DNA from: Streptomyces sp. TS71-3
Lineage (GTDB): Bacteria > Actinomycetota > Actinomycetes > Streptomycetales > Streptomycetaceae
DNA length: 64,000 nt
Assembly: GCF_018327685.1 (NCBI RefSeq)
Contig: NZ_BNEL01000001.1
Span: 5,581,501 to 5,645,500 of the forward strand
Reading direction: 5' to 3'
How positions within the stretch are numbered: position 1 is the first letter of the stretch; each line of letters starts with the position of its first letter. This document shows, one piece after another, positions 1-64,000 of the stretch. The notes below the pieces were generated by a model that was not told the origin of the DNA, did no database searches, and was given only the letters and a program-made list of their open reading frames with translations. Made by a program: the position numbers and the translations under genes.

Positions 1-42
1 CCTGCCCTGCTGGTCGCCGTCACGGTGATCGACCTGCCGTAG
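1..42 (+). CDS. 3' end of an unidentified protein (partial)
   Basis: Reading frame 1 runs from the window edge to a TAG stop at 40-42 and encodes PALLVAVTVIDLP. The hydrophobic run could be the end of a membrane segment or a beta strand. Too little is present to name the protein, and no ribosome-binding context is available. Confidence 0.4.
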   Translation, partial: PALLVAVTVIDLP

Positions 43-213
43 CCATCCGCAGAGCCGCTGCCCGCCCGAGGGCCCCGGACGCTGAAAGGGGGACGGGCCG
101 TCCCTGGATGAGCTGTGCCTTCATCCGCTCCCGGACAGGGCGGATCGTCGTCGGTGGCGGGTCCTCTGCCCGTGCCTCCCGCACGGGCCCCGCCACCACC
201 ACGAGGAGGCCAT

Positions 214-975
214 GTGAGCCAGAAGAAGATCGCCCTTGTCACCGGCGGGAACCGCGGCCTGGGCCGGGCCACCGCCCTCAAGCTCGCCGAGGCGGGCACC
301 GACGTCATCCTCACCTACCGGTCCCACAAGGACGAGGCGGCCGCCGTCGTCGACGCCGTGACCGCGGCGGGGGCCAGGGCCGTCGCCCTGGAGCTGGACA
401 CCACCGCTCTGGACACCTTCCCCGCCTTCGCCGCCACCGTCCGTCAGGCCCTGGAAACCGTCTGGGACCGCGAGTCCTTCGACTTCCTCGTCAACAACGC
501 GGGTGCGGCCGTGGTGACCCCGCTCGGCGAGACCACCGTCGAGGCGTTCGACCTGCTGGTGAACGTACACTTCAGGGGCGTGCTCTTCCTCACCCAGGAA
601 CTGCTGCCGCTGATCGCCGACGGCGGGCGCATCGTGAACCTCTCCACCGGCCTCGCCAGGTTCGTCGGCGAGGGATGGTCCGTCTACGGCTCGGTCAAGT
701 CAGCGATCGAGACCTGGACGCGGTACCTGGCCAAGGAGCTGGGCGGCCGCGGCATCAGCGTGAACGCCGTCGCTCCCGGTCCGATCGGCACGGACTTCGC
801 CGGCGGTGTGCTCCGCGACGACGAGCAGCTCCGCACGGTCATCGCCTCCCAGGCCGCGCTGGGCCGGGTGGGTGAGGCCGAGGACATCGGAGGTGCGATC
901 GCCGCTCTGCTGGCCCCGGGCACGGGCTGGATCACCGCCCAGCGCATCGAGGCATCCGGCGGCAGCCTGCTCTGA
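214..975 (+). CDS. SDR family NAD(P)-dependent oxidoreductase
   Basis: A 253-residue classical short-chain dehydrogenase/reductase, probably a cytoplasmic carbonyl or alcohol reductase of unknown substrate. Visible motifs are the N-terminal dinucleotide loop TGGNRGLG (about residues 10-17), NNAG near 95, a catalytic Ser in NLSTG and YGSVK supplying the catalytic Tyr and Lys. The GTG at 214 was chosen because GAGGAGG lies at 203-209; the out-of-phase ATG at 212 is not used. The gene sits just upstream of an MmyB-like regulator, a frequent pairing in Streptomyces in which the regulator is thought to control the reductase; that is inference here. Confidence 0.88.
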   Translation: MSQKKIALVTGGNRGLGRATALKLAEAGTDVILTYRSHKDEAAAVVDAVTAAGARAVALELDTTALDTFPAFAATVRQALETVWDRESFDFLVNNAGAAVVTPLGETTVEAFDLLVNVHFRGVLFLTQELLPLIADGGRIVNLSTGLARFVGEGWSVYGSVKSAIETWTRYLAKELGGRGISVNAVAPGPIGTDFAGGVLRDDEQLRTVIASQAALGRVGEAEDIGGAIAALLAPGTGWITAQRIEASGGSLL

Positions 976-1064
976 CAGCTCTCGGAGGCCTCCGGGACGG
1001 CCGCCGCTGCCCGGTAGGCAGGCGGCGGCCCGACGCGGCGGCCTCCGTCGCACGGCGCCTCCCA

Positions 1065-1092
1065 CCGGGGCCCTGCCCTCGTAGGGCCCCGG
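1065..1092. terminator. Inverted repeat between SDR gene and regulator
   Basis: CCGGGGCCCT (1065-1074) and AGGGCCCCGG (1083-1092) form a perfect 10-bp stem with an 8-nt loop. It lies 90 bases after the reductase stop and 33 bases before the regulator start. It may be a terminator or a regulator-binding dyad; the sequence does not decide. Confidence 0.45.
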
Positions 1093-1124
1093 CCCCCACA
1101 TCCAACGGAACGGACGATCGCCTC

Positions 1125-1967
1125 ATGGACCGTGAACAGCTCGCGGACTTCCTGCGCACCCGGCGCTCCGCACTCCAGCCGGAGGACGTCGGCCTGCCGC
1201 GCGGACCGCGCAGGCGCACCCATGGGCTGCGCCGCGAGGAGGTCGCCGCGCTGTGCGGCATGTCCGCCGACTACTACACCCGCATCGAGCAGCAGCGCGG
1301 CCCGCTGCCGTCCGAGCCGATGCTCGCCGCCCTCGCCCGGGGCATGCGCCTGTCCGTCGACGAGCGCGACCACCTCTTCCGGATCGCCGGGCACAACACG
1401 CCCGCCCGGGGACGGGGCGGCGACCACGTGAGCCCCGGCACGATGCGCATCCTCGACCGCCTGACCGACACCCCCGCGCAGGTGATCAGCGACGTGGGCG
1501 AGACCCTCGTGCAGACCCGCCTGGCCATCGCCCTGCTCGGCGACGAGACCCGCTACACGGGCCTGGACCGCAGCTTCGTGCACCGCTGGTTCACCGACCC
1601 CCTGGCCCGCCGGATCTACCCCTCGGAGGATCACCCCAGGCACGGCCGCATCTTCACCTCGGAGCTCCGCGCCGCCTACTCCAGCCAGGGGCCCGCCTCC
1701 CGCGCCGGGGAGATCGTCTCCTCGCTGCTGGCACGGAGCGAGGAGTTCGCCGCCCTGTGGGCGGACCACGAGATCAGCATCCGCGGGCGCGACGCCCCCA
1801 AGCGCATCGCCCACCCCGATCTCGGTGTCGTCGAGGTCCACTGCCAGATCCTCCGCGACCCCGACCACGCCCAGTCGCTGCTCGTCTACACCGCCACACC
1901 CGGCACCGGGAGCCACGACAAGCTCCAGCTCCTGCCCGTCCTCGGCGAGCGCCAGCCGCACCTCTGA
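1125..1967 (+). CDS. Helix-turn-helix regulator, MmyB-like
   Basis: A 280-residue regulator with an N-terminal XRE-type helix-turn-helix (roughly residues 5-80; RRTHGLRREEVAALCGMSADYYTRIEQ region) and a C-terminal MmyB/LysR-ligand-like domain of about 170 residues (IALLGDETRYTG... and LGVVEVHCQIL region). This architecture is typical of Streptomyces regulators that control a neighbouring short-chain dehydrogenase. It follows the SDR gene on the same strand. The ATG at 1125 fits the usual start of the family (DRxxLADFLRxRR). Ligand unknown. Confidence 0.88.
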   Translation: MDREQLADFLRTRRSALQPEDVGLPRGPRRRTHGLRREEVAALCGMSADYYTRIEQQRGPLPSEPMLAALARGMRLSVDERDHLFRIAGHNTPARGRGGDHVSPGTMRILDRLTDTPAQVISDVGETLVQTRLAIALLGDETRYTGLDRSFVHRWFTDPLARRIYPSEDHPRHGRIFTSELRAAYSSQGPASRAGEIVSSLLARSEEFAALWADHEISIRGRDAPKRIAHPDLGVVEVHCQILRDPDHAQSLLVYTATPGTGSHDKLQLLPVLGERQPHL

Positions 1968-2085
1968 GCGGCGCCCGCCGGGCCGGTGCCCGCCGGGGCC
2001 CGTGCAAGGCGGCGCACCCGCGCGTCGCGGCGTCATGCCGGCCGGAGCGCACGCCGGGCCCGTATGGAAGGAGGGCCCCTGCCCC

Positions 2086-2631
2086 TCAGGCCCCGGCCGC
2101 CTCCCGCAGGCGCCCGAACTCCTCCGCCATCGTCGCCGCCGTCCAGTGGGCGTTGAGGCCGCTGGGGTTGGGCAGCACCCAGACGCGGGTGTCGCCGATG
2201 GTGGTCTCCTGCGGGCCGATCGCGGCGCGCCGGTCGCCGAAGGCGGTGCGGTACGCCCCTATGCCGGCGACCGCGAGCCAACCGGGACGCAGCCGGGCCA
2301 CCTTGCCGGCCAGGAGCCGGCCGCCCTCGCGGTACTCCTCGTCCGTGAGCTCGTCGGCACGGGCGGTTGCCCTGGCCACGACGTTCGTGATGCCGAGGCC
2401 GTGACCGAGCAGTTCGTGCTGCTCGGACGGCCGGTACTGCCGGGGCGTGAAGCCGGACAGGTGCAGCACCGGCCAGAAACGGTTGCCGGGCCGCCCGAAG
2501 TGGTGGCCCGTCGCGGCCGTCCAGAGCCCCGGGTTGATCCCGCAGAAGAGCACCTTCAGCCCCTCGGCGGCCACATCGGGCACCAGGAGGTCGCGGGCGG
2601 CCTCCAGCTCCGCGGCGGTGAAGCGCGGCAT
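2086..2631 (-). CDS. mug: G/U mismatch-specific uracil-DNA glycosylase (MUG family)
   Basis: A 181-residue base-excision repair enzyme expected to remove uracil or thymine mispaired with guanine. The family signatures are GINPGL (residues 31-36), the active-site loop, and NPSGLN (about 155-160), the intercalating loop. The frame stays open far upstream through purB, but the ATG at 2631 gives the normal family length. It starts 14 bases after the purB stop, so the two genes are probably co-transcribed. Confidence 0.9.
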   Translation of the reverse strand: MPRFTAAELEAARDLLVPDVAAEGLKVLFCGINPGLWTAATGHHFGRPGNRFWPVLHLSGFTPRQYRPSEQHELLGHGLGITNVVARATARADELTDEEYREGGRLLAGKVARLRPGWLAVAGIGAYRTAFGDRRAAIGPQETTIGDTRVWVLPNPSGLNAHWTAATMAEEFGRLREAAGA

Positions 2632-2645
2632 GGCGGCGCCCCCGG

Positions 2646-4109
2646 TCAGAGAATCGCGCCGGGCGCGTACCCGGCGGCTTCCGGATGCTGCTTGACGACG
2701 CCGTCGATCCGGGCGACCACCGCCGCTACCTGGTCGGCGGCGGCCCCCGTGAAGGAGAGCCGGTCGGCCATCAGGGCGTCCAGCTCCGCGCGGTCCAGCG
2801 GGATCCGGTCGTCGGCGGCGAGCTTGTCCAGCAGGTCGTTGCGCTCCGCGCCCTGCTCGCGCATCGCCAGGGCCGTGCCGACCGCGTGCTCCTTGATGGC
2901 CTCGTGCGCCACCTCCCGGCCGACGCCCGCGCGCACGGCGCCCATCAGCACCTTCGTCGTCGCCAGGAACGGCAGGTAGCGGTCCAGCTCGCGGTCGACG
3001 ACGGCGGGGAACGCGCCGAACTCGTCCAGCACCGTCAGGAAGGTCTCCAGCAGCCCGTCCAGGGCGAAGAACGCGTCGGGCAGCGCCACCCTGCGCACCA
3101 CCGAGCAGGACACGTCGCCCTCGTTCCACTGGTCGCCGGCCAGCTCGCCCGCCATGGACGCGTAGCCGCGCAGCACCACCATGAGGCCGTTGACCCGCTC
3201 GCAGGAGCGCGTGTTCATCTTGTGCGGCATCGCGGAGGAGCCCACCTGGCCCGGCTTGAACCCCTCCGTGACGAGTTCCTGGCCCGCCATCAGCCGGATG
3301 GTCTTCGCCAGCGAGGACGGCGCCGCGGCGAGCTGCACCAGGGCCGTGACCACCTCGTAGTCGAGCGAGCGGGGGTAGACCTGGCCGACGGAGTCGAACG
3401 CCTGCGAGAAGCCCAGGTGGCCGGCGATCCGGCGTTCGAGGTCGGCCAGCTTCGCCGTGTCGCCGCCCAGCAGGTCCAGCATGTCCTGGGCGGTGCCGAC
3501 CGGGCCCTTGATGCCGCGCAGCGGATAGCGGCCCAGCAGCTCCTCCAGGCGGCCGTACGCCACCAGCATCTCGTCGGCCGCGGTCGCGAAGCGCTTGCCG
3601 AGGGTCGTGGCCTGCGCGGCGACGTTGTGCGAGCGGCCCGCCATGACCAGCTCGGCGTGCTGTCCCGCCAGCTTCCCGAGCCGGGCGAGGACCGCCACCG
3701 CGCGATCCCGGACCAGCTCCAGCGAGCGGCGGACCTGGAGCTGCTCGACGTTCTCCGTGAGGTCGCGGGAGGTCATGCCCTTGTGGATCTGCTCGTGGCC
3801 CGCGAGGGCGTTGAACTCCTCGATACGGGCCTTCACATCGTGCCGGGTGACCCGCTCGCGCTCGGCGACGGACGCCAGGTCCACCTGGTCGAGCACCCGC
3901 TCGTACGCGGCGAGCGCACCCTCCGGCACCTCGATCCCGAGGCCCTGCTGGGCCCGCAGCACCGCCAGCCACAGCCTGCGCTCCAGCCGCACCTTCTCTT
4001 CCGGCGACCAGAGGGCGGCGAGTTCGGTCGAGGCATAGCGGCCGGCCAGGACGTTGGGGATGACGGGCTTGGCGGCGCCGGACGGCGCGGAGGGTGCGGA
4101 AGAAGTCAC
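2646..4109 (-). CDS. purB: Adenylosuccinate lyase
   Basis: A 487-residue fumarase/aspartase-superfamily enzyme for purine synthesis: it cleaves SAICAR to AICAR and adenylosuccinate to AMP. The superfamily signature SSAMPHKMNTR is present, as are the upstream conserved blocks around TSRDLTENVEQ and GRSHNVAAQATT. The GTG at 4109 is used; the N-terminal dozen residues are Ser/Pro/Ala-rich and variable. First gene of an apparent purB-mug operon. Confidence 0.95.
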   Translation of the reverse strand: MTSSAPSAPSGAAKPVIPNVLAGRYASTELAALWSPEEKVRLERRLWLAVLRAQQGLGIEVPEGALAAYERVLDQVDLASVAERERVTRHDVKARIEEFNALAGHEQIHKGMTSRDLTENVEQLQVRRSLELVRDRAVAVLARLGKLAGQHAELVMAGRSHNVAAQATTLGKRFATAADEMLVAYGRLEELLGRYPLRGIKGPVGTAQDMLDLLGGDTAKLADLERRIAGHLGFSQAFDSVGQVYPRSLDYEVVTALVQLAAAPSSLAKTIRLMAGQELVTEGFKPGQVGSSAMPHKMNTRSCERVNGLMVVLRGYASMAGELAGDQWNEGDVSCSVVRRVALPDAFFALDGLLETFLTVLDEFGAFPAVVDRELDRYLPFLATTKVLMGAVRAGVGREVAHEAIKEHAVGTALAMREQGAERNDLLDKLAADDRIPLDRAELDALMADRLSFTGAAADQVAAVVARIDGVVKQHPEAAGYAPGAIL

Positions 4110-4179
4110 GTGAACCGATTCTAGTGGGGCCCGCGGGCGCCGGTGACGGCCATCCGCGCAGGCCACCGCGGGCGGCGGG

Positions 4180-4956
4180 TCAGGCCCCGCTCTCGTACGG
4201 CAGCAGCTCCGGGCGCTTGGCCACCCGGCCGTCGCCCGACGAGCGGCCGGTGAGCCGGCGGCCGACCCACGGCAGCAGGTGCCGGCGCGTGAAGCTGAGG
4301 TCCGCCGCACGCCGAGCCGCCCACGGGGGCCGCACCGCATCCGGCAGCCCGGCACGCCAGTCGCTCCCGGGAGGCAGGCCGAGGGTCTGCCACACCGCTT
4401 CGGCCACCCGCCGGTGGCCCTCGTCCGTCAGGTGCAGCCGGTCCACGTCCCACATGCGGGGGTCACCCAGCACGGGTGCCCCGTACAGGTCGACGACGAG
4501 GGCGCCGTGCCGGGCGGCCAGCTCGTCTATGCAGTCGAACAAGGCCTCCACGCGGGGCCGCATCCGCTCCATCACCGGGCCCCGGCGGCCCGGGCTGCGC
4601 ATCAGCACCAGTTGCCCGCACGAGGGGGCGAGCCGCTCCACGGCCTGCGTGAGGAGCCCGCGCACCCGTCCCATGTCGCACCGCGGCCGCAGCGCGTCGT
4701 TCAGCCCGCCGACCAGGGTGACCACATCGGCCCCCATGGCGGCCGCCGTCTCCACCTGCTCGTCGACGATCTGGCCGATGAGCTTGCCCCGTACGGCGAG
4801 GTTCGCGTAGCGGAAGCCGGGGGTGCGGAGGGTCATGCGCGCGGCGAGGAGATCGGCCCAGCCGCGGTAGGAGCCGTCGGGGAGCAGGTCCGACATGCCC
4901 TCGGTGAAGCTGTCGCCGACCGCGACCAGGCTCTTGTAGTCGATATTCTCGTGCAT
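4180..4956 (-). CDS. SGNH/GDSL-family hydrolase
   Basis: A 258-residue serine esterase/lipase-type hydrolase. The nucleophile block is VAVGDSFTEG (Ser about 16), the oxyanion-hole block is GGLND (83-87), and DxxH is in DRLHL (Asp 172, His 175), the order expected of an SGNH fold. No signal peptide is visible, so it is likely cytoplasmic. The ATG at 4956 places the GDS motif at the usual distance from the N terminus; the frame is open further upstream but without a plausible start. Substrate unknown. Confidence 0.85.
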   Translation of the reverse strand: MHENIDYKSLVAVGDSFTEGMSDLLPDGSYRGWADLLAARMTLRTPGFRYANLAVRGKLIGQIVDEQVETAAAMGADVVTLVGGLNDALRPRCDMGRVRGLLTQAVERLAPSCGQLVLMRSPGRRGPVMERMRPRVEALFDCIDELAARHGALVVDLYGAPVLGDPRMWDVDRLHLTDEGHRRVAEAVWQTLGLPPGSDWRAGLPDAVRPPWAARRAADLSFTRRHLLPWVGRRLTGRSSGDGRVAKRPELLPYESGA

Positions 4957-5042
4957 GGCGCAACGATCGTATCGCGGCGCCCCGACGGCCCGGCCTCGCG
5001 GCCGACGGGGGCACGAGGCACCCGCGAGTCCGCCGTGATCGC

Positions 5043-6056
5043 TCACACCGGCTGGCCGAACAGCTCCCTGAGCACGTCCTCCATCGTCACCAGGCCCGCC
5101 AGCCTGCCGTCCGCGCCCCGCACCGCCGCGATGTGGGTGAGGCTGCGGCGCATGGCCGTGAGCGCGTCGTCGAGCGGGGTGGTCTCCCGCACCTGCGTGA
5201 TGGCGCGCATCTCGCTCCTGCGGAACGGCTCGTCGCGCGGCATGGCGTCCAGGGCGTCCTTGACGTGCAGGTAGCCGACGATGCGGCGGCCCTCGTCCAC
5301 CACCGGGAAGCGGGAGAAGCCGGTCTCGGCGGCCAGCCGCTCCAGCTCCTCGGGGCTGATGCCCACGCGCGCGTAGACCACCCGCTCCAGCGGCAGCAGC
5401 ACGTCGCGCACCGTGCGGCGGCTCAGCTCCAGCGCGTCGTGCAGCCGTTCCTGCGCACGGTCGTCGAGCAGACCCGCGTCACCGGAGTCCTTCACCAGGC
5501 GGGCGAGCCCGGCGTCCGAGATCGTCGCCGGCACCGCGCCCCGCACCTCCACTCGCAGCAGCCTGAGCACGCCGTTGGCCAGCGCGTTCACCGAGAAGAT
5601 CACCGGACGGAGGGCCCGCGCGACGCCGACCAGCGGCGGGCCCAGCAGCAGCGCGCTGCGTACCGGCTCGGCCAGCGCGACGTTCTTGGGGATCATCTCG
5701 CCCAGCAGCATGTGCAGGTAGGTGGCGGCGACCAGGGCGATCACGAACGAGATGGGGTGCACCAGGCCCTTGGACAGGCCGGCGGCGTTGAAGAGGGGCT
5801 CCACGAGATGCGCGATGGCCGGCTCCGCGACGATGCCCAGCACCAGCGTGCACAGCGTGATGCCGAGCTGGGCCGCGGCCATCAGCGCGGACACGTTCTC
5901 CAGGCCCCACAGCACGCTGCGCGCCCGCCGGTCGCCGGCCTGCGCCCGGGGCTCGACCTGGCTGCGGCGGACCGAGACGAGGGCGAACTCGCCGCCCACG
6001 AAGAAGGCGTTGCCGACCAGCGTCGCGAGGCCGATCAGAAGTTCCAGGGCGGTCAC
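5043..6056 (-). CDS. CNNM/CBS-domain membrane protein (hemolysin C/CorC family), short paralog
   Basis: A 337-residue protein with an N-terminal CNNM transmembrane domain (about residues 1-190; several hydrophobic helices, start MTALELLIGLATLVGNAFFVG) and a pair of CBS motifs (about 205-335). It lacks the C-terminal CorC_HlyC domain of its partner. The family includes magnesium/cobalt transport proteins; no activity can be assigned here. The GTG start overlaps the stop of the preceding gene by four bases, so the two paralogs are translationally coupled and may form a heteromer. Confidence 0.88.
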   Translation of the reverse strand: MTALELLIGLATLVGNAFFVGGEFALVSVRRSQVEPRAQAGDRRARSVLWGLENVSALMAAAQLGITLCTLVLGIVAEPAIAHLVEPLFNAAGLSKGLVHPISFVIALVAATYLHMLLGEMIPKNVALAEPVRSALLLGPPLVGVARALRPVIFSVNALANGVLRLLRVEVRGAVPATISDAGLARLVKDSGDAGLLDDRAQERLHDALELSRRTVRDVLLPLERVVYARVGISPEELERLAAETGFSRFPVVDEGRRIVGYLHVKDALDAMPRDEPFRRSEMRAITQVRETTPLDDALTAMRRSLTHIAAVRGADGRLAGLVTMEDVLRELFGQPV

Positions 6057-7648
6057 GGGGCGCCTCCAGGGCCGCCGTCCGGCCGGTGGTCCGGCGGGTC
6101 GCCGCGGTGGGACCCACCGCCCGCGCCGGGTCCACGGCCCGCGCCGGGTCCACGGCCCGCACCGGGCCCGTTGCCCTCGCCCGGTCCACCACCCGTGCCA
6201 GGTCCCTCACTGGTCCCGGGACCGCCCGCGCCCCCGGACCCCCGGTCCGGACGGGCCCGCCCGGACCCGGCGCGCTCGTCGCCGCCGTGTCGCCGCGCCC
6301 CGGGGTGCAGGTCGGCCCGGGTGCTGCCATGGCCGCCGTCCCGGCGCCCGGGCGGCGCGTGCAGCATGACCCGGGCAGCGCGGTGGCCCGAGGCATCCAC
6401 CACCTCCAGGCGCCATCCGTCGACGTCGACCCGGTCGCCGGAGGACGGGATCCGGCCCAGCTCCGTCGCGATCAGCCCCGCCAGCGTCTCGTAGGGCCCC
6501 TCGGGGGCGCGCAGTCCGATCCTCCCCAGCCGGTCGATCCGGGCCGAGCCGTCCGCCGCGTACCGGGCGCGGCCCTCCGGGTCCCGTCCGCTGCGCACCA
6601 GCTCGGGGGTCTCGTGCGGATCGTGCTCGTCGCGTACCTGGCCGACCACCTCCTCGACGATGTCCTCCAGGGTGGCCACGCCCGCGGTGCCGCCGTACTC
6701 GTCGACGACGACGGCGAGGGTGCGGGTGGCGAGCCGTTCCAGGAGCCGGTCGACGGTCAGCGTCTCGGGCACCAGGAGCGGCTCCCGCATCAGCTCCGTC
6801 ACGGCGGTGGCCGGCCTGCGCTCGGCGGGCACGGTCAGCACGTCCTTGATGTGCACCACGCCGACCACGGTGTCGAGGCTGTCGCGGTAGACGGGGAAGC
6901 GCGAAAGCCCGGTGGCACGGGTCACGTTGGCCACGTCCTCGCAGGTCGCAGGCGTGTCCAGGGCGATCACCTGGACCCGGGGCGTCATCACGTTCTCGGC
7001 GGTCAGCTCCGCCAGGTTGAGGGTGCGCACGAACAGCTCGGCCGTGTCGGCCTCCAGAGCGCCGTGCCGCGCCGAGTGCTCGACGAGCGCGATCAGCTCC
7101 TGGGGGCTGCGCGCCGAGGCAAGTTCCTCGGCCGGCTCCAGGCCGAGGCGGCGCACCGCGCGGTTGGCCGTGTTGTTCAGATGTGCGATGAACGGCCGGA
7201 ACGCGGTGCTGAACCAGCGCTGCGGGGCGGCCACCCGGCGCGCCACGGCCAGCGGCGAGGAGATCGCCCAGTTCTTCGGCACCAGCTCCCCGACGATCAT
7301 CAGGAACACGGTCGACAGGGCCGTGCCCAGCACCAGGGCGAGCGACCGCGCGGTGCCCCGCGAGGCTCCGAGGCCCTGGAGCGGTCCCGTGAGGAGCTTC
7401 GCGACGGACGGCTCGGAGATCATGCCGACGACGAGGTTGGTGACCGTGATCCCCAGCTGCGCCCCCGAGAGCTGGAAGGCGAGCTGCCGCGTGGCCCGCA
7501 GGGCGCCCCGGGCGCCGCGCACGCCACGCTCCACGGCGACTTCGAGCTCGCTGCGCTCGACCGTGGTGAGGGAGAACTCCGCCGCGACGAAACCGCCGCA
7601 GGCCAGCGAGAGCAGCACCGCCACGAGGAGCAGGAGCACTTCGATCAT
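6053..7648 (-). CDS. CNNM/CBS/CorC-domain membrane protein, long paralog
   Basis: A 531-residue member of the hemolysin C family: CNNM transmembrane domain (about 1-190), two CBS domains (about 210-330), a CorC_HlyC-type domain (about 350-430) and an unusual tail of roughly 90 residues rich in Gly, Arg, Pro and Asp that carries hexapeptide repeats. The start ATG is preceded by GGAGGTGA. It leads a two-gene operon with the shorter paralog. Likely a divalent-cation-related membrane protein by family; the tail is strain-specific low complexity. Confidence 0.88.
   Translation of the reverse strand: MIEVLLLLVAVLLSLACGGFVAAEFSLTTVERSELEVAVERGVRGARGALRATRQLAFQLSGAQLGITVTNLVVGMISEPSVAKLLTGPLQGLGASRGTARSLALVLGTALSTVFLMIVGELVPKNWAISSPLAVARRVAAPQRWFSTAFRPFIAHLNNTANRAVRRLGLEPAEELASARSPQELIALVEHSARHGALEADTAELFVRTLNLAELTAENVMTPRVQVIALDTPATCEDVANVTRATGLSRFPVYRDSLDTVVGVVHIKDVLTVPAERRPATAVTELMREPLLVPETLTVDRLLERLATRTLAVVVDEYGGTAGVATLEDIVEEVVGQVRDEHDPHETPELVRSGRDPEGRARYAADGSARIDRLGRIGLRAPEGPYETLAGLIATELGRIPSSGDRVDVDGWRLEVVDASGHRAARVMLHAPPGRRDGGHGSTRADLHPGARRHGGDERAGSGRARPDRGSGGAGGPGTSEGPGTGGGPGEGNGPGAGRGPGAGRGPGAGGGSHRGDPPDHRPDGGPGGAP
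6120..6173. repeat. 18-bp tandem repeat in the CNNM protein tail
   Basis: The unit CCCGCGCCGGGTCCACGG occurs at 6120-6137 and 6138-6155, with a degenerate third copy to 6173. In the minus-strand gene it encodes Gly-Ala-Gly-Arg-Gly-Pro type hexapeptides. Probably a slippage-prone low-complexity segment. Confidence 0.7.
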
Positions 7649-7953
7649 CGGGTCACCTCCGTCCCATCCTCGGGCAGGCCCGGGGCGGCCGCGCGATCAC
7701 TCGGCCACGGAGGGAGGGGGAGCGGGCGGGGGTGCGGGGCATGGGCAGGCTCACCCATGGGGGAGGCCGGCACCTTTCATGCGGGTACGGTGTCCCGCCA
7801 TCGTAGGGACAGGCACCGGCGTTGCCGCCGAGCGCCGCACCGGGCCGCACCGTGGTCAGCCGGCCAGCGGCCTCCACCCGGTGCCGTCGGCGGCTCCTGG
7901 ACCGGCATGCGGCAGCGGGCCAGCCAGCCGGGCACTCAGCCAGTCAGGCACGA

Positions 7954-7981
7954 CAGCCAGCCAGCCAGCCAGCCAGCCAGC
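7954..7981. repeat. CAGC tetranucleotide microsatellite
   Basis: Seven perfect tandem CAGC units, with further scattered CAGC/CAGT units from about 7910. It lies in a gene-free stretch (7649-8224) upstream of the CNNM operon and downstream of the formaldehyde-dehydrogenase-like gene. Tetranucleotide runs of this length are unusual in Streptomyces intergenic DNA and may be slippage-prone. Confidence 0.85.
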
Positions 7982-8052
7982 CGGGCGGAGCGGACGAGCG
8001 TGTCGCGCTGCTCAGCCCGCTTCCCACGGTCAGTGCTCTGACCAGCAAGAAT

Positions 8053-8071
8053 GCCCTCCCGCTGGGAGGGC
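8053..8071 (-). terminator. Hairpin downstream of the formaldehyde-dehydrogenase-like gene
   Basis: GCCCTCCC (8053-8060), a 3-nt loop and GGGAGGGC (8064-8071) make a perfect 8-bp stem. On the minus strand it is followed by ATTCTTGC. It sits about 150 bases past the stop of the gene at 8225. Confidence 0.6.
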
Positions 8072-8224
8072 AGGGGGCCCGGTGAGAAGGGCAGGGGGAC
8101 AGAGTGCGGACCGCGTCGGGCGCGTCCCCGGTGGACCGGCGGAGGCGGCCCACCGGATGGCGCTTTTGGCGGGTCACCTCCGCGTGGTCTCGGGCTTCGA
8201 GAGGTCCGGTCCGTGCGCTGCGGG

Positions 8225-9370
8225 TCAGCGGCCCGGGTGCAGGACGACCTTGGTGTAGCCCTCGACGCGCTTGTCGAACTTCTGGTAGGCCTGCGCGGCC
8301 TCGTCCAGCGGCACTTCGTGCGAGACGACGAAGCTCGGCTTCGCGCGGCCCTCGATGATCATGTCCCGCAGCTGCCGGTTGTAGGCCTTGATGTTGGTCT
8401 GCCCGGTGCCCATGCGCAGGCCCTTCTCGAAGAGCTTGCCGATGGCGACCAGCAGCATGCCCTGCTTGGCCTGCTCGTCGGGGCCTCCGGGGTCGGCGGG
8501 CACGTAGAGGCCGGGGATGCCCAGCGCTCCCGTGGCCCGCACCGTCTGGACCAGCGAGTTGAGGACGGTCGCGGGTTCCTCGCGGCCCTCGCCCGCGGCC
8601 CGGGCGCGGGCCTGGTAGCCGACGGCGTCGATGCCCTTGTCGGTGCCCTCGCCGTCGGTCTGGTCCTTGATCTGCTCGACCGGATCGGCCTCCGCGAAGT
8701 TGATCGGGATCGCGCCGATCTGCTCGGCCTTCTGGAGCCGCTCCGGGATCCGGTCGACGACGAACACCTTCTTGGCCCCGCGGAGCAGGGCGCAGTACGC
8801 GGACATGAGGCCGACCGGCCCGCCGCCGTAGACGGCGACGCTGTCGCCGGGGGAGGTGCCGGCGAGCTCATTGCCGTGGTAGCCGGTGGGGAAGATGTCC
8901 GCCAGCAGCACGAAGTCGCTCTCGTGCTCGGTGCCCGGGGGCAGCTTGAGGCAGTTGAAGTCGGCGTAGGGGACGCGTACGTACTCGGCCTGCCCGCCCG
9001 GCCAGGGGCCCATGGCCACGTAGCCGTAGGCACCGCCGGCGAAACCCGGGTTCACGGTCAGGCAGAAGGCGGTCTTGCCCGCGGTGCAGTTCTTGCAGAA
9101 CCCGCAGGCCACGTTGAACGGCATGACCACGCGGTCGCCCTGCTTGATGGAGGTGACGCCGTCACCGACGTCCTCCACGATTCCGAGGTTCTCGTGGCCG
9201 AAGACGATGCCCGGTTCCGCCGCGGTCCGGCCTTCGTACATGTGCAGGTCGGAGCCGCAGATCGCGCTGGACGTGACGTTGACGATCACGTCGTTCGGGT
9301 GCTGGATCCGTGGTTTCTCGACGTCTTCGACGGCTACTTCGAACGGCCCCTTGTAGACGACGGCCTTCAT
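8225..9370 (-). CDS. Zinc-dependent dehydrogenase, glutathione-independent formaldehyde dehydrogenase-like
   Basis: A 381-residue medium-chain dehydrogenase, close in layout to glutathione-independent formaldehyde dehydrogenases that oxidise formaldehyde with bound NAD. Catalytic zinc ligands are visible in CGSDLH (Cys 38, His 43) and GHE (58-60); structural zinc cysteines lie in ACGFCKNC (89, 92, 95) and at 103. A glycine-rich VYGGGPVG (about 180) marks the nucleotide fold. The ATG at 9370 follows GGAGGTGGG; an in-frame start at 9448 is rejected because it passes through the promoter dyad. Substrate specificity is inferred from family. Confidence 0.85.
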   Translation of the reverse strand: MKAVVYKGPFEVAVEDVEKPRIQHPNDVIVNVTSSAICGSDLHMYEGRTAAEPGIVFGHENLGIVEDVGDGVTSIKQGDRVVMPFNVACGFCKNCTAGKTAFCLTVNPGFAGGAYGYVAMGPWPGGQAEYVRVPYADFNCLKLPPGTEHESDFVLLADIFPTGYHGNELAGTSPGDSVAVYGGGPVGLMSAYCALLRGAKKVFVVDRIPERLQKAEQIGAIPINFAEADPVEQIKDQTDGEGTDKGIDAVGYQARARAAGEGREEPATVLNSLVQTVRATGALGIPGLYVPADPGGPDEQAKQGMLLVAIGKLFEKGLRMGTGQTNIKAYNRQLRDMIIEGRAKPSFVVSHEVPLDEAAQAYQKFDKRVEGYTKVVLHPGR

Positions 9371-9425
9371 CTGTACCCACCTCCGTGTCAGCAGTGTCAC
9401 TGGTCCTGCCGGGGCACGGGCGACG

Positions 9426-9448
9426 TACCATGTATTGGTATGTACCAA
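9426..9448. promoter_or_regulatory. Operator-like dyad upstream of the dehydrogenase
   Basis: TACCA (9426-9430), TTGGTA (9435-9440) and TACCAA (9443-9448) form three alternating half-sites; TTGGTA-TG-TACCAA is a perfect inverted repeat. It lies 56-78 bases upstream of the minus-strand start at 9370, a position suited to a repressor. The cognate regulator is not evident in the window. Confidence 0.5.
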
Positions 9449-9586
9449 AAGGGAAGGGTGTCAGGACGCACGTCTGCCGTGCGCCGCCCGCCTGGCGGAC
9501 CTGACCTCGGGTCTGCTCTCTCACGGTAGACTATTCGAACAATCCTGCAACAAATGTGCGTAATCGATCAGGAAGGCGGGTGGCGG

Positions 9587-9784
9587 ATGGCCAGGGGGAC
9601 GCGACGGCTGGGGACGCTCCTCGTCCCGGTCACGGGGCTGTCGGGCACCTCCTACCCGCCAGGGACGAAGGTGGCCGTCGACGGCGGAGGCTCGTCCGTG
9701 GACGGCTTCGTCGACGGCGACTGGCTGCCGCTCGCGTGGTGGGAGTTCTCCGAGGGGCATGCAGAGGACGCGCAGGCGGGCTGA
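9587..9784 (+). CDS. Small hypothetical protein
   Basis: A 65-residue protein (MARGTRRLGTLLVPVTG...) with alternating hydrophobic and Gly residues that suggest a small beta-barrel, ending in an acidic tail. No family is recognised with certainty. ATG 9587 is preceded by GGAAGG at 9571-9576; an earlier in-frame ATG at 9554 would add 11 residues. It is monocistronic and converges on the oxidoreductase at 9841, with a hairpin between them. Confidence 0.6.
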   Translation: MARGTRRLGTLLVPVTGLSGTSYPPGTKVAVDGGGSSVDGFVDGDWLPLAWWEFSEGHAEDAQAG

Positions 9785-9787
9785 ACC

Positions 9788-9807
9788 CCGATCCGCCGCA
9801 GGATCGG
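9788..9807. terminator. Bidirectional terminator-like hairpin
   Basis: CCGATCC (9788-9794) and GGATCGG (9801-9807) form a 7-bp stem with a 6-nt loop between two convergent genes (stops at 9784 and 9841). Confidence 0.55.
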
Positions 9808-9840
9808 CTCGCGGTTCCCCGGCTGGCCCGGCGGGCCGCC

Positions 9841-10737
9841 TCAGCCGCCGCCGCGCAGCTCCTCGATCACGGGGGCGAAGGCCTTCATGGACGGCTCCAG
9901 GACGGTGAGGTAGGAGAACCCGTAGCGCTCGCGCTGGGCGCGCAGCTGTTCGGCGATCTGCCGCACCGTCCCCGCCGGGAAGACCGGCAGCTCGAGCGCC
10001 TGGTCCTCGGTGAGGTACGGAAGCCGCTGCGCGATCTCCCGGGCCGTGGCCCGCCGGTCGCCGGTCACCGTCACCCGCTGGATCAGCAGGTTGAACTCCT
10101 GCTCGCGGCCCGCGCCGGCCGCGAGGCGGCGATAGGCGGCGACCCGGTCGTCCAGCTGTGCCGCGGTGAGCGCGATGAGCCCGCCCGACGTGCTGCCGCG
10201 CTCCGGACGGAGCCCCGAGAAGCCGACGATGTCGGCGCGCCGTGCCGCCAGGTCCAGCATGCGGTCGCCGTTGCCGCCGACGAGCAGGGGGACGCGGGGC
10301 CGCTGGACGGCCGCGGGGGCGTGCTCCGCGGATCCGAGCAGCCGGTCAAGCTCTTCGACGGTGCGCACCACATGGTCCACGCGCTCGCCCGGCGAGCCGA
10401 ACGGCAGGCCGGCGGCGGTGTGCTCATCGGCCACGTAGCCGGTGCCCAGGCCGAGTTCCAGGCGGCCGCCGGTGAGCGCGTCCGTGGTCGCCACCTCGCG
10501 GGCGAGCAGGGCGGGGTTCCAGAACCCGGCGTTGAGGACGAAGGTGCCGAGCCTCGGACGCTCGGTGGCCTCGGCCGCGGCGACGAGCGCGGGGAAGGGT
10601 GCCGGCATGCCCAGGTGGTCCGCCACCAGGATCGTGTCGTAGCCCATGTCCTCGGCCGAGCGGCAGGTCGCGCGCCAGGCGTCGCCAGGCGGGGTGGTGG
10701 TCAGGCTGACGCCGAAGCGGAAGGCCGGCACCGTCAT
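9841..10737 (-). CDS. LLM-class F420-dependent oxidoreductase
   Basis: A 298-residue luciferase-like TIM-barrel oxidoreductase. The N-terminal FRFGVSLTTTPPGDAW, the loop GYDTILVADHLGMPAPFPAL and LELGLGTGYVADEHTAAGLPFGSPGERVD region match F420-dependent members common in actinobacteria. ATG 10737 is chosen because AGGAGG sits immediately upstream at the right distance; the frame extends 38 codons further without support. Probably acts in the cytosol with F420 as hydride carrier; substrate unknown. Confidence 0.87.
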   Translation of the reverse strand: MTVPAFRFGVSLTTTPPGDAWRATCRSAEDMGYDTILVADHLGMPAPFPALVAAAEATERPRLGTFVLNAGFWNPALLAREVATTDALTGGRLELGLGTGYVADEHTAAGLPFGSPGERVDHVVRTVEELDRLLGSAEHAPAAVQRPRVPLLVGGNGDRMLDLAARRADIVGFSGLRPERGSTSGGLIALTAAQLDDRVAAYRRLAAGAGREQEFNLLIQRVTVTGDRRATAREIAQRLPYLTEDQALELPVFPAGTVRQIAEQLRAQRERYGFSYLTVLEPSMKAFAPVIEELRGGG

Positions 10738-11130
10738 GGATCCTCCTTGCTGGGACGGTCTCTGAACGGAGGCGCTGGGGCGGGCCGGCCATGCACGGCC
10801 GCCACTGGGCCGGCCGCACGGGCCTGCCCGCCCGGCCGAGTACATCACCAACCCGCCTGCCGGGGGCTGCCGTTCGGCTACGGGCAGATGGCCGCGCAGC
10901 GCCGGCCGTGTAAGCGGACGGCCGGCAGGGCAGCCTGCTCTGGACGCGGACGGCGCCGTGCGCGACCTCGTGCGCGCGCAAGCGGACGCACGGGGGCCGA
11001 CGCCTCGCCGGGGTGGTGGATGCCGGGAGTACTGTGAGCCTCGGCACAGGGAACGCTCCGCGTGGAGCCGTCCCGCCTGGTGGATGCAGGGGGCACGTAC
11101 CGCTCGGGATCCGGATCCGGTCCCGGGGGC
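10738..11130. other. Gene-free stretch upstream of the toxin-antitoxin pair
   Basis: About 390 bases with no coding pattern: frames here are short, rich in Arg, Ala and Pro, and lack starts with ribosome-binding sites. Only short GC-rich dyads are seen (for example CTGTG and CACAG around 11034-11053). It separates the divergent oxidoreductase and antitoxin genes. Confidence 0.5.
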
Positions 11131-11165
11131 TTGCCGTGCTAGCGCCTTCGCGCTAGCTTTCAGGT
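11131..11165 (+). promoter_or_regulatory. Antitoxin promoter with operator dyad; apparent leaderless start
   Basis: A -35-like TTGCCG (11131-11136), a 17-bp spacer and a -10-like TAGCTT (11154-11159) precede the ATG at 11166 by six bases, so the transcript would begin at or next to the start codon. The spacer holds a perfect palindrome, GCTAGCGC (11138-11145) and GCGCTAGC (11150-11157). This is the classic arrangement for autorepression by a ribbon-helix-helix antitoxin; binding is inferred. Confidence 0.6.
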
Positions 11166-11393
11166 ATGGCGAAGACTCAGTTGAACGTGCGGGTGGACGC
11201 GGACACCGCCCGGACCGCGCGCGAACGCGCGCTGGCCCGGGGTATGAGTGTCAACCGCTACATCGAGGAGCTCGTCAGACAGGACGCCGGCGAGGTCGGC
11301 AAGACCTTCGTGGACGCCGCCTCCGACTTCATGAAGCAGTACGGGTCCATCTTCGCCGAGGAGTTCCCCGCGGAGCGTGAAGGTCGTCGTTGA
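11166..11393 (+). CDS. Ribbon-helix-helix antitoxin
   Basis: A 75-residue protein starting AKTQLNVRVDADTARTARERA, a ribbon-helix-helix (Arc/MetJ-like) DNA-binding strand and two helices over residues 3-48, followed by a charged C-terminal tail that would bind the toxin. The stop overlaps the toxin start (TTGA at 11390-11393), giving translational coupling. The promoter palindrome just upstream is the likely operator. Strong gene call; function as antitoxin rests on the fold and on the neighbour. Confidence 0.85.
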   Translation: MAKTQLNVRVDADTARTARERALARGMSVNRYIEELVRQDAGEVGKTFVDAASDFMKQYGSIFAEEFPAEREGRR

Positions 11394-11761
11394 ACCTCCA
11401 TATCGATCTTGCCTGGCTCCTGATGGTCGCCGAGCAGAAGACGCCGGGAGACCCCCAGGTCACCGACTGGGGAGCCCTCGTCGCCGCGGTCAGCAGGCAT
11501 GAGGCGGACATATTCGGCATCCCCGTGTACGACACGCCGGAGGCCAGAGCCGCCGCACTGCTCCAGCTCCTGCTGCACGTCCCCGCCCTTGAGCGGTCCA
11601 ACGCGATGTTCGCCTCGGCGGTGGCCTACGCGTACCTCGTCGCCAGCGGCCTGAAGGTCGTCACGTCGCCCGAGCAGGTCCGCTCCCTCGCGCAGCTGGT
11701 CAAGCACGGCACCGCGAGCGTGCACGAGATCGCCCGCGAGCTCCAGAACTGGAGCCTGTGA
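11390..11761 (+). CDS. Fic/Doc-family toxin component
   Basis: A 123-residue mostly helical protein resembling Doc-type toxins annotated in Streptomyces as fic-family toxin component. Doc proteins transfer phosphate to elongation factor Tu. The expected motif HPFxDGNKR is altered: the equivalent stretch reads HVPALERSNAMF (His 63, Pro 65, Glu 68, Asn 71), so activity may differ or be lost. The TTG start at 11390 overlaps the antitoxin stop, the usual order of a type II module. The C terminus (TSPEQVRSLAQLVKHG) also matches the family as I recall it. Confidence 0.72.
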   Translation: MNLHIDLAWLLMVAEQKTPGDPQVTDWGALVAAVSRHEADIFGIPVYDTPEARAAALLQLLLHVPALERSNAMFASAVAYAYLVASGLKVVTSPEQVRSLAQLVKHGTASVHEIARELQNWSL

Positions 11762-11824
11762 GCCGCTCCGGAACCGGAGCCTGTGCCCCGCTCGGAGTGG
11801 GAGTCCGTGACCCGTTCCGGAGCC
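11751..11824. repeat. 25-bp imperfect tandem repeat at the toxin 3' end
   Basis: Three imperfect units begin at 11751, 11776 and 11801, each with the pattern GGAGcCtGTGacCCGcTCcGGA. The first unit encodes the last codons and stop of the toxin. Gene-free sequence follows to 11926. Confidence 0.55.
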
Positions 11825-11926
11825 GGAGCCCCCGACCCGGGGCCGCACCCTGCCGCCGTGCACCCGGCCTCTGCCCTGGCGAGCGCCGGCACCGGTGCCT
11901 CGCACGTAACCGTTGCCGGCCCGGGA

Positions 11927-12607
11927 TCAGGGGCGGCCGGTGGTCTCGGGGCGGCGCGCCACGCCGGCGACGCAGTACGAGGTCGGGGTGCGCACCCCCT
12001 GCTCCGGCACCAGCAGCCGCCGGTGGTCGCCCAGCTCGAAGCCGGCGTCCCGCAGCGCCGCGACCGGGTCGCGCCCGACGTGGCAGCCGCCGAAGAGCCG
12101 TGGCCAGACGGTACGGTCCAGCACCCGCTGCACCGTCACCATCGCCCTGCCCTCCGGCGCCAGGCCGTGCTCGAAGAACCGCAGCTCGCCCCCGGGCCGC
12201 AGCACCCGCCTGGCCTCGGCCAGCGCGCGCGGCACATCGCGGACGCTGCAGAGCACGAGCGACAGCACGGCGGCGTCGAAGCCCTCGCTCTTCACGGGCA
12301 GCGCCTCGGCGGCCCCCGGCACCACGTCCACGGGGACGTCGGCGCGCAGGGCGGCCTGGGCCGCGAGAGTCCGCAGCAGGCGCTCCGGCTCGATGGCGAC
12401 GACCTCGGAGACCGTCCCCGGATAGTGCGCGAAGTTCAGGCCGTTGCCCGCGCCGATCTCGATGACCCGCCCGCTGAGCCCGGACAGCAGCCGCGCGCGG
12501 TGCGGCCCCATCCAGGGCTCGGCGCGCTCGCTCACCCGGGTGTAGCACCGCGCGAACAGAGGATGGTGCACGGCGTCCTTCGGCACCTTGCCCGACCGCA
12601 GCGGCAT
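11927..12607 (-). CDS. Class I SAM-dependent methyltransferase
   Basis: A 226-residue methyltransferase. Motif I is VIEIGAGNGLN (about 46-56); the acidic EPE loop near 70 would bind the ribose, and VLRPGGELRFFEHG is the post-motif III block. The EHG / RDP...LRDAGF pattern resembles small phospholipid or quinone methyltransferase-like proteins, but the substrate cannot be read from sequence. ATG 12607 fits the family start; the frame is open upstream into bioD. It lies downstream of bioD on the same strand with a 160-base gap, so co-transcription is uncertain. Confidence 0.85.
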   Translation of the reverse strand: MPLRSGKVPKDAVHHPLFARCYTRVSERAEPWMGPHRARLLSGLSGRVIEIGAGNGLNFAHYPGTVSEVVAIEPERLLRTLAAQAALRADVPVDVVPGAAEALPVKSEGFDAAVLSLVLCSVRDVPRALAEARRVLRPGGELRFFEHGLAPEGRAMVTVQRVLDRTVWPRLFGGCHVGRDPVAALRDAGFELGDHRRLLVPEQGVRTPTSYCVAGVARRPETTGRP

Positions 12608-12767
12608 GAGAACCCCTCTTCGTGTGGGGCGCCCGCCCGGCCCGGCGGACGTGGACGACGGTGTACGTCGATTGTCCTCCCGAACCGCCGCCGCGTCCCG
12701 CCCAGGAGACGCCCGGTCCGGCGGCGCCCGCTGATGCCTCCGTCCGCCGGGCCGCCACCCGTACCGT

Positions 12768-13529
12768 TCAGACGGCTGTCCGCACCGCCGCCCCGGCCGG
12801 GGCCGGCCTGGCCAGGGCCGGGTGCTCGGCCGTGAACCGCGCCGCGTCCCAGCGGCCGCCCAGCACGGGCGCCAGCCAGCCGGCGGCGCGGGCGCGGAAG
12901 TCGGCCGGGGCCAGCGCGGCGGCGCCCTCGGGCAGGGCTCCCAGCAGCGGGGCGCCCGCGGCCACGGGCAGGTCGACCAGGTTGCAGCGCTCGGCGAGAC
13001 CGGGCTCGCGCGGCCAGCTGCCCAGCACCACCCCGAGCTGCGCGAGGCCACGGGCCCGCAGCGCCTCCGCGGTGAGCGTCACGGCATTGAGCGTGCCGAG
13101 CCCCGGTGGAGCCACCACCAGCACCTCGGCCCCGAGCTCGCGGGCCGCGTCGGCGAGCGTGGCGCCGCCGGCGTCGAACCGCACCAGCAGCCCCCCCGCC
13201 CCCTCGACGAGGACGAGGTCGTGATCGGCGGCGAGTCTCCCGGCCGCCCGCACGATGCCGTCCGTGGGCACCGGCGGCAGCCCCGCGCGCAGGGCCGCCG
13301 TCTCAGGCGAGAGCGGCTCGGGAAAGCGGGCGAGTTCCAGCGTGGTGACCTCGCCCGCGAGCCTCGTCACCTCGGCGCAGTCGCCCGGCTGGCCCGGCCC
13401 CACCCCGGTCTGGGCGGGCTTGAGCACCGCGACGGAGCGCCCGGCAGCCCGGGCGACGGCCGCCAGTGCCGCCGTCGTCATGGTCTTGCCGATCTCCGTT
13501 CCGGTGCCCGTGACCACGAGGACCGTCAT
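12768..13529 (-). CDS. bioD: ATP-dependent dethiobiotin synthetase
   Basis: A 253-residue enzyme that closes the ureido ring of dethiobiotin from DAPA, CO2 and ATP. The P-loop reads GTGTEIGKT (residues 8-16); LKPAQTG and VEGAGGLLV (Mg/ATP-binding) follow in the normal order. Its ATG overlaps the bioA stop (ATGA, 13526-13529), so it is translationally coupled as the last gene of bioB-bioA-bioD. Confidence 0.95.
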
Positions 13530-15067
13530 CGCTCCACTCCCTCTCCCGCGCCGCGCGGCCTTCCCGGACGGAGCACCTCTGCCGGGCGGCCGTCCGCAAC
13601 CGCCCCCGCCCCGTGGGCCACCGGCGGCCTCCCCTGCGGACCTTCCGCCCCGGCCGCCTCAGCGGCCGCGCACACCGCACGGCAGATCCGGGCCACGTCC
13701 TCGTCGCCCGTGACGTAGGGGGGCATGGTGTACAGCAGGTCGCCGAACGGCCTGATCCAGACACCCGCGTCAACGGCCGCCCGGGTCGCCGCGGCCATAC
13801 CCCGCTCGTCCAGAGGGCGTTCCAGCTGCACCACGCCGATCGCGCCGAGCACCCGTACGTCACGGACCCCGGGCAGCGCGGCGGCCGGCCCGAGCCCGGC
13901 ACGCAGGCCCCGCTCGATGCGCCGTACCTCGGCGGCCCAGTCCTGCGCGAGGAGCAGCGAGACGGAGGCGTCCGCGACGGCCGCGGCCAGCGGGTTTCCC
14001 ATGAACGTCGGCCCGTGTGCCAGTACCGGCACCTCGCCGCGGGCGATGCCGTCCGCCACGCGCGCGGTGCACAGCGTGGCCGCCATCGTCAGATAGCCGC
14101 CGGTCAGGGCCTTGCCCACGCACATCACATCGGGGGTGACACCGGCCTGTTCGGCCGCGAACAGCGTGCCCGTGCGGCCGAAGCCGGTGGCGATCTCGTC
14201 GAACACGAGCAGCACGTCGTGCCGGTCGCACGCCTCGCGGAGCGTCCGCAGATAGCGGGGCGAGTGGAAGCGCATCCCGCCCGCCCCCTGCACCACGGGC
14301 TCCACGATCACCGCGGCCAGCTCCCCGGCATGCCGGGCCACGAGGTCGTGCAGCTGCTCCGCGTACCGCTCGTCGTACTCGGCGGGCGGCGGGTCCGCGA
14401 AGATCTGGCGCGGCAGGACACCGGACCACAGCGCGTGCATGCCGCCGTCCGGATCGCAGACCGACATCGGCTGCCAGGTGTCGCCGTGGTAGCCGCCGCG
14501 CCAGGTCAGCAGCCTGTGCTTGGCCGGGCGGCCCAGGGAGCGCCAGTACTGGAGGCACATCTTGAGGGCGACCTCGACGGAGACCGATCCGGAGTCCGCG
14601 AGGAAGACGTGCTCCAGCCCCTCGGGCGTGATGTCGACAAGTCGCTTCGACAGTCGGACGGCGGGCTCGTGGGTGAGCCCGCCGAACATGACATGGCTCA
14701 TCCGGTCGAGCTGCCGCCGCGCCGCCTCGTTGAGCACGGGGTGGTTGTAGCCGTGTATCGCCGACCACCACGACGCCATGGCGTCCACCAGCTCGCGGCC
14801 GTCCGCGAGCCGGAGCCTGACCCCGGAGGCGGAGGCGACGAGCAGCGGTTCCTGGCGGCCCGGCATGGGGCCGTACGGGTGCCAGACGTGCCGGCGGTCC
14901 AGCTCCAGCAGCTCGGGCAGGTCCCGTGGCCCGGGCGTGTCCTGCGGTTCGAGCAGGTCCTGCGGCCCGGGCGTGTCCTGCGGTTCGAGCAGGTCCCGTG
15001 GCCCGGGGGCGTCCTGCGGTTGGGGCAGGTCCCCGGCCCCGGCTCCCTCCCGCGCCGCCTCAGGCAT
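13526..15067 (-). CDS. bioA: Adenosylmethionine-8-amino-7-oxononanoate aminotransferase
   Basis: A 513-residue PLP enzyme making DAPA from KAPA with SAM as amino donor. Diagnostic blocks: [11 protein letters not shown] near the start, [37 protein letters not shown] and the PLP lysine in [12 protein letters not shown]. The start is not certain: ATG 15067 overlaps the bioB end by eight bases, and a GTG at 15094 would add nine residues. Between the start and the conserved core lies a 12-residue repeat present three times. Part of the bioB-bioA-bioD operon. Confidence 0.93.
14918..15025. repeat. Three 36-bp tandem repeats in the 5' part of bioA
   Basis: Units at 14918-14953, 14954-14989 and 14990-15025 differ at only a few positions. 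On the coding strand they encode a dodecapeptide of the form [12 protein letters not shown]. The repeat number keeps the frame, so length variants would be tolerated. Confidence 0.9.
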
Positions 15068-16322
15068 TGGGCGCGAGATCGGTGCCGGCGCCACGGCGGC
15101 GTACGGTCACCAGGTCGGCGTGCGAGACGGGGGCGGGCCGCTCGGCGGCAGCCGCGTCGCCCTCGCCGTCTGTCTCACCGTGGCGGACGGCGCCCGCCGT
15201 GACAGCTGCCGAGGCACCCGCGGAAGCACCAGCCCCCGCGCAGCCCCCGGAGTCCCCGCTCCCGCAGGCATCGCCCGTGCAGGCGCCGCCGTCCGCCGGT
15301 GCCTGGCCGCCGGGCGTGCGCCGGTGGGCGGGCAGGGTCGTCGTGTCGGTGCCCTCCACCTCGAAGCCGGCGTCCGCGATCATGTCGAGGTCAGCCTTGC
15401 CCGCCTGGCCCTCGCTGGTCAGGTAGTCGCCGAGGAAGATCGAGTTGGCGAGGTGCAGGGCGAGGGGTTGCAGGGTGCGCAGGTGGATCTCGCGCCCGCC
15501 CGCGATCCGCACCTCGGCGTCCTGGCAGACGAGGCGGACCATGGCCAGGATGCGCAGGCACCGCTGCGGCGTCAGGTTCCACTCCTTCGCGAGCGGGGTG
15601 CCCTCGAAGGGGATGAGGAAGTTCACCGGCACCGAGTCCGCGTTCAGCGCACGCAGGGAGAAGACCACGTCGACCAGGTCCTCGTCCGTCTCGCCCATGC
15701 CCGCGATCAGCCCGGAGCAGGCCGACAGGCCGGCCGCCCGCGCCCGCTGCACGGTGTCCACCCGGTCGTCGTAGGTGTGCGTCGTGGTGATCTCGCCGTA
15801 GGTCGCGGCCGAGGTGTTCAGGTTGTGGTTGTAGGCGTCGGCTCCCGCCGCGCGCAGCCGCTCGGCCTGCCCCGCCGAGAGCAGTCCGAGGCAGGCGCAC
15901 ACCTCCACGTCCTCGTGTCGCTCCTTGATGGCCGCGATGGTGCCCGAGACGCGGTCCACGTCGCGGTCCGTCGGCCCCCTGCCGCTGGCGACCAGGCAGA
16001 CCCGCTTGGCGCCGCCCGCGACACCGGCCGCAGCCGTCCGTGCCGCCTCGTCCGCCTTCAGCCAGGTGTACTTGAGGATGCCCGCCTGGGAGCCGAGCCG
16101 CTGCGAGCAGTACGAGCAGTCCTCCGGGCAGAGGCCCGACTTGAGGTTGACCAGGTAGTTGAGCTTGACCCGTCGCCCGAACCAGTGCCTGCGCACCCGT
16201 CCGGCCGCCGCCACCACATCGAGGAGTTCGTCGTCGGAGGTCGCCAGTACGGCGAGCGCTTCCTCGCGGGTCGGCGCCTCGCACCGGAGCCCCTTGTCCA
16301 CCAGCGTGTTCAGCAGGTCCAT
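15060..16322 (-). CDS. bioB: Biotin synthase
   Basis: A 420-residue radical SAM enzyme inserting sulfur into dethiobiotin. The radical SAM cluster motif is CPEDCSYC (Cys 65, 69, 72); YNHNLNTS and the [10 protein letters not shown] block confirm BioB. The core ends near residue 335; the remaining ~85 residues are a Gly/Ala/Cys-rich low-complexity tail, longer than in enterobacterial BioB. ATG 16322 gives the normal N terminus. It is divergent from bioF and leads bioB-bioA-bioD. Confidence 0.95.
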
Positions 16323-16375
16323 GGCCCGATCTTCGCGTACGAGGGCGTGCGCAGCCAAGGAGGATTCGCACAACA

Positions 16376-16415
16376 CCACCCATCCAAGCTGTGGGTATTG
16401 CCACAGCCTGGGTGG
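16376..16415. promoter_or_regulatory. Nested dyad in the bioB-bioF divergent promoter region
   Basis: CCACCCA (16376-16382) pairs with TGGGTGG (16409-16415), and inside it CTGTGG (16389-16394) pairs with CCACAG (16401-16406) around GTATTG. The whole sits in the 157-base region between the divergent bioB and bioF starts. It could be a biotin-responsive operator or an RNA hairpin; no match to a named biotin-repressor site was recognised. Confidence 0.5.
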
Positions 16416-16479
16416 CAGGCGCGACGGTTAGGGTCTGTGCACTGCCTACAAATCCCTCTCTGCCCTCCCGGAGCCCCGC

Positions 16480-17619
16480 ATGCCCAGAGCGCCCTTCGAC
16501 TGGATCGACGTGCAGGCCCGCGACCGCCGTGCCGCAGGTCTGGTGCGCACCCTCCGTCCCAGGGCGCACGACACGGGGCGGCTCGATCTGGCCGGCAACG
16601 ACTACCTGGGTCTCGCCCGCCACCCGGAGGTCACGGCAGCGGCGGCAGAAGCCGCTCGGGCCTGGGGCGCCGGGTCCACCGGCTCCCGGCTGGTGACCGG
16701 CACCACCGAGCTGCACGCGGAGCTGGAGCGCGAACTCGCCGCGTTCTGCGGCGCCGAGGCCGCCCTGGTGTTCTCCTCCGGCTACGCGGCCAACCTGGCG
16801 GCCGTCACCTCGCTCGCGCCGCGCGGCAGCCTGATCGTCTCCGACGCGGGCAACCACGCCTCGCTCATCGACGGCTGCCGGCTGGCCCGGGGCACGAAGC
16901 AGGTGGTGCCGCACGCCGATCCCGAGGCGGTGCGCAAGGCGCTGGCCGGACACGACGGGCCCGCGATCGTTGTCTGCGACTCCGTGTTCTCCGTGGACGG
17001 CGACATGGTCCCGCTGGCCGAACTCGCCGCCGCCTGCCGATCCGAGGGCGCCGGCCTCGTGGTCGACGACGCGCACGGCTTCGGCGTGCTGGGCGAGGGC
17101 GGCCGGGGCGGGCCCTACGCGGCCGGCCTCGCGGGCGCCGGCGACTCCGTCACCGTCGTCACGCTCTCCAAGTCGCTCGGCAGCCAGGGCGGCGCGGTGC
17201 TCGGCCCGGCCCGCGTCATCGACCACATCGTCAACACCGCCAGGACGTTCTTCTTCGACACGGGCCTCGCACCGGCCGCGGTGGGCGGCGCGCTGGCCGC
17301 CCTGCGGCTGCTGCGGGGCGAGCCCGACCGCCCGCGCCGCGCCCGCGCGGCGGCCACGGCCCTGTACACCGGCCTCACCGCCGGCGGGCTGGCGGCCGGG
17401 CGCCCCGACGCGGCCGTGGTCTCCGTGCGGGCCCCGTCCGCCGAGGAAGCCGTGCGCTGGTCCGCGGCCTGCCGCTCCGGGGGCGTGGAGGTGGGCTGCT
17501 TCCGCCCGCCGTCCGTTCCCGACGGGATGTCCCGCCTCCGGCTGGCCGCACGCGCCGACCTGACGGAAGATCAGACAGACCGGGCCGTGCGGACGGTCCT
17601 GGAAACCGCCCCGCGCTGA
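16480..17619 (+). CDS. bioF: 8-amino-7-oxononanoate synthase
   Basis: A 379-residue PLP enzyme condensing pimeloyl thioester with alanine to give KAPA, the first committed step of biotin ring assembly. Landmarks: NDYLGLA (40-46), GSTGSRLVTG, DDAHGFG (196-202) and the PLP lysine in TLSKSLG (Lys 231). Divergently transcribed from bioB, so one control region could govern all four biotin genes. Confidence 0.95.
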   Translation: MPRAPFDWIDVQARDRRAAGLVRTLRPRAHDTGRLDLAGNDYLGLARHPEVTAAAAEAARAWGAGSTGSRLVTGTTELHAELERELAAFCGAEAALVFSSGYAANLAAVTSLAPRGSLIVSDAGNHASLIDGCRLARGTKQVVPHADPEAVRKALAGHDGPAIVVCDSVFSVDGDMVPLAELAAACRSEGAGLVVDDAHGFGVLGEGGRGGPYAAGLAGAGDSVTVVTLSKSLGSQGGAVLGPARVIDHIVNTARTFFFDTGLAPAAVGGALAALRLLRGEPDRPRRARAAATALYTGLTAGGLAAGRPDAAVVSVRAPSAEEAVRWSAACRSGGVEVGCFRPPSVPDGMSRLRLAARADLTEDQTDRAVRTVLETAPR

Positions 17620-17638
17620 GGGCGCCCGGGGGCGGAGG

Positions 17639-17652
17639 CCCTCGAGCGAGGG
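17639..17652 (+). terminator. Short hairpin after bioF
   Basis: CCCTCG (17639-17644) and CGAGGG (17647-17652) form a 6-bp stem 20 bases past the bioF stop. Weak but well placed. Confidence 0.4.
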
Positions 17653-17666
17653 GCGGGCGGGCGAAC

Positions 17667-17727
17667 GGAGGGAAAGGAATCAGCCGTTGTGGCGCTTGAG
17701 GTCGGCTCGGGAGGGAAAGGAATCAGC
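17667..17727. repeat. 18-bp direct repeat upstream of the polyamine transporter operon
   Basis: GGAGGGAAAGGAATCAGC occurs perfectly at 17667-17684 and 17710-17727, 43 bases apart (about four helical turns). It lies 156-216 bases upstream of the transporter ATPase start. Could be a paired regulator site or a duplicated fragment. Confidence 0.75.
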
Positions 17728-17882
17728 GCATCCCGGGGACGCCCCCATGTCCGCCGGGTTCCACCAAGTGCTGGTAGGGGGAGGGGACTCCGGGAGAGCG
17801 AGGACGAGCCCGCAGGGTGAAGGGCGCCGTACCGAATCGAGGTCCGAAAGAAGCACGCCAGGGGCACCAGAAGGGACGAGGC

Positions 17883-18938
17883 ATGGAGCGAGCGGCGATC
17901 CGGCTGAGGGGTCTGGCCAAGACCTTCGGCCGGGTGGAGGCGGTGGCCGGGGTGGACCTGGCCATAGCGGACGGCGAGTTCTTCTCGATGCTGGGCCCCT
18001 CGGGCTCCGGCAAGACCACCGTGCTCCGCCTCGTCGCCGGCTTCGAGACGCCCACGGCGGGCTCCGTGGAGCTGGCGGGCCGTGACGTGACCCGGCTCGC
18101 CCCCTTCGAGCGGGACGTGCACACCGTCTTCCAGGACTACGCCCTCTTCCCGCACATGACGGTCGAGCAGAACATCTGCTATCCGCTGCGGATCAAGGGG
18201 GTGCCGAAGGCGGAGCGGGTGCGCCGGGCGGGCGAGGCGCTGGAGCAGGTGCGGCTCGCCGGCTACGGCAGGCGCCGCCCCGGGCAGCTCTCCGGAGGCC
18301 AGCGGCAACGCGTCGCGCTCGCCAGGGCGTTGGTGGGGCACCCGAAGGTGCTGCTCCTCGACGAGCCGCTGGGCGCCCTCGACCTCAAGTTGCGGGAAGA
18401 GATGCAGACAGAGCTCAAGCAACTCCAGCGGGACGTCGGCATCACGTTCGTGTTCGTCACCCACGATCAGGAGGAGGCGCTGACGATGAGCGACCGCATC
18501 GCCGTCTTCCACCGCGGTCGGGTCGAACAGGCCGGTACGCCCGCGGAGATATACGAGAAGCCGGCGAACGCCTTCGTCGCGGGTTTCGTCGGCACCTCCA
18601 ACCTGCTCACCGGCGACGTGGCCAAGCGGCTGCTGGGCACCTCGGGCACCTACAGCGTCCGCCCAGAGAAGATCGCCCTGACGGCGGACGGAGCCGGGAG
18701 CGGCGGTGCGGGCGGCGCCGGCGAGGCCGAGCACGCCACGGCGTCCGGCACCGTCTCGGACGTGGTCTACCTGGGGGACACGACGCGGTTCCTGGTCGAC
18801 CTGGACGCCGGCGGCAGGCTCACCGTCCTCCAGCAGAACCTGGACGCCTCCTCCGAGGACGTCGCCGCCCACCGCGGTGCCCGCGTCGGCCTGCGCTGGC
18901 GCCGCCGCCACACCGTGCCCATCCCCGACTCCGGCTGA
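17883..18938 (+). CDS. Polyamine-type ABC transporter ATP-binding protein (PotA-like)
   Basis: A 351-residue importer ATPase. Walker A is GPSGSGKTT (about 39-47), the signature LSGGQRQR (about 139), Walker B LLLDEPLGALDLK, the H-loop VTHDQEEA, and a C-terminal TOBE-type regulatory domain (about 240-350). The PotA/PotG/FbpC group has this layout. ATG 17883 follows GACGAGG. First gene of a four-gene operon (ATPase, binding lipoprotein, two permeases). Confidence 0.92.
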   Translation: MERAAIRLRGLAKTFGRVEAVAGVDLAIADGEFFSMLGPSGSGKTTVLRLVAGFETPTAGSVELAGRDVTRLAPFERDVHTVFQDYALFPHMTVEQNICYPLRIKGVPKAERVRRAGEALEQVRLAGYGRRRPGQLSGGQRQRVALARALVGHPKVLLLDEPLGALDLKLREEMQTELKQLQRDVGITFVFVTHDQEEALTMSDRIAVFHRGRVEQAGTPAEIYEKPANAFVAGFVGTSNLLTGDVAKRLLGTSGTYSVRPEKIALTADGAGSGGAGGAGEAEHATASGTVSDVVYLGDTTRFLVDLDAGGRLTVLQQNLDASSEDVAAHRGARVGLRWRRRHTVPIPDSG

Positions 18939-18994
18939 CCGCTCCACCCGTACGTTCATCCCGCCGGTCCCCCTCACGTCTGGAGAATGTTGTC

Positions 18995-20203
18995 GTGCGC
19001 GTGAACCCCGCCCTCAAAGCCGCGGCGGTCGCAGCCCTGCTGCTCGTGGCCACCGCCTGCGGATCCTCCGACTCCGGCGGCTCCTCCGGGTCGCCGGGCT
19101 CCGGCGGGTTCCGTCCTCCGGACCTGAAGGCGCAGTCGAAGCTGGGCAAGACGGAGGGCCAGGTCAACCTGATCGCCTGGGCCGGTTACGTCGAGGACGG
19201 GTCCAACGACCCCAAGGTCGACTGGGTCACCGACTTCGAGAAGCAGACGGGCTGCCAGGTCCACGCGAAGACGGCGGCCACCTCCGATGAGATGGTGTCG
19301 CTGATGAAGACCGGCGACTACGACGCCGTCTCCGCCTCCGGCGACGCCTCGCTCCGCCTGATCGCCTCCGGTGACGCGGCCCCCGTCAACACCAAGCTGG
19401 TGCCCAACTACCGCGACGTCTTCCCCGGGTTGAAGAACCAGGACTGGAACTCCGTGCGCGGCGTCAGCTACGGCATCCCGCACGGCCGCGGCGCCAACCT
19501 GCTCATGTACAACACCCAGCAGGTCAAGCCCGCCCCCGACTCCTGGTCCGCGGTCTTCGACGACGCCTCGCGGCACAAGGGCAAGGTGACCGCGTACGAC
19601 TCCCCGATCTACATCGCGGACGCGGCCCTGTACCTGATGGCCACGGAGCCGAGCCTCGGCATCAAGAACCCGTACTCCCTCGACCAGAAGCAGTTCGACG
19701 CCTCCGTGGATCTGCTGAAGAAGCAGAACACGGACGTCGGCGAGTACTGGAGCGACTACCTCAAGGAGGTCTCCGCCTTCAAGAGCGGTGACTCGGTGGT
19801 CGGCACCTCCTGGCAGGTCATCGCCAACCTCGCCAAGTCCGAAGGGGCCAAGATCAACGCGGTGCTGCCCAAGGAGGGCGCGACGGGCTGGTCCGACACC
19901 TGGATGCTCGCCGCCAAGGCCAAGCACCCCAACTGCGCCTACAAGTGGCTCGACTGGATCATCTCGCCCAAGGTCAACGCCGAGGTCGCCGAGTACTTCG
20001 GCGAGGCGCCGTCCAACGCCAAGGCCTGCGCGGAGACCGCCGACAAGAACCACTGCGCGATCTTCCACGCGAGCGACGAGCCGTACTGGAAGAAGGTCCA
20101 CTACTGGACGACACCCATCGAGCAGTGCCTCGACGGCCGCACCGACGTCAAGTGCGTGCCGTACACGAAGTGGGTGCAGGCCTGGAACGAGATCAAGGGC
20201 TGA
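18995..20203 (+). CDS. Extracellular solute-binding lipoprotein, spermidine/putrescine type
   Basis: A 402-residue substrate-binding protein. A signal peptide ends in the lipobox LVATAC (Cys 22 lipidated), followed by a Ser/Gly linker and a PotD-like fold (VNLIAWAGYVEDGS..., FEKQTGCQVHAKTAATSDEMV, SYGIPHGRGANLLMYN). It would sit on the outer face of the membrane and deliver polyamines or a similar cation. GTG 18995 has TGGAGA upstream. Specificity is inferred from family only. Confidence 0.92.
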   Translation: MRVNPALKAAAVAALLLVATACGSSDSGGSSGSPGSGGFRPPDLKAQSKLGKTEGQVNLIAWAGYVEDGSNDPKVDWVTDFEKQTGCQVHAKTAATSDEMVSLMKTGDYDAVSASGDASLRLIASGDAAPVNTKLVPNYRDVFPGLKNQDWNSVRGVSYGIPHGRGANLLMYNTQQVKPAPDSWSAVFDDASRHKGKVTAYDSPIYIADAALYLMATEPSLGIKNPYSLDQKQFDASVDLLKKQNTDVGEYWSDYLKEVSAFKSGDSVVGTSWQVIANLAKSEGAKINAVLPKEGATGWSDTWMLAAKAKHPNCAYKWLDWIISPKVNAEVAEYFGEAPSNAKACAETADKNHCAIFHASDEPYWKKVHYWTTPIEQCLDGRTDVKCVPYTKWVQAWNEIKG

Positions 20204-20210
20204 TCCGCTC

Positions 20211-21095
20211 ATGACGTCCACCGAGCAGGCCGCCGGAGGGGTCCGGCGGCTCGCCGGGGCGCTGCACCGCCGTCCACGGCTGCGCCTGTCGCTGCTGCTC
20301 GGCGCGCCGCTGCTCTGGCTCGTGGTCGCCTACCTCGGCTCCCTCGCGGTGCTCTTCCTGTCCGCGTTCTGGACCACGGACTCCTTCACGTCCGAGGTCG
20401 TCAAGGTGTGGTCCACGGACAACTTCTCGTCCCTGCTCTCCGAGCCGCTGTACCGGCGGGTCGCGCTGCGCAGCGTGGGCGTGGCGCTCGCGGTCACCGC
20501 GCTGTGCGCCGTGATCGCGTTCCCCGTCGCCTTCTACACGGCCCGGGTGGCCCGCCCCCGCTGGCGGCCGCTGCTGGTGGCGGCGATCCTCACCCCGCTG
20601 TGGGCCAGCTATCTGGTGAAGGTCTACGCGTGGCGGCTGATCCTGGCCTCCGACGGGCCGCTCGACTGGGTGCTGGCGCCGTTCGGCATCAGCGGGCCCG
20701 GCTACGGGCTGACGGCCACCGTCGTCGTGCTGACGTACCTGTGGCTGCCGTACATGATCCTGCCCATCCACGCCGGGCTCGAACGGCTCCCGGAGAGCCT
20801 GCTGGACGCCTCCGCGGACCTCGGCGCGCGGTCGTGGCGCACGGTGCGCTCCGTGGTGCTGCCGATGGTGCTGCCCTCGGTGGCCGCCGGCTCGGTCTTC
20901 ACGTTCTCGCTGAGCCTGGGCGACTACATCACCGTGCAGATCGTCGGCGGCAAGACGCAGCTGATCGGCAACCTCGTCTACTCGAACGTCTCGTTGAACC
21001 TGCCGCTGGCCGCCGCGCTCGGCATGGTTCCCGTCGTGGTGATCGTGCTCTATCTGCTGGCGGTGCGCCGCACCGGCGCGCTGAGCAGCCTGTGA
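20211..21095 (+). CDS. ABC transporter permease (PotB-like)
   Basis: A 294-residue inner-membrane permease with six predicted helices and the EAA-type cytoplasmic loop (LPESLLDASADLGARSWRTVR) that contacts the ATPase. ATG 20211 is seven bases past the stop of the binding protein; the frame is open upstream but overlaps that gene. Together with the next gene it forms the channel of the importer. Confidence 0.9.
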   Translation: MTSTEQAAGGVRRLAGALHRRPRLRLSLLLGAPLLWLVVAYLGSLAVLFLSAFWTTDSFTSEVVKVWSTDNFSSLLSEPLYRRVALRSVGVALAVTALCAVIAFPVAFYTARVARPRWRPLLVAAILTPLWASYLVKVYAWRLILASDGPLDWVLAPFGISGPGYGLTATVVVLTYLWLPYMILPIHAGLERLPESLLDASADLGARSWRTVRSVVLPMVLPSVAAGSVFTFSLSLGDYITVQIVGGKTQLIGNLVYSNVSLNLPLAAALGMVPVVVIVLYLLAVRRTGALSSL

Positions 21096-21108
21096 GGAGG
21101 CCCCAGGC

Positions 21109-21924
21109 ATGCGACTGTCCCGTCCCGCACGCATCGCGCTGCGCACCATAGCCGCCCTGGGCTTCGCGGTCGTCTACCTGCCGCTGCTGATCGTGCTCCT
21201 CAACTCCTTCAACCCGGACCGCAGCGCGAGCTGGCCGCCGCCCGGTCTCACCCTGCACTGGTGGGCCGAGGCGTGGCGGAACTCCGGGGCCAGGCACGCG
21301 CTGTGGACGTCGCTGGAGGCGGGTGCCGCGGCCACCGCGGTCGCCCTCGCGCTGGGCACGCTGATCGCGTTCGCGGTGCAGCGGCACGCCTTCTTCGGGC
21401 GCGAGGCGCTCTCGTTCGCCGTGGTGCTGCCCATCGCGCTGCCCGGCATCGTCACCGGCATCGCGCTGAACTCCGCCATCAAGACGGTGCTGGAGCCGGT
21501 GGGCGTCGGACTCGGGCTGTTCACGGTCGTGGTCGGGCACGCCACGTTCTGCGTGGTGGTGGTCTTCAACAACGTGGTGGCACGGCTGCGCAGGATGCCC
21601 AGGTCCGTCGAGGAGGCCGCGATGGACCTGGGAGCCCACACTTTCCGGGCCTTCGCCGACGTCACCTTCCCGCTGGTGCGCTCCGCGCTGGCCGCGGGAG
21701 GGCTGCTGGCGTTCGCCCTGTCCTTCGACGAGATCGTGGTGACGACCTTCACGGCGGGTCCCGGCGTGCAGACCCTGCCGTTGTGGATCTTCGACAACAT
21801 GGCCCGGCCCCAGCAGGCCCCGGTGGTCAACGTGGTGGCCGCGGTGCTGGTGCTGGTGTCGGTGGTGCCCATCTACCTCGCGCAGCGGCTCTCCTCGGAC
21901 ACCGCGGCCGGCAGCAGGATCTGA
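21109..21924 (+). CDS. ABC transporter permease (PotC-like)
   Basis: A 271-residue permease, second channel subunit, with six hydrophobic helices and an EAA loop (MPRSVEEAAMDLGAHTFRAF). GAGGAGG lies 8-14 bases ahead of ATG 21109. Last gene of the operon; a very strong hairpin follows. Confidence 0.9.
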   Translation: MRLSRPARIALRTIAALGFAVVYLPLLIVLLNSFNPDRSASWPPPGLTLHWWAEAWRNSGARHALWTSLEAGAAATAVALALGTLIAFAVQRHAFFGREALSFAVVLPIALPGIVTGIALNSAIKTVLEPVGVGLGLFTVVVGHATFCVVVVFNNVVARLRRMPRSVEEAAMDLGAHTFRAFADVTFPLVRSALAAGGLLAFALSFDEIVVTTFTAGPGVQTLPLWIFDNMARPQQAPVVNVVAAVLVLVSVVPIYLAQRLSSDTAAGSRI

Positions 21925-21937
21925 ACGGCTCACCGGA

Positions 21938-21971
21938 GTGCCCGGGGGCGGCCCGCGCCGCCCCCGGGCAC
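21938..21971. terminator. Strong bidirectional terminator hairpin
   Basis: A perfect 15-bp stem, GTGCCCGGGGGCGGC (21938-21952) against GCCGCCCCCGGGCAC (21957-21971), closes a 4-nt loop between the convergent permease (stop 21924) and DUF397 gene (stop 21977). Confidence 0.85.
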
Positions 21972-21976
21972 CCGGT

Positions 21977-22201
21977 TCAGCGCACCTGGGCCAGGAAGGA
22001 GCGCCAGGCCCCGGGCGAGAACAGCACGGCCGGCCCCGCGGGACGCTTGGAGTCCCGCACCGCGAGCAGTCCTGCCCCGGGCCCGGCCGTCAGGGCGGCG
22101 GTCTCCACGCAGTTGTTCGCACCTGTGCTGTGGCTGCTGCGCCGCCAGACTGCGCCACGCAGAGCGGAAGTGGACGGTACGTGCCGAAACGGTCCGGACA
22201 T
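21977..22201 (-). CDS. DUF397 domain protein
   Basis: A 74-residue DUF397 protein (WRRSSHSTGANNCVETA..., VRDSKRP, FSPGAWRSFLAQV are the family blocks). DUF397 genes accompany Scr1/WhiJ-type XRE regulators in Streptomyces, where the small protein acts as partner or modulator. It starts 11 bases after the stop of the regulator gene, so both form one operon. Confidence 0.9.
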   Translation of the reverse strand: MSGPFRHVPSTSALRGAVWRRSSHSTGANNCVETAALTAGPGAGLLAVRDSKRPAGPAVLFSPGAWRSFLAQVR

Positions 22202-22212
22202 GAGATCGCTCC

Positions 22213-23073
22213 CTACGTTCCCTCGCCGACACGGGCGATGTATTCCAGTGAGTCCTCGGGGGAGAGGGCATATCCCTGAAGCGATGTGAAGGCGTCGATG
22301 TACGCCCGGAGGTCTTCTTTCCGCTCGAGATAGAGGCTACTCGTTAAATGGTCGAGAACGACGACATCGAGATCGGAAATGTTCGGAAATGACAGAACTA
22401 CAAAGGGGCCGGTGACTCCGATGTGCGCCCCGGCGGCGAACGGCAGGACCTGGAGCCGCACATGCGGTCTCACCGCCGCGTCCAGCAGGGCCCGTAGCTG
22501 ACGGCTCATCACCTCCTCGCCGCCCACCGAGCGCCGCAGCACCGCCTCGTCCAGCACCGCGCTGAACTCCACCGGCGGATCCGAGCGCAGCACCTCCTGG
22601 CGGGCCAGGCGTACCTCCACCAGCGCGTCGACGCGGTCGTCCGGCGCGGCGCCGAGGGCCGCCCTGGTCACGGCTCGGGCGTAGTCGGGCGTCTGCAGCA
22701 GCCCCGGCACCACCGAAGTCTCCAGCGTCCGCACCCGGCGGGCCTGCGCCTCCAGGCTGATGAAGTCCCGGTACGCGGGCGGCAGCAGGCCCCGGTAGGC
22801 ATGCCACCAGTCGTGCCGGCCGCCGTCGTGCTCCGAGCCCGCAAGAGCGCTCAGGAGCTGGCGCTGCCCGGGGTTCGTCACCCCGTAGGCGTCCAGCAGC
22901 AGCCGCAGATCGCCGGGCCGCACCCCGCTGCGGCCGGTCTCGACCCGGCTCACCTTCGACTGGTGCCAGCCGACGAGCGCCGCCGCCGCACCGCTGGTGA
23001 GCCCGGCGCCCAGGCGCAGCCCCCGTAGTTCGGCACCGAGCCGTCGGCGGCGCACCGTGGGTCCGTGGCGCAT
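22213..23073 (-). CDS. XRE regulator with DUF5753 domain (Scr1/WhiJ type)
   Basis: A 286-residue regulator: an N-terminal helix-turn-helix (about 12-66; GWHQSKVSRVETGRSGVRPGDL) and a C-terminal Scr1/DUF5753 domain (about 95-280; FISLEAQARRVRTLETSVVPGLLQTPDYARA, then LEYIARVG). These regulators control development and antibiotic genes and work with DUF397 partners. ATG 23073; divergent from an RsbW-like ATPase, giving the familiar three-gene WhiJ-like cluster. Confidence 0.92.
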   Translation of the reverse strand: MRHGPTVRRRRLGAELRGLRLGAGLTSGAAAALVGWHQSKVSRVETGRSGVRPGDLRLLLDAYGVTNPGQRQLLSALAGSEHDGGRHDWWHAYRGLLPPAYRDFISLEAQARRVRTLETSVVPGLLQTPDYARAVTRAALGAAPDDRVDALVEVRLARQEVLRSDPPVEFSAVLDEAVLRRSVGGEEVMSRQLRALLDAAVRPHVRLQVLPFAAGAHIGVTGPFVVLSFPNISDLDVVVLDHLTSSLYLERKEDLRAYIDAFTSLQGYALSPEDSLEYIARVGEGT

Positions 23074-23334
23074 CGACCGTCTCCCTCCCCGGTAGTCGCG
23101 GCCGGCCCCGATGACCGCCGCTCGCTAGAGGAAGCGACGCCGGCGCGTCCAAATGCGGTCGATCGCAGCAGAGTTCACCGCATCGAGGGACAGATATATG
23201 CACTTCTCGGTGGATCGCCGCCCGTCGCCGACGCCGCAGTGGCAGTCTGGCGCACAGCACCGGTCCGGGGCCGCCCCTCGAGCCATCCGCCATGTGTCGG
23301 AGCTCGGCCCCGGTAGGAAAGGGACGACGCCGTC

Positions 23335-23781
23335 ATGGCAGACCTACAGGAAGCATCCGTCACTCTGCCGAGCGATCCAGCCTCGGTCTCCGCCGCGCGC
23401 ACGTACGTCAGCAACCTCCTCACGCAGTGGGGGTTGCCGGGTGAGGCGGAGGCGGCCGACACCGTGCGGCTGATCGTCTCCGAACTCGCCACCAACGCCG
23501 TTCAGCACACCCTGGGACAGTCGCCCACCTTCACCGTCGACGTCGCCCTGGAGCGCGACGAGCACCTGCGCATCGGCGTCACGGACAGCCATCCGCGGCA
23601 CCCCAGGAGACTTCCCGGGGCCGTCCAGCAGGACAACGGCCGGGGCATGGTGATCATCCGCTGGCTGATCGCGGAGTACGGCGGCAGGCTCTTCGTCGAC
23701 CCCACCCCCGAGGGCGGCAAGACGGTGTGGATCACGCTGCCCTGGGGGGCGCCCGTGCGCGAGGGACCGCTGACCGGATAG
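23335..23781 (+). CDS. ATP-binding anti-sigma-factor-like protein (RsbW/SpoIIAB family)
   Basis: A 148-residue HATPase_c_2 protein. The N box is VSELATNAVQHT (Glu/Asn for ATP and Mg), the G1-like block is GVTDSHPR and the G2-like block is QDNGRGMVIIRWL. Streptomyces has many such orphan kinases; next to DUF397/Scr1 genes they are usually regulatory. Cytoplasmic; partner unknown. Confidence 0.88.
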   Translation: MADLQEASVTLPSDPASVSAARTYVSNLLTQWGLPGEAEAADTVRLIVSELATNAVQHTLGQSPTFTVDVALERDEHLRIGVTDSHPRHPRRLPGAVQQDNGRGMVIIRWLIAEYGGRLFVDPTPEGGKTVWITLPWGAPVREGPLTG

Positions 23782-23863
23782 GGCGTCGCACTCGCCCTCG
23801 GGAGACCTCCAGAAGCGTACGACCGGCCGCCAACCGGGAGAACCGCCGCTCAGGGCGCCCCGG

Positions 23864-24400
23864 TCACCGGCCGGACGGTGCGTCCTGCGGACCCTCGCCG
23901 GGCAGGGAGGTCCGGCCCGGGCGGGACATCCGGTGCCTCACGACCATCGGCATGACGCCCCACAGCGCGGTGTGCAGCACGAACACCCCGACGCCGCAAC
24001 CGATCCCCGCCGCCCTGCCGAGCGCCACGTCCACGACCAGCAGCACGGAACCGGTCAGCGCCAGCGCCAGCGCGACCATGCCGGCGATCGCCAGCCGCGA
24101 GGACATCTCCACGATCTGCGGCTTGGCATGGCGCCGGAACAGCGAGCGGTGCAGCGCCGCGGGCGCCAGGAAGAGCGCCGTGGCGATCACCGCGAGCAGC
24201 AGCGTCCCCACGTACACGCCGCGCTGGGCGTCGTCCAGCGAGGGAAAGCGGGCGGCGAAGGCCAGGGTGAGCAGGAACGCGAAGAGGATCTGCACACCGG
24301 TCTGGGTGACCCGCAACTCCTGGAGCAGTTCGGCGAAGTTGCGGTCCGCCCGCTCCAGGGGGGTCTCATTGCGTGCGTTCTCGGCAGGCTGCTCGTTCAT
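23864..24400 (-). CDS. DUF6328-family membrane protein
   Basis: A 178-residue protein with a charged N terminus (NETPLERADRNFAELLQELRVTQTGVQ) and four hydrophobic helices (about 38-58, 64-84, 106-130, 132-152). The N-terminal pattern matches what I recall of DUF6328 proteins in actinobacteria. Function unknown. Monocistronic between two convergent or co-directional neighbours. Confidence 0.8.
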   Translation of the reverse strand: MNEQPAENARNETPLERADRNFAELLQELRVTQTGVQILFAFLLTLAFAARFPSLDDAQRGVYVGTLLLAVIATALFLAPAALHRSLFRRHAKPQIVEMSSRLAIAGMVALALALTGSVLLVVDVALGRAAGIGCGVGVFVLHTALWGVMPMVVRHRMSRPGRTSLPGEGPQDAPSGR

Positions 24401-24451
24401 AACGCCATGAGTAACCCGTCCGGGGCGAGCTCACGCCCCTCCGGGCGAGGG

Positions 24452-24778
24452 TCACGCGGAAGGCGAGCCTCCGTGCCGGATCGGCACCGCGACGCGGGCG
24501 GCGCGTCGCTCGCCGTCCAGGACGCGCAGCGCGCGCGTCAGGGTCTCGGCGTGCAGCTCGCTCTCCCCGCGCTGGTGCATCCGCACGAGCGCGTCCCGGA
24601 GCGTGGCCGCCTTGGCCACGAGGGCCTGCGCGGCGCGCAGACCGCTGTAGGTGTCGCCGGGGCGCGCCGGATTGATGCGGCCCAGCAGGTCCACGACCGC
24701 CAGGTAGCTGTCGATCAGGTCGCCCTCGGCCCGGGTGAGAGCGGGCAGCGGGGGAAGCTCGGGTGGCAGCATCTGCAC
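24452..24778 (-). CDS. Small hypothetical protein downstream of clpP
   Basis: A 108-residue, mostly helical protein (LTRAEGDLIDSYLAVVDLLGRINP..., TLRDALVRMHQRGE). No family recognised. The GTG at 24778 lies directly after the clpP stop; the ATG at 24772 is the alternative and has GAGGTG in front. The tight junction means it is co-transcribed with clpP and might serve it. Confidence 0.72.
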   Translation of the reverse strand: MQMLPPELPPLPALTRAEGDLIDSYLAVVDLLGRINPARPGDTYSGLRAAQALVAKAATLRDALVRMHQRGESELHAETLTRALRVLDGERRAARVAVPIRHGGSPSA

Positions 24779-24779
24779 C

Positions 24780-25433
24780 TCACTTCGCGTCGAAGTACGA
24801 GTCCGAACCGCGGCGGCTGGGCACGACCCGGTCCACCAGGCCGTACTCGACGGCCCCCTGGGCGTCGAGGATCTTGTCGCGTTCGATGTCGCTGCTGATC
24901 TGCTCCACGCTCCTGCCGGTGTGCCTGGCGAGCAGCTCCTCCAGCAGGTCGCGGGTGCGCATGATCTCGGCCGCCTGGATGGCCAGGTCGGACGCCTGCC
25001 CCTCGATCGGCTCGGCGAACTCCGGCTGGTGGATGAGCACCCGCGCGTCCGGCAGGGCCGAGCGCTTGCCCGGGGTGCCCGCGGCGAGGATCACCGCGGC
25101 CGCCGAGGCCGCCTGGCCGAGGCAGATGGTCTCCACCTCGCAGGTGACGAACTGCATGGTGTCGTAGATCGCCGTCATCGCGCTGAACGAACCGCCCGGC
25201 GAATTGATGTACAGCGAGATGTCCCGGTCCGGCGCCAGGTACTCCAGGTGCATGAACTGCGCCATCACGTCGTTCGCCGAGGTGTCGTCGATCGGGGTGC
25301 CGAGGAAGACGATCCGCTCGTCCAGCAGCTTCGAGTACGGATCCAGCGTGCGCTGGCCCGCGCTGGTGCGCTCGGTGAACTCGGGCAGGACATAGCGGCC
25401 GGTGGGCCCGGAAGGACCGGACGGACGGGTCAT
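24780..25433 (-). CDS. clpP: ATP-dependent Clp protease proteolytic subunit (accessory ClpP paralog)
   Basis: A 217-residue ClpP with an intact catalytic triad: Ser 110 in GQAASAAA, His 135 in LIHQP and Asp 186 in ERDKILD. The N-terminal ~25 residues are Pro/Gly-rich. It is not next to clpX or tig, as housekeeping clpP1P2 are, nor beside a second clpP, so it is probably one of the accessory paralogs. Whether it forms a tetradecamer alone cannot be told. Confidence 0.92.
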
Positions 25434-25508
25434 GGCAGCGCCTCCTCGAAGCGGTCTCCGAATCTGCGCGCCCCTGCTTGCGAGGCGCGGCTCACGTCCC
25501 TGTAAAAA

Positions 25509-25542
25509 ATGTACAGGATGTACGTGACGTTATGATGGGAGC
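25509..25542 (+). promoter_or_regulatory. Promoter and direct repeats of the Phd-type antitoxin
   Basis: TATGAT (25531-25536) is a near-consensus -10 element six bases ahead of the ATG at 25543, implying a leaderless or near-leaderless message. Upstream, ATGTAC occurs at 25509-25514 and 25518-25523 in direct repeat; TGTACA inside it is palindromic. These could be the antitoxin's operator. Confidence 0.5.
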
Positions 25543-25821
25543 ATGGCTTACGAGATTCCGGTGACGCAAGCGCGGGCAGAGCTCGCCGATCTGATCAACC
25601 GCGTCGTGTACGGCGGTGAACGGGTGGTCGTCACGCGGCACGGTAAACCGCTGGTCGCCCTGGTTTCCGCCGCTGACCTGCGGCGTCTCGAAGAGGAGCC
25701 GGACGCGGCGGAGGAGCGGGTGATCAGCTCGGTATCCGCGATCGGCACGCTGCCGTCCGCTCCGCGCGAACCCCAGAGGTTCGGCATCGCCGCGGAACAC
25801 CGCGGCCCCGACGTCCACTGA
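25543..25821 (+). CDS. Phd/YefM-family antitoxin, no adjacent toxin
   Basis: A 92-residue Phd/YefM antitoxin: EIPVTQARAELADLINRV (DNA-binding helices), ERVVVTRHGKPLVALVSAADLRRLEE (core strands), then a variable tail. The usual toxin (RelE/YoeB or Doc type) is not downstream; the next gene runs the other way. It may be an orphan regulator or may act on a toxin elsewhere. Confidence 0.87.
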   Translation: MAYEIPVTQARAELADLINRVVYGGERVVVTRHGKPLVALVSAADLRRLEEEPDAAEERVISSVSAIGTLPSAPREPQRFGIAAEHRGPDVH

Positions 25822-25877
25822 GCCGCTGACAGGCGCCGCGAACGGCGTTCAAGCGCATCTGGCGCGCACCGCCGCTG

Positions 25878-26891
25878 TCAGTGGGCGCCCCTGTGCTTGT
25901 GGCCGCCGCCCCGCCGGAGCGCCGCTCCGGCCAGCACGGCGGCGAGGCCCAGTGCCGCCCAGAGCGAGAGTGCGAGCGTGGGCGCCGAGGCCCGGGCCCC
26001 GTCGAAGAAGGCGACCGAGCGCAGCAGTGACATCTCGGCGCCCGGCGGCAGCCACTGGCCGATCCGTCCGATGGGCGACGGCAGCAGGTCCGGCGCGGAA
26101 TTGGCGCCGGAGAACGGGTTGCCGAGCAGGATCATGAGGAGGGCGCCGAGCCCCGTACCCGGCCGTCCGAACAGCGCGCCGAGCCCGGCCACGCCTCCGC
26201 AGATGGCCAGCGACGCAAGCCCCAGCACGCCGGCCTCATGCCACCAGTCGCCGCTCAGGGCGCCCAGCCAGGAGTCGGTGATACCGGCCGCGACCAGGCC
26301 CACCCCGGCCGATGCCGCCACCAGCGTGCCTGCCGCTCGGAGCCCCCTCAGGCCCAGCGCGGCCACCAGGGCTCCGGTGGCCACGCCCGAGATCGTCAAG
26401 GGCAGCACGCTCGCGCTGAGCACCGCGCCGCGCGGATCGCCGGGGGGTGCCGCGACCACGTCCTCCTGTGTCGGGTGGGTGCCGGGAGGGGCGTGGTCCA
26501 CGACGGTCTCGCGGAGGAGCTGGGCCACCAGGGGGCTCGCCGCCGACGCCGTCAGCAGCTTCGGCCCGTGCGGGGTGGCGACCACGGCGCCGTAGACGAC
26601 CCGCTTCCGCATCGCTTCCCGCGCATCCGCCTCGTCCGCGTACCGGTGGATGTCGAACGCGCCCGGATGCGCGTCCAGTTGCCGCTCCACGGGGGCCGCG
26701 GCGGGGGCCGGCCCCACCACGCCGAGCGGCAGGTCCCGGGGAGCGGTACGGGATGCGGGCCAGGCGAAGGTCCACAGGGCGAGGGCGACCAGTGCGGGCA
26801 CCAGCACGATGACGGTCATCGCGCGGCGTCCGGGCGCCCTGGCCCCGGGCGCGGGCTCGGGCGCCGGGGGAGCGGCGGAGGGAGAGGACAT
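25878..26891 (-). CDS. Membrane protein, ABC-2-permease-like
   Basis: A 337-residue protein with an N-terminal Pro/Ala-rich cytosolic stretch, one helix near 28-45, an extracytoplasmic domain (about 50-160) and five or six helices from 165 to 330. The topology (one helix, large loop, helix bundle) matches ABC-2-type or YhgE/Pip-like permeases. No ATPase gene is adjacent. It is divergent from a TetR regulator with two shared operators, so repression and a role in efflux are likely inferences. Confidence 0.78.
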   Translation of the reverse strand: MSSPSAAPPAPEPAPGARAPGRRAMTVIVLVPALVALALWTFAWPASRTAPRDLPLGVVGPAPAAAPVERQLDAHPGAFDIHRYADEADAREAMRKRVVYGAVVATPHGPKLLTASAASPLVAQLLRETVVDHAPPGTHPTQEDVVAAPPGDPRGAVLSASVLPLTISGVATGALVAALGLRGLRAAGTLVAASAGVGLVAAGITDSWLGALSGDWWHEAGVLGLASLAICGGVAGLGALFGRPGTGLGALLMILLGNPFSGANSAPDLLPSPIGRIGQWLPPGAEMSLLRSVAFFDGARASAPTLALSLWAALGLAAVLAGAALRRGGGHKHRGAH

Positions 26892-26923
26892 GACTCGGCC
26901 TCGTTCCGTACCTGAGATCGTGG

Positions 26924-27000
26924 AATGATTGTTCGTTCTTTTTAGGCCTCACGCCACTGTCGCGCCGGGTTCCCGGCCTTGTCAAGAATGAATGTTCGTT
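26924..27000. promoter_or_regulatory. Paired TetR operators in the divergent promoter
   Basis: AATGATTGTTCGTT (26924-26937) and AATGAATGTTCGTT (26987-27000) are 13/14 identical and each is a pseudo-palindrome (AATGAA / TTCGTT halves). One lies near each gene start, and the centres are 63 bases apart, six helical turns. Confidence 0.75.
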
Positions 27001-27013
27001 TTAACTTGGGGGC

Positions 27014-27637
27014 GTGGCTCGTGTTTCCCAGGCGCACTTGGACGCCCGCAGGCGTCAGATCATGGACGGCGCGGCGGCGTGCTTCGCGCGGAACGGCTTT
27101 CACGCCACGTCCATGCAGGACGTGTTGAGGGAGGTGAACCTCTCGGCCGGCGCCGTCTACCGCTACTTCCGCGGCAAGGACGAGCTGATCGGCGCCATCG
27201 TCATGGAGGTGCTGGACACCCTGGGCAAGACCTTCGAAGTGGCGGCGCGGCTGAGCCCGCCCCCGCCGCCCGACGTCCTGCTGGGGCGGGCGATGGACGA
27301 CGTGCTGCGCCAGGGCAGGGGCTTTCCGCATCTGATCGTCCAGGTCTGGACGGAGACGCTGCGCAACCCCGAGCTCTCCGCCGTGATGCGGGAAGGCTAC
27401 GAGAAGGTGGTCGAGGCGTGGGTGGGGCTGGTGCGCGCGTACCAGGAGGCCGGCATGATGCGCGCCGACCTCCCCGCGGACCGGGTCGCCCGGACCATGA
27501 TCGCCACAGCTCAGGGCTTCGCCGCCCAGCAGGCCCTGTTCGGCCCGCTGCCGGTGGAGGTGCTGGAGGACGGGTTGAGGGCGCTGATGAGCATGGGGGC
27601 GGCACAGGCGGGGCCGGCGGCGTCGGACGGGGCCTGA
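27014..27637 (+). CDS. TetR-family regulator
   Basis: A 207-residue repressor: helix-turn-helix at about 12-58 (IMDGAAACFARNGFHATSMQDVLREVNLSAGAVYRYFRGKDEL) and a ligand-binding C-terminal domain. GTG 27014 follows GGGGG. Divergent from the membrane protein gene at 25878-26891; the two operator copies between them argue for joint autoregulation. Confidence 0.9.
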   Translation: MARVSQAHLDARRRQIMDGAAACFARNGFHATSMQDVLREVNLSAGAVYRYFRGKDELIGAIVMEVLDTLGKTFEVAARLSPPPPPDVLLGRAMDDVLRQGRGFPHLIVQVWTETLRNPELSAVMREGYEKVVEAWVGLVRAYQEAGMMRADLPADRVARTMIATAQGFAAQQALFGPLPVEVLEDGLRALMSMGAAQAGPAASDGA

Positions 27638-27773
27638 GCGGGGGCGCCCGGAACGGAGGGTGCCTGAGCCCGGCCGTCCTCGCGCGGGGTCGTGCCTGAG
27701 CGGGCGCCCTGGACGGAGGGTGCACGGGCGGGGCGGTGCCCGAGACACCGTCCCCGCGGCCCGCCGGTCCTTC

Positions 27774-28814
27774 TCAGGTGTGGTGCTCGGCGAGCCAGGC
27801 GTCCTCGGCCGGGTAGTCGAAGAGGTCTCTGCCGTACGCCTTGGCCATGACGGGGAACGCGGTGCGCCAGTCGCGGCCGTGGAGCCGGGCGGCGAGCCAC
27901 TCCACCGTCTCCGGCAGGGAGTCCCGGTAGCCGGTGACGGCGCGGTAGCCGAGCTCGCGTTCGGCCGCCGCCATGTCGTAGACGACCGGGTGCGCGACGG
28001 TCCAGGGCGTGTCCCCGACGCCGGCCGACGGTGGCTCGCCCGGTAGCAGCACGGTCTCGGTCCTCGCGCCCATGACGGCGTCGATCGCCGCGCCGATCTC
28101 GTGCACGGTGGGCGTGTCGGGGTCGCCGGCGTTCAGCACCCGGGATCCGGGGCGGGAGGCGGCGAGCCGGATGAGCTCGGCGAGGTTGTGCACGCTCACC
28201 GGATGGAAACGGCTCTGCCCCCGGTGCGCGAGCACCCGTACCCGCCTGCCGTCCAGGTTCCGCTTCACGAAGTACAGCTCGCGGGGCGTGCGGCAGTGCG
28301 GGCCGTGGATCGCGCCCGCCCTCAGCACCGTCGTGGGCAGCCGGTCGCCCGCCGCCGCCAACTCCTGCTCCAGGGCCACCTTGCGGGTGCCGTAGCTCCG
28401 CTCGCCCGCGGGAACCGTGGGCTGGCTCTCCAGAATGGGCACCGGGTAGCGGGGGAAGCCGTCCGGCTCCTCCTGGGTGTCGAAGCTGCGGTTCTCGGCG
28501 TCCGCGTACACCCCGCCGCTGGAGATCACCACCGCCGAGCCGATCCGGTCGGCGAGGGAGAGCAACTGCCGTGCCTCGACGCTTCCGTAGGCGACCACGT
28601 CGACCACCACGTCGGCGCCGTCCCCGAGCGCCGCCGCCAACGCCTCGCCGTCGGCGCGGTCCAGTCGCAGCGCCCTGACCCCTTCGGGCCACCGCTCGTC
28701 CCGGCCGCCGCCCCGCGACGCCGCCGTCACCGTCCAGCCGTCCTCGGCGAGCGCCCGCACCGCGGCCCGCCCGATCTGCCCGCTCGCCCCGATCACCATC
28801 GCATGTCCGTCCAT
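27774..28814 (-). CDS. NAD-dependent epimerase/dehydratase-family protein
   Basis: A 346-residue extended or atypical SDR. The Rossmann loop is VIGASGQIGRAA (7-18) and the catalytic pair lies in YGTRK (about 140-144), with SSGGVY supplying the Ser. The central HPVSVHNLAELI block is typical of epimerase/reductase-type members. Substrate unknown; there is no sugar-nucleotide gene nearby. The 137-base gap before it holds an imperfect repeat of CCTGAGCGGG...GGACGGAGGGTGC. Confidence 0.85.
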   Translation of the reverse strand: MDGHAMVIGASGQIGRAAVRALAEDGWTVTAASRGGGRDERWPEGVRALRLDRADGEALAAALGDGADVVVDVVAYGSVEARQLLSLADRIGSAVVISSGGVYADAENRSFDTQEEPDGFPRYPVPILESQPTVPAGERSYGTRKVALEQELAAAGDRLPTTVLRAGAIHGPHCRTPRELYFVKRNLDGRRVRVLAHRGQSRFHPVSVHNLAELIRLAASRPGSRVLNAGDPDTPTVHEIGAAIDAVMGARTETVLLPGEPPSAGVGDTPWTVAHPVVYDMAAAERELGYRAVTGYRDSLPETVEWLAARLHGRDWRTAFPVMAKAYGRDLFDYPAEDAWLAEHHT

Positions 28815-28916
28815 GCCCGGACCGTACGGGCGCGCCCGGCACGGCGGCCAGGGCGTTATGCCGACCGCAGAGTTCCTGGCGGGCGGCTCCGCCGCTGTGT
28901 CCGCGCCGGCGCGGGT

Positions 28917-29663
28917 TCAGCTCAGCGGCAGCCGGGGGAACCTCCTGCCGCGCGGCGCGCCGTCCTGTTCGCCCTGCTGCTCGGCGGCCTGCTCGGCCTT
29001 GACCGCGGCCGCGTACTTGTCCACGTACTCCTGGCCGGACAGCTGGAGGATGGCGTACATGATCTCGTCGGTGACGGCCCGCAGCACCGTCTTCTCGTTC
29101 TCCATGCCGTAGAAGCGCGTGAAGTCCAGGGGCGCGCCGAACCTGATCGTCACGCGGCGCCGCAGGTTCGGCACCAACTGGCCGGTCGGCTGCGCCTCGA
29201 AGGTGCCGATCATCGCGCACGGCACGACCGGAACCCGGGCCTGGAGGGCCATGGCCGCGACGCCGACCTTGCCCTTGTAGAGCCGGCCGTCGTGCGAGCG
29301 GGTGCCCTCCGGGTAGATGCCCAGCAGCTCGTCCCTGCCGAGGACGCCCAGCCCCTCGTGGATGGCCGCCTGCCCGGCCTCCTTGCCCGACCGGTCCACC
29401 GGGATCTGGCCCACGCTGTGGAAGAACGCCGCGGTGAGCCGACCCTTGATGCCGCCACCGGTGAAGTACTCGGCCTTCGCGAGGAAGGTGATGCGGCGCC
29501 TGAGGATCGACGGCATCAGGAAATGGTCGGAGAACGACAGATGATTTCCGGCGATGATCGCCGCGCCGGACTCCGGGACATGGTCGAGACCCTCGATCCT
29601 GGGCCGGAACATCAACCGCAGCAATGGGCCCAGGAAAACGTATTTGAGCACGTTGTAGACCAC
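28917..29663 (-). CDS. 1-acylglycerol-3-phosphate acyltransferase (PlsC family)
   Basis: A 248-residue glycerolipid acyltransferase. The catalytic HX4D is NHLSFSDH (His 41, Asp 46) and the phosphate-binding block is YPEGTRS (about 112-118). The GTG at 29663 is preferred because AGGGAG lies six bases upstream and homologues begin with the following VYNVLKYVFLGP helix; a GTG at 29723 would add 20 residues. Membrane-associated; acylates lysophosphatidate or a similar acceptor. Confidence 0.9.
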   Translation of the reverse strand: MVYNVLKYVFLGPLLRLMFRPRIEGLDHVPESGAAIIAGNHLSFSDHFLMPSILRRRITFLAKAEYFTGGGIKGRLTAAFFHSVGQIPVDRSGKEAGQAAIHEGLGVLGRDELLGIYPEGTRSHDGRLYKGKVGVAAMALQARVPVVPCAMIGTFEAQPTGQLVPNLRRRVTIRFGAPLDFTRFYGMENEKTVLRAVTDEIMYAILQLSGQEYVDKYAAAVKAEQAAEQQGEQDGAPRGRRFPRLPLS

Positions 29664-30458
29664 GGTGGCTCCCTGATGGCTCGGCTCCGGGCTGCGTTCT
29701 GCGACAGCGTTCTGCCAGGTCACAGCGTTGTTGAGAGGATGATCAGTCTAGGTCAGGGGTCGTCGTCTGTAACCACTTCCGATCAGAGTCGTACGGAGTC
29801 GTGACAGATGCGTCCCCTCGGCCCGCCGGGCGGCGCCTGTGGGACCTGAAGGTCCTACTTCCCCGTACGAGGGGCCCGACGACTCCCGCAGGGGCCTCCG
29901 AGGGCTGCCGCAGGTGCTTCTGACGGCCGGCGCAGGTGGTTCTGACGACTCCCCAACTCCGCGCCTTCGGGGATCCTTGCGGTGCCGGGCGCGAGACGGG
30001 GCGGACATAGAGCGGAACGCGCTGCCGGGGCGGGGGCCGTGCCGGCGGCCCGGACACCTCGGAGGTGCCCGGGGCAGGGGGTGACGGCAGAGGGGAACGG
30101 GGCTTGCGGGCGGGGTGGATGCCGGGGGAGGCGGGGCGGGGCGGTCGCGTTGTGCGGCCGTTTCCGGTGCGGTGTGCCGTGCCGGGCGGATGTCTGGGTG
30201 GGTGATTGCTTTGGCGATTATCCGGGCGCCCCCCGAATTTGTACGATTAGTTTCCTGGGTTTGTGTACCGGAGGACTTCGCGGCCGGCCGAGCGGGATGG
30301 CTGGCCGGAATCACCCGCGAGGCCAGCGGTATCGGTCCGATGGGTGAGCCGCAGGTCACGCGGTCCTTCGGAGGCGCATGACGAAGGCCACCGCATTCCG
30401 GTCGGCAAGTCAAGCGGGGAATCGGCCGAGGCCCCCCGGAGTATGCCGACTTCCGGTC
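29664..30458. other. Gene-free stretch upstream of the LmbU-family gene
   Basis: About 800 bases with no convincing gene: frames on both strands are Arg/Pro/Gly-rich without starts or ribosome-binding sites. Around 29870-29960 short imperfect repeats occur (CGCAGGTGcTTCTGACG twice). The part from about 30180 to 30260 is AT-richer than its surroundings and may be regulatory. Confidence 0.5.
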
Positions 30459-30488
30459 TTGACGGTCTGTTTTCCCGTCCCGTAGCGT
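30459..30488 (+). promoter_or_regulatory. Candidate promoter of the LmbU-family gene
   Basis: TTGACG (30459-30464) and TAGCGT (30483-30488) are separated by 18 bases, consistent with a housekeeping sigma promoter about 100 bases ahead of the TTG start at 30587. Confidence 0.45.
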
Positions 30489-30586
30489 TTTGCAAAGACA
30501 GTCGCAGGACGCCGTAGCGCGATGACGACGAGGGTGCGGGCCGGCGCGAATTCCGGCCCGAATTCTCAGCGCAGGGGGAGAGGCCA

Positions 30587-31249
30587 TTGAACAGGAAACG
30601 GGAGGACATGGCCGTCCCCCCGGCTCCGGCCCGAGGGGCGCCCCCACCGCGGCTCGGCAGGCCGCGCGCGGCCCGGGTCGAGGCGGACCAGCTCCTCATG
30701 ACCAAGGTCGGGCTCCGGTTCCCGGCCGAGCTGAGTTTCGCGGAGTGGGAGCGCGCGGGCCACCACCTCTCCCGCATCATGGATTCCTCGTCGTGGTGCC
30801 TGGGAGACTGGCTGATGTACGGCAAGGAGCATTACGCGGACCGGTATCAGCGTGCCATTCGCGCCGCCGGACTCCAGTACCAGACGCTCCGCAACTACGC
30901 CTGGGTCGCCCGCCAGTTCCCGCTGCACCGCAGGCGTCCACGGCTGAGTTTCCAGCATCACGCGGAAGTGGCGTCACTGCCGCTGGACAAGCAGGATCTG
31001 TTCCTGGACCAGGCCGAGCGGATGAAGTGGACGACCAAACAACTCCGCAGCCGAATTCAGGACGAGCGCTCCGGCGGCAAGGATCCGAGGCCCGAGTTCG
31101 CGCTGATTCCCCGCATCCAGGTGCCGAGCAACCGCCTGGTGTCCTGGCGCAGGGCGGCGGACCACTCGGGCATCGAATTCGACCACTGGGTGCTGACGGC
31201 ACTCGACCGCGCCGCGGAGCTGGAGCTGGGCGAGCTGCCCGACGAATGA
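30587..31249 (+). CDS. LmbU-family transcriptional regulator
   Basis: A 220-residue protein of the LmbU/NovE/HmtD group, cluster-situated activators of antibiotic genes. The core is recognisable: TKVGLRFPAELSFAEWERAG, SSWCLGDWLMYGKEHYADRY, LQYQTLRNYAWVARQFPL and SFQHHAEVASLPL. LmbU proteins bind DNA through an unusual C-terminal helix-turn-helix-like region. Start TTG 30587 has GGGGGAGAGG upstream; ATG 30608 has GGGAGG but only two bases of spacing. No biosynthetic genes are adjacent, so the target may lie elsewhere. Confidence 0.88.
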   Translation: MNRKREDMAVPPAPARGAPPPRLGRPRAARVEADQLLMTKVGLRFPAELSFAEWERAGHHLSRIMDSSSWCLGDWLMYGKEHYADRYQRAIRAAGLQYQTLRNYAWVARQFPLHRRRPRLSFQHHAEVASLPLDKQDLFLDQAERMKWTTKQLRSRIQDERSGGKDPRPEFALIPRIQVPSNRLVSWRRAADHSGIEFDHWVLTALDRAAELELGELPDE

Positions 31250-31461
31250 GCGGGGCCGGCCCCGCCGGATCCCGCCGGCCCTCCGGCGGCCCGGCCGAGG
31301 CGCCGTGGAACGGATCTTTCGTACGGGCGCCAGGGCGGTGCACATCCTCGGATGCGCACCGCCCGCCGACCCATGTCCGCGCTGCCCCGGCTCGCCGGCA
31401 CCGGCTGCCCGGCCGGGCCGTCGGCCTCCGCCCGGGGAGCACCGCGGTGGGGCCCCGGCAC

Positions 31462-31581
31462 CACCGCGTGCGGCGACGCGGGGCCCACGCTCGCGGTGTG
31501 TGGTGACACGGGGCCCAAGCTCGCGGTGTGTGGTGACACGGGACCCACGGCCGCGGTGCGTGGCGACGGGGGGCCCATAAC
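31462..31581. repeat. Four 30-bp tandem repeats between two regulator genes
   Basis: Units at 31462-31491, 31492-31521, 31522-31551 and 31552-31581 share the core GCGGTGTGTGGTGACACGGG-GCCCA. The two middle units are nearly identical. It sits between the convergent LmbU-family and winged-helix genes. Frames through it encode decapeptide repeats, but no start or ribosome-binding site supports translation. Confidence 0.88.
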
Positions 31582-31610
31582 CCGGTGCCCAGCGGGAGCC
31601 TGACCGGCTG

Positions 31611-32147
31611 TCACGGGCAGACGCGGGCCGGCCGCTCGGCCTCCGCCAGCGGCTCCAGCAGGTAGCCGCGTCCCCAGGCCGTGCGGATCGCGAGGTTGAC
31701 CGGGACCAGGCGTCTTCTGAGCCGCATGATGTGCAGGTCCAGGGAGTTGCGTGTGGGGTTGCTCAGCGCCGACCTGGCCAGCCGCTGCCTGAGCTCGTGA
31801 CGCGGCACGACCGCCTCGAAGCGCTCCACGAAGAGTTCCATCAGTTCCGTCTGCGTGGTGGATATCGTCACCCACTGCGCGTCGAAGTAGAGCGTGCCCG
31901 ACGAGTCGAGGACCGGGGTCCTGCGGCTGCGTGCGCGCTGGCGCAGCGTGGCGACCCGGGCCTCCAGGTCGGCCCGGGATATCGGAGCCCGCACCCAGTC
32001 CTCCCGCGGATCGCTGCACAACGGCGCCTCCGCGCCCCCCTCCACCACGAGCAGGCACGGAATTCCTTCTTGCTTGCAGTGGCTGCGCAAGTTCGCCTGG
32101 GCGGGCCATCGAACGAACTTCACATCACTATTGGAGCTCTTGAACAC
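31611..32147 (-). CDS. Winged-helix (OmpR-type DNA-binding) regulator without receiver domain
   Basis: A 178-residue regulator. The C-terminal ~90 residues (from about 88) are a trans_reg_C winged helix (STTQTELMELFVERFEAVVPRHELRQRL... LDLHIMRLRRRL... RTAWGRGYLLEP). The N-terminal part is not a canonical phospho-receiver; it begins VFKSSNSDVKFVRWP, as in regulators found beside natural-product clusters. GTG 32147 is preferred for its GGGGG at five bases; TTG 32201 is the longer option. Direct repeats lie upstream. Confidence 0.82.
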   Translation of the reverse strand: MFKSSNSDVKFVRWPAQANLRSHCKQEGIPCLLVVEGGAEAPLCSDPREDWVRAPISRADLEARVATLRQRARSRRTPVLDSSGTLYFDAQWVTISTTQTELMELFVERFEAVVPRHELRQRLARSALSNPTRNSLDLHIMRLRRRLVPVNLAIRTAWGRGYLLEPLAEAERPARVCP

Positions 32148-32194
32148 TTCGACCCCCAGAGTGAATGGTCCCTGGCGCAGACGGGCGCCAATCA

Positions 32195-32225
32195 GGATCA
32201 AAGAACACTAGCAAGCGGATCAAAG
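32195..32225. promoter_or_regulatory. 9-bp direct repeats with 22-bp period upstream of the winged-helix gene
   Basis: GGATCAAAG occurs at 32195-32203 and 32217-32225, exactly 22 bases apart. OmpR and SARP-type winged helices bind direct repeats with 11- or 22-bp periods, so this may be an autoregulatory or cross-regulatory site. The surrounding 32200-32250 is AT-rich. Elsewhere in the gap to 32477 a 12-bp palindrome, GTTCCGCGGAAC, is found at 32357-32368. Confidence 0.6.
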
Positions 32226-32477
32226 CACGGACAAGCAAAAATTAGTTTTCCTTGAGAACGTCCCGGTGGTTTCCCGTGACACCCCGGTTTCCCATGGGCT
32301 CGCTCGGATTCGGGAATGTCCCGTCGACAGGACAGTCGTCCGTGAAGGGAACTCAGGTTCCGCGGAACGCCCGCCTTTTGCGCCCGGCGCATTCCGGCGT
32401 TCGAAGATGTGACCCCCGTACTGAATTTCGCTCCGCGCCGGGGTTTCGCTCCTCCCGCGGCATTCGCGCCGTCTTCT

Positions 32478-32981
32478 TCACTCCGGCGGTGGATTCATTC
32501 CGGGGGCGCTCGTTGTGTACCGGGCGCGTACCGCGGCGCTCGCGGCCGGGCCCGCGGCGAAGACATGCGCAGCGGTGTCGACCCGGCGGCCCGTGGCCCG
32601 GTCGACCAGGACAGGGTCGACCTCCTGGCCTGTTGCCGCGTCGACCAGGACGACGCTGCGCCGCCCGGCAGGCAGCCGGCCGTTGGCCCACGCCGCCAGC
32701 GCCAGCAGCACCGGCCTCAGCGAACGGCCGAGTTCCGTGAGCACGTACGCGTCGTGGCGCGGCTCGCTGTCACTGGGCATATGGGCCATGAGGCCCGTCC
32801 TCACCAACGTGTCCAGCCTGTTGGCGACAACACCCGGTGCCCATTGACGACTGTCGCGGAACTCCTCGAAATGCGTGAGCCCGTCGTATGCGTCGTGCAG
32901 CATCTCCAGCGTCCACCAGTCGCCGATGTGCCGCACGGCCCATGTCAACGGATGGTCCTCCGCGCGCACCCCCACGGTCAT
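32478..32981 (-). CDS. HxlR-family transcriptional regulator
   Basis: A 167-residue winged-helix regulator. The HxlR domain covers residues 8-105 (VRHIGDWWTLEMLHDAYDGLTHFEEFRDS..., VVANRLDTLVRTGLM, YVLTELGRSLRPVLLALAAW); the remaining ~60 residues form a variable tail seen in several Streptomyces members. ATG 32981 follows GGAGGGA. HxlR proteins respond to aldehydes, quinones or other electrophiles; the signal here is unknown. Confidence 0.87.
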   Translation of the reverse strand: MTVGVRAEDHPLTWAVRHIGDWWTLEMLHDAYDGLTHFEEFRDSRQWAPGVVANRLDTLVRTGLMAHMPSDSEPRHDAYVLTELGRSLRPVLLALAAWANGRLPAGRRSVVLVDAATGQEVDPVLVDRATGRRVDTAAHVFAAGPAASAAVRARYTTSAPGMNPPPE

Positions 32982-33213
32982 TCCCTCCGAATACCGAGCC
33001 GGTTCCAACGAGGGCGCCGGCGGAACCGAGCCCGCAAGTAAAAGGTTGAGCGGAAAAACTTTTGCGCACACTATTACGCGGAGGTACGTGTAGGTGGTCG
33101 CTGTGTCGCCGACCTGTCAGCGCCCCGGGCAGCCGATCTCCGGCAAACGCGTGCGCACGGAAACGGCGCCGAATGCCTATGAGCCAGCGGGGTGTGGCGG
33201 TGCCCGGAGCCGG

Positions 33214-33534
33214 TCAGGCGCTGTCGCGGCGTTCCGCCCGGCGGCGCAGGGCCCGCCGGCCGCCGAGCAGCGCGAACGTCCAGGTGGCGGCGAAGGCCCA
33301 GATGACACCCGGGTTGGACGTGCTGATGCCGACCACCAGGAGGATCAGCGAGGCCAGGGCCGCCATGGCCATGAAGAAGCCACGGGCCGCGCCCGAGGCC
33401 GCCCACGCGCTGTGCAGCCGGAAGCTGAGGCGCACTGCGCGCAACCGTCGGTTCAGACGGTGGTCACGGTCGAGGGCCGCCTCCATCTCGTCCAGGATCC
33501 GTTGCTCGCGCTCGGGGAGCCGGCCTTTCGCCAT
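33214..33534 (-). CDS. DUF3040 membrane protein
   Basis: A 106-residue DUF3040 protein: conserved N terminus RLPEREQRILDEMEAALDRD and two transmembrane helices (about 52-72 and 75-92). Common in Streptomyces; function unknown. Confidence 0.9.
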   Translation of the reverse strand: MAKGRLPEREQRILDEMEAALDRDHRLNRRLRAVRLSFRLHSAWAASGAARGFFMAMAALASLILLVVGISTSNPGVIWAFAATWTFALLGGRRALRRRAERRDSA

Positions 33535-33872
33535 GGTCGCTACCTCCCACCACTCGTCTCGGCTGGCGCACGAGTGCCCGGCATCCCGGGGGCCTAACGA
33601 CACACCCCGCGCCCCACGGCCCCCGGCGGTCTGGCCGCCCGAGACCCGCGAAAGGCCCCGGTGGCCTGGGGAAGCCCGGTGGCCTGGGAGAGCCCGTGGC
33701 GCGGTCACGGTGGGCGCACGCCGGTGGTGCGCAGCGCACACAGCTGAAGGTGCTCGCCGTGCCCGGGTGACCCCTGTGCCTGGTGTGGCGGAACCGGTCG
33801 GTTCTCCCCGCGGGCCCCGCCCCCGTCTGAGATGCTTCCCGCCGAGGGACACGGAAGCGGTGGGGCGGCAAG
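33535..33872. other. Divergent intergenic region
   Basis: About 340 bases between the divergent DUF3040 and the following membrane-anchored protein gene. No coding pattern or strong dyad was seen; it presumably holds both promoters. Confidence 0.5.
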
Positions 33873-35306
33873 GTGCGAATGGCGTTTGAGCGGCGTTGGC
33901 GGCGCCCGGTGGTGGTGCGGTCCCGGCGGGAGAGGATCGTGCGCGGCTCGCTCCTCTCCGGCGCGGTCGTGCTCGGCATGATCGCGGTCCTGTCCATGTG
34001 CGGCACCAGCGCGCCCGGCGACGCGGTCGGCGACGAGCGACCCGAGCGGCCCCCGCACCTGGACTTCCCGGTGCCGGAGGGCTACGACACGGGCTCGGGC
34101 TGGGACGTCTCCGGTGTCTCGGAGGAGTACGCGCTGGCCGAGCGCACCGGCAGCGTCGCCGTGCTGGACGCGGCCGGGCAGGGCGCCTCCCGCGTGCGCG
34201 CGATCGACGTCACCAGCGGCCGGGCGCGCTGGACGAGCGCCCCGGTGAAACCGGTGGCCCGGTCCTGGGACCGTCCGCAGCTGCTGACCGTCGCCGAGGG
34301 CCGTCGCGAGTTCTTCGTGGCGTGGTCCTACGGCGATGCGAGCACATCGGTCCTGGGCGGTGCCAGAACCGCCGTCTCCCTCGACATCTACGACGCCGCC
34401 TACGGCACCCACCGGCACCTGGACGTGCCCTGGTCCGAGGCCGCCGACGTGACCGGCGGCGGCCCCGGAATCCTCATCGGGCGGGGCGGCGACCACGCCG
34501 CCGTCGTCGATCCCGCGACCGGCGAGGTGTCCACGACCTCGGCGCCGGACCTCAAGTACCCGCGCGGCTGCGCCGCCTGCCGGCGTGACACGGACATCCG
34601 CGGCCTGACGTCGGACGGCCTGCTGGTGAAGGGAGCCGGGGAGTTCTGGGTGCGCGGCGGCTGGTACGGGCGCCGGACGGCGCCCAAGGGCACCGACCCG
34701 GCCTCCGGTGTGCCGGTCTCCGTGACCGCGGACCGGGTGCTGGTCAGATGGAGCAGGAAGCCCGGCGGCAAGGACGCCGATCGGTTCGAGACCTGGGCCG
34801 TGCACGACGCGCGCAGCGGCAAGGTACTCGCCTCAGCGGACTGCCACCGCCCGGCCGTCGACCCGGGCAGGTACCCGGAGCTGTCCTTCTCCTTCTCGGG
34901 CCGCTACGCCGTGGCGGGGGCACTCGCCTTCGACCTGACCGATCACAAGGGCTACTGCTTCGACAAGGAGTCCGGCAGTACGGGGGGCGGCACCTCGGTC
35001 GCCCCGGCTCCGGACGCGGCCGACCCCGGCGACCCCGCCGTCGACAAGGCCCCCCGGCCCCTGACCCTGGTCACCGTCACCGACCAGGGCGTCGCGTACG
35101 GCACCACCGGCGTGCACACGGCCGCGGACGCGCGCTCCGGTGCCGGCAGGCCCCTCCACATCACCGTGGGCACACCCGTCCCGCAACTCCTCGCGCCCAC
35201 CACCCACCTGCCCGCCGCCGACCTCGGCGGGTACGGCCTCTTCCCGGGCACCGACACCAAGGACGTCCGGCATCTGCTGGGTTACCCCCGGGCGCCGACC
35301 GGCTGA
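33873..35306 (+). CDS. Membrane-anchored protein of unknown function
   Basis: A 477-residue protein: basic N terminus (RRWRRPVVVRSRRERIVRG), one transmembrane helix (about 26-42) and a long extracytoplasmic region with repeated beta-strand patterns (VRAIDVTSGRARWTS, AVVDPATGEVSTT, TWAVHDARSGKVLAS) that suggest a PQQ-like propeller. Several cysteines (CAACRR, DCHRP) could form disulfides. GTG 33873 and ATG 33879 are both possible starts. No named family is certain. Confidence 0.78.
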   Translation: MRMAFERRWRRPVVVRSRRERIVRGSLLSGAVVLGMIAVLSMCGTSAPGDAVGDERPERPPHLDFPVPEGYDTGSGWDVSGVSEEYALAERTGSVAVLDAAGQGASRVRAIDVTSGRARWTSAPVKPVARSWDRPQLLTVAEGRREFFVAWSYGDASTSVLGGARTAVSLDIYDAAYGTHRHLDVPWSEAADVTGGGPGILIGRGGDHAAVVDPATGEVSTTSAPDLKYPRGCAACRRDTDIRGLTSDGLLVKGAGEFWVRGGWYGRRTAPKGTDPASGVPVSVTADRVLVRWSRKPGGKDADRFETWAVHDARSGKVLASADCHRPAVDPGRYPELSFSFSGRYAVAGALAFDLTDHKGYCFDKESGSTGGGTSVAPAPDAADPGDPAVDKAPRPLTLVTVTDQGVAYGTTGVHTAADARSGAGRPLHITVGTPVPQLLAPTTHLPAADLGGYGLFPGTDTKDVRHLLGYPRAPTG

Positions 35307-35429
35307 CCGGTTTCGTACGGGGTTTTGCGGGGCGGGGCACCGTTCCGTACGTGCGCGCCGGCCCGCGCGGCACCCTGCACACGCGCCACCGTCGACCGAA
35401 TCCGGATGGCGAGCCGGACCGGGAGCGGC

Positions 35430-35585
35430 TCAGTTCCGGGTCGCCAGCATGCCCAGGGTGACCATCCCGAGGACGACCCAGCCGAACCACAGCCAGCCGT
35501 TGCTTCCCATGGCCGCCGTGTAGGCCGTCACCACGACCAGACCCCCGACGGTGACGACCCCCATCGCTTTGGTGGAACCGGGCAT
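35430..35585 (-). CDS. 51-residue membrane protein
   Basis: A short gene: start ATG 35585, stop 35430, with GAGGAGG nine bases upstream. The product begins MPGSTKAMGVVTVGG and has two hydrophobic stretches (about 8-25 and 31-47; GWLWFGWVVLGMVTLGML). Small integral membrane proteins of this kind are conserved among streptomycetes as I recall; function unknown. Confidence 0.75.
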   Translation of the reverse strand: MPGSTKAMGVVTVGGLVVVTAYTAAMGSNGWLWFGWVVLGMVTLGMLATRN

Positions 35586-35794
35586 CGCGACCCCTCCTCA
35601 CGCCGGCCGGGCGGTCCCCACCCGTGCCATGGTCCGAAGCGACCTCGCCATCCATCATCCTCCTGGCGGAGGGACCTGGACCACGTTCCTTCGGACACGT
35701 CGACCCGTCCGCGGCGGGGCGCCCGCATCACCGGAAGACGCGGCGCCGCACCGGGCATGGCCCGCGCGCCGCGGGCCGAGGTCATGAAGGGCTT

Positions 35795-36745
35795 TCAGCT
35801 CCCGCGTGCGTGCAGGGAGGCCAGGTAGGCGTTGTACGCCTCCAGCTCCTTGTCGCCGTCCCGGTCGGCGGCCCGGTCCTTGCGTCGCGCCTGGCGCTGC
35901 TCCGAGCGGTACCACTGGAAGAGCAGCGCCAGCAGCACCAGCACCGACGGCACCTCGCTGAACGCCCAGGCGATGCCGCCCGCCGCGGTCTGGTCGGAGA
36001 GCGCGTCGATCCCCAGCGAGGCCGGCGGATGCCGGTAGGCCCCGACCAGCGGGGTGGAGGCCATCATGATCGCGATGCCGAAGAAGGCGTGGAAGGGCAT
36101 CCCCGCGAAGAGCTCCAGCATGCGCAGCACGTAGCCGGAACGGTGAGGTCCGGGGTCCACGCCCATGATCGGCCAGAAGAACACGAGGCCGACCAGCAGG
36201 AAGTGCACCATCATCACGGTGTGCCCGGTCCTGGACTGCATCAGGAAGTCGAAGAGCGGCGTGAAGTACAGCCCGTAGAGGCTCGCGATGAACAGCGGGA
36301 TGGTGAACGCGGGGTGCGTGATGACCCGCATGAACCTGCTGTGCAGCAGCTTCAGCACCAGCTCGCGGGGGCCGGTGCGGCCCCGGCCCGCGACCGGCAG
36401 CGCGCGCAGCGTCAGGGTGACCGGCGCGCCGAGCAGCAGGAGGATCGGCGAGAGCATGCTGATGATCATGTGCTGCACCATGTGCACGCTGAACATGACC
36501 ATGCCATAGTCGTTCAGTCCCGTGCACATCACCACCAGCAGGGTCAGCACGCCCACCGTGAACGCCACGGTCCTTCCCACCGGCCAGCGGTCCCCGCGGC
36601 GCACCAGCCGCACCACGCCCCACCCGTACAGCGCCAGCGCCACGAGGCAGGCCACGAGGAAGAACGGGTCGGCGGACCATGCGAGACCGCGGCCCAGCGT
36701 GAACGGCGGCAGATCCATCGTCATGCCGTGCCCGCCGTGATCCAT
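35795..36745 (-). CDS. Cytochrome c oxidase assembly protein, Caa3_CtaG family
   Basis: A 316-residue integral membrane protein with about seven or eight helices. Conserved features of the CtaG/Caa3 group are visible: an N-terminal His-rich MDHGGHGM, SVHMVQHMIISMLSPILLLLG, HPAFTIPLFI and MVHFLLVG with histidines suited to copper handling. Predicted to help deliver copper to cytochrome oxidase. Monocistronic in this window. Confidence 0.88.
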   Translation of the reverse strand: MDHGGHGMTMDLPPFTLGRGLAWSADPFFLVACLVALALYGWGVVRLVRRGDRWPVGRTVAFTVGVLTLLVVMCTGLNDYGMVMFSVHMVQHMIISMLSPILLLLGAPVTLTLRALPVAGRGRTGPRELVLKLLHSRFMRVITHPAFTIPLFIASLYGLYFTPLFDFLMQSRTGHTVMMVHFLLVGLVFFWPIMGVDPGPHRSGYVLRMLELFAGMPFHAFFGIAIMMASTPLVGAYRHPPASLGIDALSDQTAAGGIAWAFSEVPSVLVLLALLFQWYRSEQRQARRKDRAADRDGDKELEAYNAYLASLHARGS

Positions 36746-36939
36746 CCGCAGGCTCCTGATTCTGGTGGGCGTCCCGGCCCATCGGTCTCACCACCGCCTG
36801 AAAGGCGTGGGAGGTGCCCTCCGGGGGGATTGTGTGCAGCTGTCCGAACCAGACTAGGACTGCCGCCCGCGTGGCCGGTGACCGGGGTGCGCCGGGCGCG
36901 GCGCGGGGCCCTCAGCCGCCACCCGCCCGGCCGCCGGCG

Positions 36940-37965
36940 TCACAGCACGCACTCGGCCTCCGCGTACCGCTGGTCGGGCACGGTCTTGAGGGTGTCCACG
37001 GCGTCGCCGAGCGGCACCATCTCGATGTCGGTGCCGCGCAGTGCCGTCATGTACCCGAACTGCCCGCGGTGCACGGCCTCCACCGCGTGCCAGCCGAACC
37101 GGGTGGCGAGCACGCGGTCGTACGCCGTGGGGGTGCCGCCGCGCTGCACATGGCCGAGGATCACCGGGCGTGCCTCCTTGCCGAGGCGCTCCTCCAGCTC
37201 CACGGAGAGCTGCCGGGCGACGCCGGCGAAGCGCTCGTGGCCGTAGACGTCCGTGCCGCCCTCGTCGAAGACCATGGAGCCCTCGCGGGGCTTGGCGCCC
37301 TCGGCGGCCACCACGATCGCGAACTTCTTGCCCGCGTCGAAGCGCTCCCGGACCCGGGCGGTCAACTCGTCGACGTCGAAGGGCCGCTCGGGCACCACGA
37401 TGGCGTGCGCGCCCGCCGCCATGCCCGAGTGCAGCGCGATCCAGCCGGTGTGACGGCCCATGACCTCGACGATCATCACCCGCTGGTGTGACTCGGCGGT
37501 GGTCTTCAGACGGTCCAGGGCCTCCGTCGCGACGCCCACGGCCGTGTCGAAGCCGAAGGTGACGTCCGTGCAGGCGATGTCGTTGTCGATGGTCTTGGGG
37601 ACGCCGACGATGGGCAGGCCCGCGTCGGACAGCATCCGGGCCGCCTTGAGCGTGCCCTCGCCGCCGATCGGAATGATCGCGTCGAGGCCGAGGTCCAAGA
37701 CGTGGCCCTTGGCGCGCTCCACGCCGTCCCGCAGGTGCTCGGGCTGCACCCGGGAGGAGCCGAGGATGGTGCCGCCGCGGGCCAGGATGCCGCCCACGGC
37801 GTCCAGGTCCAGCTTGCGGTAGTCGCAGGTGAGCAGGCCCTTCCAGCCGTCCTGGAAACCTATGACCTCGTCGCTGTGGTCCACGAGGGCGCGGTGCACG
37901 ATCGAGCGGATCACGGCGTTCAGCCCGGGGCAGTCGCCGCCGGAGGTGAGGACACCCATACGCAT
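36940..37965 (-). CDS. pfkA: ATP-dependent 6-phosphofructokinase, actinobacterial group III
   Basis: A 341-residue glycolytic kinase. The ATP loop is GGDCPG (9-14), the catalytic block PKTIDNDI (123-130, Asp 127 as base) and the substrate block MGRHTGW. It carries Gly in GGEGT (position 104) with Lys 124, the combination known for ATP-using group III enzymes of Streptomyces and Amycolatopsis rather than PPi-dependent forms. ATG 37965. Confidence 0.95.
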   Translation of the reverse strand: MRMGVLTSGGDCPGLNAVIRSIVHRALVDHSDEVIGFQDGWKGLLTCDYRKLDLDAVGGILARGGTILGSSRVQPEHLRDGVERAKGHVLDLGLDAIIPIGGEGTLKAARMLSDAGLPIVGVPKTIDNDIACTDVTFGFDTAVGVATEALDRLKTTAESHQRVMIVEVMGRHTGWIALHSGMAAGAHAIVVPERPFDVDELTARVRERFDAGKKFAIVVAAEGAKPREGSMVFDEGGTDVYGHERFAGVARQLSVELEERLGKEARPVILGHVQRGGTPTAYDRVLATRFGWHAVEAVHRGQFGYMTALRGTDIEMVPLGDAVDTLKTVPDQRYAEAECVL

Positions 37966-38110
37966 AGCCCGGTATACCTTTGCAACGTGGGCCGACGGGC
38001 CGGACCACGTCGTCCGGCTGAATCACTGCCAGAGTACCGGCGCACGGCGGCCCCGCCGAACCGCCGTCCGCCTGGTGGACGAGCCCGCGCTCAGGTGTTC
38101 GGCAAGGTGC

Positions 38111-38839
38111 TCAGGCGGGCTGCTGGGCGGCTGCGATGCGCTCGGCGCGCAGGGCCTCGTACCACCGGTCGTCGGCCGGCGGCAGGGCGTTCACGTCGAG
38201 CGCCAGCTTCAGCAGCAGGTCCGCGATTCCGGGGTTGCGGGCCAGCACGGGGCCGTGCATATACGTACCGAACACCGTGTCGTTATACGCACCCTCGGTG
38301 CCGTCGCCGGTGCCGTTGCCCTTGCCGAGGCGGAGCCGGGCGAAGGGCTTGGCGCCCGGGCCGATCTGGGTGATGCCCTGGTGGTTCTCGAAGCCGGTGA
38401 GCTGCGGCAGGCGCAGCTGCGTGTCGATGTCCGCGAGTACGTCCCCGACGCACCGCTCGCCCTCGCCGCGCGTCGAGACCACGTCGAGCAGGCCGAGGCC
38501 GGCCTCGCGCTCGCCGAGGTCGTTGACGAACTCGTGGCCGAGGATCTGGTAGCCGGCGCACACCGAGAAGACGATGGCGCCGTTGGCGACCGCGCGGGAG
38601 AGGCCGCCGTCGCGGCGCAGCCGCTCGGCCGCGAGCCGCTGCGGGCGGTCCTCGCCGCCGCCGATCAGGTAGATGTCGCCGGAGGTGGGCACCGGCTGGT
38701 CGCTGCGCACGTCGATACGGCTGACGGACAGCCGCCGCTGCCGGGCCCGGCGCTCCACGACCAGCACGTTGCCCTGGTCGCCGTAGGTGCTGAGCAGGTC
38801 CGGGTAGACCCACACCACACGCAAGCTGTTGTCGCTCAT
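38111..38839 (-). CDS. gatD: Lipid II isoglutaminyl synthase, glutaminase subunit
   Basis: A 242-residue class I glutamine amidotransferase. The nucleophile is Cys 94 in FSVCAGYQILG and a catalytic His lies in TYMHGPVLA; both match GatD, which supplies ammonia to MurT for amidation of the D-Glu of peptidoglycan lipid II. The murT gene is directly upstream, 88 bases away, so this is the standard murT-gatD pair. Confidence 0.93.
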   Translation of the reverse strand: MSDNSLRVVWVYPDLLSTYGDQGNVLVVERRARQRRLSVSRIDVRSDQPVPTSGDIYLIGGGEDRPQRLAAERLRRDGGLSRAVANGAIVFSVCAGYQILGHEFVNDLGEREAGLGLLDVVSTRGEGERCVGDVLADIDTQLRLPQLTGFENHQGITQIGPGAKPFARLRLGKGNGTGDGTEGAYNDTVFGTYMHGPVLARNPGIADLLLKLALDVNALPPADDRWYEALRAERIAAAQQPA

Positions 38840-38927
38840 GCTCGAAACGCGTCCTTCTGGGGTTCTCGGGGTCCGGCCTTGCGGGCGCGGCGGTCGTTGC
38901 GGACGCGGCGGTCCGGGGCCGGGGTGG

Positions 38928-40166
38928 TCAGTTGCCGACGCGGCGGCGCAGGTCCTGGAACGCGGTGTAGTTCGCGATGGCCTCGATCCTGCCGGCGGGT
39001 GCCGCCTGGACCGCCTCGTCCAGGTCGGCGCAGACCTGGAAGGACTGGTTCGCGACCTCCAGGCGCACCGCCAGGTCGAGCTTGCGGTCGCCGATGACGA
39101 AGATCGGATGGCCGGTGAGCCGGGTGTAGTCGACGTCCCACAGCCAGGAGGTGTCGGTGCCGTCCGCGCCGCGGGCGTTCACCGACAGGACGACCGGCGT
39201 CGGCGGCTGGTCGATCAGCGAGAACGTCTCCAGCCAGCCGGCCGGGTTCTTCGCCAGCAGCAGCCGCAGGTCGCGGCCGAGGAACTGCACGATGTCGTAG
39301 CGTCCGGCGACCGCCTGCACCTGGTACATCCGCTCCAGCGCGACCTGGGGCGGCACGCCGAAGGCGGCGGCGACCGCGGCCGAGGTGGCGGCGTTGGCCT
39401 TGTTGGCGCGGCCCGGCAGCTGGAGGTGGATGGGCCAGGCGGAACCCTGCGGGTCGATCACGTGGTCCCCGGCGAGCACCCAGCTCGGAGCGGGCCTGCG
39501 GAATCCGCACTCGGCGCAGAACCAGTCGTCGCCCGGGCGCTGCATCACACCGCCGCAGGACGGGCAGGACCAGGCGTCGTCCTTCCACATCTGCCCGGCG
39601 GCGACCCAGACGACGTTCGGCGAGGACGAGGCGGCCCAGACGACCAGGGGGTCGTCGGCGTTGGCGATCACGATGGCCTTGGCGCCCGCCAGGCCCTCGC
39701 GCCAGCGCTCGGCGAGCATCCGGGTCTCGGCGGCGCGGTCGAGCTGGTCGCGTGAGAGGTTCAGCAGCGCGATGGCCTTGGGCTCGACGTCCCTGGCGAC
39801 CCCGGCCAGGTACTTCTCGTCGACCTCTATCACGCCGAAGCGCGCGTCCGAGCCGCCCGCGAGTGCCGAGGTGATGCCGGCGGGCATGTTGGCGCCGAGG
39901 GCGTTGGAGACGACGGGGCCCGCCGCGCGCAGCGCCTCGGCGATCAGGCGGGTGGTGGTCGTCTTGCCGTTGGTCGCGGAGACCAGCACCACGTCCAGGT
40001 GCTGGGCGAGCCGGCGCAGCAGCTCAGGGTCGAGCTTGAGTGCCACCCGGCCGCCGATCACGGACCCGCTCCCGCGGCCCGCTGCACGGGATACCGCCGC
40101 GGCGGCCCTGCCCGCCGTCACGGCCAGCCTGGACCGCGGCGACAGCGGTTCCGAGTTGCCTGCCAT
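38928..40166 (-). CDS. murT: Lipid II isoglutaminyl synthase, Mur-ligase subunit
   Basis: A 412-residue Mur-ligase-type protein. The P-loop is VSATNGKTTTT (62-72); a zinc ribbon with CPSCGG and CAECGF (about 205-230) is diagnostic for MurT; the C-terminal MurT domain (DUF1727) follows. It activates the D-Glu carboxylate with ATP and accepts ammonia from GatD. ATG 40166 is preceded by AGGAGGA; the frame extends 21 codons upstream without need. Confidence 0.94.
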   Translation of the reverse strand: MAGNSEPLSPRSRLAVTAGRAAAAVSRAAGRGSGSVIGGRVALKLDPELLRRLAQHLDVVLVSATNGKTTTTRLIAEALRAAGPVVSNALGANMPAGITSALAGGSDARFGVIEVDEKYLAGVARDVEPKAIALLNLSRDQLDRAAETRMLAERWREGLAGAKAIVIANADDPLVVWAASSSPNVVWVAAGQMWKDDAWSCPSCGGVMQRPGDDWFCAECGFRRPAPSWVLAGDHVIDPQGSAWPIHLQLPGRANKANAATSAAVAAAFGVPPQVALERMYQVQAVAGRYDIVQFLGRDLRLLLAKNPAGWLETFSLIDQPPTPVVLSVNARGADGTDTSWLWDVDYTRLTGHPIFVIGDRKLDLAVRLEVANQSFQVCADLDEAVQAAPAGRIEAIANYTAFQDLRRRVGN

Positions 40167-40345
40167 CGTTGGGGTTCCTCCTTGGGTACAGCGCCGTGCC
40201 AGCCCCTGGCGAGTGGGTGCGGCCATCACGTGCCCCTCAGCCTATCGAGATCCGGTCACGGGGCTGAACAACGGCACCGTTACGGATCGGGTCCCGTCCC
40301 GCCCGAGCGGTCGCCCGCCGTCCGGGCGGCCGTACCCTTACCGCC

Positions 40346-40939
40346 ATGCGACACGGCTCGATCCCGGGCGCCAGAGGGCGCGTACGACCGCTCGCCCTGT
40401 TCGGGGACCCGGTGCTGCACGCGCCGTGTGCGCAGGTCACCGACTTCGGGCCGGAGCTGCACCGGCTGGTCGAGGACATGTACGCGACGATGTACGCCGC
40501 TCAGGGCGTGGGTCTTGCGGCCAACCAGGTGGGCCGCGCGCTCGCCGTCTTCGTGTACGACTGTCCGGACGACGAGGAGCGGCGCCATCTGGGGCACGTG
40601 GTGAACCCGCGGCTGGTCACGGTGGACGGCGAGGTGGTGCGCGGGCCCGAGGGGTGCCTGTCGCTGCCGGGCGTCGAGGCGGGCACGCCGCGTTACGACC
40701 ACACGGTGGTGGAGGGGGTCGACGCCCTCGGCGAGCCGGTGGGGATAGACGGCACCGGGTTCTTCGCGCGCTGCCTCCAGCATGAGCTGGATCACGTCGC
40801 CGGCGGGGTGTACACGGACCGGGTGACGGGGTGGCGCCGGCGGCGGGTGCTGCGGGCGGCGGCCCGGGTGTCCGGTGAGCGGCTCTCGCAGGGCCCGGAT
40901 CGCCCCGCGGGCTCGCCCGCAAGCGCCGGACGAGCCTGA
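40346..40939 (+). CDS. def: Peptide deformylase
   Basis: A 197-residue metalloenzyme removing the N-formyl group from nascent proteins. All three motifs are intact: GVGLAANQVG (54-63), EGCLSLPG (metal ligand Cys 104) and QHELDH (His 146, Glu 147, His 150). The C-terminal ~25 residues are a variable basic tail. Streptomyces usually encodes several paralogs; this may not be the essential one. Convergent with the TetR gene at 40971. Confidence 0.95.
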   Translation: MRHGSIPGARGRVRPLALFGDPVLHAPCAQVTDFGPELHRLVEDMYATMYAAQGVGLAANQVGRALAVFVYDCPDDEERRHLGHVVNPRLVTVDGEVVRGPEGCLSLPGVEAGTPRYDHTVVEGVDALGEPVGIDGTGFFARCLQHELDHVAGGVYTDRVTGWRRRRVLRAAARVSGERLSQGPDRPAGSPASAGRA

Positions 40940-40970
40940 GTTCCCGCTTCCCCGGCCCGCGCCGTCCCCG

Positions 40971-41615
40971 TCAGAAGCGGGGGCCGCCCGCCACGTCGCC
41001 GGCCACGGCCAGCCTGCCCCACAGCAGGTCGGCGAGGCTGCGGACCAGTTCGGCGCGGGAGCAGGGGCGGTCGGCGAGCCACCAGTCGCCGGCCGCGTGC
41101 ATCATGCCGACGATGCCGTGGCCCCAGACGCGCGCGAGCCCCTGGCCGTCGGAGCCGAGGTCGACGCGCTCCTCTATCACCTTCGCCATCTCCTCGCCGA
41201 GCCGGCGCAGCAGGGGAGCGGAGTGGCGGCCCACGTCGAATCCGCCCTCGGTCTGGGAACCGCCCTCCGCGGGGTGCATCAGGAAGCGGTACACCTGCGG
41301 GCGGGCCTCGATCGCCGCCAGGTAGGTGTCGAGGGTGGCCTCGACCCGCTTGCGGCGCTCCGCCGGCGCGTCCAGCGCGGCGCGCAGGGCCTCCAGAAGG
41401 GCGTCCGTGTGCCGTTTGGCGAGCGCCGCGTACAGTCCTCCCTTGTCACCGAAGTGGCGGTAGAGGATCGGCTTGGTGATGCCCGCCTCGGCGGCGATCG
41501 CGTTCATCGAGGCGCCAGGGCCGTCACGCAGCACGACCCGGTCGGCGGCCTCGAGCAACTCGCGCCGCCGTTGCTCGGGGGACCGCTGCGGCTCGGCCTG
41601 CTGTGTGGTGTCCAT
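40971..41615 (-). CDS. TetR-family regulator divergent from acyl-CoA dehydrogenase
   Basis: A 214-residue repressor with helix-turn-helix at about 17-63 (LLEAADRVVLRDGPGASMNAIAAEAGITKPILYRHFGDKGGLY). Divergent from the acyl-CoA dehydrogenase gene, with a near-consensus promoter and a perfect 8-bp inverted repeat between them. Probably senses an acyl-CoA or fatty acid, by analogy with other TetR/dehydrogenase pairs. Confidence 0.92.
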   Translation of the reverse strand: MDTTQQAEPQRSPEQRRRELLEAADRVVLRDGPGASMNAIAAEAGITKPILYRHFGDKGGLYAALAKRHTDALLEALRAALDAPAERRKRVEATLDTYLAAIEARPQVYRFLMHPAEGGSQTEGGFDVGRHSAPLLRRLGEEMAKVIEERVDLGSDGQGLARVWGHGIVGMMHAAGDWWLADRPCSRAELVRSLADLLWGRLAVAGDVAGGPRF

Positions 41616-41718
41616 GGTTTCTCCCCGCCCGTGGTGAGTCGGTGACGCCTGCGCAAACTAACACTTGCGCCCGGGTCGACCTCGAACGCGCTGCCGGGCG
41701 GGAGTGGGACGCTGGGAG

Positions 41719-41758
41719 TTGACATGCGCTACCGGCCGGTAACATACTCCTGTTACCG
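41719..41758 (+). promoter_or_regulatory. Acyl-CoA dehydrogenase promoter with TetR operator
   Basis: A consensus -35 TTGACA (41719-41724) and -10-like CATACT (41743-41748, 18-bp spacer) are overlapped by CGGTAACA (41737-41744), six bases, TGTTACCG (41751-41758), a perfect inverted repeat. Occupancy would block the polymerase directly. The regulator is presumably the divergent TetR. Confidence 0.72.
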
Positions 41759-41794
41759 TAAGTAATACCGCGGTCGGACAGTGCTGGAGGGGAC

Positions 41795-43019
<1,225 letters not shown>

Positions 43020-43060
43020 CAGTAGTACCAGCAAAACGCGCGTAGATTGTGCAAGAGAAT

Positions 43061-43092
43061 GTGCCGCCCTCCGTGAGAACGGGGGGCGGCAC
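43061..43092. terminator. Bidirectional terminator at the left end of the element
   Basis: A 14-bp stem (one G-T pair) GTGCCGCCCTCCGT / ACGGGGGGCGGCAC closes a GAGA tetraloop. On the minus strand ATTCTCTT follows, on the plus strand GCTGTTT. It would end both the dehydrogenase transcript and the integrase transcript. Confidence 0.88.
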
Positions 43093-43112
43093 AAGCTGTT
43101 TCGGAGGTCGCC

Positions 43113-43565
43113 TCAAACGGCTGTTGGGAGAATTTTGGGAGATCGTTTTCGCGTGGGAGCGAGCGGGGGGTACGGGCCGAACTCCCGGCGATCCACGACG
43201 ACCTTCAACGAGTCCTCCCAGAGTCCTTGGAGGTACTCGGCGATCGACAGCTCCATCGCCAGCGTCACGTGAGAATACGTGCCCTCGACGCCCTGGAGTA
43301 CATGCCCCATCCGTGCTTCCACCGCAACCCAAGGCACTTTACCCTCGTCGAGCCAGACCTTCTGTGAGTGGCGCAGCCCGTGCGGCGTGAGCCCCTTGAC
43401 TCCCAGGACCGGGCGTATAAGGACGGAACCGAGGGCCCGCGCGGTCGCGCCGGGCCAGACTGCCCGGACGGCTACTCCCTCCAGGCGCCGTCCTGGGATC
43501 CGGACACGCTGGTGTGCCGCCGCGACGGCGCCCCACCGCCGCCCGACGATGGCGGCAGCACGCCG
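43113..43565 (-). pseudogene. Broken tyrosine recombinase (integrase)
   Basis: The last ~95 codons (43113-43400) are an intact catalytic C terminus: PHGLRHS supplies His and Arg, ARMGH the second His and EGTYSHVT the nucleophile Tyr. Upstream, similarity (AVWPGATARALGS) continues to about 43470, then shifts to another frame that ends in a stop at 43472-43474 and reads LPPSS...HTSVSGSQDGAW above it. The N-terminal DNA-binding domain is missing. It lies next to the left repeat and points toward it, as integrases usually do. Confidence 0.75.
43125..43142. other. Possible integrase arm sites, left end
   Basis: TGGGAGA occurs at 43125-43131 and 43136-43142, an 11-bp period, with a 6/7 match (TGGGAGC) at 43154-43160. 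The identical pair with the same period occurs at the right end (51355-51372), in the same orientation. The left pair lies inside the integrase 3' coding end. Confidence 0.55.
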
Positions 43566-43615
43566 CAGGCCGCCGGCCTCGACCCGACCCGCCGCCAGTA
43601 CCCCTGAACCACCAC

Positions 43616-43645
43616 GCCCCCTCTCGCCTTCGGGCGGGAGGGGGC
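43616..43645. terminator. Strong terminator hairpin with TTCG loop
   Basis: A 13-bp stem (one G-T pair), GCCCCCTCTCGCC (43616-43628) against GGCGGGAGGGGGC (43633-43645), closes a TTCG tetraloop; on the plus strand GATTTTG follows. It lies just past the stop of the GNAT gene (minus strand), which it could also serve. Confidence 0.88.
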
Positions 43646-43663
43646 GATTTTGTCGTACACGGG

Positions 43664-44107
43664 TCACAGGGCTGCTCGGTAGAACACCTTGCTGTCGTCC
43701 TGTGGAACACCCAGCGCCTCATACAGGGCGAGCGCAGCCGGGTTATCTGTGTCGGCGGTCCACTCGATTCGCGAGCAGCCCAGGGCCGCGGCCTCTTCGC
43801 GGAGTGCCGTCATCAGCGCACGGGCGACACCGCGGCGGCGAGCACCTGCGATGACGAAGAGTTCCTTGAGGAACAAGCTGGTGTCGGCGCCTGCCGCAGG
43901 CCAGAGGAGAGAGTAGGAGGCGAGGCCGAGGACCGCAGCGCCCTCGCGGGCAAGGAGAACGGTCGCTACTGGGTGGTCGCCGAACAGGGCGTTCCTGATC
44001 TGGCCGAGGTCTCCGGGGACTGCCTGCCCGCCGTAGTACGCCTCGATCTCGCCGAGGATCTCAGAGAGGGCTTCAGCGTCATCCGCTGTCGCTCTGTTGA
44101 TCTTCAC
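43664..44107 (-). CDS. GNAT-family N-acetyltransferase
   Basis: A 147-residue acetyltransferase. The acetyl-CoA loop reads VIAGARRRGVARALM (Q/RxxGxG/A type) and the C-terminal TADTDNPAALALYEALG is a typical motif B end. GTG 44107 has GGAG eight bases upstream and lies 29 bases inside the end of the XRE gene, so it is co-translated with that regulator. Substrate unknown; could modify a small molecule or a peptide. Confidence 0.87.
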   Translation of the reverse strand: MKINRATADDAEALSEILGEIEAYYGGQAVPGDLGQIRNALFGDHPVATVLLAREGAAVLGLASYSLLWPAAGADTSLFLKELFVIAGARRRGVARALMTALREEAAALGCSRIEWTADTDNPAALALYEALGVPQDDSKVFYRAAL

Positions 44108-45287
44108 GCCCGCGCTCCGTCTCGCCAGGGGGCAGCGCCAAGATCTCGCGCAGTGCCCGTACCTCGTGCACCTGCTGTGCACCGGGCGGCACCCTAGTTG
44201 CGACGTCCTGCGCGCGGTAGATGATCAGAGCTGAGCGGTGCGCGGGAGCAAGGCTGACGATTGTGCGCGTGGCCAGGTCAGCGGCTCCGGCCGGGTCACC
44301 ATCCAGCGAGGTACACATGGCCGCGTCGAGTGCGACCAAGGCGCGATCCATCCGTTCGGCGTCCGGATACAGCTCCAGTGCCCGATCTTGTTCTGCACGG
44401 GCGCGCACGGTCTTCCCGAGGTGCGTCAACGCGTTGCCCATGTGGAAACGCAACTGGTTCTCGCTGTAGCCGAAGGCTGATCCGATCTGCTCGTCTTCGG
44501 GCAGGCGTGCGAGCGCACTCTCTGCCGCGGCCAGGGCCTCATCCGCAGCTTCGGCATCACCGAGCCGGGCGTGCGCCCGGGCTTCGAGCGGCGCCGCGAG
44601 AGCTGGTCCGACACAGGGCAGGCCGCCGGCGAGCTGCTGTGCGTGGGCGGACAGTTCGACCGCGCCGTAGAAGTCGCCGCCGTAGAAGCATTGGTATGCC
44701 TCTTGCGCGTATGCCCAGGACAGCGTGGCTCGATCATCGGCCGCCGCAGCGAACTGCCGTGCCGTGCGCCACCACGACAGCGATCGGTCATCGCCCAGTT
44801 TCAGCAACGTCAGAGCTGTGAGCCCTGACATACGAGCTGCGGCCACCAGTAACCGACGACGTACTTGGGGTGGGTGTCGGCGTGTCAGCAGTACCCGCAG
44901 GTCCTGGAAGTCGGCGAGCAGTTCAGGGAAGTGCGTCATCTCGGGCCGGTAGCGAGTAGCACGCCCGTGACGGTCCACCGTCCACTCGATCTCATCCAGT
45001 GAGCTGTCTGCAAGTGGTCCTGCCGCGAGTGCCTCATGGAGGCCGGCTTGAAGGGCATCAGCCTGCTCCAGCGGCGAGGTTCCGGGACGGACGTCCGCGA
45101 GGGCGATCAGTAGACCCTCGGCACCGACCGCCGCGTCAAGAGCGCGAGCCGTCTGCGCTGTCGGCCGCCGTCGACCATTCTCCAAGTCCGCCACGTAGGA
45201 CTTTCCGCAGGCTGCGAGCGCGGCGACATCGCGCAGGCTACGGCTTCCTCGCAGCCGGCGTAGCGCTTCGCCGAAGGTCTCTGCCAT
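44079..45287 (-). CDS. XRE-family regulator with tetratricopeptide-like C-terminal region
   Basis: A 402-residue regulator. Helix-turn-helix at about 4-55 (FGEALRRLRGSRSLRDVAALAACGKSYVADLENGRRRPTAQTARAL). From about 150 onward it is all-helical with TPR-like repeats (WAYAQEAYQCFYGGDFYGAVELSAHA, EARAHARLGDAEAADEALAAAESALARL). Such regulators are often controlled by small peptides or proteins. ATG 45287 follows GGGAGAGG. Divergent from a run of small genes with a three-half-site operator between. Confidence 0.87.
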   Translation of the reverse strand: MAETFGEALRRLRGSRSLRDVAALAACGKSYVADLENGRRRPTAQTARALDAAVGAEGLLIALADVRPGTSPLEQADALQAGLHEALAAGPLADSSLDEIEWTVDRHGRATRYRPEMTHFPELLADFQDLRVLLTRRHPPQVRRRLLVAAARMSGLTALTLLKLGDDRSLSWWRTARQFAAAADDRATLSWAYAQEAYQCFYGGDFYGAVELSAHAQQLAGGLPCVGPALAAPLEARAHARLGDAEAADEALAAAESALARLPEDEQIGSAFGYSENQLRFHMGNALTHLGKTVRARAEQDRALELYPDAERMDRALVALDAAMCTSLDGDPAGAADLATRTIVSLAPAHRSALIIYRAQDVATRVPPGAQQVHEVRALREILALPPGETERGREDQQSDSG

Positions 45288-45308
45288 GGGCCTCTCCCGG
45301 CGTCCGCC

Positions 45309-45340
45309 GTGTCCGCACGCTTGCGGACACCAGCGGACAC
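45309..45340. promoter_or_regulatory. Three-half-site operator in the divergent region of the element
   Basis: GTGTCCGC (45309-45316), then GCGGACAC (45323-45330) and GCGGACAC again (45333-45340): a perfect 8-bp inverted repeat plus an extra direct half-site ten bases on. It lies 22-53 bases upstream of the XRE regulator start, suiting autoregulation and control of the divergent small genes. Confidence 0.75.
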
Positions 45341-45478
45341 GCTGCATCTGTCGATCACGTTCCGTGCGGAGAACGCTACCCATGACGGCTCGCACCGTCA
45401 GCAAAACGGAAGTGATCTGCAAGCGCCCCGGCAGCCGCGCCACACGGCCCCGGGGATGGCCGACTGCGAGGAGTCGAC

Positions 45479-45877
45479 GTGCGCGAACATAACGCCCCTT
45501 CAGGGCGGTTGAGAAGTGGGCCTCCGGACATCGAGCCGATGCGCGCTGCCGCTGCCGAGCTGCTCGACGAGGGTGCGCCGCTGCCGCGGTTTGATGACCT
45601 CACCGAGCTGACGGCCCGGTTGCGGGTTGCCCTCCGGGCGCTGGTCCCGCAGGTGGAGGAAGTGGCGCGGGAGCGTCCCGAGGACGACGCCGAGCGGGTC
45701 AGGGCGCGGAGCAGCGCGCGGGCCTCCGTCGAGACCGCCCGTGCGTGTCTGGACGCTGGCCCCGGCTCGGGCCTGGTATCCGCGAAAGACCACGCCCTCA
45801 GCCTCGCCCGCGAGGTGGCGGGGTTGTGCCGCCACCTTGAGAAGTTGACCGGCGCGCGCACCGCGGAGCCGGCATGA
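45479..45877 (+). CDS. DUF6415-family protein
   Basis: A 132-residue helical protein (IEPMRAAAAELLDEGAPLPRFDDLTELTARLRVALRALVPQVEE...) that matches the DUF6415 pattern as I recall it; members are found beside natural-product genes and in integrated elements of Streptomyces. GTG 45479 follows GAGGAG. First of five overlapping or abutting small genes; its stop overlaps the next start (ATGA). Confidence 0.8.
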   Translation: MREHNAPSGRLRSGPPDIEPMRAAAAELLDEGAPLPRFDDLTELTARLRVALRALVPQVEEVARERPEDDAERVRARSSARASVETARACLDAGPGSGLVSAKDHALSLAREVAGLCRHLEKLTGARTAEPA

Positions 45878-46134
45878 GCAGCCTGGTGCCTGCCGGGTGG
45901 AGGGTCGGGCCGGAGTGGGCAGACGGCGTCGTACGGCCGCCGGTGCGGCTGGTGATGTGCGTGGAGTGCCCCGCCCGGTCCGATCAGCCGACCCTCACCG
46001 GCCGGGCCGCAGGACGGCAGTGGGCGGCCGGCCACGCCGACGTCACCGGCCACACCCGGTTCGTGGAGTCCTCCCACCAGATCGTCAGGGCCAGCCTGGT
46101 GCCGGCGGGGTTCACGCAGCAGGGGGCGCCGTGA
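45874..46134 (+). CDS. Small hypothetical protein, DUF7848-like
   Basis: An 86-residue protein (RLVMCVECPARSDQPTLTGRAAGRQWAAGHADVTGHTRFVE) with a CxxC and conserved Trp/His pattern, likely a small metal-binding fold. Overlaps both neighbours by four bases, so translation is coupled. The family name is a tentative recollection. Confidence 0.72.
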   Translation: MSSLVPAGWRVGPEWADGVVRPPVRLVMCVECPARSDQPTLTGRAAGRQWAAGHADVTGHTRFVESSHQIVRASLVPAGFTQQGAP

Positions 46135-46343
46135 GCGCGCACGCGAAGCGCCGCCGGTCGTGGCCGCGGCGGCTTGTGTCCGCCGCGGTTCACCATCCGG
46201 TCCGCCTGCTGTGCCGTGTCGAGGACGAGCTGGTGGACTGCACCAGCTTCGGTATCGCCCAGGTGTTGATCATCGGTGGGTTCGCCGTCGTCGTCGCCGG
46301 CTGGGTCGTCCTCCAGATCGCCCGCGCTTTGCTCGCCCCGTAG
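46131..46343 (+). CDS. 70-residue membrane peptide
   Basis: Starts GTGA overlapping the previous stop. A basic N terminus (AHAKRRRSWPRRL) is followed by one transmembrane helix (about 46-66; VLIIGGFAVVVAGWVVLQIA). CTSFG and LLCRVEDEL precede the helix. No family known. Confidence 0.72.
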   Translation: MSAHAKRRRSWPRRLVSAAVHHPVRLLCRVEDELVDCTSFGIAQVLIIGGFAVVVAGWVVLQIARALLAP

Positions 46344-46355
46344 CCCGAGGAATCA

Positions 46356-46565
46356 ATGATGTCTACGACATGCCCGCACGAGCCGCCGTGCCCGTCCGCC
46401 TTCGCTGCGGACCGGGAGGCCGCGCACCCGGTGGTGCGCCACCCCGAGCAGGGCTGGAGCCTCCTGTGCAACGGGGTTCTGCTGTTCGAGGACACCGGTG
46501 AACTGCTGCCGGACGGGCGGGTCATCGCGCCGCACCGGCCGGCCGCAGCCCTGGCGGTGGCCTGA
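46356..46565 (+). CDS. DUF5999-family protein
   Basis: A 69-residue protein with the DUF5999 pattern: CPHEPPCPSAFAADREAAHPV, then HPEQGWSLLCNGVLLFEDTG and ELLPDGRVIAPHRP. Cys and His residues suggest zinc binding. Common in streptomycetes, role unknown. ATG 46356 or 46359. Confidence 0.87.
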   Translation: MMSTTCPHEPPCPSAFAADREAAHPVVRHPEQGWSLLCNGVLLFEDTGELLPDGRVIAPHRPAAALAVA

Positions 46566-46566
46566 C

Positions 46567-46743
46567 GTGCGCAAGAAGCAGCCCGCGCGCTTTCCCGCCG
46601 CAGGCGCGACCTGGTGCCACTGGCACAAGCGCTACACGACCACCGGTGTGCTCGTCGCCGTGATCGAGCAGGCGTCCGGGCCTGGTGTCGCTGTCTACGC
46701 CTGTGCCCCGTGCCAGAAGCGGTTCCGGCTGACGCCGATCTGA
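46567..46743 (+). CDS. 58-residue Cys/His-rich protein
   Basis: Starts GTG one base after the DUF5999 stop. WCHWHKRYT and YACAPCQKRF give a C-x2-H ... C-x2-C arrangement of a small zinc finger. Last of the five-gene run. No family recognised. Confidence 0.68.
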   Translation: MRKKQPARFPAAGATWCHWHKRYTTTGVLVAVIEQASGPGVAVYACAPCQKRFRLTPI

Positions 46744-46924
46744 TGCTGCCCTGCCCGCTGAGCGGCGCGCGCCGCAACGTCGCGCGCCGAGGACGCGGCG
46801 GGCAGGGCCGGCCCGCTCCAGGGGGTGGGGACCTCTCGGGGCGGGCCACCCATACACCCGCGGTCCGGCTGGCTCCATCGCCGGACCGCGGCAGCGGCCG
46901 CCGCAGACGCGCGACCGCGAACAG

Positions 46925-46959
46925 CCCGGCGGGGCCCGCCCTACACGGGCCCCGCCGGG
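46925..46959 (+). terminator. Terminator between the small-gene run and the RiPP cassette
   Basis: A perfect 14-bp stem, CCCGGCGGGGCCCG (46925-46938) against CGGGCCCCGCCGGG (46946-46959), with a 7-nt loop. It separates the small genes from the acidic protein gene at 46986, only 27 bases ahead of it. Confidence 0.8.
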
Positions 46960-46985
46960 GACCAGCACCTCACCGAAAGGACGAA

Positions 46986-47174
46986 ATGCCGGACCGTAAA
47001 GACGTCGACCTCGGCGACGACGAGTTGCTCGGCCTGATCGGCAGCCTCGGGGCCGCCGCGAGCGTGGCCAAGGACACTGATCTGGACCCGGAGATCCGCG
47101 ACATGGGCAAGAGCGCCGAGTGGACGGCAGCGGAGCGGCTGTCCGACGCCTACAAGAAGGCCAACCCCGAATAG
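46986..47174 (+). CDS. 62-residue acidic protein upstream of the RiPP precursor
   Basis: MPDRKDVDLGDDELLGLIG..., acidic, predicted helical, no Cys. AGGACGAA precedes ATG 46986. It sits 136 bases before the graspetide precursor on the same strand and might belong to the cassette, for example as an accessory protein. It is not itself a graspetide precursor by pattern. Confidence 0.7.
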   Translation: MPDRKDVDLGDDELLGLIGSLGAAASVAKDTDLDPEIRDMGKSAEWTAAERLSDAYKKANPE

Positions 47175-47309
47175 CCCGCCGGGCGCCGCGTCATCGCCCG
47201 GCTTCCCCGGCTGCCGCCCACGGCAGCCACGGGCCCCGGCCGCACACCACCGGCCCCCGCCCCGCGGCCGGGGCCCAGCACCACAGCACACAACCGATTG
47301 GAGAAGATC

Positions 47310-47609
47310 GTGACAACTGCCATAGACCGTGAGGCTTTCCCCCTCACCCCGCCTGGAGGCCGGACCCCCTTCAGCGCGGAGGCACCGTCCGACCCGGGGG
47401 TCCGGCCGTGGGCGCTGCGGTTCGCTCGCGTCCCCGACTCGACCGGGGCCATCCGCGTCCCGAAGCACGCCTACGACTACGGCCGCCAGGTCAACATGTT
47501 GGTCGATGGCAGCGGCCTGCTGACGTGCATGGGTGGGACGCACGAACCCACCGTGCCGGACGGTTCCGTGTCGAACCCGCCGCCGCTGGACGAGGGGCCG
47601 AAGGACTGA
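47310..47609 (+). CDS. ATP-grasp-modified RiPP precursor (graspetide precursor)
   Basis: A 99-residue precursor of the GRASP_targ type. The leader has RPWALRF (32-38), equivalent to the family's PWxLR block, and YDYGRQ (55-60). The C-terminal core holds acceptor Thr/Ser (72, 77, 81, 86, 88) and donor Asp/Glu (79, 84, 94, 95, 99). Asp-Gly pairs at 66-67 and 84-85 are candidate aspartimide sites. GTG 47310 follows GGAG. The stop overlaps the ligase start (TGATG). Confidence 0.87.
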   Translation: MTTAIDREAFPLTPPGGRTPFSAEAPSDPGVRPWALRFARVPDSTGAIRVPKHAYDYGRQVNMLVDGSGLLTCMGGTHEPTVPDGSVSNPPPLDEGPKD

Positions 47610-48571
47610 TGACCGCGCCTGTCCTGATCGTGGCAGCCTCCGACGACTGGCCCACAGACCGGGTCGTCGTCGAGCTGGAGCAGCGTGGAGTCGACGTGTT
47701 CCGCATGGACACAGTCGACTTCCCCCAGCGGCTCGCGCTGGCCGGCCGGATCGACCAGGTATCCGGGTGGACGGGCGAACTCGCTACCGAGCAGCGGACG
47801 GTGGAGTTGTCCCGGGTCGGCGCGGTGTACTACCGCGCCCCCGGGGCGTTCCGCTTCCCCGAGGGGATGTCTGGGCCGGAGGAGAGGTTCGCTGCCGCTC
47901 AGGCCCGCGCTGGCCTCGGTGGTGTCCTGTCCGCGTTGGACTGCCGTTGGGTCAACCACCCGGCTGCCATGGCCCGTGCCGAGTACAAGCCCGTGCAGCT
48001 CGCTGCCGCGCGCTCCTGTGGGCTGCGTATCCCGCCCACCCTGATCACCAACCGGCCCGACGACATCCGCGCGTTCACCGCCGACACCGGCGGCGACGTC
48101 GTGTGCAAGCCCGTTGCTTCACCCGTGCTCATCGAGGACGGCCAGCTCAAGTCGGTGTACACGCAGCGCCTGAGCCTGTCGGACCTGGACGACCTGCGGG
48201 GGATCGACACCACCGCGCACCTCTTTCAGGCGTGGGTCGACAAGGACTACGAGGTGCGCCTGACCGTGGTCGGCGCGCGCCTGCTCGCTGCCGCCATCCA
48301 CGCCGGCAGTGACGCCGCGCACGAGGACTGGCGCAGCGACTACGGCGCCCTCAGCTACACGACCACGACGGTGCCCGAGCACGTCGCTGCCGGAATGCGG
48401 CGCCTGATGAAGCGGCTTGGGCTGAGCTACGGGGCGGCAGACTTCATCGTGAGCCCGGACGGGCGGTGGACCTTCCTGGAGGTCAACCCGTGCGGGCAGT
48501 GGGACTGGATCCAGGGGGCGACCGGCCTGCCGATCGCCGAAGCCATCGCTGATGAAATGCAAGGAGTCTGA
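47609..48571 (+). CDS. ATP-grasp peptide ligase (graspetide maturase)
   Basis: A 320-residue ATP-grasp enzyme of the TgmB type that forms ester or amide crosslinks in its precursor using ATP. Seen: N-terminal LIVAASDDWPTDRVVVELE, the precursor-binding half with VYYRAPGAFRFPEG, the ATP-binding Lys in VVCKPV, QAWVDKDYEVRLTVVG, and Mg ligands in FLEVNPCGQWDW. It overlaps the precursor and the methyltransferase by one base each, so the three are co-translated. Confidence 0.92.
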   Translation: MTAPVLIVAASDDWPTDRVVVELEQRGVDVFRMDTVDFPQRLALAGRIDQVSGWTGELATEQRTVELSRVGAVYYRAPGAFRFPEGMSGPEERFAAAQARAGLGGVLSALDCRWVNHPAAMARAEYKPVQLAAARSCGLRIPPTLITNRPDDIRAFTADTGGDVVCKPVASPVLIEDGQLKSVYTQRLSLSDLDDLRGIDTTAHLFQAWVDKDYEVRLTVVGARLLAAAIHAGSDAAHEDWRSDYGALSYTTTTVPEHVAAGMRRLMKRLGLSYGAADFIVSPDGRWTFLEVNPCGQWDWIQGATGLPIAEAIADEMQGV

Positions 48572-49704
48572 TGGACTGGAAGCCGCACGCGGCTGCCCTC
48601 GCGGCCCAGGTGTCCTACCGGGGGTCGGGTTGGTGGGCGCCGATCATGGAGACGCCCCGGCACGTGCTCGTCGAACGCTGGCTCACCCCGGGCGCCGGCG
48701 GCTGGACAGCCGTTGACGGGCCCTCGGATGAGGAGGCGTGGGCGAAGGCGGCGTACGCGGATGCCACGCTCGTCACCCGGGTCGGGCCCGTGCACGCCGA
48801 CCACGCCCGCCCGGACCAGGTGGTGAGCGGCCTGCCCACGTCGTCGTCGACGCTGCCGAGCCTGGTCGTGACGATGCTGCGGCACGGCCGGCTCACGCCC
48901 GGCGTGCGGATGTTGGACCTCGCCACCGGCTCCGGCTACAGCGCTGCTCTGGCGTGTCAGCGTCTCGGGGACGGGCAGGTGACCACGCTGGACGTCGACC
49001 CGTACTTGACGCAGGCCGCGGCCGAGCGCCTCGCCCGGATCGGCCGGCACCCGGCCGTGGTGACCGCCGACGGCACAGGCGAGCTGCCCGGTACCTTCGA
49101 CCGGATCGTGTCCATGGTGTCCGTGCCGCGCATCCCCTCCTCGTGGTTGGCCGCCCTCGCGCCCGGCGGACGGCTGATGACCACGGTGGCAGGGACGGGC
49201 CTGATCGTCACCGCGGACAAGACCGATGACGGCGGCGCCCGAGGACGCGTCGAATGGGACCGGGCAGCGTTCATGACCACCCGCGCCGGCGACGACTACC
49301 CGCCCGGGCTCAGCGACGTCTTCGCGACGGCTGCGGAAGCGGACGGCGAGGAGGTCACCGAGTCCCCGTTCCCGGTGCTGGACGTCATGCAGGCCTGGGA
49401 GGTGTGGTCCATGCTGTCGCTGACCGTGCCCGGCATCGAGCACCGTATGGGGACGGGGGACGACGGCGGCCGTATGACGTGGCTGCTGCACGCCGATGGC
49501 TCCTGGGCCCGCGGCCACACCAAGCCGGGCGAACGCACGGCGACGGTCCATCAGGGCGGCCCACGCCGCCTCTACGACCGGCTCGACCGTATCCGCTGGC
49601 GCTGGCTGGAGCACGGCGAACTCCCCGTGTACGGAGCGAAGGTCACCGTCACACCTGATGGCGAGACCACGCTCTCACGCGGCGGATGGGCGACCACCTT
49701 GTGA
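48571..49704 (+). CDS. PIMT-like methyltransferase of a graspetide system
   Basis: A 377-residue protein related to protein-L-isoaspartate O-methyltransferase. The SAM motif is LDLATGSGYSAAL (115-127); TSSSTLPSLVVTML (90-103) is the PIMT substrate-side block, and the C-terminal ~160 residues are the extension specific to RiPP-associated members. Homologues in fuscimiditide and amycolimiditide clusters methylate an Asp of the crosslinked peptide, which then closes to an aspartimide. The same outcome is inferred here. Confidence 0.88.
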   Translation: MDWKPHAAALAAQVSYRGSGWWAPIMETPRHVLVERWLTPGAGGWTAVDGPSDEEAWAKAAYADATLVTRVGPVHADHARPDQVVSGLPTSSSTLPSLVVTMLRHGRLTPGVRMLDLATGSGYSAALACQRLGDGQVTTLDVDPYLTQAAAERLARIGRHPAVVTADGTGELPGTFDRIVSMVSVPRIPSSWLAALAPGGRLMTTVAGTGLIVTADKTDDGGARGRVEWDRAAFMTTRAGDDYPPGLSDVFATAAEADGEEVTESPFPVLDVMQAWEVWSMLSLTVPGIEHRMGTGDDGGRMTWLLHADGSWARGHTKPGERTATVHQGGPRRLYDRLDRIRWRWLEHGELPVYGAKVTVTPDGETTLSRGGWATTL

Positions 49705-49780
49705 TGCGGCGGCCCGGTTCCCGCTGTGGCGCCGAAACGGCAGACTGAACAGACCACCTGACCGAGGACGGAGCATCCGT

Positions 49781-50098
49781 ATGGACGAGGAGCCCCTGGA
49801 GGAGTGGGCAGCACGGCGTGACCAGCATCGCCCCGCGATTGGGGAACGCCGGGCCGCTCCGTTGGACGGCCAGGAGGAGCACGGCTCCCACGTCGCCCCA
49901 GACGCTCCGCGCGGCATCCAGGAGTGGGACGGGCACCAGTGGGTCCCGGTCGGAATCGCCGAGGACTTCACCGCCGCCGCTGGCGAGGCTGGAGATGATG
50001 CCGCAGCTCGGGCTGAGCGCGTGCCTTTCCCGCGGTTCAGCAAGCTGCCGCCGAGGCCCGAGCCATGGCGGCCGACCGAGCCGTTCCACCGGCCTTGA
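49781..50098 (+). CDS. DUF6087-family protein
   Basis: A 105-residue protein with the DUF6087 pattern (MDEEPLEEWAARRDQHRPAIGERRAAPL, then HVAPDAPRGIQEWDGHQWVPVG). These occur widely in Streptomyces, often in integrated elements; function unknown. 76 bases after the methyltransferase. Confidence 0.82.
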   Translation: MDEEPLEEWAARRDQHRPAIGERRAAPLDGQEEHGSHVAPDAPRGIQEWDGHQWVPVGIAEDFTAAAGEAGDDAAARAERVPFPRFSKLPPRPEPWRPTEPFHRP

Positions 50099-50144
50099 CT
50101 CGCTGACACGGCAAGCTCCCACCCCGGCTCCGGCCGGGGCGACC

Positions 50145-50378
50145 TCACGCCACGAGGTCGGCGAGCGGGACGTGAAGCGCGGCCGCGATCAGGATCAGGT
50201 TGTCGAGCAGCGGTGAAGCGTGGCCCTGTTCGATGCGGTTGATGGTCTGTCGGTCGAGGCCGGCGCGCTCGGCCAGGGCCTCTTGGGTGAGGTTGGCGTG
50301 GAGGCGTGCCGTGCGGATGTGCTCGCCGATGGCCCGGCGGCGGGCGATGACCCAGGCGGGCGGCGGAGCGGACGACAC
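50145..50378 (-). CDS. Small XRE-type helix-turn-helix protein
   Basis: A 77-residue Cro/C1-type DNA-binding protein (IGEHIRTARLHANLTQEALAERAGLDRQTINRIEQGHASPLLDNL). No extra domain. Could be the element's repressor or excision controller. GTG 50378; a GATCATGATC palindrome lies 17 bases upstream and may be its operator. Confidence 0.87.
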   Translation of the reverse strand: MSSAPPPAWVIARRRAIGEHIRTARLHANLTQEALAERAGLDRQTINRIEQGHASPLLDNLILIAAALHVPLADLVA

Positions 50379-50394
50379 CCGTCAACGCTTGCGG

Positions 50395-50406
50395 GATCAT
50401 GATCAT
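50395..50406. promoter_or_regulatory. Palindrome upstream of the small XRE gene
   Basis: GATCATGATC (50395-50404) continues as ATGATCAT (50399-50406). It is AT-rich in a GC-rich context and sits between divergent genes. Confidence 0.5.
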
Positions 50407-50619
50407 TTGTCTGTATCGTGGACCTTACATTTCTGGATCACGCATTTGCCAGTGGCACGCGTAGAGGGCAAGTGATAGTACAGATGTGTGCATCCGTGAT
50501 CGCAGAGAGTGAGTACCTCGGGGGACCGGCCGGGGCGGAGTCGGGAGACGGCGCATCTGCGCCGCACGACGCGCCGCGCTCCGCGGGATCGGGAGATCCG
50601 ACCGCATGTGGGGGCAGGT

Positions 50620-50982
50620 ATGGCCAGACAGAAGACGCGATTCTCCACCCTTGACCTGCAACTTGAGGCGATAGCCGACATCCTGGCGATGGCTCAGCGC
50701 GAGCCAGATCCAGACCGGCGAGCCGACCTGTTGCTTCTCGCGGAGCGCTCGTTCGCCGCGTACTACGAGGAGCACAAGGCGGTGCTGGCGCGTCGCGGCT
50801 TCAAGGTGATCAAAGACGGCGCGATCGTCGCTGCACTGCTCTTCCCGCTCACGTGGCTTCGCGCCGCGGGGAAGGGGCCTCACCGGAAGGTCATAGCGAG
50901 TGCAGTCACGGCGACCATCGGCGCGGGAGCCGTGGCACTCGCTGTGTGGCCGGGCGGCCGCCGGCGATGGCGCCCACCGTGA
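50620..50982 (+). CDS. Single-helix membrane protein, possibly the 5' half of a split gene
   Basis: A 120-residue protein: helical N-terminal domain (TLDLQLEAIADILAMAQREPDPDRRADLLLLAERSFAAYYEEHKAVLARRG), then hydrophobic segments at 54-66 and about 84-105, ending in Arg-rich RRRWRPP. GGGGGCAGGT precedes ATG 50620. The next ORF overlaps it by 16 bases and looks like the missing extracellular part, so a frameshift at about 50950-50966 is likely. Confidence 0.65.
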   Translation: MARQKTRFSTLDLQLEAIADILAMAQREPDPDRRADLLLLAERSFAAYYEEHKAVLARRGFKVIKDGAIVAALLFPLTWLRAAGKGPHRKVIASAVTATIGAGAVALAVWPGGRRRWRPP

Positions 50983-51353
50983 GCGCGCCGCCCAACGTGA
51001 GTACGCCGTCTACTGGGAGCGCTCCACCGCCCTCAGCGCAGCCGTCGGCGCCTACGCCCACGGAGGGCAGCGCGAGCCCTGAGCCGGCGCCCAGCGCTTC
51101 GGGGGCTTCGCCGTCGGCGACCTCACCCATCCCCGGCCCGTCATCCGTGGCGGCGGCCAGCGGGGCGCTTGTGCCTTCCGTGCCGGTACCGCCTGGGGAT
51201 GGGAGTGGAAGCCCCCAGCCGCCAGAGAGCGGGAGCCCATCCACTCCGCCGGTGACTCCCGGACGGCCGGGCCGGCTGGCACGGCCCGACTGCATCCTGG
51301 GCATGGACATGCCGGTCGTGCAGCTCGACCTCGGGCATTTCCTGTGCCTGTAA
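50967..51353 (+). CDS. Pro/Ser/Thr-rich protein, possibly the 3' half of the preceding gene
   Basis: A 128-residue low-complexity stretch rich in Pro, Ser, Ala and Gly ending in a hydrophobic DCILGMDMPVVQLDLGHFLCL with two cysteines. It has the look of an extracellular stalk. No signal peptide of its own and no good ribosome-binding site at ATG 50967. Best explained as the exported portion of the membrane protein encoded just upstream. Confidence 0.5.
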   Translation: MAPTVSAPPNVSTPSTGSAPPPSAQPSAPTPTEGSASPEPAPSASGASPSATSPIPGPSSVAAASGALVPSVPVPPGDGSGSPQPPESGSPSTPPVTPGRPGRLARPDCILGMDMPVVQLDLGHFLCL

Positions 51354-51354
51354 G

Positions 51355-51372
51355 TGGGAGAAAGTTGGGAGA
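51355..51372. other. Possible integrase arm sites, right end
   Basis: TGGGAGA at 51355-51361 and 51366-51372, period 11, matching the left-end pair; AGGGAGACGG at 51417-51426 is a third near-copy of TGGGAGACGG (51366-51375). Confidence 0.55.
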
Positions 51373-51502
51373 CGGACGTCCGTATCCGCCCTGTAGAGAG
51401 CCCGTATCGAGACAGTAGGGAGACGGTGGAGCGATCCGTGAAGTGGCGTCTGACCTGGGGCGGAACGCTCATCCTGCCCAGGTCGGCAGCCTCCCGCCTC
51501 AT

Positions 51503-51595
<93 letters not shown>

Positions 51596-51600
51596 GTCCG

Positions 51601-51622
51601 CGGGCGGCGGGCACGCCGCCCG
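51601..51622. terminator. Displaced native terminator of the acyl-CoA dehydrogenase gene
   Basis: CGGGCGGCG (51601-51609), loop GGCA, CGCCGCCCG (51614-51622): a 9-bp stem starting six bases after the duplicated stop codon. It also lies downstream of the convergent cupin gene (stop 51683). Confidence 0.8.
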
Positions 51623-51682
51623 GGTCCGGCGCCGGCCGCGGCCCGGCCCGCGGCGCCTGCGGCTTCCGCGGCAGACGCGCGG

Positions 51683-52276
51683 TCACGGCACGGCCGGCGG
51701 CCGGTCCTCCGCGGTGCCGCGGTGCGGTCGGCAGGCCCCGGCCGATGGGCCGTGCCGCAGCGGGGTGAGCTGCTCGATGTCGTAGCGGCGGCGCAGTTCG
51801 GCGATGGCGGCGTGGTCGGGCGGGCCGCCGGCGGAGAGGATCTCCAGCAGCTCGTCGAAGTAGCGTTCGTGGTCCGGCGGCGGGGAGGCCTGGAAGAACA
51901 TCTTCGCGGGGGTGTCCGTGGGATTGGCGAACGCGTGCGGGCAGCCCGGCGGCACCACGATGACCGTGCCCGGCGTGGCCCGCACCACGCGGCTGCCCGA
52001 CGACGACTCCCAGTCCTGCCAGCCGTCCGGGGTGCGCACCCGCGGCTCGAACGCGAGCACGTCCAGCTCGCCCTCCAGCACGTAGAACAGCTCCTCGCTC
52101 CTGGTGTGCAGATGAGCGCCCACGTCGAAGCCGGGCGGCACCATCACCTCGAAACTCGACGCGCTGCGCGAGTGCGAGCCCGTCACCTTGAACGTCACCT
52201 GCTGCGCGGGCGTGCGTACCGTGCGGCCGTGCCCCGGAGGCACCAGCAGGCCCTCGGGCGGGGTGAGCGCGGTCAT
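51683..52276 (-). CDS. Cupin-domain protein, likely flaviolin-forming monooxygenase (MomA-like)
   Basis: A 197-residue cupin. Metal-binding motif 1 is GAHLHTRSEELFYVLEGELDV (two His and Glu) and motif 2 is PPGCPHAFANP. It follows the P450 and rppA genes on the same strand. Cupin enzymes in such clusters (MomA type) oxidise 1,3,6,8-tetrahydroxynaphthalene to flaviolin; that assignment is by context and recollection. ATG 52276 lies 86 bases after the P450 stop. Confidence 0.8.
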   Translation of the reverse strand: MTALTPPEGLLVPPGHGRTVRTPAQQVTFKVTGSHSRSASSFEVMVPPGFDVGAHLHTRSEELFYVLEGELDVLAFEPRVRTPDGWQDWESSSGSRVVRATPGTVIVVPPGCPHAFANPTDTPAKMFFQASPPPDHERYFDELLEILSAGGPPDHAAIAELRRRYDIEQLTPLRHGPSAGACRPHRGTAEDRPPAVP

Positions 52277-52362
52277 GGGTCTCCCTGGAGCGGTTCGGGG
52301 GCGGCGCCTCCCGGGCCCCGCGGGACCCGGGAGGCGATGTCACGGGAGCGTGCCGGGGCCGG

Positions 52363-53733
52363 TCACCAGGTGACCGGAAGGGCCTCCGGGCCCCGGATCA
52401 GCGCGCCGAGGCGCCACGGGACGTCCTCGGGGGGCACCGCGAGCCGCAGACCGGGCATCCGGTCGAGCAGGGTGTTCACCATCAGCTCGGTCTCCATCCG
52501 GGCGAGGATGCCGCCGGGGCAGTAGTGCGGGCCGTGCCCGAAGGAGACGTGCGGGTTCGGCATCCGCTCGAAGTCGATCCGGTCCGGGTCGGGGAAGACC
52601 TCCGGATCGCGGTTGGCCGCCAGGTACGACACGTAGACCGGCTCGCCCTTGCGGATCTCGGCCCCCCTGATGACCACGTCCTCCATGGCGATCCGGGACA
52701 GGCCCACCGCGGAGCGGTGCGGGATGTACCGCAGCAGCTCGTCGATGGCCTGGGCGCGCATCTCGGGCTCCGCGCGCAGCCGCTCGGCCAGCTCGGGCCG
52801 GGTCAGCAGCAGGTAGAACATCTGGCCGCTGTTGTTGGTGACCGCCTCGCCGCCGATCTGGATCAGCACCGCGAGGCCCACCGCCTCGTCCAGGCTCATC
52901 TCCTGACGGCCGACCGCGGCGCCGAGCAGCGACGTGACGTCCTCCGCGGTGCTGCCGCGCCGGGACCGGATCAGCTCGGTGAAGCAGGCCGCCATCTCGT
53001 CCTTCGCCTGTTCGCTGACCTTCGCGCCGTGCGACGACGACAGGATGAGCTGGGTCCAGGTGTGCATCCTCTCGTGGCCCTCCTCCGGCACCCCCATCAG
53101 CTCGCAGATGACGGCGATGGGGAAGGGGCTGAGCACCCGCTCCGTGAGGTCGGCGGGCGGGCCCTCGGCCAGCAGCCGGTCCACCATCTCGTGCAGCGCT
53201 GCCGCCGACCGCTCCCGCACCGACTCCACACCCCGCGCCGTGAAGGCCGGCGCCACCGCCCGCCGCAGCCGGGTGTGCTCCGGCGGATCCGCGAAGCCGA
53301 CCGCGCCCGGCACCGGAATGAAGTGCGGGGCCAACCGGGTGACCTGGTAGTCCATCACGGCCGCCCTGCTGAACCGGGCGTCGTTCGTCACCATCCGCAC
53401 ATCGTCGTGGCGGGTGACGAGCCAGGCCCAGCCCTCGCCGTTCGGCAGCCGGATCCGGGTCACCGGGCCCTCGCGCATCAGCTCGGCGAGCACCGGGTCG
53501 AACTCCACGGCGGTCAGGTCGAGCGCCGGCCAGAACCGCACGGGCGGCAGGGTGCGGGTGTCGGCGCCCGCACCGACCGGGCAGCCCCCGCCGGCCGGCG
53601 CCTGCGCCTGCGCACCCACCGAGGTGTCGGTACCGGCCGAGCCGCCGGGGCCGCCGGTGCCCTCCCCGCCCTTCGGAGGCCGGTCGGCCGGCTCCTCCAG
53701 GGCCGTGGGGCTGGTTGTCGTGTCGTCGGTCAT
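52363..53733 (-). CDS. Cytochrome P450 of the THN/flaviolin pathway
   Basis: A 456-residue P450. The heme-ligand loop is FGHGPHYCPGG, the ExxR-type and I-helix regions are present (IQIGGEAVTNNSGQMF; the latter replaces the common AGxxT). The N-terminal ~60 residues are low complexity. It overlaps rppA by four bases (ATGA). P450s in this position polymerise or couple flaviolin/THN units into pigments (P450mel, CYP158A2); which reaction occurs here is not shown. Confidence 0.92.
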   Translation of the reverse strand: MTDDTTTSPTALEEPADRPPKGGEGTGGPGGSAGTDTSVGAQAQAPAGGGCPVGAGADTRTLPPVRFWPALDLTAVEFDPVLAELMREGPVTRIRLPNGEGWAWLVTRHDDVRMVTNDARFSRAAVMDYQVTRLAPHFIPVPGAVGFADPPEHTRLRRAVAPAFTARGVESVRERSAAALHEMVDRLLAEGPPADLTERVLSPFPIAVICELMGVPEEGHERMHTWTQLILSSSHGAKVSEQAKDEMAACFTELIRSRRGSTAEDVTSLLGAAVGRQEMSLDEAVGLAVLIQIGGEAVTNNSGQMFYLLLTRPELAERLRAEPEMRAQAIDELLRYIPHRSAVGLSRIAMEDVVIRGAEIRKGEPVYVSYLAANRDPEVFPDPDRIDFERMPNPHVSFGHGPHYCPGGILARMETELMVNTLLDRMPGLRLAVPPEDVPWRLGALIRGPEALPVTW

Positions 53734-54812
53734 ACGGTGACCTCCACCGTGGCGGGGACCCGGTCGTGGGACGTCCAGCGGCCGAGCGCCATCTCGGCCG
53801 TGATGCCCGGTCCGAATCCGGCGAGCAGACCACGGGCACCGTCCTTGGCGCCCCCTTCGTCGAACAGCCTGCGCAGCGCGTCCAGGACCACGGCGCTGGC
53901 GATGTTCCCGTACTCCGTGAGCGTCTCCCTGCTGAAGCGGAACGCTTTGGGAGGGACCTCCAGGTACTTGGTGAGGTCGTCCAGGATTCTGGGGCCGCCG
54001 GCGTGGATGATGTAGAAGTCCAGGTCGGAGGCGTCCCAGCCGTGGAGCCCCGCGAGCTCCTTGAGCGCCGGAGCGAGCGGCTCCATGGTGCCGGGCACCC
54101 GCTTGTCGAGGAGGAAGTGGAAGCCGGTCTCGCGGACGTCGTAGGCGATCCAGTCCTCGGTCTTCGGGATCAGGTACGAGCCGTTGCGCACGAGTTGGAC
54201 GCCGGTGCCGCCGGAGCCGCGCACCACCGCGGCCGCGATCCCGTCGCCGAACAGCCCGTTGGAGAGCAGCGAGCCGACCCCGAGGTCCGTCGGCTGGTAG
54301 CACAGCGAGCAGAACTCGCAGGCGACGATCAGCGCGTTCTTCTCGGGATAGGCGGTGCAGAAGTCGTGGGCGCGGTTGATCGCGGCACCGCCCGCGGCGC
54401 AGCCGAGCTGGGCGATCGGTATCTGGCGGGTGTTGCTGGGGAAGTCCAGCGCGTTGATGAGCCAGGCGGTGAGCGACGGCATCATGAATCCCGTGCAGGA
54501 CACGTAGATGATCACGTCGATGTCTTCGGGGGTGAGGTCGGCGTCGCCGAGGGCGCTCAGCACGACGCCGGGCACGCGCGCCTTGGCCTCGGCCTCGTAG
54601 AGCTTGTTGCGCTGCTCGAACCCCGGGTGCTTCAGGGTCTCCGAGATGGGCTGCACGATGTGCCGGGTGAGGACCCCGGTGTTCCCGATCAGCCGTAGCG
54701 CGAGCGGTAGTTGGGGGTTGTCGGCGTGGAGGGTGCGCGCGAGGTCGAGCGTCTCCTCCATGGTGATGACGTGTTCCGGAACGGAGACCGTCGGCTTGCA
54801 CAGAGTGGCCAT
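53730..54812 (-). CDS. rppA: 1,3,6,8-Tetrahydroxynaphthalene synthase (type III PKS)
   Basis: A 360-residue chalcone-synthase-like enzyme making THN from five malonyl-CoA. Catalytic Cys 138 in QLGCAAGG, His in IIHAGGP and Asn in YGNIAS form the triad; Cys 106 in YVSCTG is characteristic of RppA. ATG 54812; the frame is open upstream but the protein start fits the family. First gene of rppA-P450-cupin. Confidence 0.95.
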   Translation of the reverse strand: MATLCKPTVSVPEHVITMEETLDLARTLHADNPQLPLALRLIGNTGVLTRHIVQPISETLKHPGFEQRNKLYEAEAKARVPGVVLSALGDADLTPEDIDVIIYVSCTGFMMPSLTAWLINALDFPSNTRQIPIAQLGCAAGGAAINRAHDFCTAYPEKNALIVACEFCSLCYQPTDLGVGSLLSNGLFGDGIAAAVVRGSGGTGVQLVRNGSYLIPKTEDWIAYDVRETGFHFLLDKRVPGTMEPLAPALKELAGLHGWDASDLDFYIIHAGGPRILDDLTKYLEVPPKAFRFSRETLTEYGNIASAVVLDALRRLFDEGGAKDGARGLLAGFGPGITAEMALGRWTSHDRVPATVEVTV

Positions 54813-54994
54813 GGACCTGACCTTTTCTCGCCCCCCGAGTGAAGGTGGATGTCCCCACGATCTCCTGACCGGGCGGGGATATCGCGCCGGACTACTCCAG
54901 AGAGGGGGAGACATCGGATGCCGCGGGCCGCCGGGTCGGCCCGGGCGACTGGGCTCCCGTTCGGACGGCGCCTGCCGTGTCCGAACGGAGGACC

Positions 54995-55519
54995 TCAGCG
55001 GAGTCCGGGCGGCGCCGGCTCGTCCGTACGGGGCACGGGCCCGTACCCGTGCCACCGCTCGTGGAAGCGGCGGGCGCCCGCGCCGGGGGCGCCCCGGGAG
55101 CGCGCCCCGGGGCCGGGCAGGACCAGCACCGGCATGTGGGGGCGCCGGTGTGGCACGGCGCCGTGAGCGCCCCGCCACCACCTCCGGCCGTCCGGCGCGA
55201 TGAACATGTACGGCGCCGCCCGCCGGTCCGGCACCGCCCGCATGTCCGGGCGGCCCAGGGGCGGTTGACCGGTGAAGGCCCTGAACCTCCCCTCCCTGGC
55301 GTGTGGAGCGCCGTCCGGCCGGATGGTGCCGAGGACCAGCCGGGTCTGCGCGCACGCGCGGCCCGAGCCGAAGAGTGCCGTGGCCCTGGCGGGGGAGCGG
55401 TGCGCAGGGGCGGACGGCGGATGGTCGAGAGCCTCGCAGGCGAGGGACACCGCGGCGGTCAGCGCGGCGAACGCCGCACCCGCGGTGACCAGACGCGTAC
55501 GTGTGTGACGGAACCACAT
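54995..55519 (-). CDS. Exported or membrane-anchored hypothetical protein
   Basis: A 174-residue ORF with a plausible signal peptide (FRHTRTRLVTAGAAFAALTAAVSLAC) and an Arg/Pro-rich remainder with aromatic clusters (MFIAPDGRRWWRG). GAGGA lies eight bases ahead of ATG 55519. No family recognised. The signal peptide and ribosome-binding site support it; the composition of the rest is weak evidence. It precedes rppA on the same strand, 182 bases away. Confidence 0.5.
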   Translation of the reverse strand: MWFRHTRTRLVTAGAAFAALTAAVSLACEALDHPPSAPAHRSPARATALFGSGRACAQTRLVLGTIRPDGAPHAREGRFRAFTGQPPLGRPDMRAVPDRRAAPYMFIAPDGRRWWRGAHGAVPHRRPHMPVLVLPGPGARSRGAPGAGARRFHERWHGYGPVPRTDEPAPPGLR

Positions 55520-55758
55520 GGGCGGGGATCCTCACTGCTCGTCGGCTGGATGCGCCCACTGTGGCAAGGAGCGAAGGCCGCGGATACCCCTACTTCACAA
55601 GCTAGCGGTCAAACCGCCGGTTTGGTGTAGTCATTCACAAGACAGTCATCTAGGACAACTGGCCTCTTCGGTCAGGATGAAGGCAAGCTTGTCCGTAAAT
55701 GGTCAATATCGGATGTTTCCGGTCGTTCGGTACGTCTCGCCGGATGCGTCGCCTCGCC

Positions 55759-55995
55759 TCAGTCGCGGCTGCCGCTGCTGTGCGCGATGCACGCCACGTC
55801 GATGCGGTCGGCCAGCTTGGCCAGCTCGATGGTGAGCGTGGCGACCGTGTCCTCGTCGAGGTCGTCCCGGCCGGAGTGCACCAGGTGCAGCCAGTGCCCT
55901 CCCACGGCGCGGAGCAGCTTGCTGACGTCGGCGGCCGCCACATGCAGCTGGCCGTGGTGGTCGATGATCAGGGGTGGTGTCACCTCGCGACCCAC
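55759..55995 (-). CDS. Small conserved protein, DUF6213-like
   Basis: A 78-residue protein (MGREVTPPLIIDHHGQLHVAAADVSKLLRAVGGHWLHLV...ELADRIDVACIA). The pattern matches a small streptomycete family I recall as DUF6213. GTG 55995. Function unknown. The 239 bases downstream contain AT-rich dyads such as CAAACC-GCC-GGTTTG (55610-55624). Confidence 0.75.
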   Translation of the reverse strand: MGREVTPPLIIDHHGQLHVAAADVSKLLRAVGGHWLHLVHSGRDDLDEDTVATLTIELAKLADRIDVACIAHSSGSRD

Positions 55996-56145
55996 TGCAG
56001 CCTCCCGGGGGACGACGACCCTGTGGATCGTAGCCGCTCCGGGCGCGTGCGCCGCGGAGCAGCGCGCGCGCCGGACGGCGCGCCGAAAAGTGGGTGCGCC
56101 GTCCGGCCCCGCGGCGCGCCCCGCCCCCCGGGCCGCGCCGGCGGT

Positions 56146-57540
56146 TCAGTCCCGCTGCCAGACGGTGGTGGCGTTGCAGAACTCGTGGATGCCGTGCCCC
56201 GACAGCTCCCGCCCGTAGCCCGAGCGCTTCACGCCGCCGAACGGGAACGCCGGGTGGGAGGCCGTCATGCCGTTCACGTACACACCGCCGGCCTCCAGGT
56301 CGCGGGCGAAACGCGCCACCTCGGCCTCGTCCCGCGTCCAGACGTTGGAGCTCAGCCCGAAGGGGGTGTCGTTGGCGAGCCGCACGGCGGCGTCCAGGTC
56401 CGGCACCCGGTAGAGCGTCGCCACGGGGCCGAACGCCTCCTCGTGGTGGATCCGCATGGCGTCGGTGACGTCCGCCAGGACCGTCGGTGCGTAGTACCAG
56501 CCGCGCTCGCCCAGCTCCTCGGGCCGCAGCCCGCCGCACAGCACCGTGGCGCCCTTCTGTACCGCGTCCTCGACGAGCGCTTCCAGGTCCGTGCGGCCCT
56601 GCTCGCTGGAGAGCGGCCCTACCTGGGTCTCCTCGTCCATGGGGTCGCCCACCCGCAGGGCCCGCATGCCCTCGGCGAAGCGCTGCGCGAAGTCGTCGTA
56701 GACGCTCTCGTGCACGATGAACCGCTTCGCGGCGATGCACGACTGCCCGTTGTTCTGCACGCGGGCCGTCACCGCCGTCCGCGCGGCCTCGTCGAGGTCG
56801 GCCGAGGGCATCACCACGAAGGGGTCGCTGCCGCCCAGTTCCAGCACCGTCTTCTTGATCTCGTCCCCGGCGATCGACGCCACCGAGCGGCCGGCCGGCT
56901 CGCTGCCGGTGAGCGTCGCCGCCGCCACCCGCGGATCGCGCAGGACGCCCTCCACGGCACCGGACCCGATCAGCAGGGTCTGGAAGCAGCCCTCGGGGAA
57001 GCTCGCCCTGCGGAACAGGTCCTCCAGGTAGAGCGCGGTCTGCGGCACGTTCGACGCGTGCTTGAGCAGGCCCACGTTTCCGGCCATCAGCGCCGGCGCG
57101 GCGAACCTGATCACCTGCCAGAGCGGGAAGTTCCACGGCATCACGGCCAGCACGACGCCCAGGGGCCGGTACACCACCCGGGCCCGGTCGGCGCCGGAGT
57201 CCTCGACGTCCACGGCCGAGGGATGCTCGTCGGCCAGCAGGGACTCGGCGCGCGCCGCGTACCAGCGCATCGCCTTGACGCACTTCGCGGCCTCGGCCCG
57301 CGCCTGGGCGAGCGGCTTGCCCATCTCGGTGGTCATGACGCGCGCGATGTCCTTCTCGTCCTCCTCCAGCAGCTCGGCGGCGCGGCCGAGCAGCACCGCC
57401 CGGTCGCCGAAGGTGGTGTTGCGGTAGGTGGCGAAGGCCTCGGCGGCGGTCGCGATGCGCCGGCCGATCTCCTCGGCGCCCAGGGCGTCGTACGTCTTCA
57501 GCGTCTCGCCGCTGGCCGGGTTCACCGTCGCGATGGGCAT
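56146..57540 (-). CDS. NADP-dependent succinic semialdehyde dehydrogenase-type aldehyde dehydrogenase
   Basis: A 464-residue aldehyde dehydrogenase. Catalytic Cys lies in NNGQSCIAAKRF and the general-base Glu in VLELGGSDP; the cofactor loop reads MPWNFPLWQVIRF and TGSEPAG. The overall form (ATVNPASGETLKTY start) is that of the GabD/SSADH group. ATG 57540 follows GGAGG. Oxidises succinic semialdehyde or a similar aldehyde to the acid. Confidence 0.92.
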   Translation of the reverse strand: MPIATVNPASGETLKTYDALGAEEIGRRIATAAEAFATYRNTTFGDRAVLLGRAAELLEEDEKDIARVMTTEMGKPLAQARAEAAKCVKAMRWYAARAESLLADEHPSAVDVEDSGADRARVVYRPLGVVLAVMPWNFPLWQVIRFAAPALMAGNVGLLKHASNVPQTALYLEDLFRRASFPEGCFQTLLIGSGAVEGVLRDPRVAAATLTGSEPAGRSVASIAGDEIKKTVLELGGSDPFVVMPSADLDEAARTAVTARVQNNGQSCIAAKRFIVHESVYDDFAQRFAEGMRALRVGDPMDEETQVGPLSSEQGRTDLEALVEDAVQKGATVLCGGLRPEELGERGWYYAPTVLADVTDAMRIHHEEAFGPVATLYRVPDLDAAVRLANDTPFGLSSNVWTRDEAEVARFARDLEAGGVYVNGMTASHPAFPFGGVKRSGYGRELSGHGIHEFCNATTVWQRD

Positions 57541-57728
57541 GGGTACGACCTCCTGGAGCCGGTTCCTCGACCTTGGCCCCGGCACACGGGAGCCGCAAAC
57601 GCACCGCGCCCGGGGTGGGGCGCGTACCCGCTCGCGCACGGGTCATGCGCGGGGGCGAGCGGAGCACGCGGGCGGTGCGGCGGGGGCCGGCGGCTGCCCG
57701 CGCCACCCTGCGGGTCGCCACCGGTCGG

Positions 57729-57926
57729 GACGGGTGGTTCTGTCGCATCCGGGCCACCGGCTGGCGAGTGGTTGTTCACGCAGTTCCCCCCCTGTGGGGG
57801 TGGCGTCCGCTGTCAGGTGGCTCCGCCGTGGTGTCACCGGCCGGGTGGGGTGGTTTTCTGTCGTGTCCGGATCAGTGGCTGGTTGGTGGTTGCTCACGCA
57901 GTTCCCCGCGCCCCTGTCGGGGCGGG
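57729..57926. repeat. Imperfect ~75-bp direct repeat with terminator-like ends
   Basis: Copy 1 (about 57729-57802) and copy 2 (about 57845-57926) share GGGTGGTT.TCTGTCG..TCCGG and GTGGTTG.TCACGCAGTTCCCC, each ending in a C-rich/G-rich hairpin (57797-57800 region and CCCCGCGCCCCTGTCGGGGCGGGG-like). This resembles a dispersed repeat family common between Streptomyces genes. It fills most of the gene-free 57541-57941 and follows the NUDIX gene on the minus strand. Confidence 0.7.
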
Positions 57927-57941
57927 GCCCAGCGGCACCTT

Positions 57942-58445
57942 TCAGCGGTCCCCGCTTGCCGTCAGGCGCTCCGCGAGCCGCTCCAGGAACGCCGCCTGGG
58001 CCTTCACGATCCGCTCCCGCGCCTCGGCGAGGGGGAACCACGCCACCCGGTCGAGCTCGGGGAACTCGGCGGTGCGACCGGAGCCCCGCGGCCACTCCAT
58101 CGTGAACGTCCCCGGAGTCACCGAATCCGGGTCGAGGTCCCCGGGCACGGCCCACGCGGTGACGACCTTGCCGCCCGACTGGCGCACCTCGCCGAGCGGC
58201 AGCGGCTCACCGTCCGGCGCCGGCAGCCCCAGCTCCTCGGTGAACTCGCGCCGGGCGGCGTCCCAGGGCTCCTCGGGCGGCCCGTACTCGCCCTTGGGCA
58301 GGGTCCAGGCCCCGGCGTCGCGGCGCGCCCAGAACGGGCCGCCCATATGGCCGAGCAGTACCTCCACGGTGTCCGCCGCCGCCCGCCCGGCGCCCCCGGC
58401 CGGCGGCCGGAAGAGCAGGAGTCCCGCGCTGCGCCTGTCCGTCAT
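57942..58445 (-). CDS. NUDIX hydrolase
   Basis: A 167-residue NUDIX protein. The box is complete: GEYGPPEEPWDAARREF then TEELGL (G-x5-E-x7-REUxEExGU). The start RRSAGLLLFRPP matches the DUF-type NUDIX group found beside DNA ligases. It hydrolyses a nucleoside diphosphate linked to another moiety; substrate unknown. ATG 58445; 74 bases downstream of the ligase stop, likely same operon. Confidence 0.92.
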   Translation of the reverse strand: MTDRRSAGLLLFRPPAGGAGRAAADTVEVLLGHMGGPFWARRDAGAWTLPKGEYGPPEEPWDAARREFTEELGLPAPDGEPLPLGEVRQSGGKVVTAWAVPGDLDPDSVTPGTFTMEWPRGSGRTAEFPELDRVAWFPLAEARERIVKAQAAFLERLAERLTASGDR

Positions 58446-58519
58446 GCCCCCAGTGTGGTCGGGCCGCGGGCCGCCGTCACGCGTGGGCCGTGCCCGTTCA
58501 CACGCGGGCCCGTACCCGT

Positions 58520-60055
58520 TCAGGCGTGGGCCGCGAGGACCGTCTCCACCGTGTCGGCCTCCTCGGGCAGCTTGTCCTCCCGGTAGCGCACCACCCGCGC
58601 GAAGCGCAGCGTGACCCCCGCCGGGTACCGCGTGGAGCGCTGCAGCCCGTCGTAGGCGATCTCCACGACCAGCTCGGGACGGACCGTGACCACGTGGCCG
58701 TCGTCGTGCACCGCGAGCTCGCCGAGCCGCTCGGTCTGCCAGGCCAGCATCCGGTCCGTCAGCCCCTTGAAGGTCTTGCCGAGCATGGCGAACGAGCCGT
58801 CCGGCCTGCGTGCGCCCAGGTGCAGGTTGGAGAGCTTGCCGGTGCGCCGGCCGTGGCCCCACTCGACGGCCAGGACCACCAGGTCCAGGGTGTGCACGGG
58901 CTTGACCTTCAGCCAGGACGCGCCGCGCCGCCCCGCGCTGTAGGCGGCGTCCAGGGCCTTGACGACCACGCCCTCGTGGCCGCGCGCCAGGGTCTCGGCG
59001 AGGAAGGCGTCCGCGGCGCTGCGCGCCTGCTCGTCCGCCGGGTCGGTCACGAGCGCCCGCCGTACCCGCATCGGCTCGGGGACCAGCCGCGCCAGCTCGT
59101 CGTGGCGCCGGCCGAACGGCAGCGCGAGCAGGTCGCGGCCGTCCACGGAGAGCACGTCGAAGAAGACCGGCGCCACCGGGAGCTGAGCCGCGGCCGTCGC
59201 GACGTCCAGCCGGGAACCGACCCGGCCCGCGATGTCCTGGAACGCCCTCGGCCTGCCGTCCTCGTCCAGTGCGAGCACCTCGCCGTCCAGGATGAAGCTC
59301 TCCGCCGCAGACTCCAGGGCGACGGCGGCCACCTCGGGCAGCCGCTCGGTGATGTCGTCCAGGGTGCGGGTGTAGACGTGCACGTCCGGGCCCTGCCGGT
59401 GGACCTGGACGCGGATGCCGTCCAGCTTCTCCTCGACCGCGCAGGCTCCGAGCCGGTCGAGCGCGTCGCCCACCGACGCCGCGCTCTGGGCCAGCATCGG
59501 CTGCACCGGGCGGCCCACCGTCAGCGTGAACTCCTCCAGCGCCTCGGGCCCGCGCGCCAGGAGCGCCTCGGCGACCGCCGGGAGCGAGCCCGCCAGCATC
59601 ACGGCCCGCCGCACCTCGGCCGGGGGAGCGCCGGTGGCCTGGGCCAGCCCCTCGACGGCGAGGGCGTCCAGGGCGCCCTGCCGCACCTCACCGGTGAGCA
59701 GCCCGATGAGGAACCGCTGCTCGTCGGCGGTGGCGGCCCCCAGCAACGCTCCGACCAGCCCCCGGCGTTCGGCTCCCGACCCCGGGCCCGAGACCGCGCC
59801 GAGCTCGGTGAGGGCGGTGTCCACCTCGCGCACCGTCAGGGCCGGCTCCGCGGCGGGCGGCACGGGGTGGCGTAGCACGCTCCAGCCGATGCCCAGCCGC
59901 CCCTGGGGCAGCCGGCCGGCGAGATAGGGGATGACCACCGGTACGTCCGCGGGCTCCGCGTCCCGGAACAGCTCCGCCAGCAGCGCCGTCTTGCGGGACC
60001 GTGCCGAGGTGGCGGCGACGTCCCGGGAGACCTGGGCCAGCCGGGCAAGCAGCAT
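58520..60055 (-). CDS. ATP-dependent DNA ligase
   Basis: A 511-residue ATP-dependent ligase. The AMP lysine sits in EEKLDGIRVQ; later motifs FILDGEVLALDEDGRP, GHEGVVVKAL and WLKVKPVHTLDLVV are in order, with an N-terminal helical domain of about 200 residues as in LigB/archaeal-type ligases. Streptomyces has such enzymes in addition to NAD-dependent LigA. ATG 60055; the frame extends upstream without a good start. Confidence 0.93.
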   Translation of the reverse strand: MLLARLAQVSRDVAATSARSRKTALLAELFRDAEPADVPVVIPYLAGRLPQGRLGIGWSVLRHPVPPAAEPALTVREVDTALTELGAVSGPGSGAERRGLVGALLGAATADEQRFLIGLLTGEVRQGALDALAVEGLAQATGAPPAEVRRAVMLAGSLPAVAEALLARGPEALEEFTLTVGRPVQPMLAQSAASVGDALDRLGACAVEEKLDGIRVQVHRQGPDVHVYTRTLDDITERLPEVAAVALESAAESFILDGEVLALDEDGRPRAFQDIAGRVGSRLDVATAAAQLPVAPVFFDVLSVDGRDLLALPFGRRHDELARLVPEPMRVRRALVTDPADEQARSAADAFLAETLARGHEGVVVKALDAAYSAGRRGASWLKVKPVHTLDLVVLAVEWGHGRRTGKLSNLHLGARRPDGSFAMLGKTFKGLTDRMLAWQTERLGELAVHDDGHVVTVRPELVVEIAYDGLQRSTRYPAGVTLRFARVVRYREDKLPEEADTVETVLAAHA

Positions 60056-60511
60056 GCAGCCATCGTGCACCCACGGGGCCCGCGGCGCCCAGCCCGCCGG
60101 GCGCGCGCCGGCCCCGGGGCGGTAGGCGGCCCACGGCGGCCGGCACCGTGCGGTGGACGGATGGGAGCGGTCCCCCACCGCCTGCCGGCAATACCCCTCA
60201 GGGATTGAGGAAAGCTTTGCCGATGGCTTGATCATTGCGCTCCGGGCCGGCCGTGCCGTGCCCCGGCCCCCGGCGGAAGAGGCAATCCGGAGGAGGGCCC
60301 TCCGGGGTGTCGGCCCGCGGGCGGCTGGAATGCACCGTTCCGCGCGCCGGGGTCGTCAAGACCGCGTTGACCTTCGTAGCCCACGTGACCCACGCTCGTA
60401 ACATAGGTGCTGGTTACAACTGATTCCGCAACCGGTGCGTTCTGGTGCAAAACCCTTGACCACTGCCCTGTCTTACGGCCGTTGCGGAATTCGAAACCGG
60501 GAGGAATCGGG
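60056..60511. other. Regulatory region upstream of asparagine synthase
   Basis: No gene is seen in these 456 bases. Two dyads stand out: GTAAC (60398-60402) and GTTAC (60413-60417), ten bases apart; and ATTCCGCAAC (60423-60432) with GTTGCGGAAT (60481-60490), a perfect 10-bp inverted repeat 48 bases apart whose right arm ends 21 bases before the start codon. The second could form an mRNA hairpin near the ribosome-binding site. Confidence 0.55.
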
Positions 60512-62353
60512 ATGTGTGGCATCACCGGCTGGGTGTCCTTCGACCGTGACCTGGGGGCATCCGCCGAGACATTGGATGCAATGACGGAGACGATGGCCTG
60601 CCGGGGTCCGGACGACCGGGGCACGTGGATCAGCGGGCCCGCCGCGCTCGGGCACCGCAGGCTTGCGATCATCGACCTGCCGGGCGGCCGTCAGCCCATG
60701 AGCGTCGACACGCCCGAGGGCCCCGTCGCCATGGTCTATTCGGGAGAGGCCTACAACTTCACCGAGCTGCGCCGGGAGCTCGCCGGCCGCGGCCACGCGT
60801 TCCGCACCGACTCGGACACCGAGGTGGTGCTGCGCGGCTACGTGGAGTGGGGCGAGGCGGTCGCCGAGCGGCTCAACGGCATGTACGCCTTCGCCATCTG
60901 GGACGGTCGCCGCGACAAGCTGGTGATGATCCGGGACCGCATGGGCATCAAGCCGTTCTACTACTACGAGACGCCCGACGGCGTGCTCTTCGGCTCCGAG
61001 CCCAAGGCCATCCTGGCCAACCCGCTGGCCCGCAGCCGCGTCACCCTGGACAGCCTGCGGGAGCTGTTCACCTTCATCAAGACGCCGGGCCACGCCATCT
61101 GGGACGGCATGCACGAGGTGGAGCCCGGCACCGTCGTCACCGTGGACCGCTCCGGGCTGCGGCGACACGTCTACTGGCAGCTGGAGACCCGGCCGCACAC
61201 CGACGACCGCGCCACCTCCATCGCCACCGTGCGCGAGCTGCTCGACGACATCGTGCGCCGCCAGCTCGTCTCCGACGTGCCCCGCTGCACCCTGCTCTCC
61301 GGCGGCCTGGACTCGTCCGCGATGACCGCGCTCGCCGCCCGGCAGCTCGGCGAGCGGGGCGAGCGGGTGCGCAGCTTCGCCGTGGACTTCGTCGGGCAGA
61401 CCGAGAACTTCGTCGCCGACGAGCTCCGCCAGACCCCGGACACCCCCTTCGTGCACGACGTGGCGCGCGAGTCCGGCACCGACCACCGCGACATCGTGCT
61501 CGACTCCAACGCCCTCGCCGACCCCGAGGTGCGCGCCAAGGTGATCCGCGCCCGGGACATACCTGCGGGCTTCGGCGACATGGACGCCTCGCTGTACCTG
61601 CTCTTCAAGGCCATCCGCGAGCACTCGACGGTGGCCCTGTCCGGCGAGTCCGCGGACGAGGTCTTCGGCGGCTACCTCCAGTTCTTCGACGAGGACGCCC
61701 GCAAGGGCGGCACGTTCCCGTGGATGGTGCAGTTCCGCAGGCACTTCGGCGACGACGCGGGCGTGCTCCGGCAGGACCTGCACGAGGCCCTCGACCTGAG
61801 GTCCTACGTGGACGACGGCTACCGGGACGCGATAGCCGCGGTGCAACGGCTCGACGGCGAGAGCGACTTCGAGTACCAGATGCGCAAGATCTGCCACCAG
61901 CACCTGACCCGTTTCGTCCGGGTCCTGCTGGACCGCAAGGACCGCGCCAGCATGGCCGTCGGCCTTGAGGTGCGGGTGCCGTTCTGCGACCACCGGCTCG
62001 TCGAGTACGTCTACAACACCCCCTGGGCCCTGAAGTCCTTCGACGGGCGCGAGAAGAGCCTGCTGCGCGAGGCCACCGCCGACGTGCTGCCGCGCTCGGT
62101 GTACGAGCGGGTCAAGAGCCCCTACCCGTCCACCCAGGACCCCAAGTACGCCGTCGCGCTCCAGGAGCACGTCAGGGACCTGCTGTCCAAGCCGTCGCAC
62201 CGGGTGTTCGACATCGTCGACCGCGGCCGGCTCGAAAGCGCCGCGTCCAGCGAGGCACCGCAGATCACCCAGGCCTCCCGGCGCGGTCTGGAGCGGGCGC
62301 TCGACCTCGCGCTCTGGCTGGACATGTACCAGCCCGAACTGGTCCTGAGCTGA
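60512..62353 (+). CDS. asnB: Asparagine synthase (glutamine-hydrolysing)
   Basis: A 613-residue two-domain enzyme making asparagine from aspartate, ATP and glutamine. Cys 2 of MCGITGWV is the glutaminase nucleophile; ACRGPDDRG follows. The synthetase domain has LLSGGLDSSAMTA (PPi loop) and SGESADEVFGGY. ATG 60512 has GGGAGGA upstream and exposes Cys 2 after Met removal; the longer in-frame ORF would bury it and is rejected. Confidence 0.95.
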   Translation: MCGITGWVSFDRDLGASAETLDAMTETMACRGPDDRGTWISGPAALGHRRLAIIDLPGGRQPMSVDTPEGPVAMVYSGEAYNFTELRRELAGRGHAFRTDSDTEVVLRGYVEWGEAVAERLNGMYAFAIWDGRRDKLVMIRDRMGIKPFYYYETPDGVLFGSEPKAILANPLARSRVTLDSLRELFTFIKTPGHAIWDGMHEVEPGTVVTVDRSGLRRHVYWQLETRPHTDDRATSIATVRELLDDIVRRQLVSDVPRCTLLSGGLDSSAMTALAARQLGERGERVRSFAVDFVGQTENFVADELRQTPDTPFVHDVARESGTDHRDIVLDSNALADPEVRAKVIRARDIPAGFGDMDASLYLLFKAIREHSTVALSGESADEVFGGYLQFFDEDARKGGTFPWMVQFRRHFGDDAGVLRQDLHEALDLRSYVDDGYRDAIAAVQRLDGESDFEYQMRKICHQHLTRFVRVLLDRKDRASMAVGLEVRVPFCDHRLVEYVYNTPWALKSFDGREKSLLREATADVLPRSVYERVKSPYPSTQDPKYAVALQEHVRDLLSKPSHRVFDIVDRGRLESAASSEAPQITQASRRGLERALDLALWLDMYQPELVLS

Positions 62354-62371
62354 CAGAGCCGTTGGCTCCCG

Positions 62372-62404
62372 CGGCCGGCAGGCGCATCCGGTGCCTGCCG
62401 GCCG
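62372..62404 (+). terminator. Terminator after asnB
   Basis: CGGCCGGCAGGC (62372-62383) pairs with GCCTGCCGGCCG (62393-62404), extended inward by two pairs, 18 bases past the stop. Confidence 0.85.
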
Positions 62405-62511
62405 GCCCCCTTTCCGGGCGGGGCGCTCGGGACATGCGCCCCGCGGCCGGGTGACATATCCCTCGGCCGGATGAGGGGAGCGCGGGTCGCCACGGAGAGA
62501 CAATCAGGGTC

Positions 62512-63270
62512 ATGCCAGCTTCTGCCCTGCACTCCATACTCGCCGGCCCGCCGCCGCTGTTCGACATCTCCGCGGGGCAGGGTCTGCGGCAGTTCGCCGA
62601 GTTGGGTGTGGCCCTGCTGCTGTCGTCGCTGATCGGCCTGGAGCGTGAGGCGCGGCAGAAGAGCGCGGGGCTGCGCACCCACACCCTGGTCGGGGTCGGC
62701 AGCGCGCTCTTCATGGAGGTCTCGCAGCACGGCTTCGGCGCGGTCCTCGGCCTCGACAGCGTCGCGTTCGACCCGTCCCGGGTGGCCGCGCAGATCGTGT
62801 CGGGCATCGGCTTCATCGGCGGTGGTCTGATCTTCGTCAGGCGGGACGCCGTGCGCGGCCTCACCACGGCGGCGACCGTATGGCTGACCTGCGCCATAGG
62901 CATGGCGTGCGGCGGCGGACTGGTACTGCTCGCCGCGGGGGCCACCGTGGTGCACTTCCTGGTGATCCGGGGCTTCCCCCGGATGTTCGCCTGGCTGCCG
63001 TCGGCGGCCCCCGCCGGGCTGGTGGAGCTGCGGCTGCGGTACCTGCCGCGCAGGGGGCTGCTCGGCAGGGCGCTCGAACTGTGCACGGGGCGCGGCTTCC
63101 AGGTCGTGGACGTCCAGGTGGAGGAGCGGCAGGAGGGCGGGGACGGTCCCGTCGACGTCGTCCTGCGGCTGGCGGGCTCCAGTGCCGCGCACGAGCTCGT
63201 GGCGGAACTGGCGGAGTGGGACGGCGTCAGCGGGGTGCGCCTCGGGCGGGAGCCGGACCGTACGGAGTGA
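62512..63270 (+). CDS. MgtC/SapB-family membrane protein
   Basis: A 252-residue protein: four or five helices in the N-terminal 140 residues with the family blocks LLLSSLIGLEREARQKSAGLRTHTLVGVGSALF and VSGIGFIGGGLIF, then a soluble ACT-like C-terminal domain (about 165-250; LELCTGRGFQVVDVQVEE). MgtC proteins modulate magnesium homeostasis and ATP synthase in other bacteria; role here unknown. ATG 62512. Confidence 0.92.
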   Translation: MPASALHSILAGPPPLFDISAGQGLRQFAELGVALLLSSLIGLEREARQKSAGLRTHTLVGVGSALFMEVSQHGFGAVLGLDSVAFDPSRVAAQIVSGIGFIGGGLIFVRRDAVRGLTTAATVWLTCAIGMACGGGLVLLAAGATVVHFLVIRGFPRMFAWLPSAAPAGLVELRLRYLPRRGLLGRALELCTGRGFQVVDVQVEERQEGGDGPVDVVLRLAGSSAAHELVAELAEWDGVSGVRLGREPDRTE

Positions 63271-63426
63271 GCCATCGCTCACCGTGCCGGACGGCGGTCC
63301 GTCCCGCACCCTCGCCGGCGTGCCGTATTCCTTCCGTGCCCCACCCGATTCCTTCCGCGCCTCGCCCGGCGTGCCGATCCGTGACGCGTTCCCGGCAGCG
63401 TGACCGGCATGGGCGGCATGGCCGGG

Positions 63427-63473
63427 AGATAGACAGGCAAACTTTGCAGTTAACCCTGTCTATCTTCTACTCT
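63427..63473 (+). promoter_or_regulatory. Promoter and large operator of the MFS transporter gene
   Basis: AGATAGACAGG (63427-63437) and CCTGTCTATCT (63455-63465) are a perfect 11-bp inverted repeat 17 bases apart. TTGCAG (63445-63450), 17 bases and TACTCT (63468-63473) fit -35 and -10 elements, so the operator covers the promoter. Confidence 0.75.
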
Positions 63474-63514
63474 GGATGCATGCAGTACGCATCCGATCCG
63501 ACACGGGTGAGCCG

Positions 63515-64000
63515 GTGACACACCGAGGCACCCAGGACGCCGGCGCACGGCCCACCACCCCCGGGCCCCGCGCCGCCGGTCCCGCAGAAGCCCGCCCGGC
63601 CGTCCTCGCGGGCCCCGAGGCGCACGCCGCGCAGGTGCGCAGCCGGACGACCGGCGCACGCGCGGCGGGCCCGGGCGGTGCGGCGCCGTGGGACCCCCGC
63701 AGCGGCGGGGACGGCCGGGAGCGGCCGGGCTTCAGCGCCCGCCTCACCGCGCCACTGCTGCTGGGCTCCCTGCTCAACCCCCTGAACACCACCATGATCT
63801 CCACCGCTCTGGTGGCGATCGGCCATGGCTTCGGCATCGGCGCCGCCCAGACCGCCTGGCTGATCTCCGTGCTCTACCTGGCCAGCGCCGTCGCCCAGCC
63901 CGTGCTCGGGAGGCTCGCCGACGTGCTCGGGCCGCGGCGGGTCTTCCTCGGCGGCCTCGTCGTGGTCGCCGCCTCGGGCCTGGTCGGGACGCTCGCGCCG
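63515..64000 (+). CDS. MFS transporter, N-terminal part (runs off the window)
   Basis: An open frame to the window edge, 162 codons. After an unusual ~70-residue Ala/Pro/Gly/Arg-rich N terminus it shows DHA-type MFS helices: LTAPLLLGSLLNPLNTTMIS, AWLISVLYLASAVAQPVLGRLADVLGPRRVFLGG (the GRLADxxGRR-like loop A motif). Probably a drug or metabolite proton antiporter. GTG 63515 is chosen; ATG 63476 is in frame and would add 13 residues. Controlled by the operator just upstream. Confidence 0.82.
   Translation, partial: MTHRGTQDAGARPTTPGPRAAGPAEARPAVLAGPEAHAAQVRSRTTGARAAGPGGAAPWDPRSGGDGRERPGFSARLTAPLLLGSLLNPLNTTMISTALVAIGHGFGIGAAQTAWLISVLYLASAVAQPVLGRLADVLGPRRVFLGGLVVVAASGLVGTLAP

Follow-up and report, generated by a model that had tools for sequence, protein, structure and literature searches.

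Three genes on the forward strand lie end to end in the window, the whole stretch of 64,000 nucleotides of Streptomyces sp. TS71-3 DNA that was analyzed. The first encodes a precursor of 99 amino acids from a GTG start (tgmA, 47310..47609), the second a graspetide ATP-grasp ligase of 320 amino acids (tgmB, 47609..48571) and the third a PIMT-like O-methyltransferase (PAMT) of 377 amino acids (48571..49704), which groups with PAMTs that partner radical-SAM enzymes; tgmA and tgmB are the NCBI names for such genes. GGAG lies six bases 5' of the precursor GTG at 47310. The two one-base TGATG overlaps reported by the first-pass annotation were present, the precursor stop (47607-47609) sharing one base with the ATP-grasp ATG at 47609 and the ATP-grasp stop (48569-48571) sharing one with the PAMT ATG at 48571. 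A search of the precursor against graspetide precursor families, which that annotation had proposed, gave a match to TIGR04186 over its cut-off (40.5 bits against 25). The ATP-grasp enzyme matched TIGR04187, the actinobacterial graspetide ligase family, over its cut-off (409 bits against 350) and has solved relatives in 5ig9 and 7m4s, and the methyltransferase matched PF01135 (53 bits, cut-off 20.3). As precursor, ligase and methyltransferase all scored above the cut-offs of these models, the cassette is not a chance arrangement. With TIGR04188, a graspetide-system model, the methyltransferase scored 253 bits, under the cut-off of 380. Judged by its precursor and ligase sequences, the cassette is that of a group 13 graspetide ('graspimiditide', tgmA/tgmB), an established kind and no new class.

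The integrated element

The cassette lies between two forward-strand copies of a 93-nt direct repeat which enclose 8.6 kb and match at 92 of 93 positions. The left copy (attL, 42927..43019) covers the 3' end, with the stop codon, of an acyl-CoA dehydrogenase gene (41795-43018), and the right copy (attR) is at 51503..51595. From left to right the element contains the C-terminal remnant of a tyrosine integrase (43113..43484, reverse strand), a GNAT acetyltransferase (43664..44107, reverse; PF00583), a helix-turn-helix regulator (44079..45290, reverse; PF13560), three forward-strand genes for a DUF6415 protein (45479..45877; PF19979), a DUF7848 protein (45943..46134; PF25232) and a DUF5999 protein (46356..46565; PF19462), the cassette, a DUF6087 protein (49781..50098, forward; PF19565) which is a frequent downstream neighbor of the cassette, and an XRE-type helix-turn-helix protein (50145..50378, reverse; PF01381). 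No Pfam match to transfer or replication families was obtained among the open reading frames of the element, several small ones of which match no family.

Forty-one genomes were searched for the unoccupied site, giving 30 loci with the acyl-CoA dehydrogenase gene end, one of them the window. At 5 of the 29 loci from other genomes (L093, L100, L107, L113 and L114) the site was empty, with the right flank found within the next hundred bases; at the others the right flank of the window was absent from the 1.5 kb past the gene end, with only a 60-base match at L104. The description of the region as a mobile island whose graspetide cassette is complete and includes a PIMT-like enzyme was borne out by the family models, the att repeats with their exact ends and the empty sites. 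A tRNA attachment site was considered and rejected, the sole tRNA call (15014-15097) overlapping a predicted coding sequence far from the element. Just to the right of the element, genes for a cytochrome P450 and a type III polyketide synthase (52363-54812) apparently form a separate chromosomal cluster.

An intact integrase was looked for in the element and only the remnant was found, and the element is probably now immobile by itself. The remnant matches residues 364-481 of an intact relative (L167; open frame of 489 amino acids, PF00589), which lies in another genome beside the end of a gene sharing 72% identity across 345 nt with the acyl-CoA dehydrogenase gene of the window; the 18 kb covered there contained no tgm genes. 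Streptomyces plasmids have short matches (74-204 bases, 70-80%) to the stretch upstream of the remnant, 43453-43656, and three of these matches lie under genes annotated 'collagen-like protein'; foreign DNA may have replaced the front part of the integrase. At another locus (L021), a GNAT acetyltransferase in the same order (71%), a regulator (68%) and an XRE protein (58%) related to those of the element surround a cassette whose PAMT is of the other type described below. No att repeats were detected around L021 or L167 in the stretches searched (minimum 26 nt), apart from a local 36-nt pair at L167.

Precursor conservation and predicted product

Precursor homologues at E <= 1e-3 numbered 128 with that of the window counted. 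From the best 120, 115 were kept in the alignment; one fusion was dropped, and so were four sequences whose leaders were missing or gapped. T77, D84, G85, P90, P91, L93, E95, G96, K98 and D99 were invariant in all 115 relatives, D94 and P83 were found in 114 and T81 in 113. In the leader, the motif RPWA (residues 32-35) was retained as R in 114, P in 115 and W in 112 of 115, with mostly A, I or V at the fourth position; the leader motif of group 13 is RPFG-like. Mean pairwise identity of the 115 precursors was 0.59 over residues 1-74 and 0.82 over residues 75-99, and the core was more alike than the leader in 98.7% of 6,555 pairs. In 42 of 45 coding sequences (L033, L049 and L054 dropped) the ratio pN/pS was lower in the core (0.32) than in the leader (0.57). 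Taken together, conservation and pN/pS of these sequences point to selection keeping the peptide. As a peculiarity of this family, stronger conservation of core than leader was weakened by the other group 13 precursors, which gave 0.68 for core and 0.62 for leader in a small sample (13 of 31 loci, those matched by a sequence pattern). One homologue (P0078) consists of a leader fused to what appears by eye to be a PAMT C-terminal end.

On this conservation, and by comparison with the fuscimiditide stem, the core was placed at about residues 75-99 (47532..47606, forward strand). It had been assigned earlier to residues 66-99 with two Asp-Gly pairs, an assignment which did not hold. Only D84-G85 (47559-47564) is in the conserved core; the first pair (66-67) falls in the variable leader, where residue 66 is D in 65 of 115, and residue 68 is inserted in this precursor alone among the 115 rows. 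The arrangement of core residues had also been taken as the precursor's own. It is in fact nearly invariant in the 115 relatives, and its absence from described products is compatible with the literature search, in which six core fragments gave no match in literature text, the key graspetide papers and all supplements lying outside its scope. Cores that belong to no named product are common, since in the text of PMC8939145 504 of the 958 precursors in the largest cluster of that survey match no described core motif. Sequence searches of solved structures gave no meaningful hit to the precursor (best E 0.75) and no match for two core peptides.

The ATP-grasp enzyme would bind the leader through RPWA and make two nested side-chain esters, an outer one from T77 to D99 and an inner one from T81 to D94 or E95, with donors (T77, T81) and acceptors (D94/E95, D99) assigned from conservation and by analogy with fuscimiditide. 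The product would be a stem with a loop of 12 or 13 residues, set by the inner acceptor. According to the text of PMC12291112, fuscimiditide has esters T3-D22 and T7-D18, a stem TMRVT/DVEKD and a 10-residue loop, and Ser can stand in for Thr. In the window precursor T77-HEP-T81 stands opposite E95-GPK-D99 at the spacing of this stem, or with one residue more if D94 is taken, and the order of Thr/Asp pairs around a loop with a modified Asp fits, the loop being 12 or 13 residues against the known 10-12.

The PAMT would then methylate D84 in the loop of the cyclized peptide; the methyl ester would cyclize onto G85 as an aspartimide, most of which would later open to isoaspartate. The modified Asp precedes Gly in all four characterized members as given in the text of PMC13001092, and the course from methyl ester through aspartimide to isoaspartate is that described for the class in the text of PMC10787088, from which we infer it for the window enzyme by analogy. 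From sequence and analogy, the predicted product is a fuscimiditide-like stem-loop held by two ester cross-links, with an aspartimide at D84. The expected mass changes are -36 Da with the ligase and -54 Da with the aspartimide, or -36 Da after hydrolysis. Asp-Gly was kept in 43 of 44 readable cores from the loci, counting the window itself as well as a duplicate of one contig. At L016, next to a type A PAMT (defined below) with an open frame, the precursor reads PGG where the others read PDG; because of this replacement its product would be without aspartimide.

Whether the inner ester runs from T81 to E95 rather than D94 is close to evenly balanced, and we lean slightly away from it. A T81-E95 ester would give a symmetric stem, nested in register with T77-D99 as T7-D18 is with T3-D22 in fuscimiditide, and E95 is invariant (115/115); D94, however, is conserved as well (114/115). 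A Thr-Glu ester would also depart from what the texts of PMC13001092 and PMC12291112 describe, the four characterized graspimiditides using Thr and Asp and the fuscimiditide ligase ThfB having rejected Glu in place of Asp. The loop would have 13 residues, against 10-12 in known members, and one ThfA variant with an asymmetric stem was modified well (PMC12291112). An inner link to E95, if true, would extend the range of reactions known for group 13 ligases.

Two methyltransferase lineages beside one peptide

Loci centered on the ligase were compared in 52 cases (47 from named genomes, three viral contigs and two plasmids), and a PAMT match was found in 50 of them, L047 and L048 being the exceptions. 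The PAMTs fell into two types, type A with 64-83% identity to that of the window (23 loci) and type B with 30-38% (25 loci). The PAMTs of L045 (58%, 3 kb from a ligase of 44% identity) and L046 (45%, partial) fitted neither type. Ligases were 63-84% identical to that of the window, with only 44-55% at L042, L044, L045 and L050, and a precursor was not detected at L051. The core of one plasmid cassette (L126), MQTHTPTIPDGSVDNPPPLDEGPKD, is of the window type, and a ligase 69% identical to that of the window stands there beside a PAMT of 32% identity, while the window PAMT is 57% identical to a PAMT with a radical-SAM neighbor (L128).

In the PAMT tree (58 rows, L058 left out) type B was recovered with support of 100/100, type A (20 sampled sequences) with 99/94 and the radical-SAM set with 93/93, the last under the program's star mark. 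In the ligase tree (44 rows), by comparison, type B fell inside type A, its sisters being two type A rows (97/90). L042 was on a long branch and its placement was unsure in both trees. Scores against TIGR04188 were 253-280 bits for type A (4 tested) and 249-266 for the radical-SAM type (3), and 339-358 for type B (3) with 449 for a plasmid tgmC (L136). The cut-off of 380 is no hard bar to membership, because the three type B PAMTs miss it and only L136 passes. WXXXGXP was absent from type A (0/20), in which 19 of 20 have WXXXGXXP instead; it was present in 22 of 26 sequences of type B plus L136, and the radical-SAM type had neither motif (0/11). The window PAMT thus misses two features of graspimiditide PAMTs, the TIGR04188 cut-off and WXXXGXP. 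An AlphaFold model of this enzyme (29 rows, pLDDT 88.8) has after the methyltransferase domain a predicted beta-alpha-beta4-alpha order, as reported for RiPP PAMTs; its first PDB match was 1DL5 (TMq 0.51), with poor whole-chain superposition (rmsd 9.3).

Trees, motifs and TIGR04188 scores agree, and these sequence comparisons suggest that two PAMT lineages serve one peptide. The PAMT tree set against the ligase tree, together with the identities at L126, implies at least one PAMT exchange. We propose that it took place between orphan radical-SAM/PAMT pairs and this cassette lineage, in either direction. The claim that the cassette is the exact set known for fuscimiditide stands for the ATP-grasp enzyme and the precursor, which are of that family, and fails for the methyltransferase, which groups with radical-SAM-partner enzymes and not with type B. 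An exchange was not found described in the text of PMC10787088 and PMC13001092 that was covered, figures and supplements lying outside the scope, and the published PAMT tree may already show this grouping.

The next nearest PAMTs on plasmids, among the best 60 of 139 records, were 48-57% identical to that of the window (26 records, some of them near-copies). Eleven of these 26 were opened and in ten a radical-SAM gene was directly upstream; in the other (L124) a radical-SAM fragment was upstream, its core gone and the SPASM part, tail and PAMT remaining. A G-x-LPVYG-like motif was found in 8 of 11 radical-SAM-partner PAMTs. The text of PMC10787088 reports 249 such two-gene clusters, with substrate not known and likewise no separate precursor. 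By eye, no shared small precursor gene was seen upstream of the radical-SAM genes at ten loci (L124 excluded, only 239 bases at L132). The radical-SAM/SPASM proteins of all 11 loci (L005, L124, L127-L135) end in a Cys/Pro/Asp-rich tail starting C-x-P-D, and among 120 database homologues (P0242-P0361) at least three Cys were present in 91 of 110 excisable tails, genomic neighbors not being part of this count. The SPASM hairpin and the tail Asp-Gly were not supported as a fixed PAMT site: two of the 11 proteins have N or S in place of the SPASM Asp, and Asp-Gly occurs in 4 of 11 tails.

Two further readings bear on this enzyme. One combines a chimeric pathway, in which a radical-SAM-derived PAMT installs on the near-fixed hairpin the aspartimide that the distant lineage installs in sister cassettes, with a bicyclic product holding a Thr-Glu ester and, by extension, with the radical-SAM tails as PAMT substrates; as a whole it seems to us unlikely. 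If the radical-SAM enzymes' own tails were the substrate, the missing separate precursor would be explained, but the reading is made less likely by the low number of tails with Asp-Gly. Less probable again is that the window PAMT leaves the graspetide alone and still acts on the substrate it had before. Outside the cassette, the closest relatives of this PAMT among those opened are indeed radical-SAM partners, from clusters with no known precursor in the text of PMC10787088. Against this, the 20 type A PAMTs sampled cluster together and are found next to this ligase family (L051, without a detected precursor, among the loci), the PAMT gene overlaps the ligase gene in the window cassette, and D84-G85 is present beside both PAMT types in the 43 of 44 readable cores.

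Distribution and comparison with known systems

TIGR04186 was matched over cut-off in 211 of 295 sampled genomes of the genus, and the precursor subfamily in 15 of 291 at E < 1e-16 and 19 at E <= 1e-3, the host included. The host genome has a second TIGR04186 match at C1:2634303. It also has five further PAMT-like matches, two of them at C1:14363-15316 and C1:2632298-2633305, the latter about 1 kb from the second TIGR04186 precursor. Among the plasmid records in the matches listed, 12 of 20 have tgmA annotated. The suggestion that this RiPP spreads horizontally is supported by the att repeats, the empty sites, plasmid-borne tgmA and the patchy distribution (15/291). Phage portal genes or homologues were seen near tgm or radical-SAM/PAMT cassettes at L003, L012/L054 and L135, which are two circular plasmids and one contig that appears among the viral contigs as well, and phage-plasmids are possible carriers of such cassettes. 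On the linear plasmids L125 (NBC_00209), L122 (NBC_00726) and L123 (NBC_00708) the PAMT is split into two frames beside tgmA/tgmB, or is present without annotated tgm, and the cassette may be decaying there.

That the window cassette is itself a decaying passenger, with integrase lost and tgmA/tgmB lost in some plasmid relatives, is improbable: the element retains only the integrase remnant and plasmid NBC_00726 keeps a PAMT with no tgmA/tgmB beside it in its incomplete gene table, but none of the three cassette genes in the window is truncated or interrupted, the core has been conserved and a single base of 93 separates the two att repeats. The reading which best explains the whole, to which we assign a probability of about 80%, is an 8.6-kb element with a graspimiditide operon whose product would have two esters and an aspartimide at D84, and with an exchanged PAMT.

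The new point is a PAMT from a different branch than in many relatives, the kind of cassette being already known. RiPP-associated PAMTs are described in the text of PMC13001092 as highly specific for one folded substrate, and the loci compared here offer a natural test pair: one near-invariant peptide and one ATP-grasp family with two PAMT lineages about a third identical. Comparison of both lineages would reveal which substrate features a PAMT recognizes. The link to radical-SAM/PAMT pairs also gives a handle on the 249 clusters without known substrate in the text of PMC10787088, and the bounded element and plasmid copies document movement of a graspetide operon between actinomycetes.

Among known systems, the radical-SAM/PAMT clusters resemble the window in their PAMTs (48-57% identical in the best 60 of 139 plasmid records, with similar TIGR04188 scores) and differ in having a radical-SAM/SPASM partner and no known precursor, as described in the text of PMC10787088, where the window has a precursor and an ATP-grasp enzyme. 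Amycolimiditide, albusimiditide and SsfA(BM), as presented in the text of PMC13001092, share with it group 13 membership, the stem-loop and modification of a loop Asp, the last two predicted here. Fuscimiditide (ThfA/ThfB/ThfM, Thermobifida fusca), in the text of PMC12291112 and PMC13003496, has the same set of precursor, ATP-grasp enzyme and methyltransferase, an RPxx leader motif, Thr donors four residues apart, a K-D stem end and a loop aspartimide, which for the window is a prediction. The window precursor differs from it in a loop of 12-13 rather than 10 residues and in a D-E doublet at the inner acceptor. The four characterized members have two to five esters in the text of PMC13001092, fuscimiditide having two, and the window core has two conserved Thr only.
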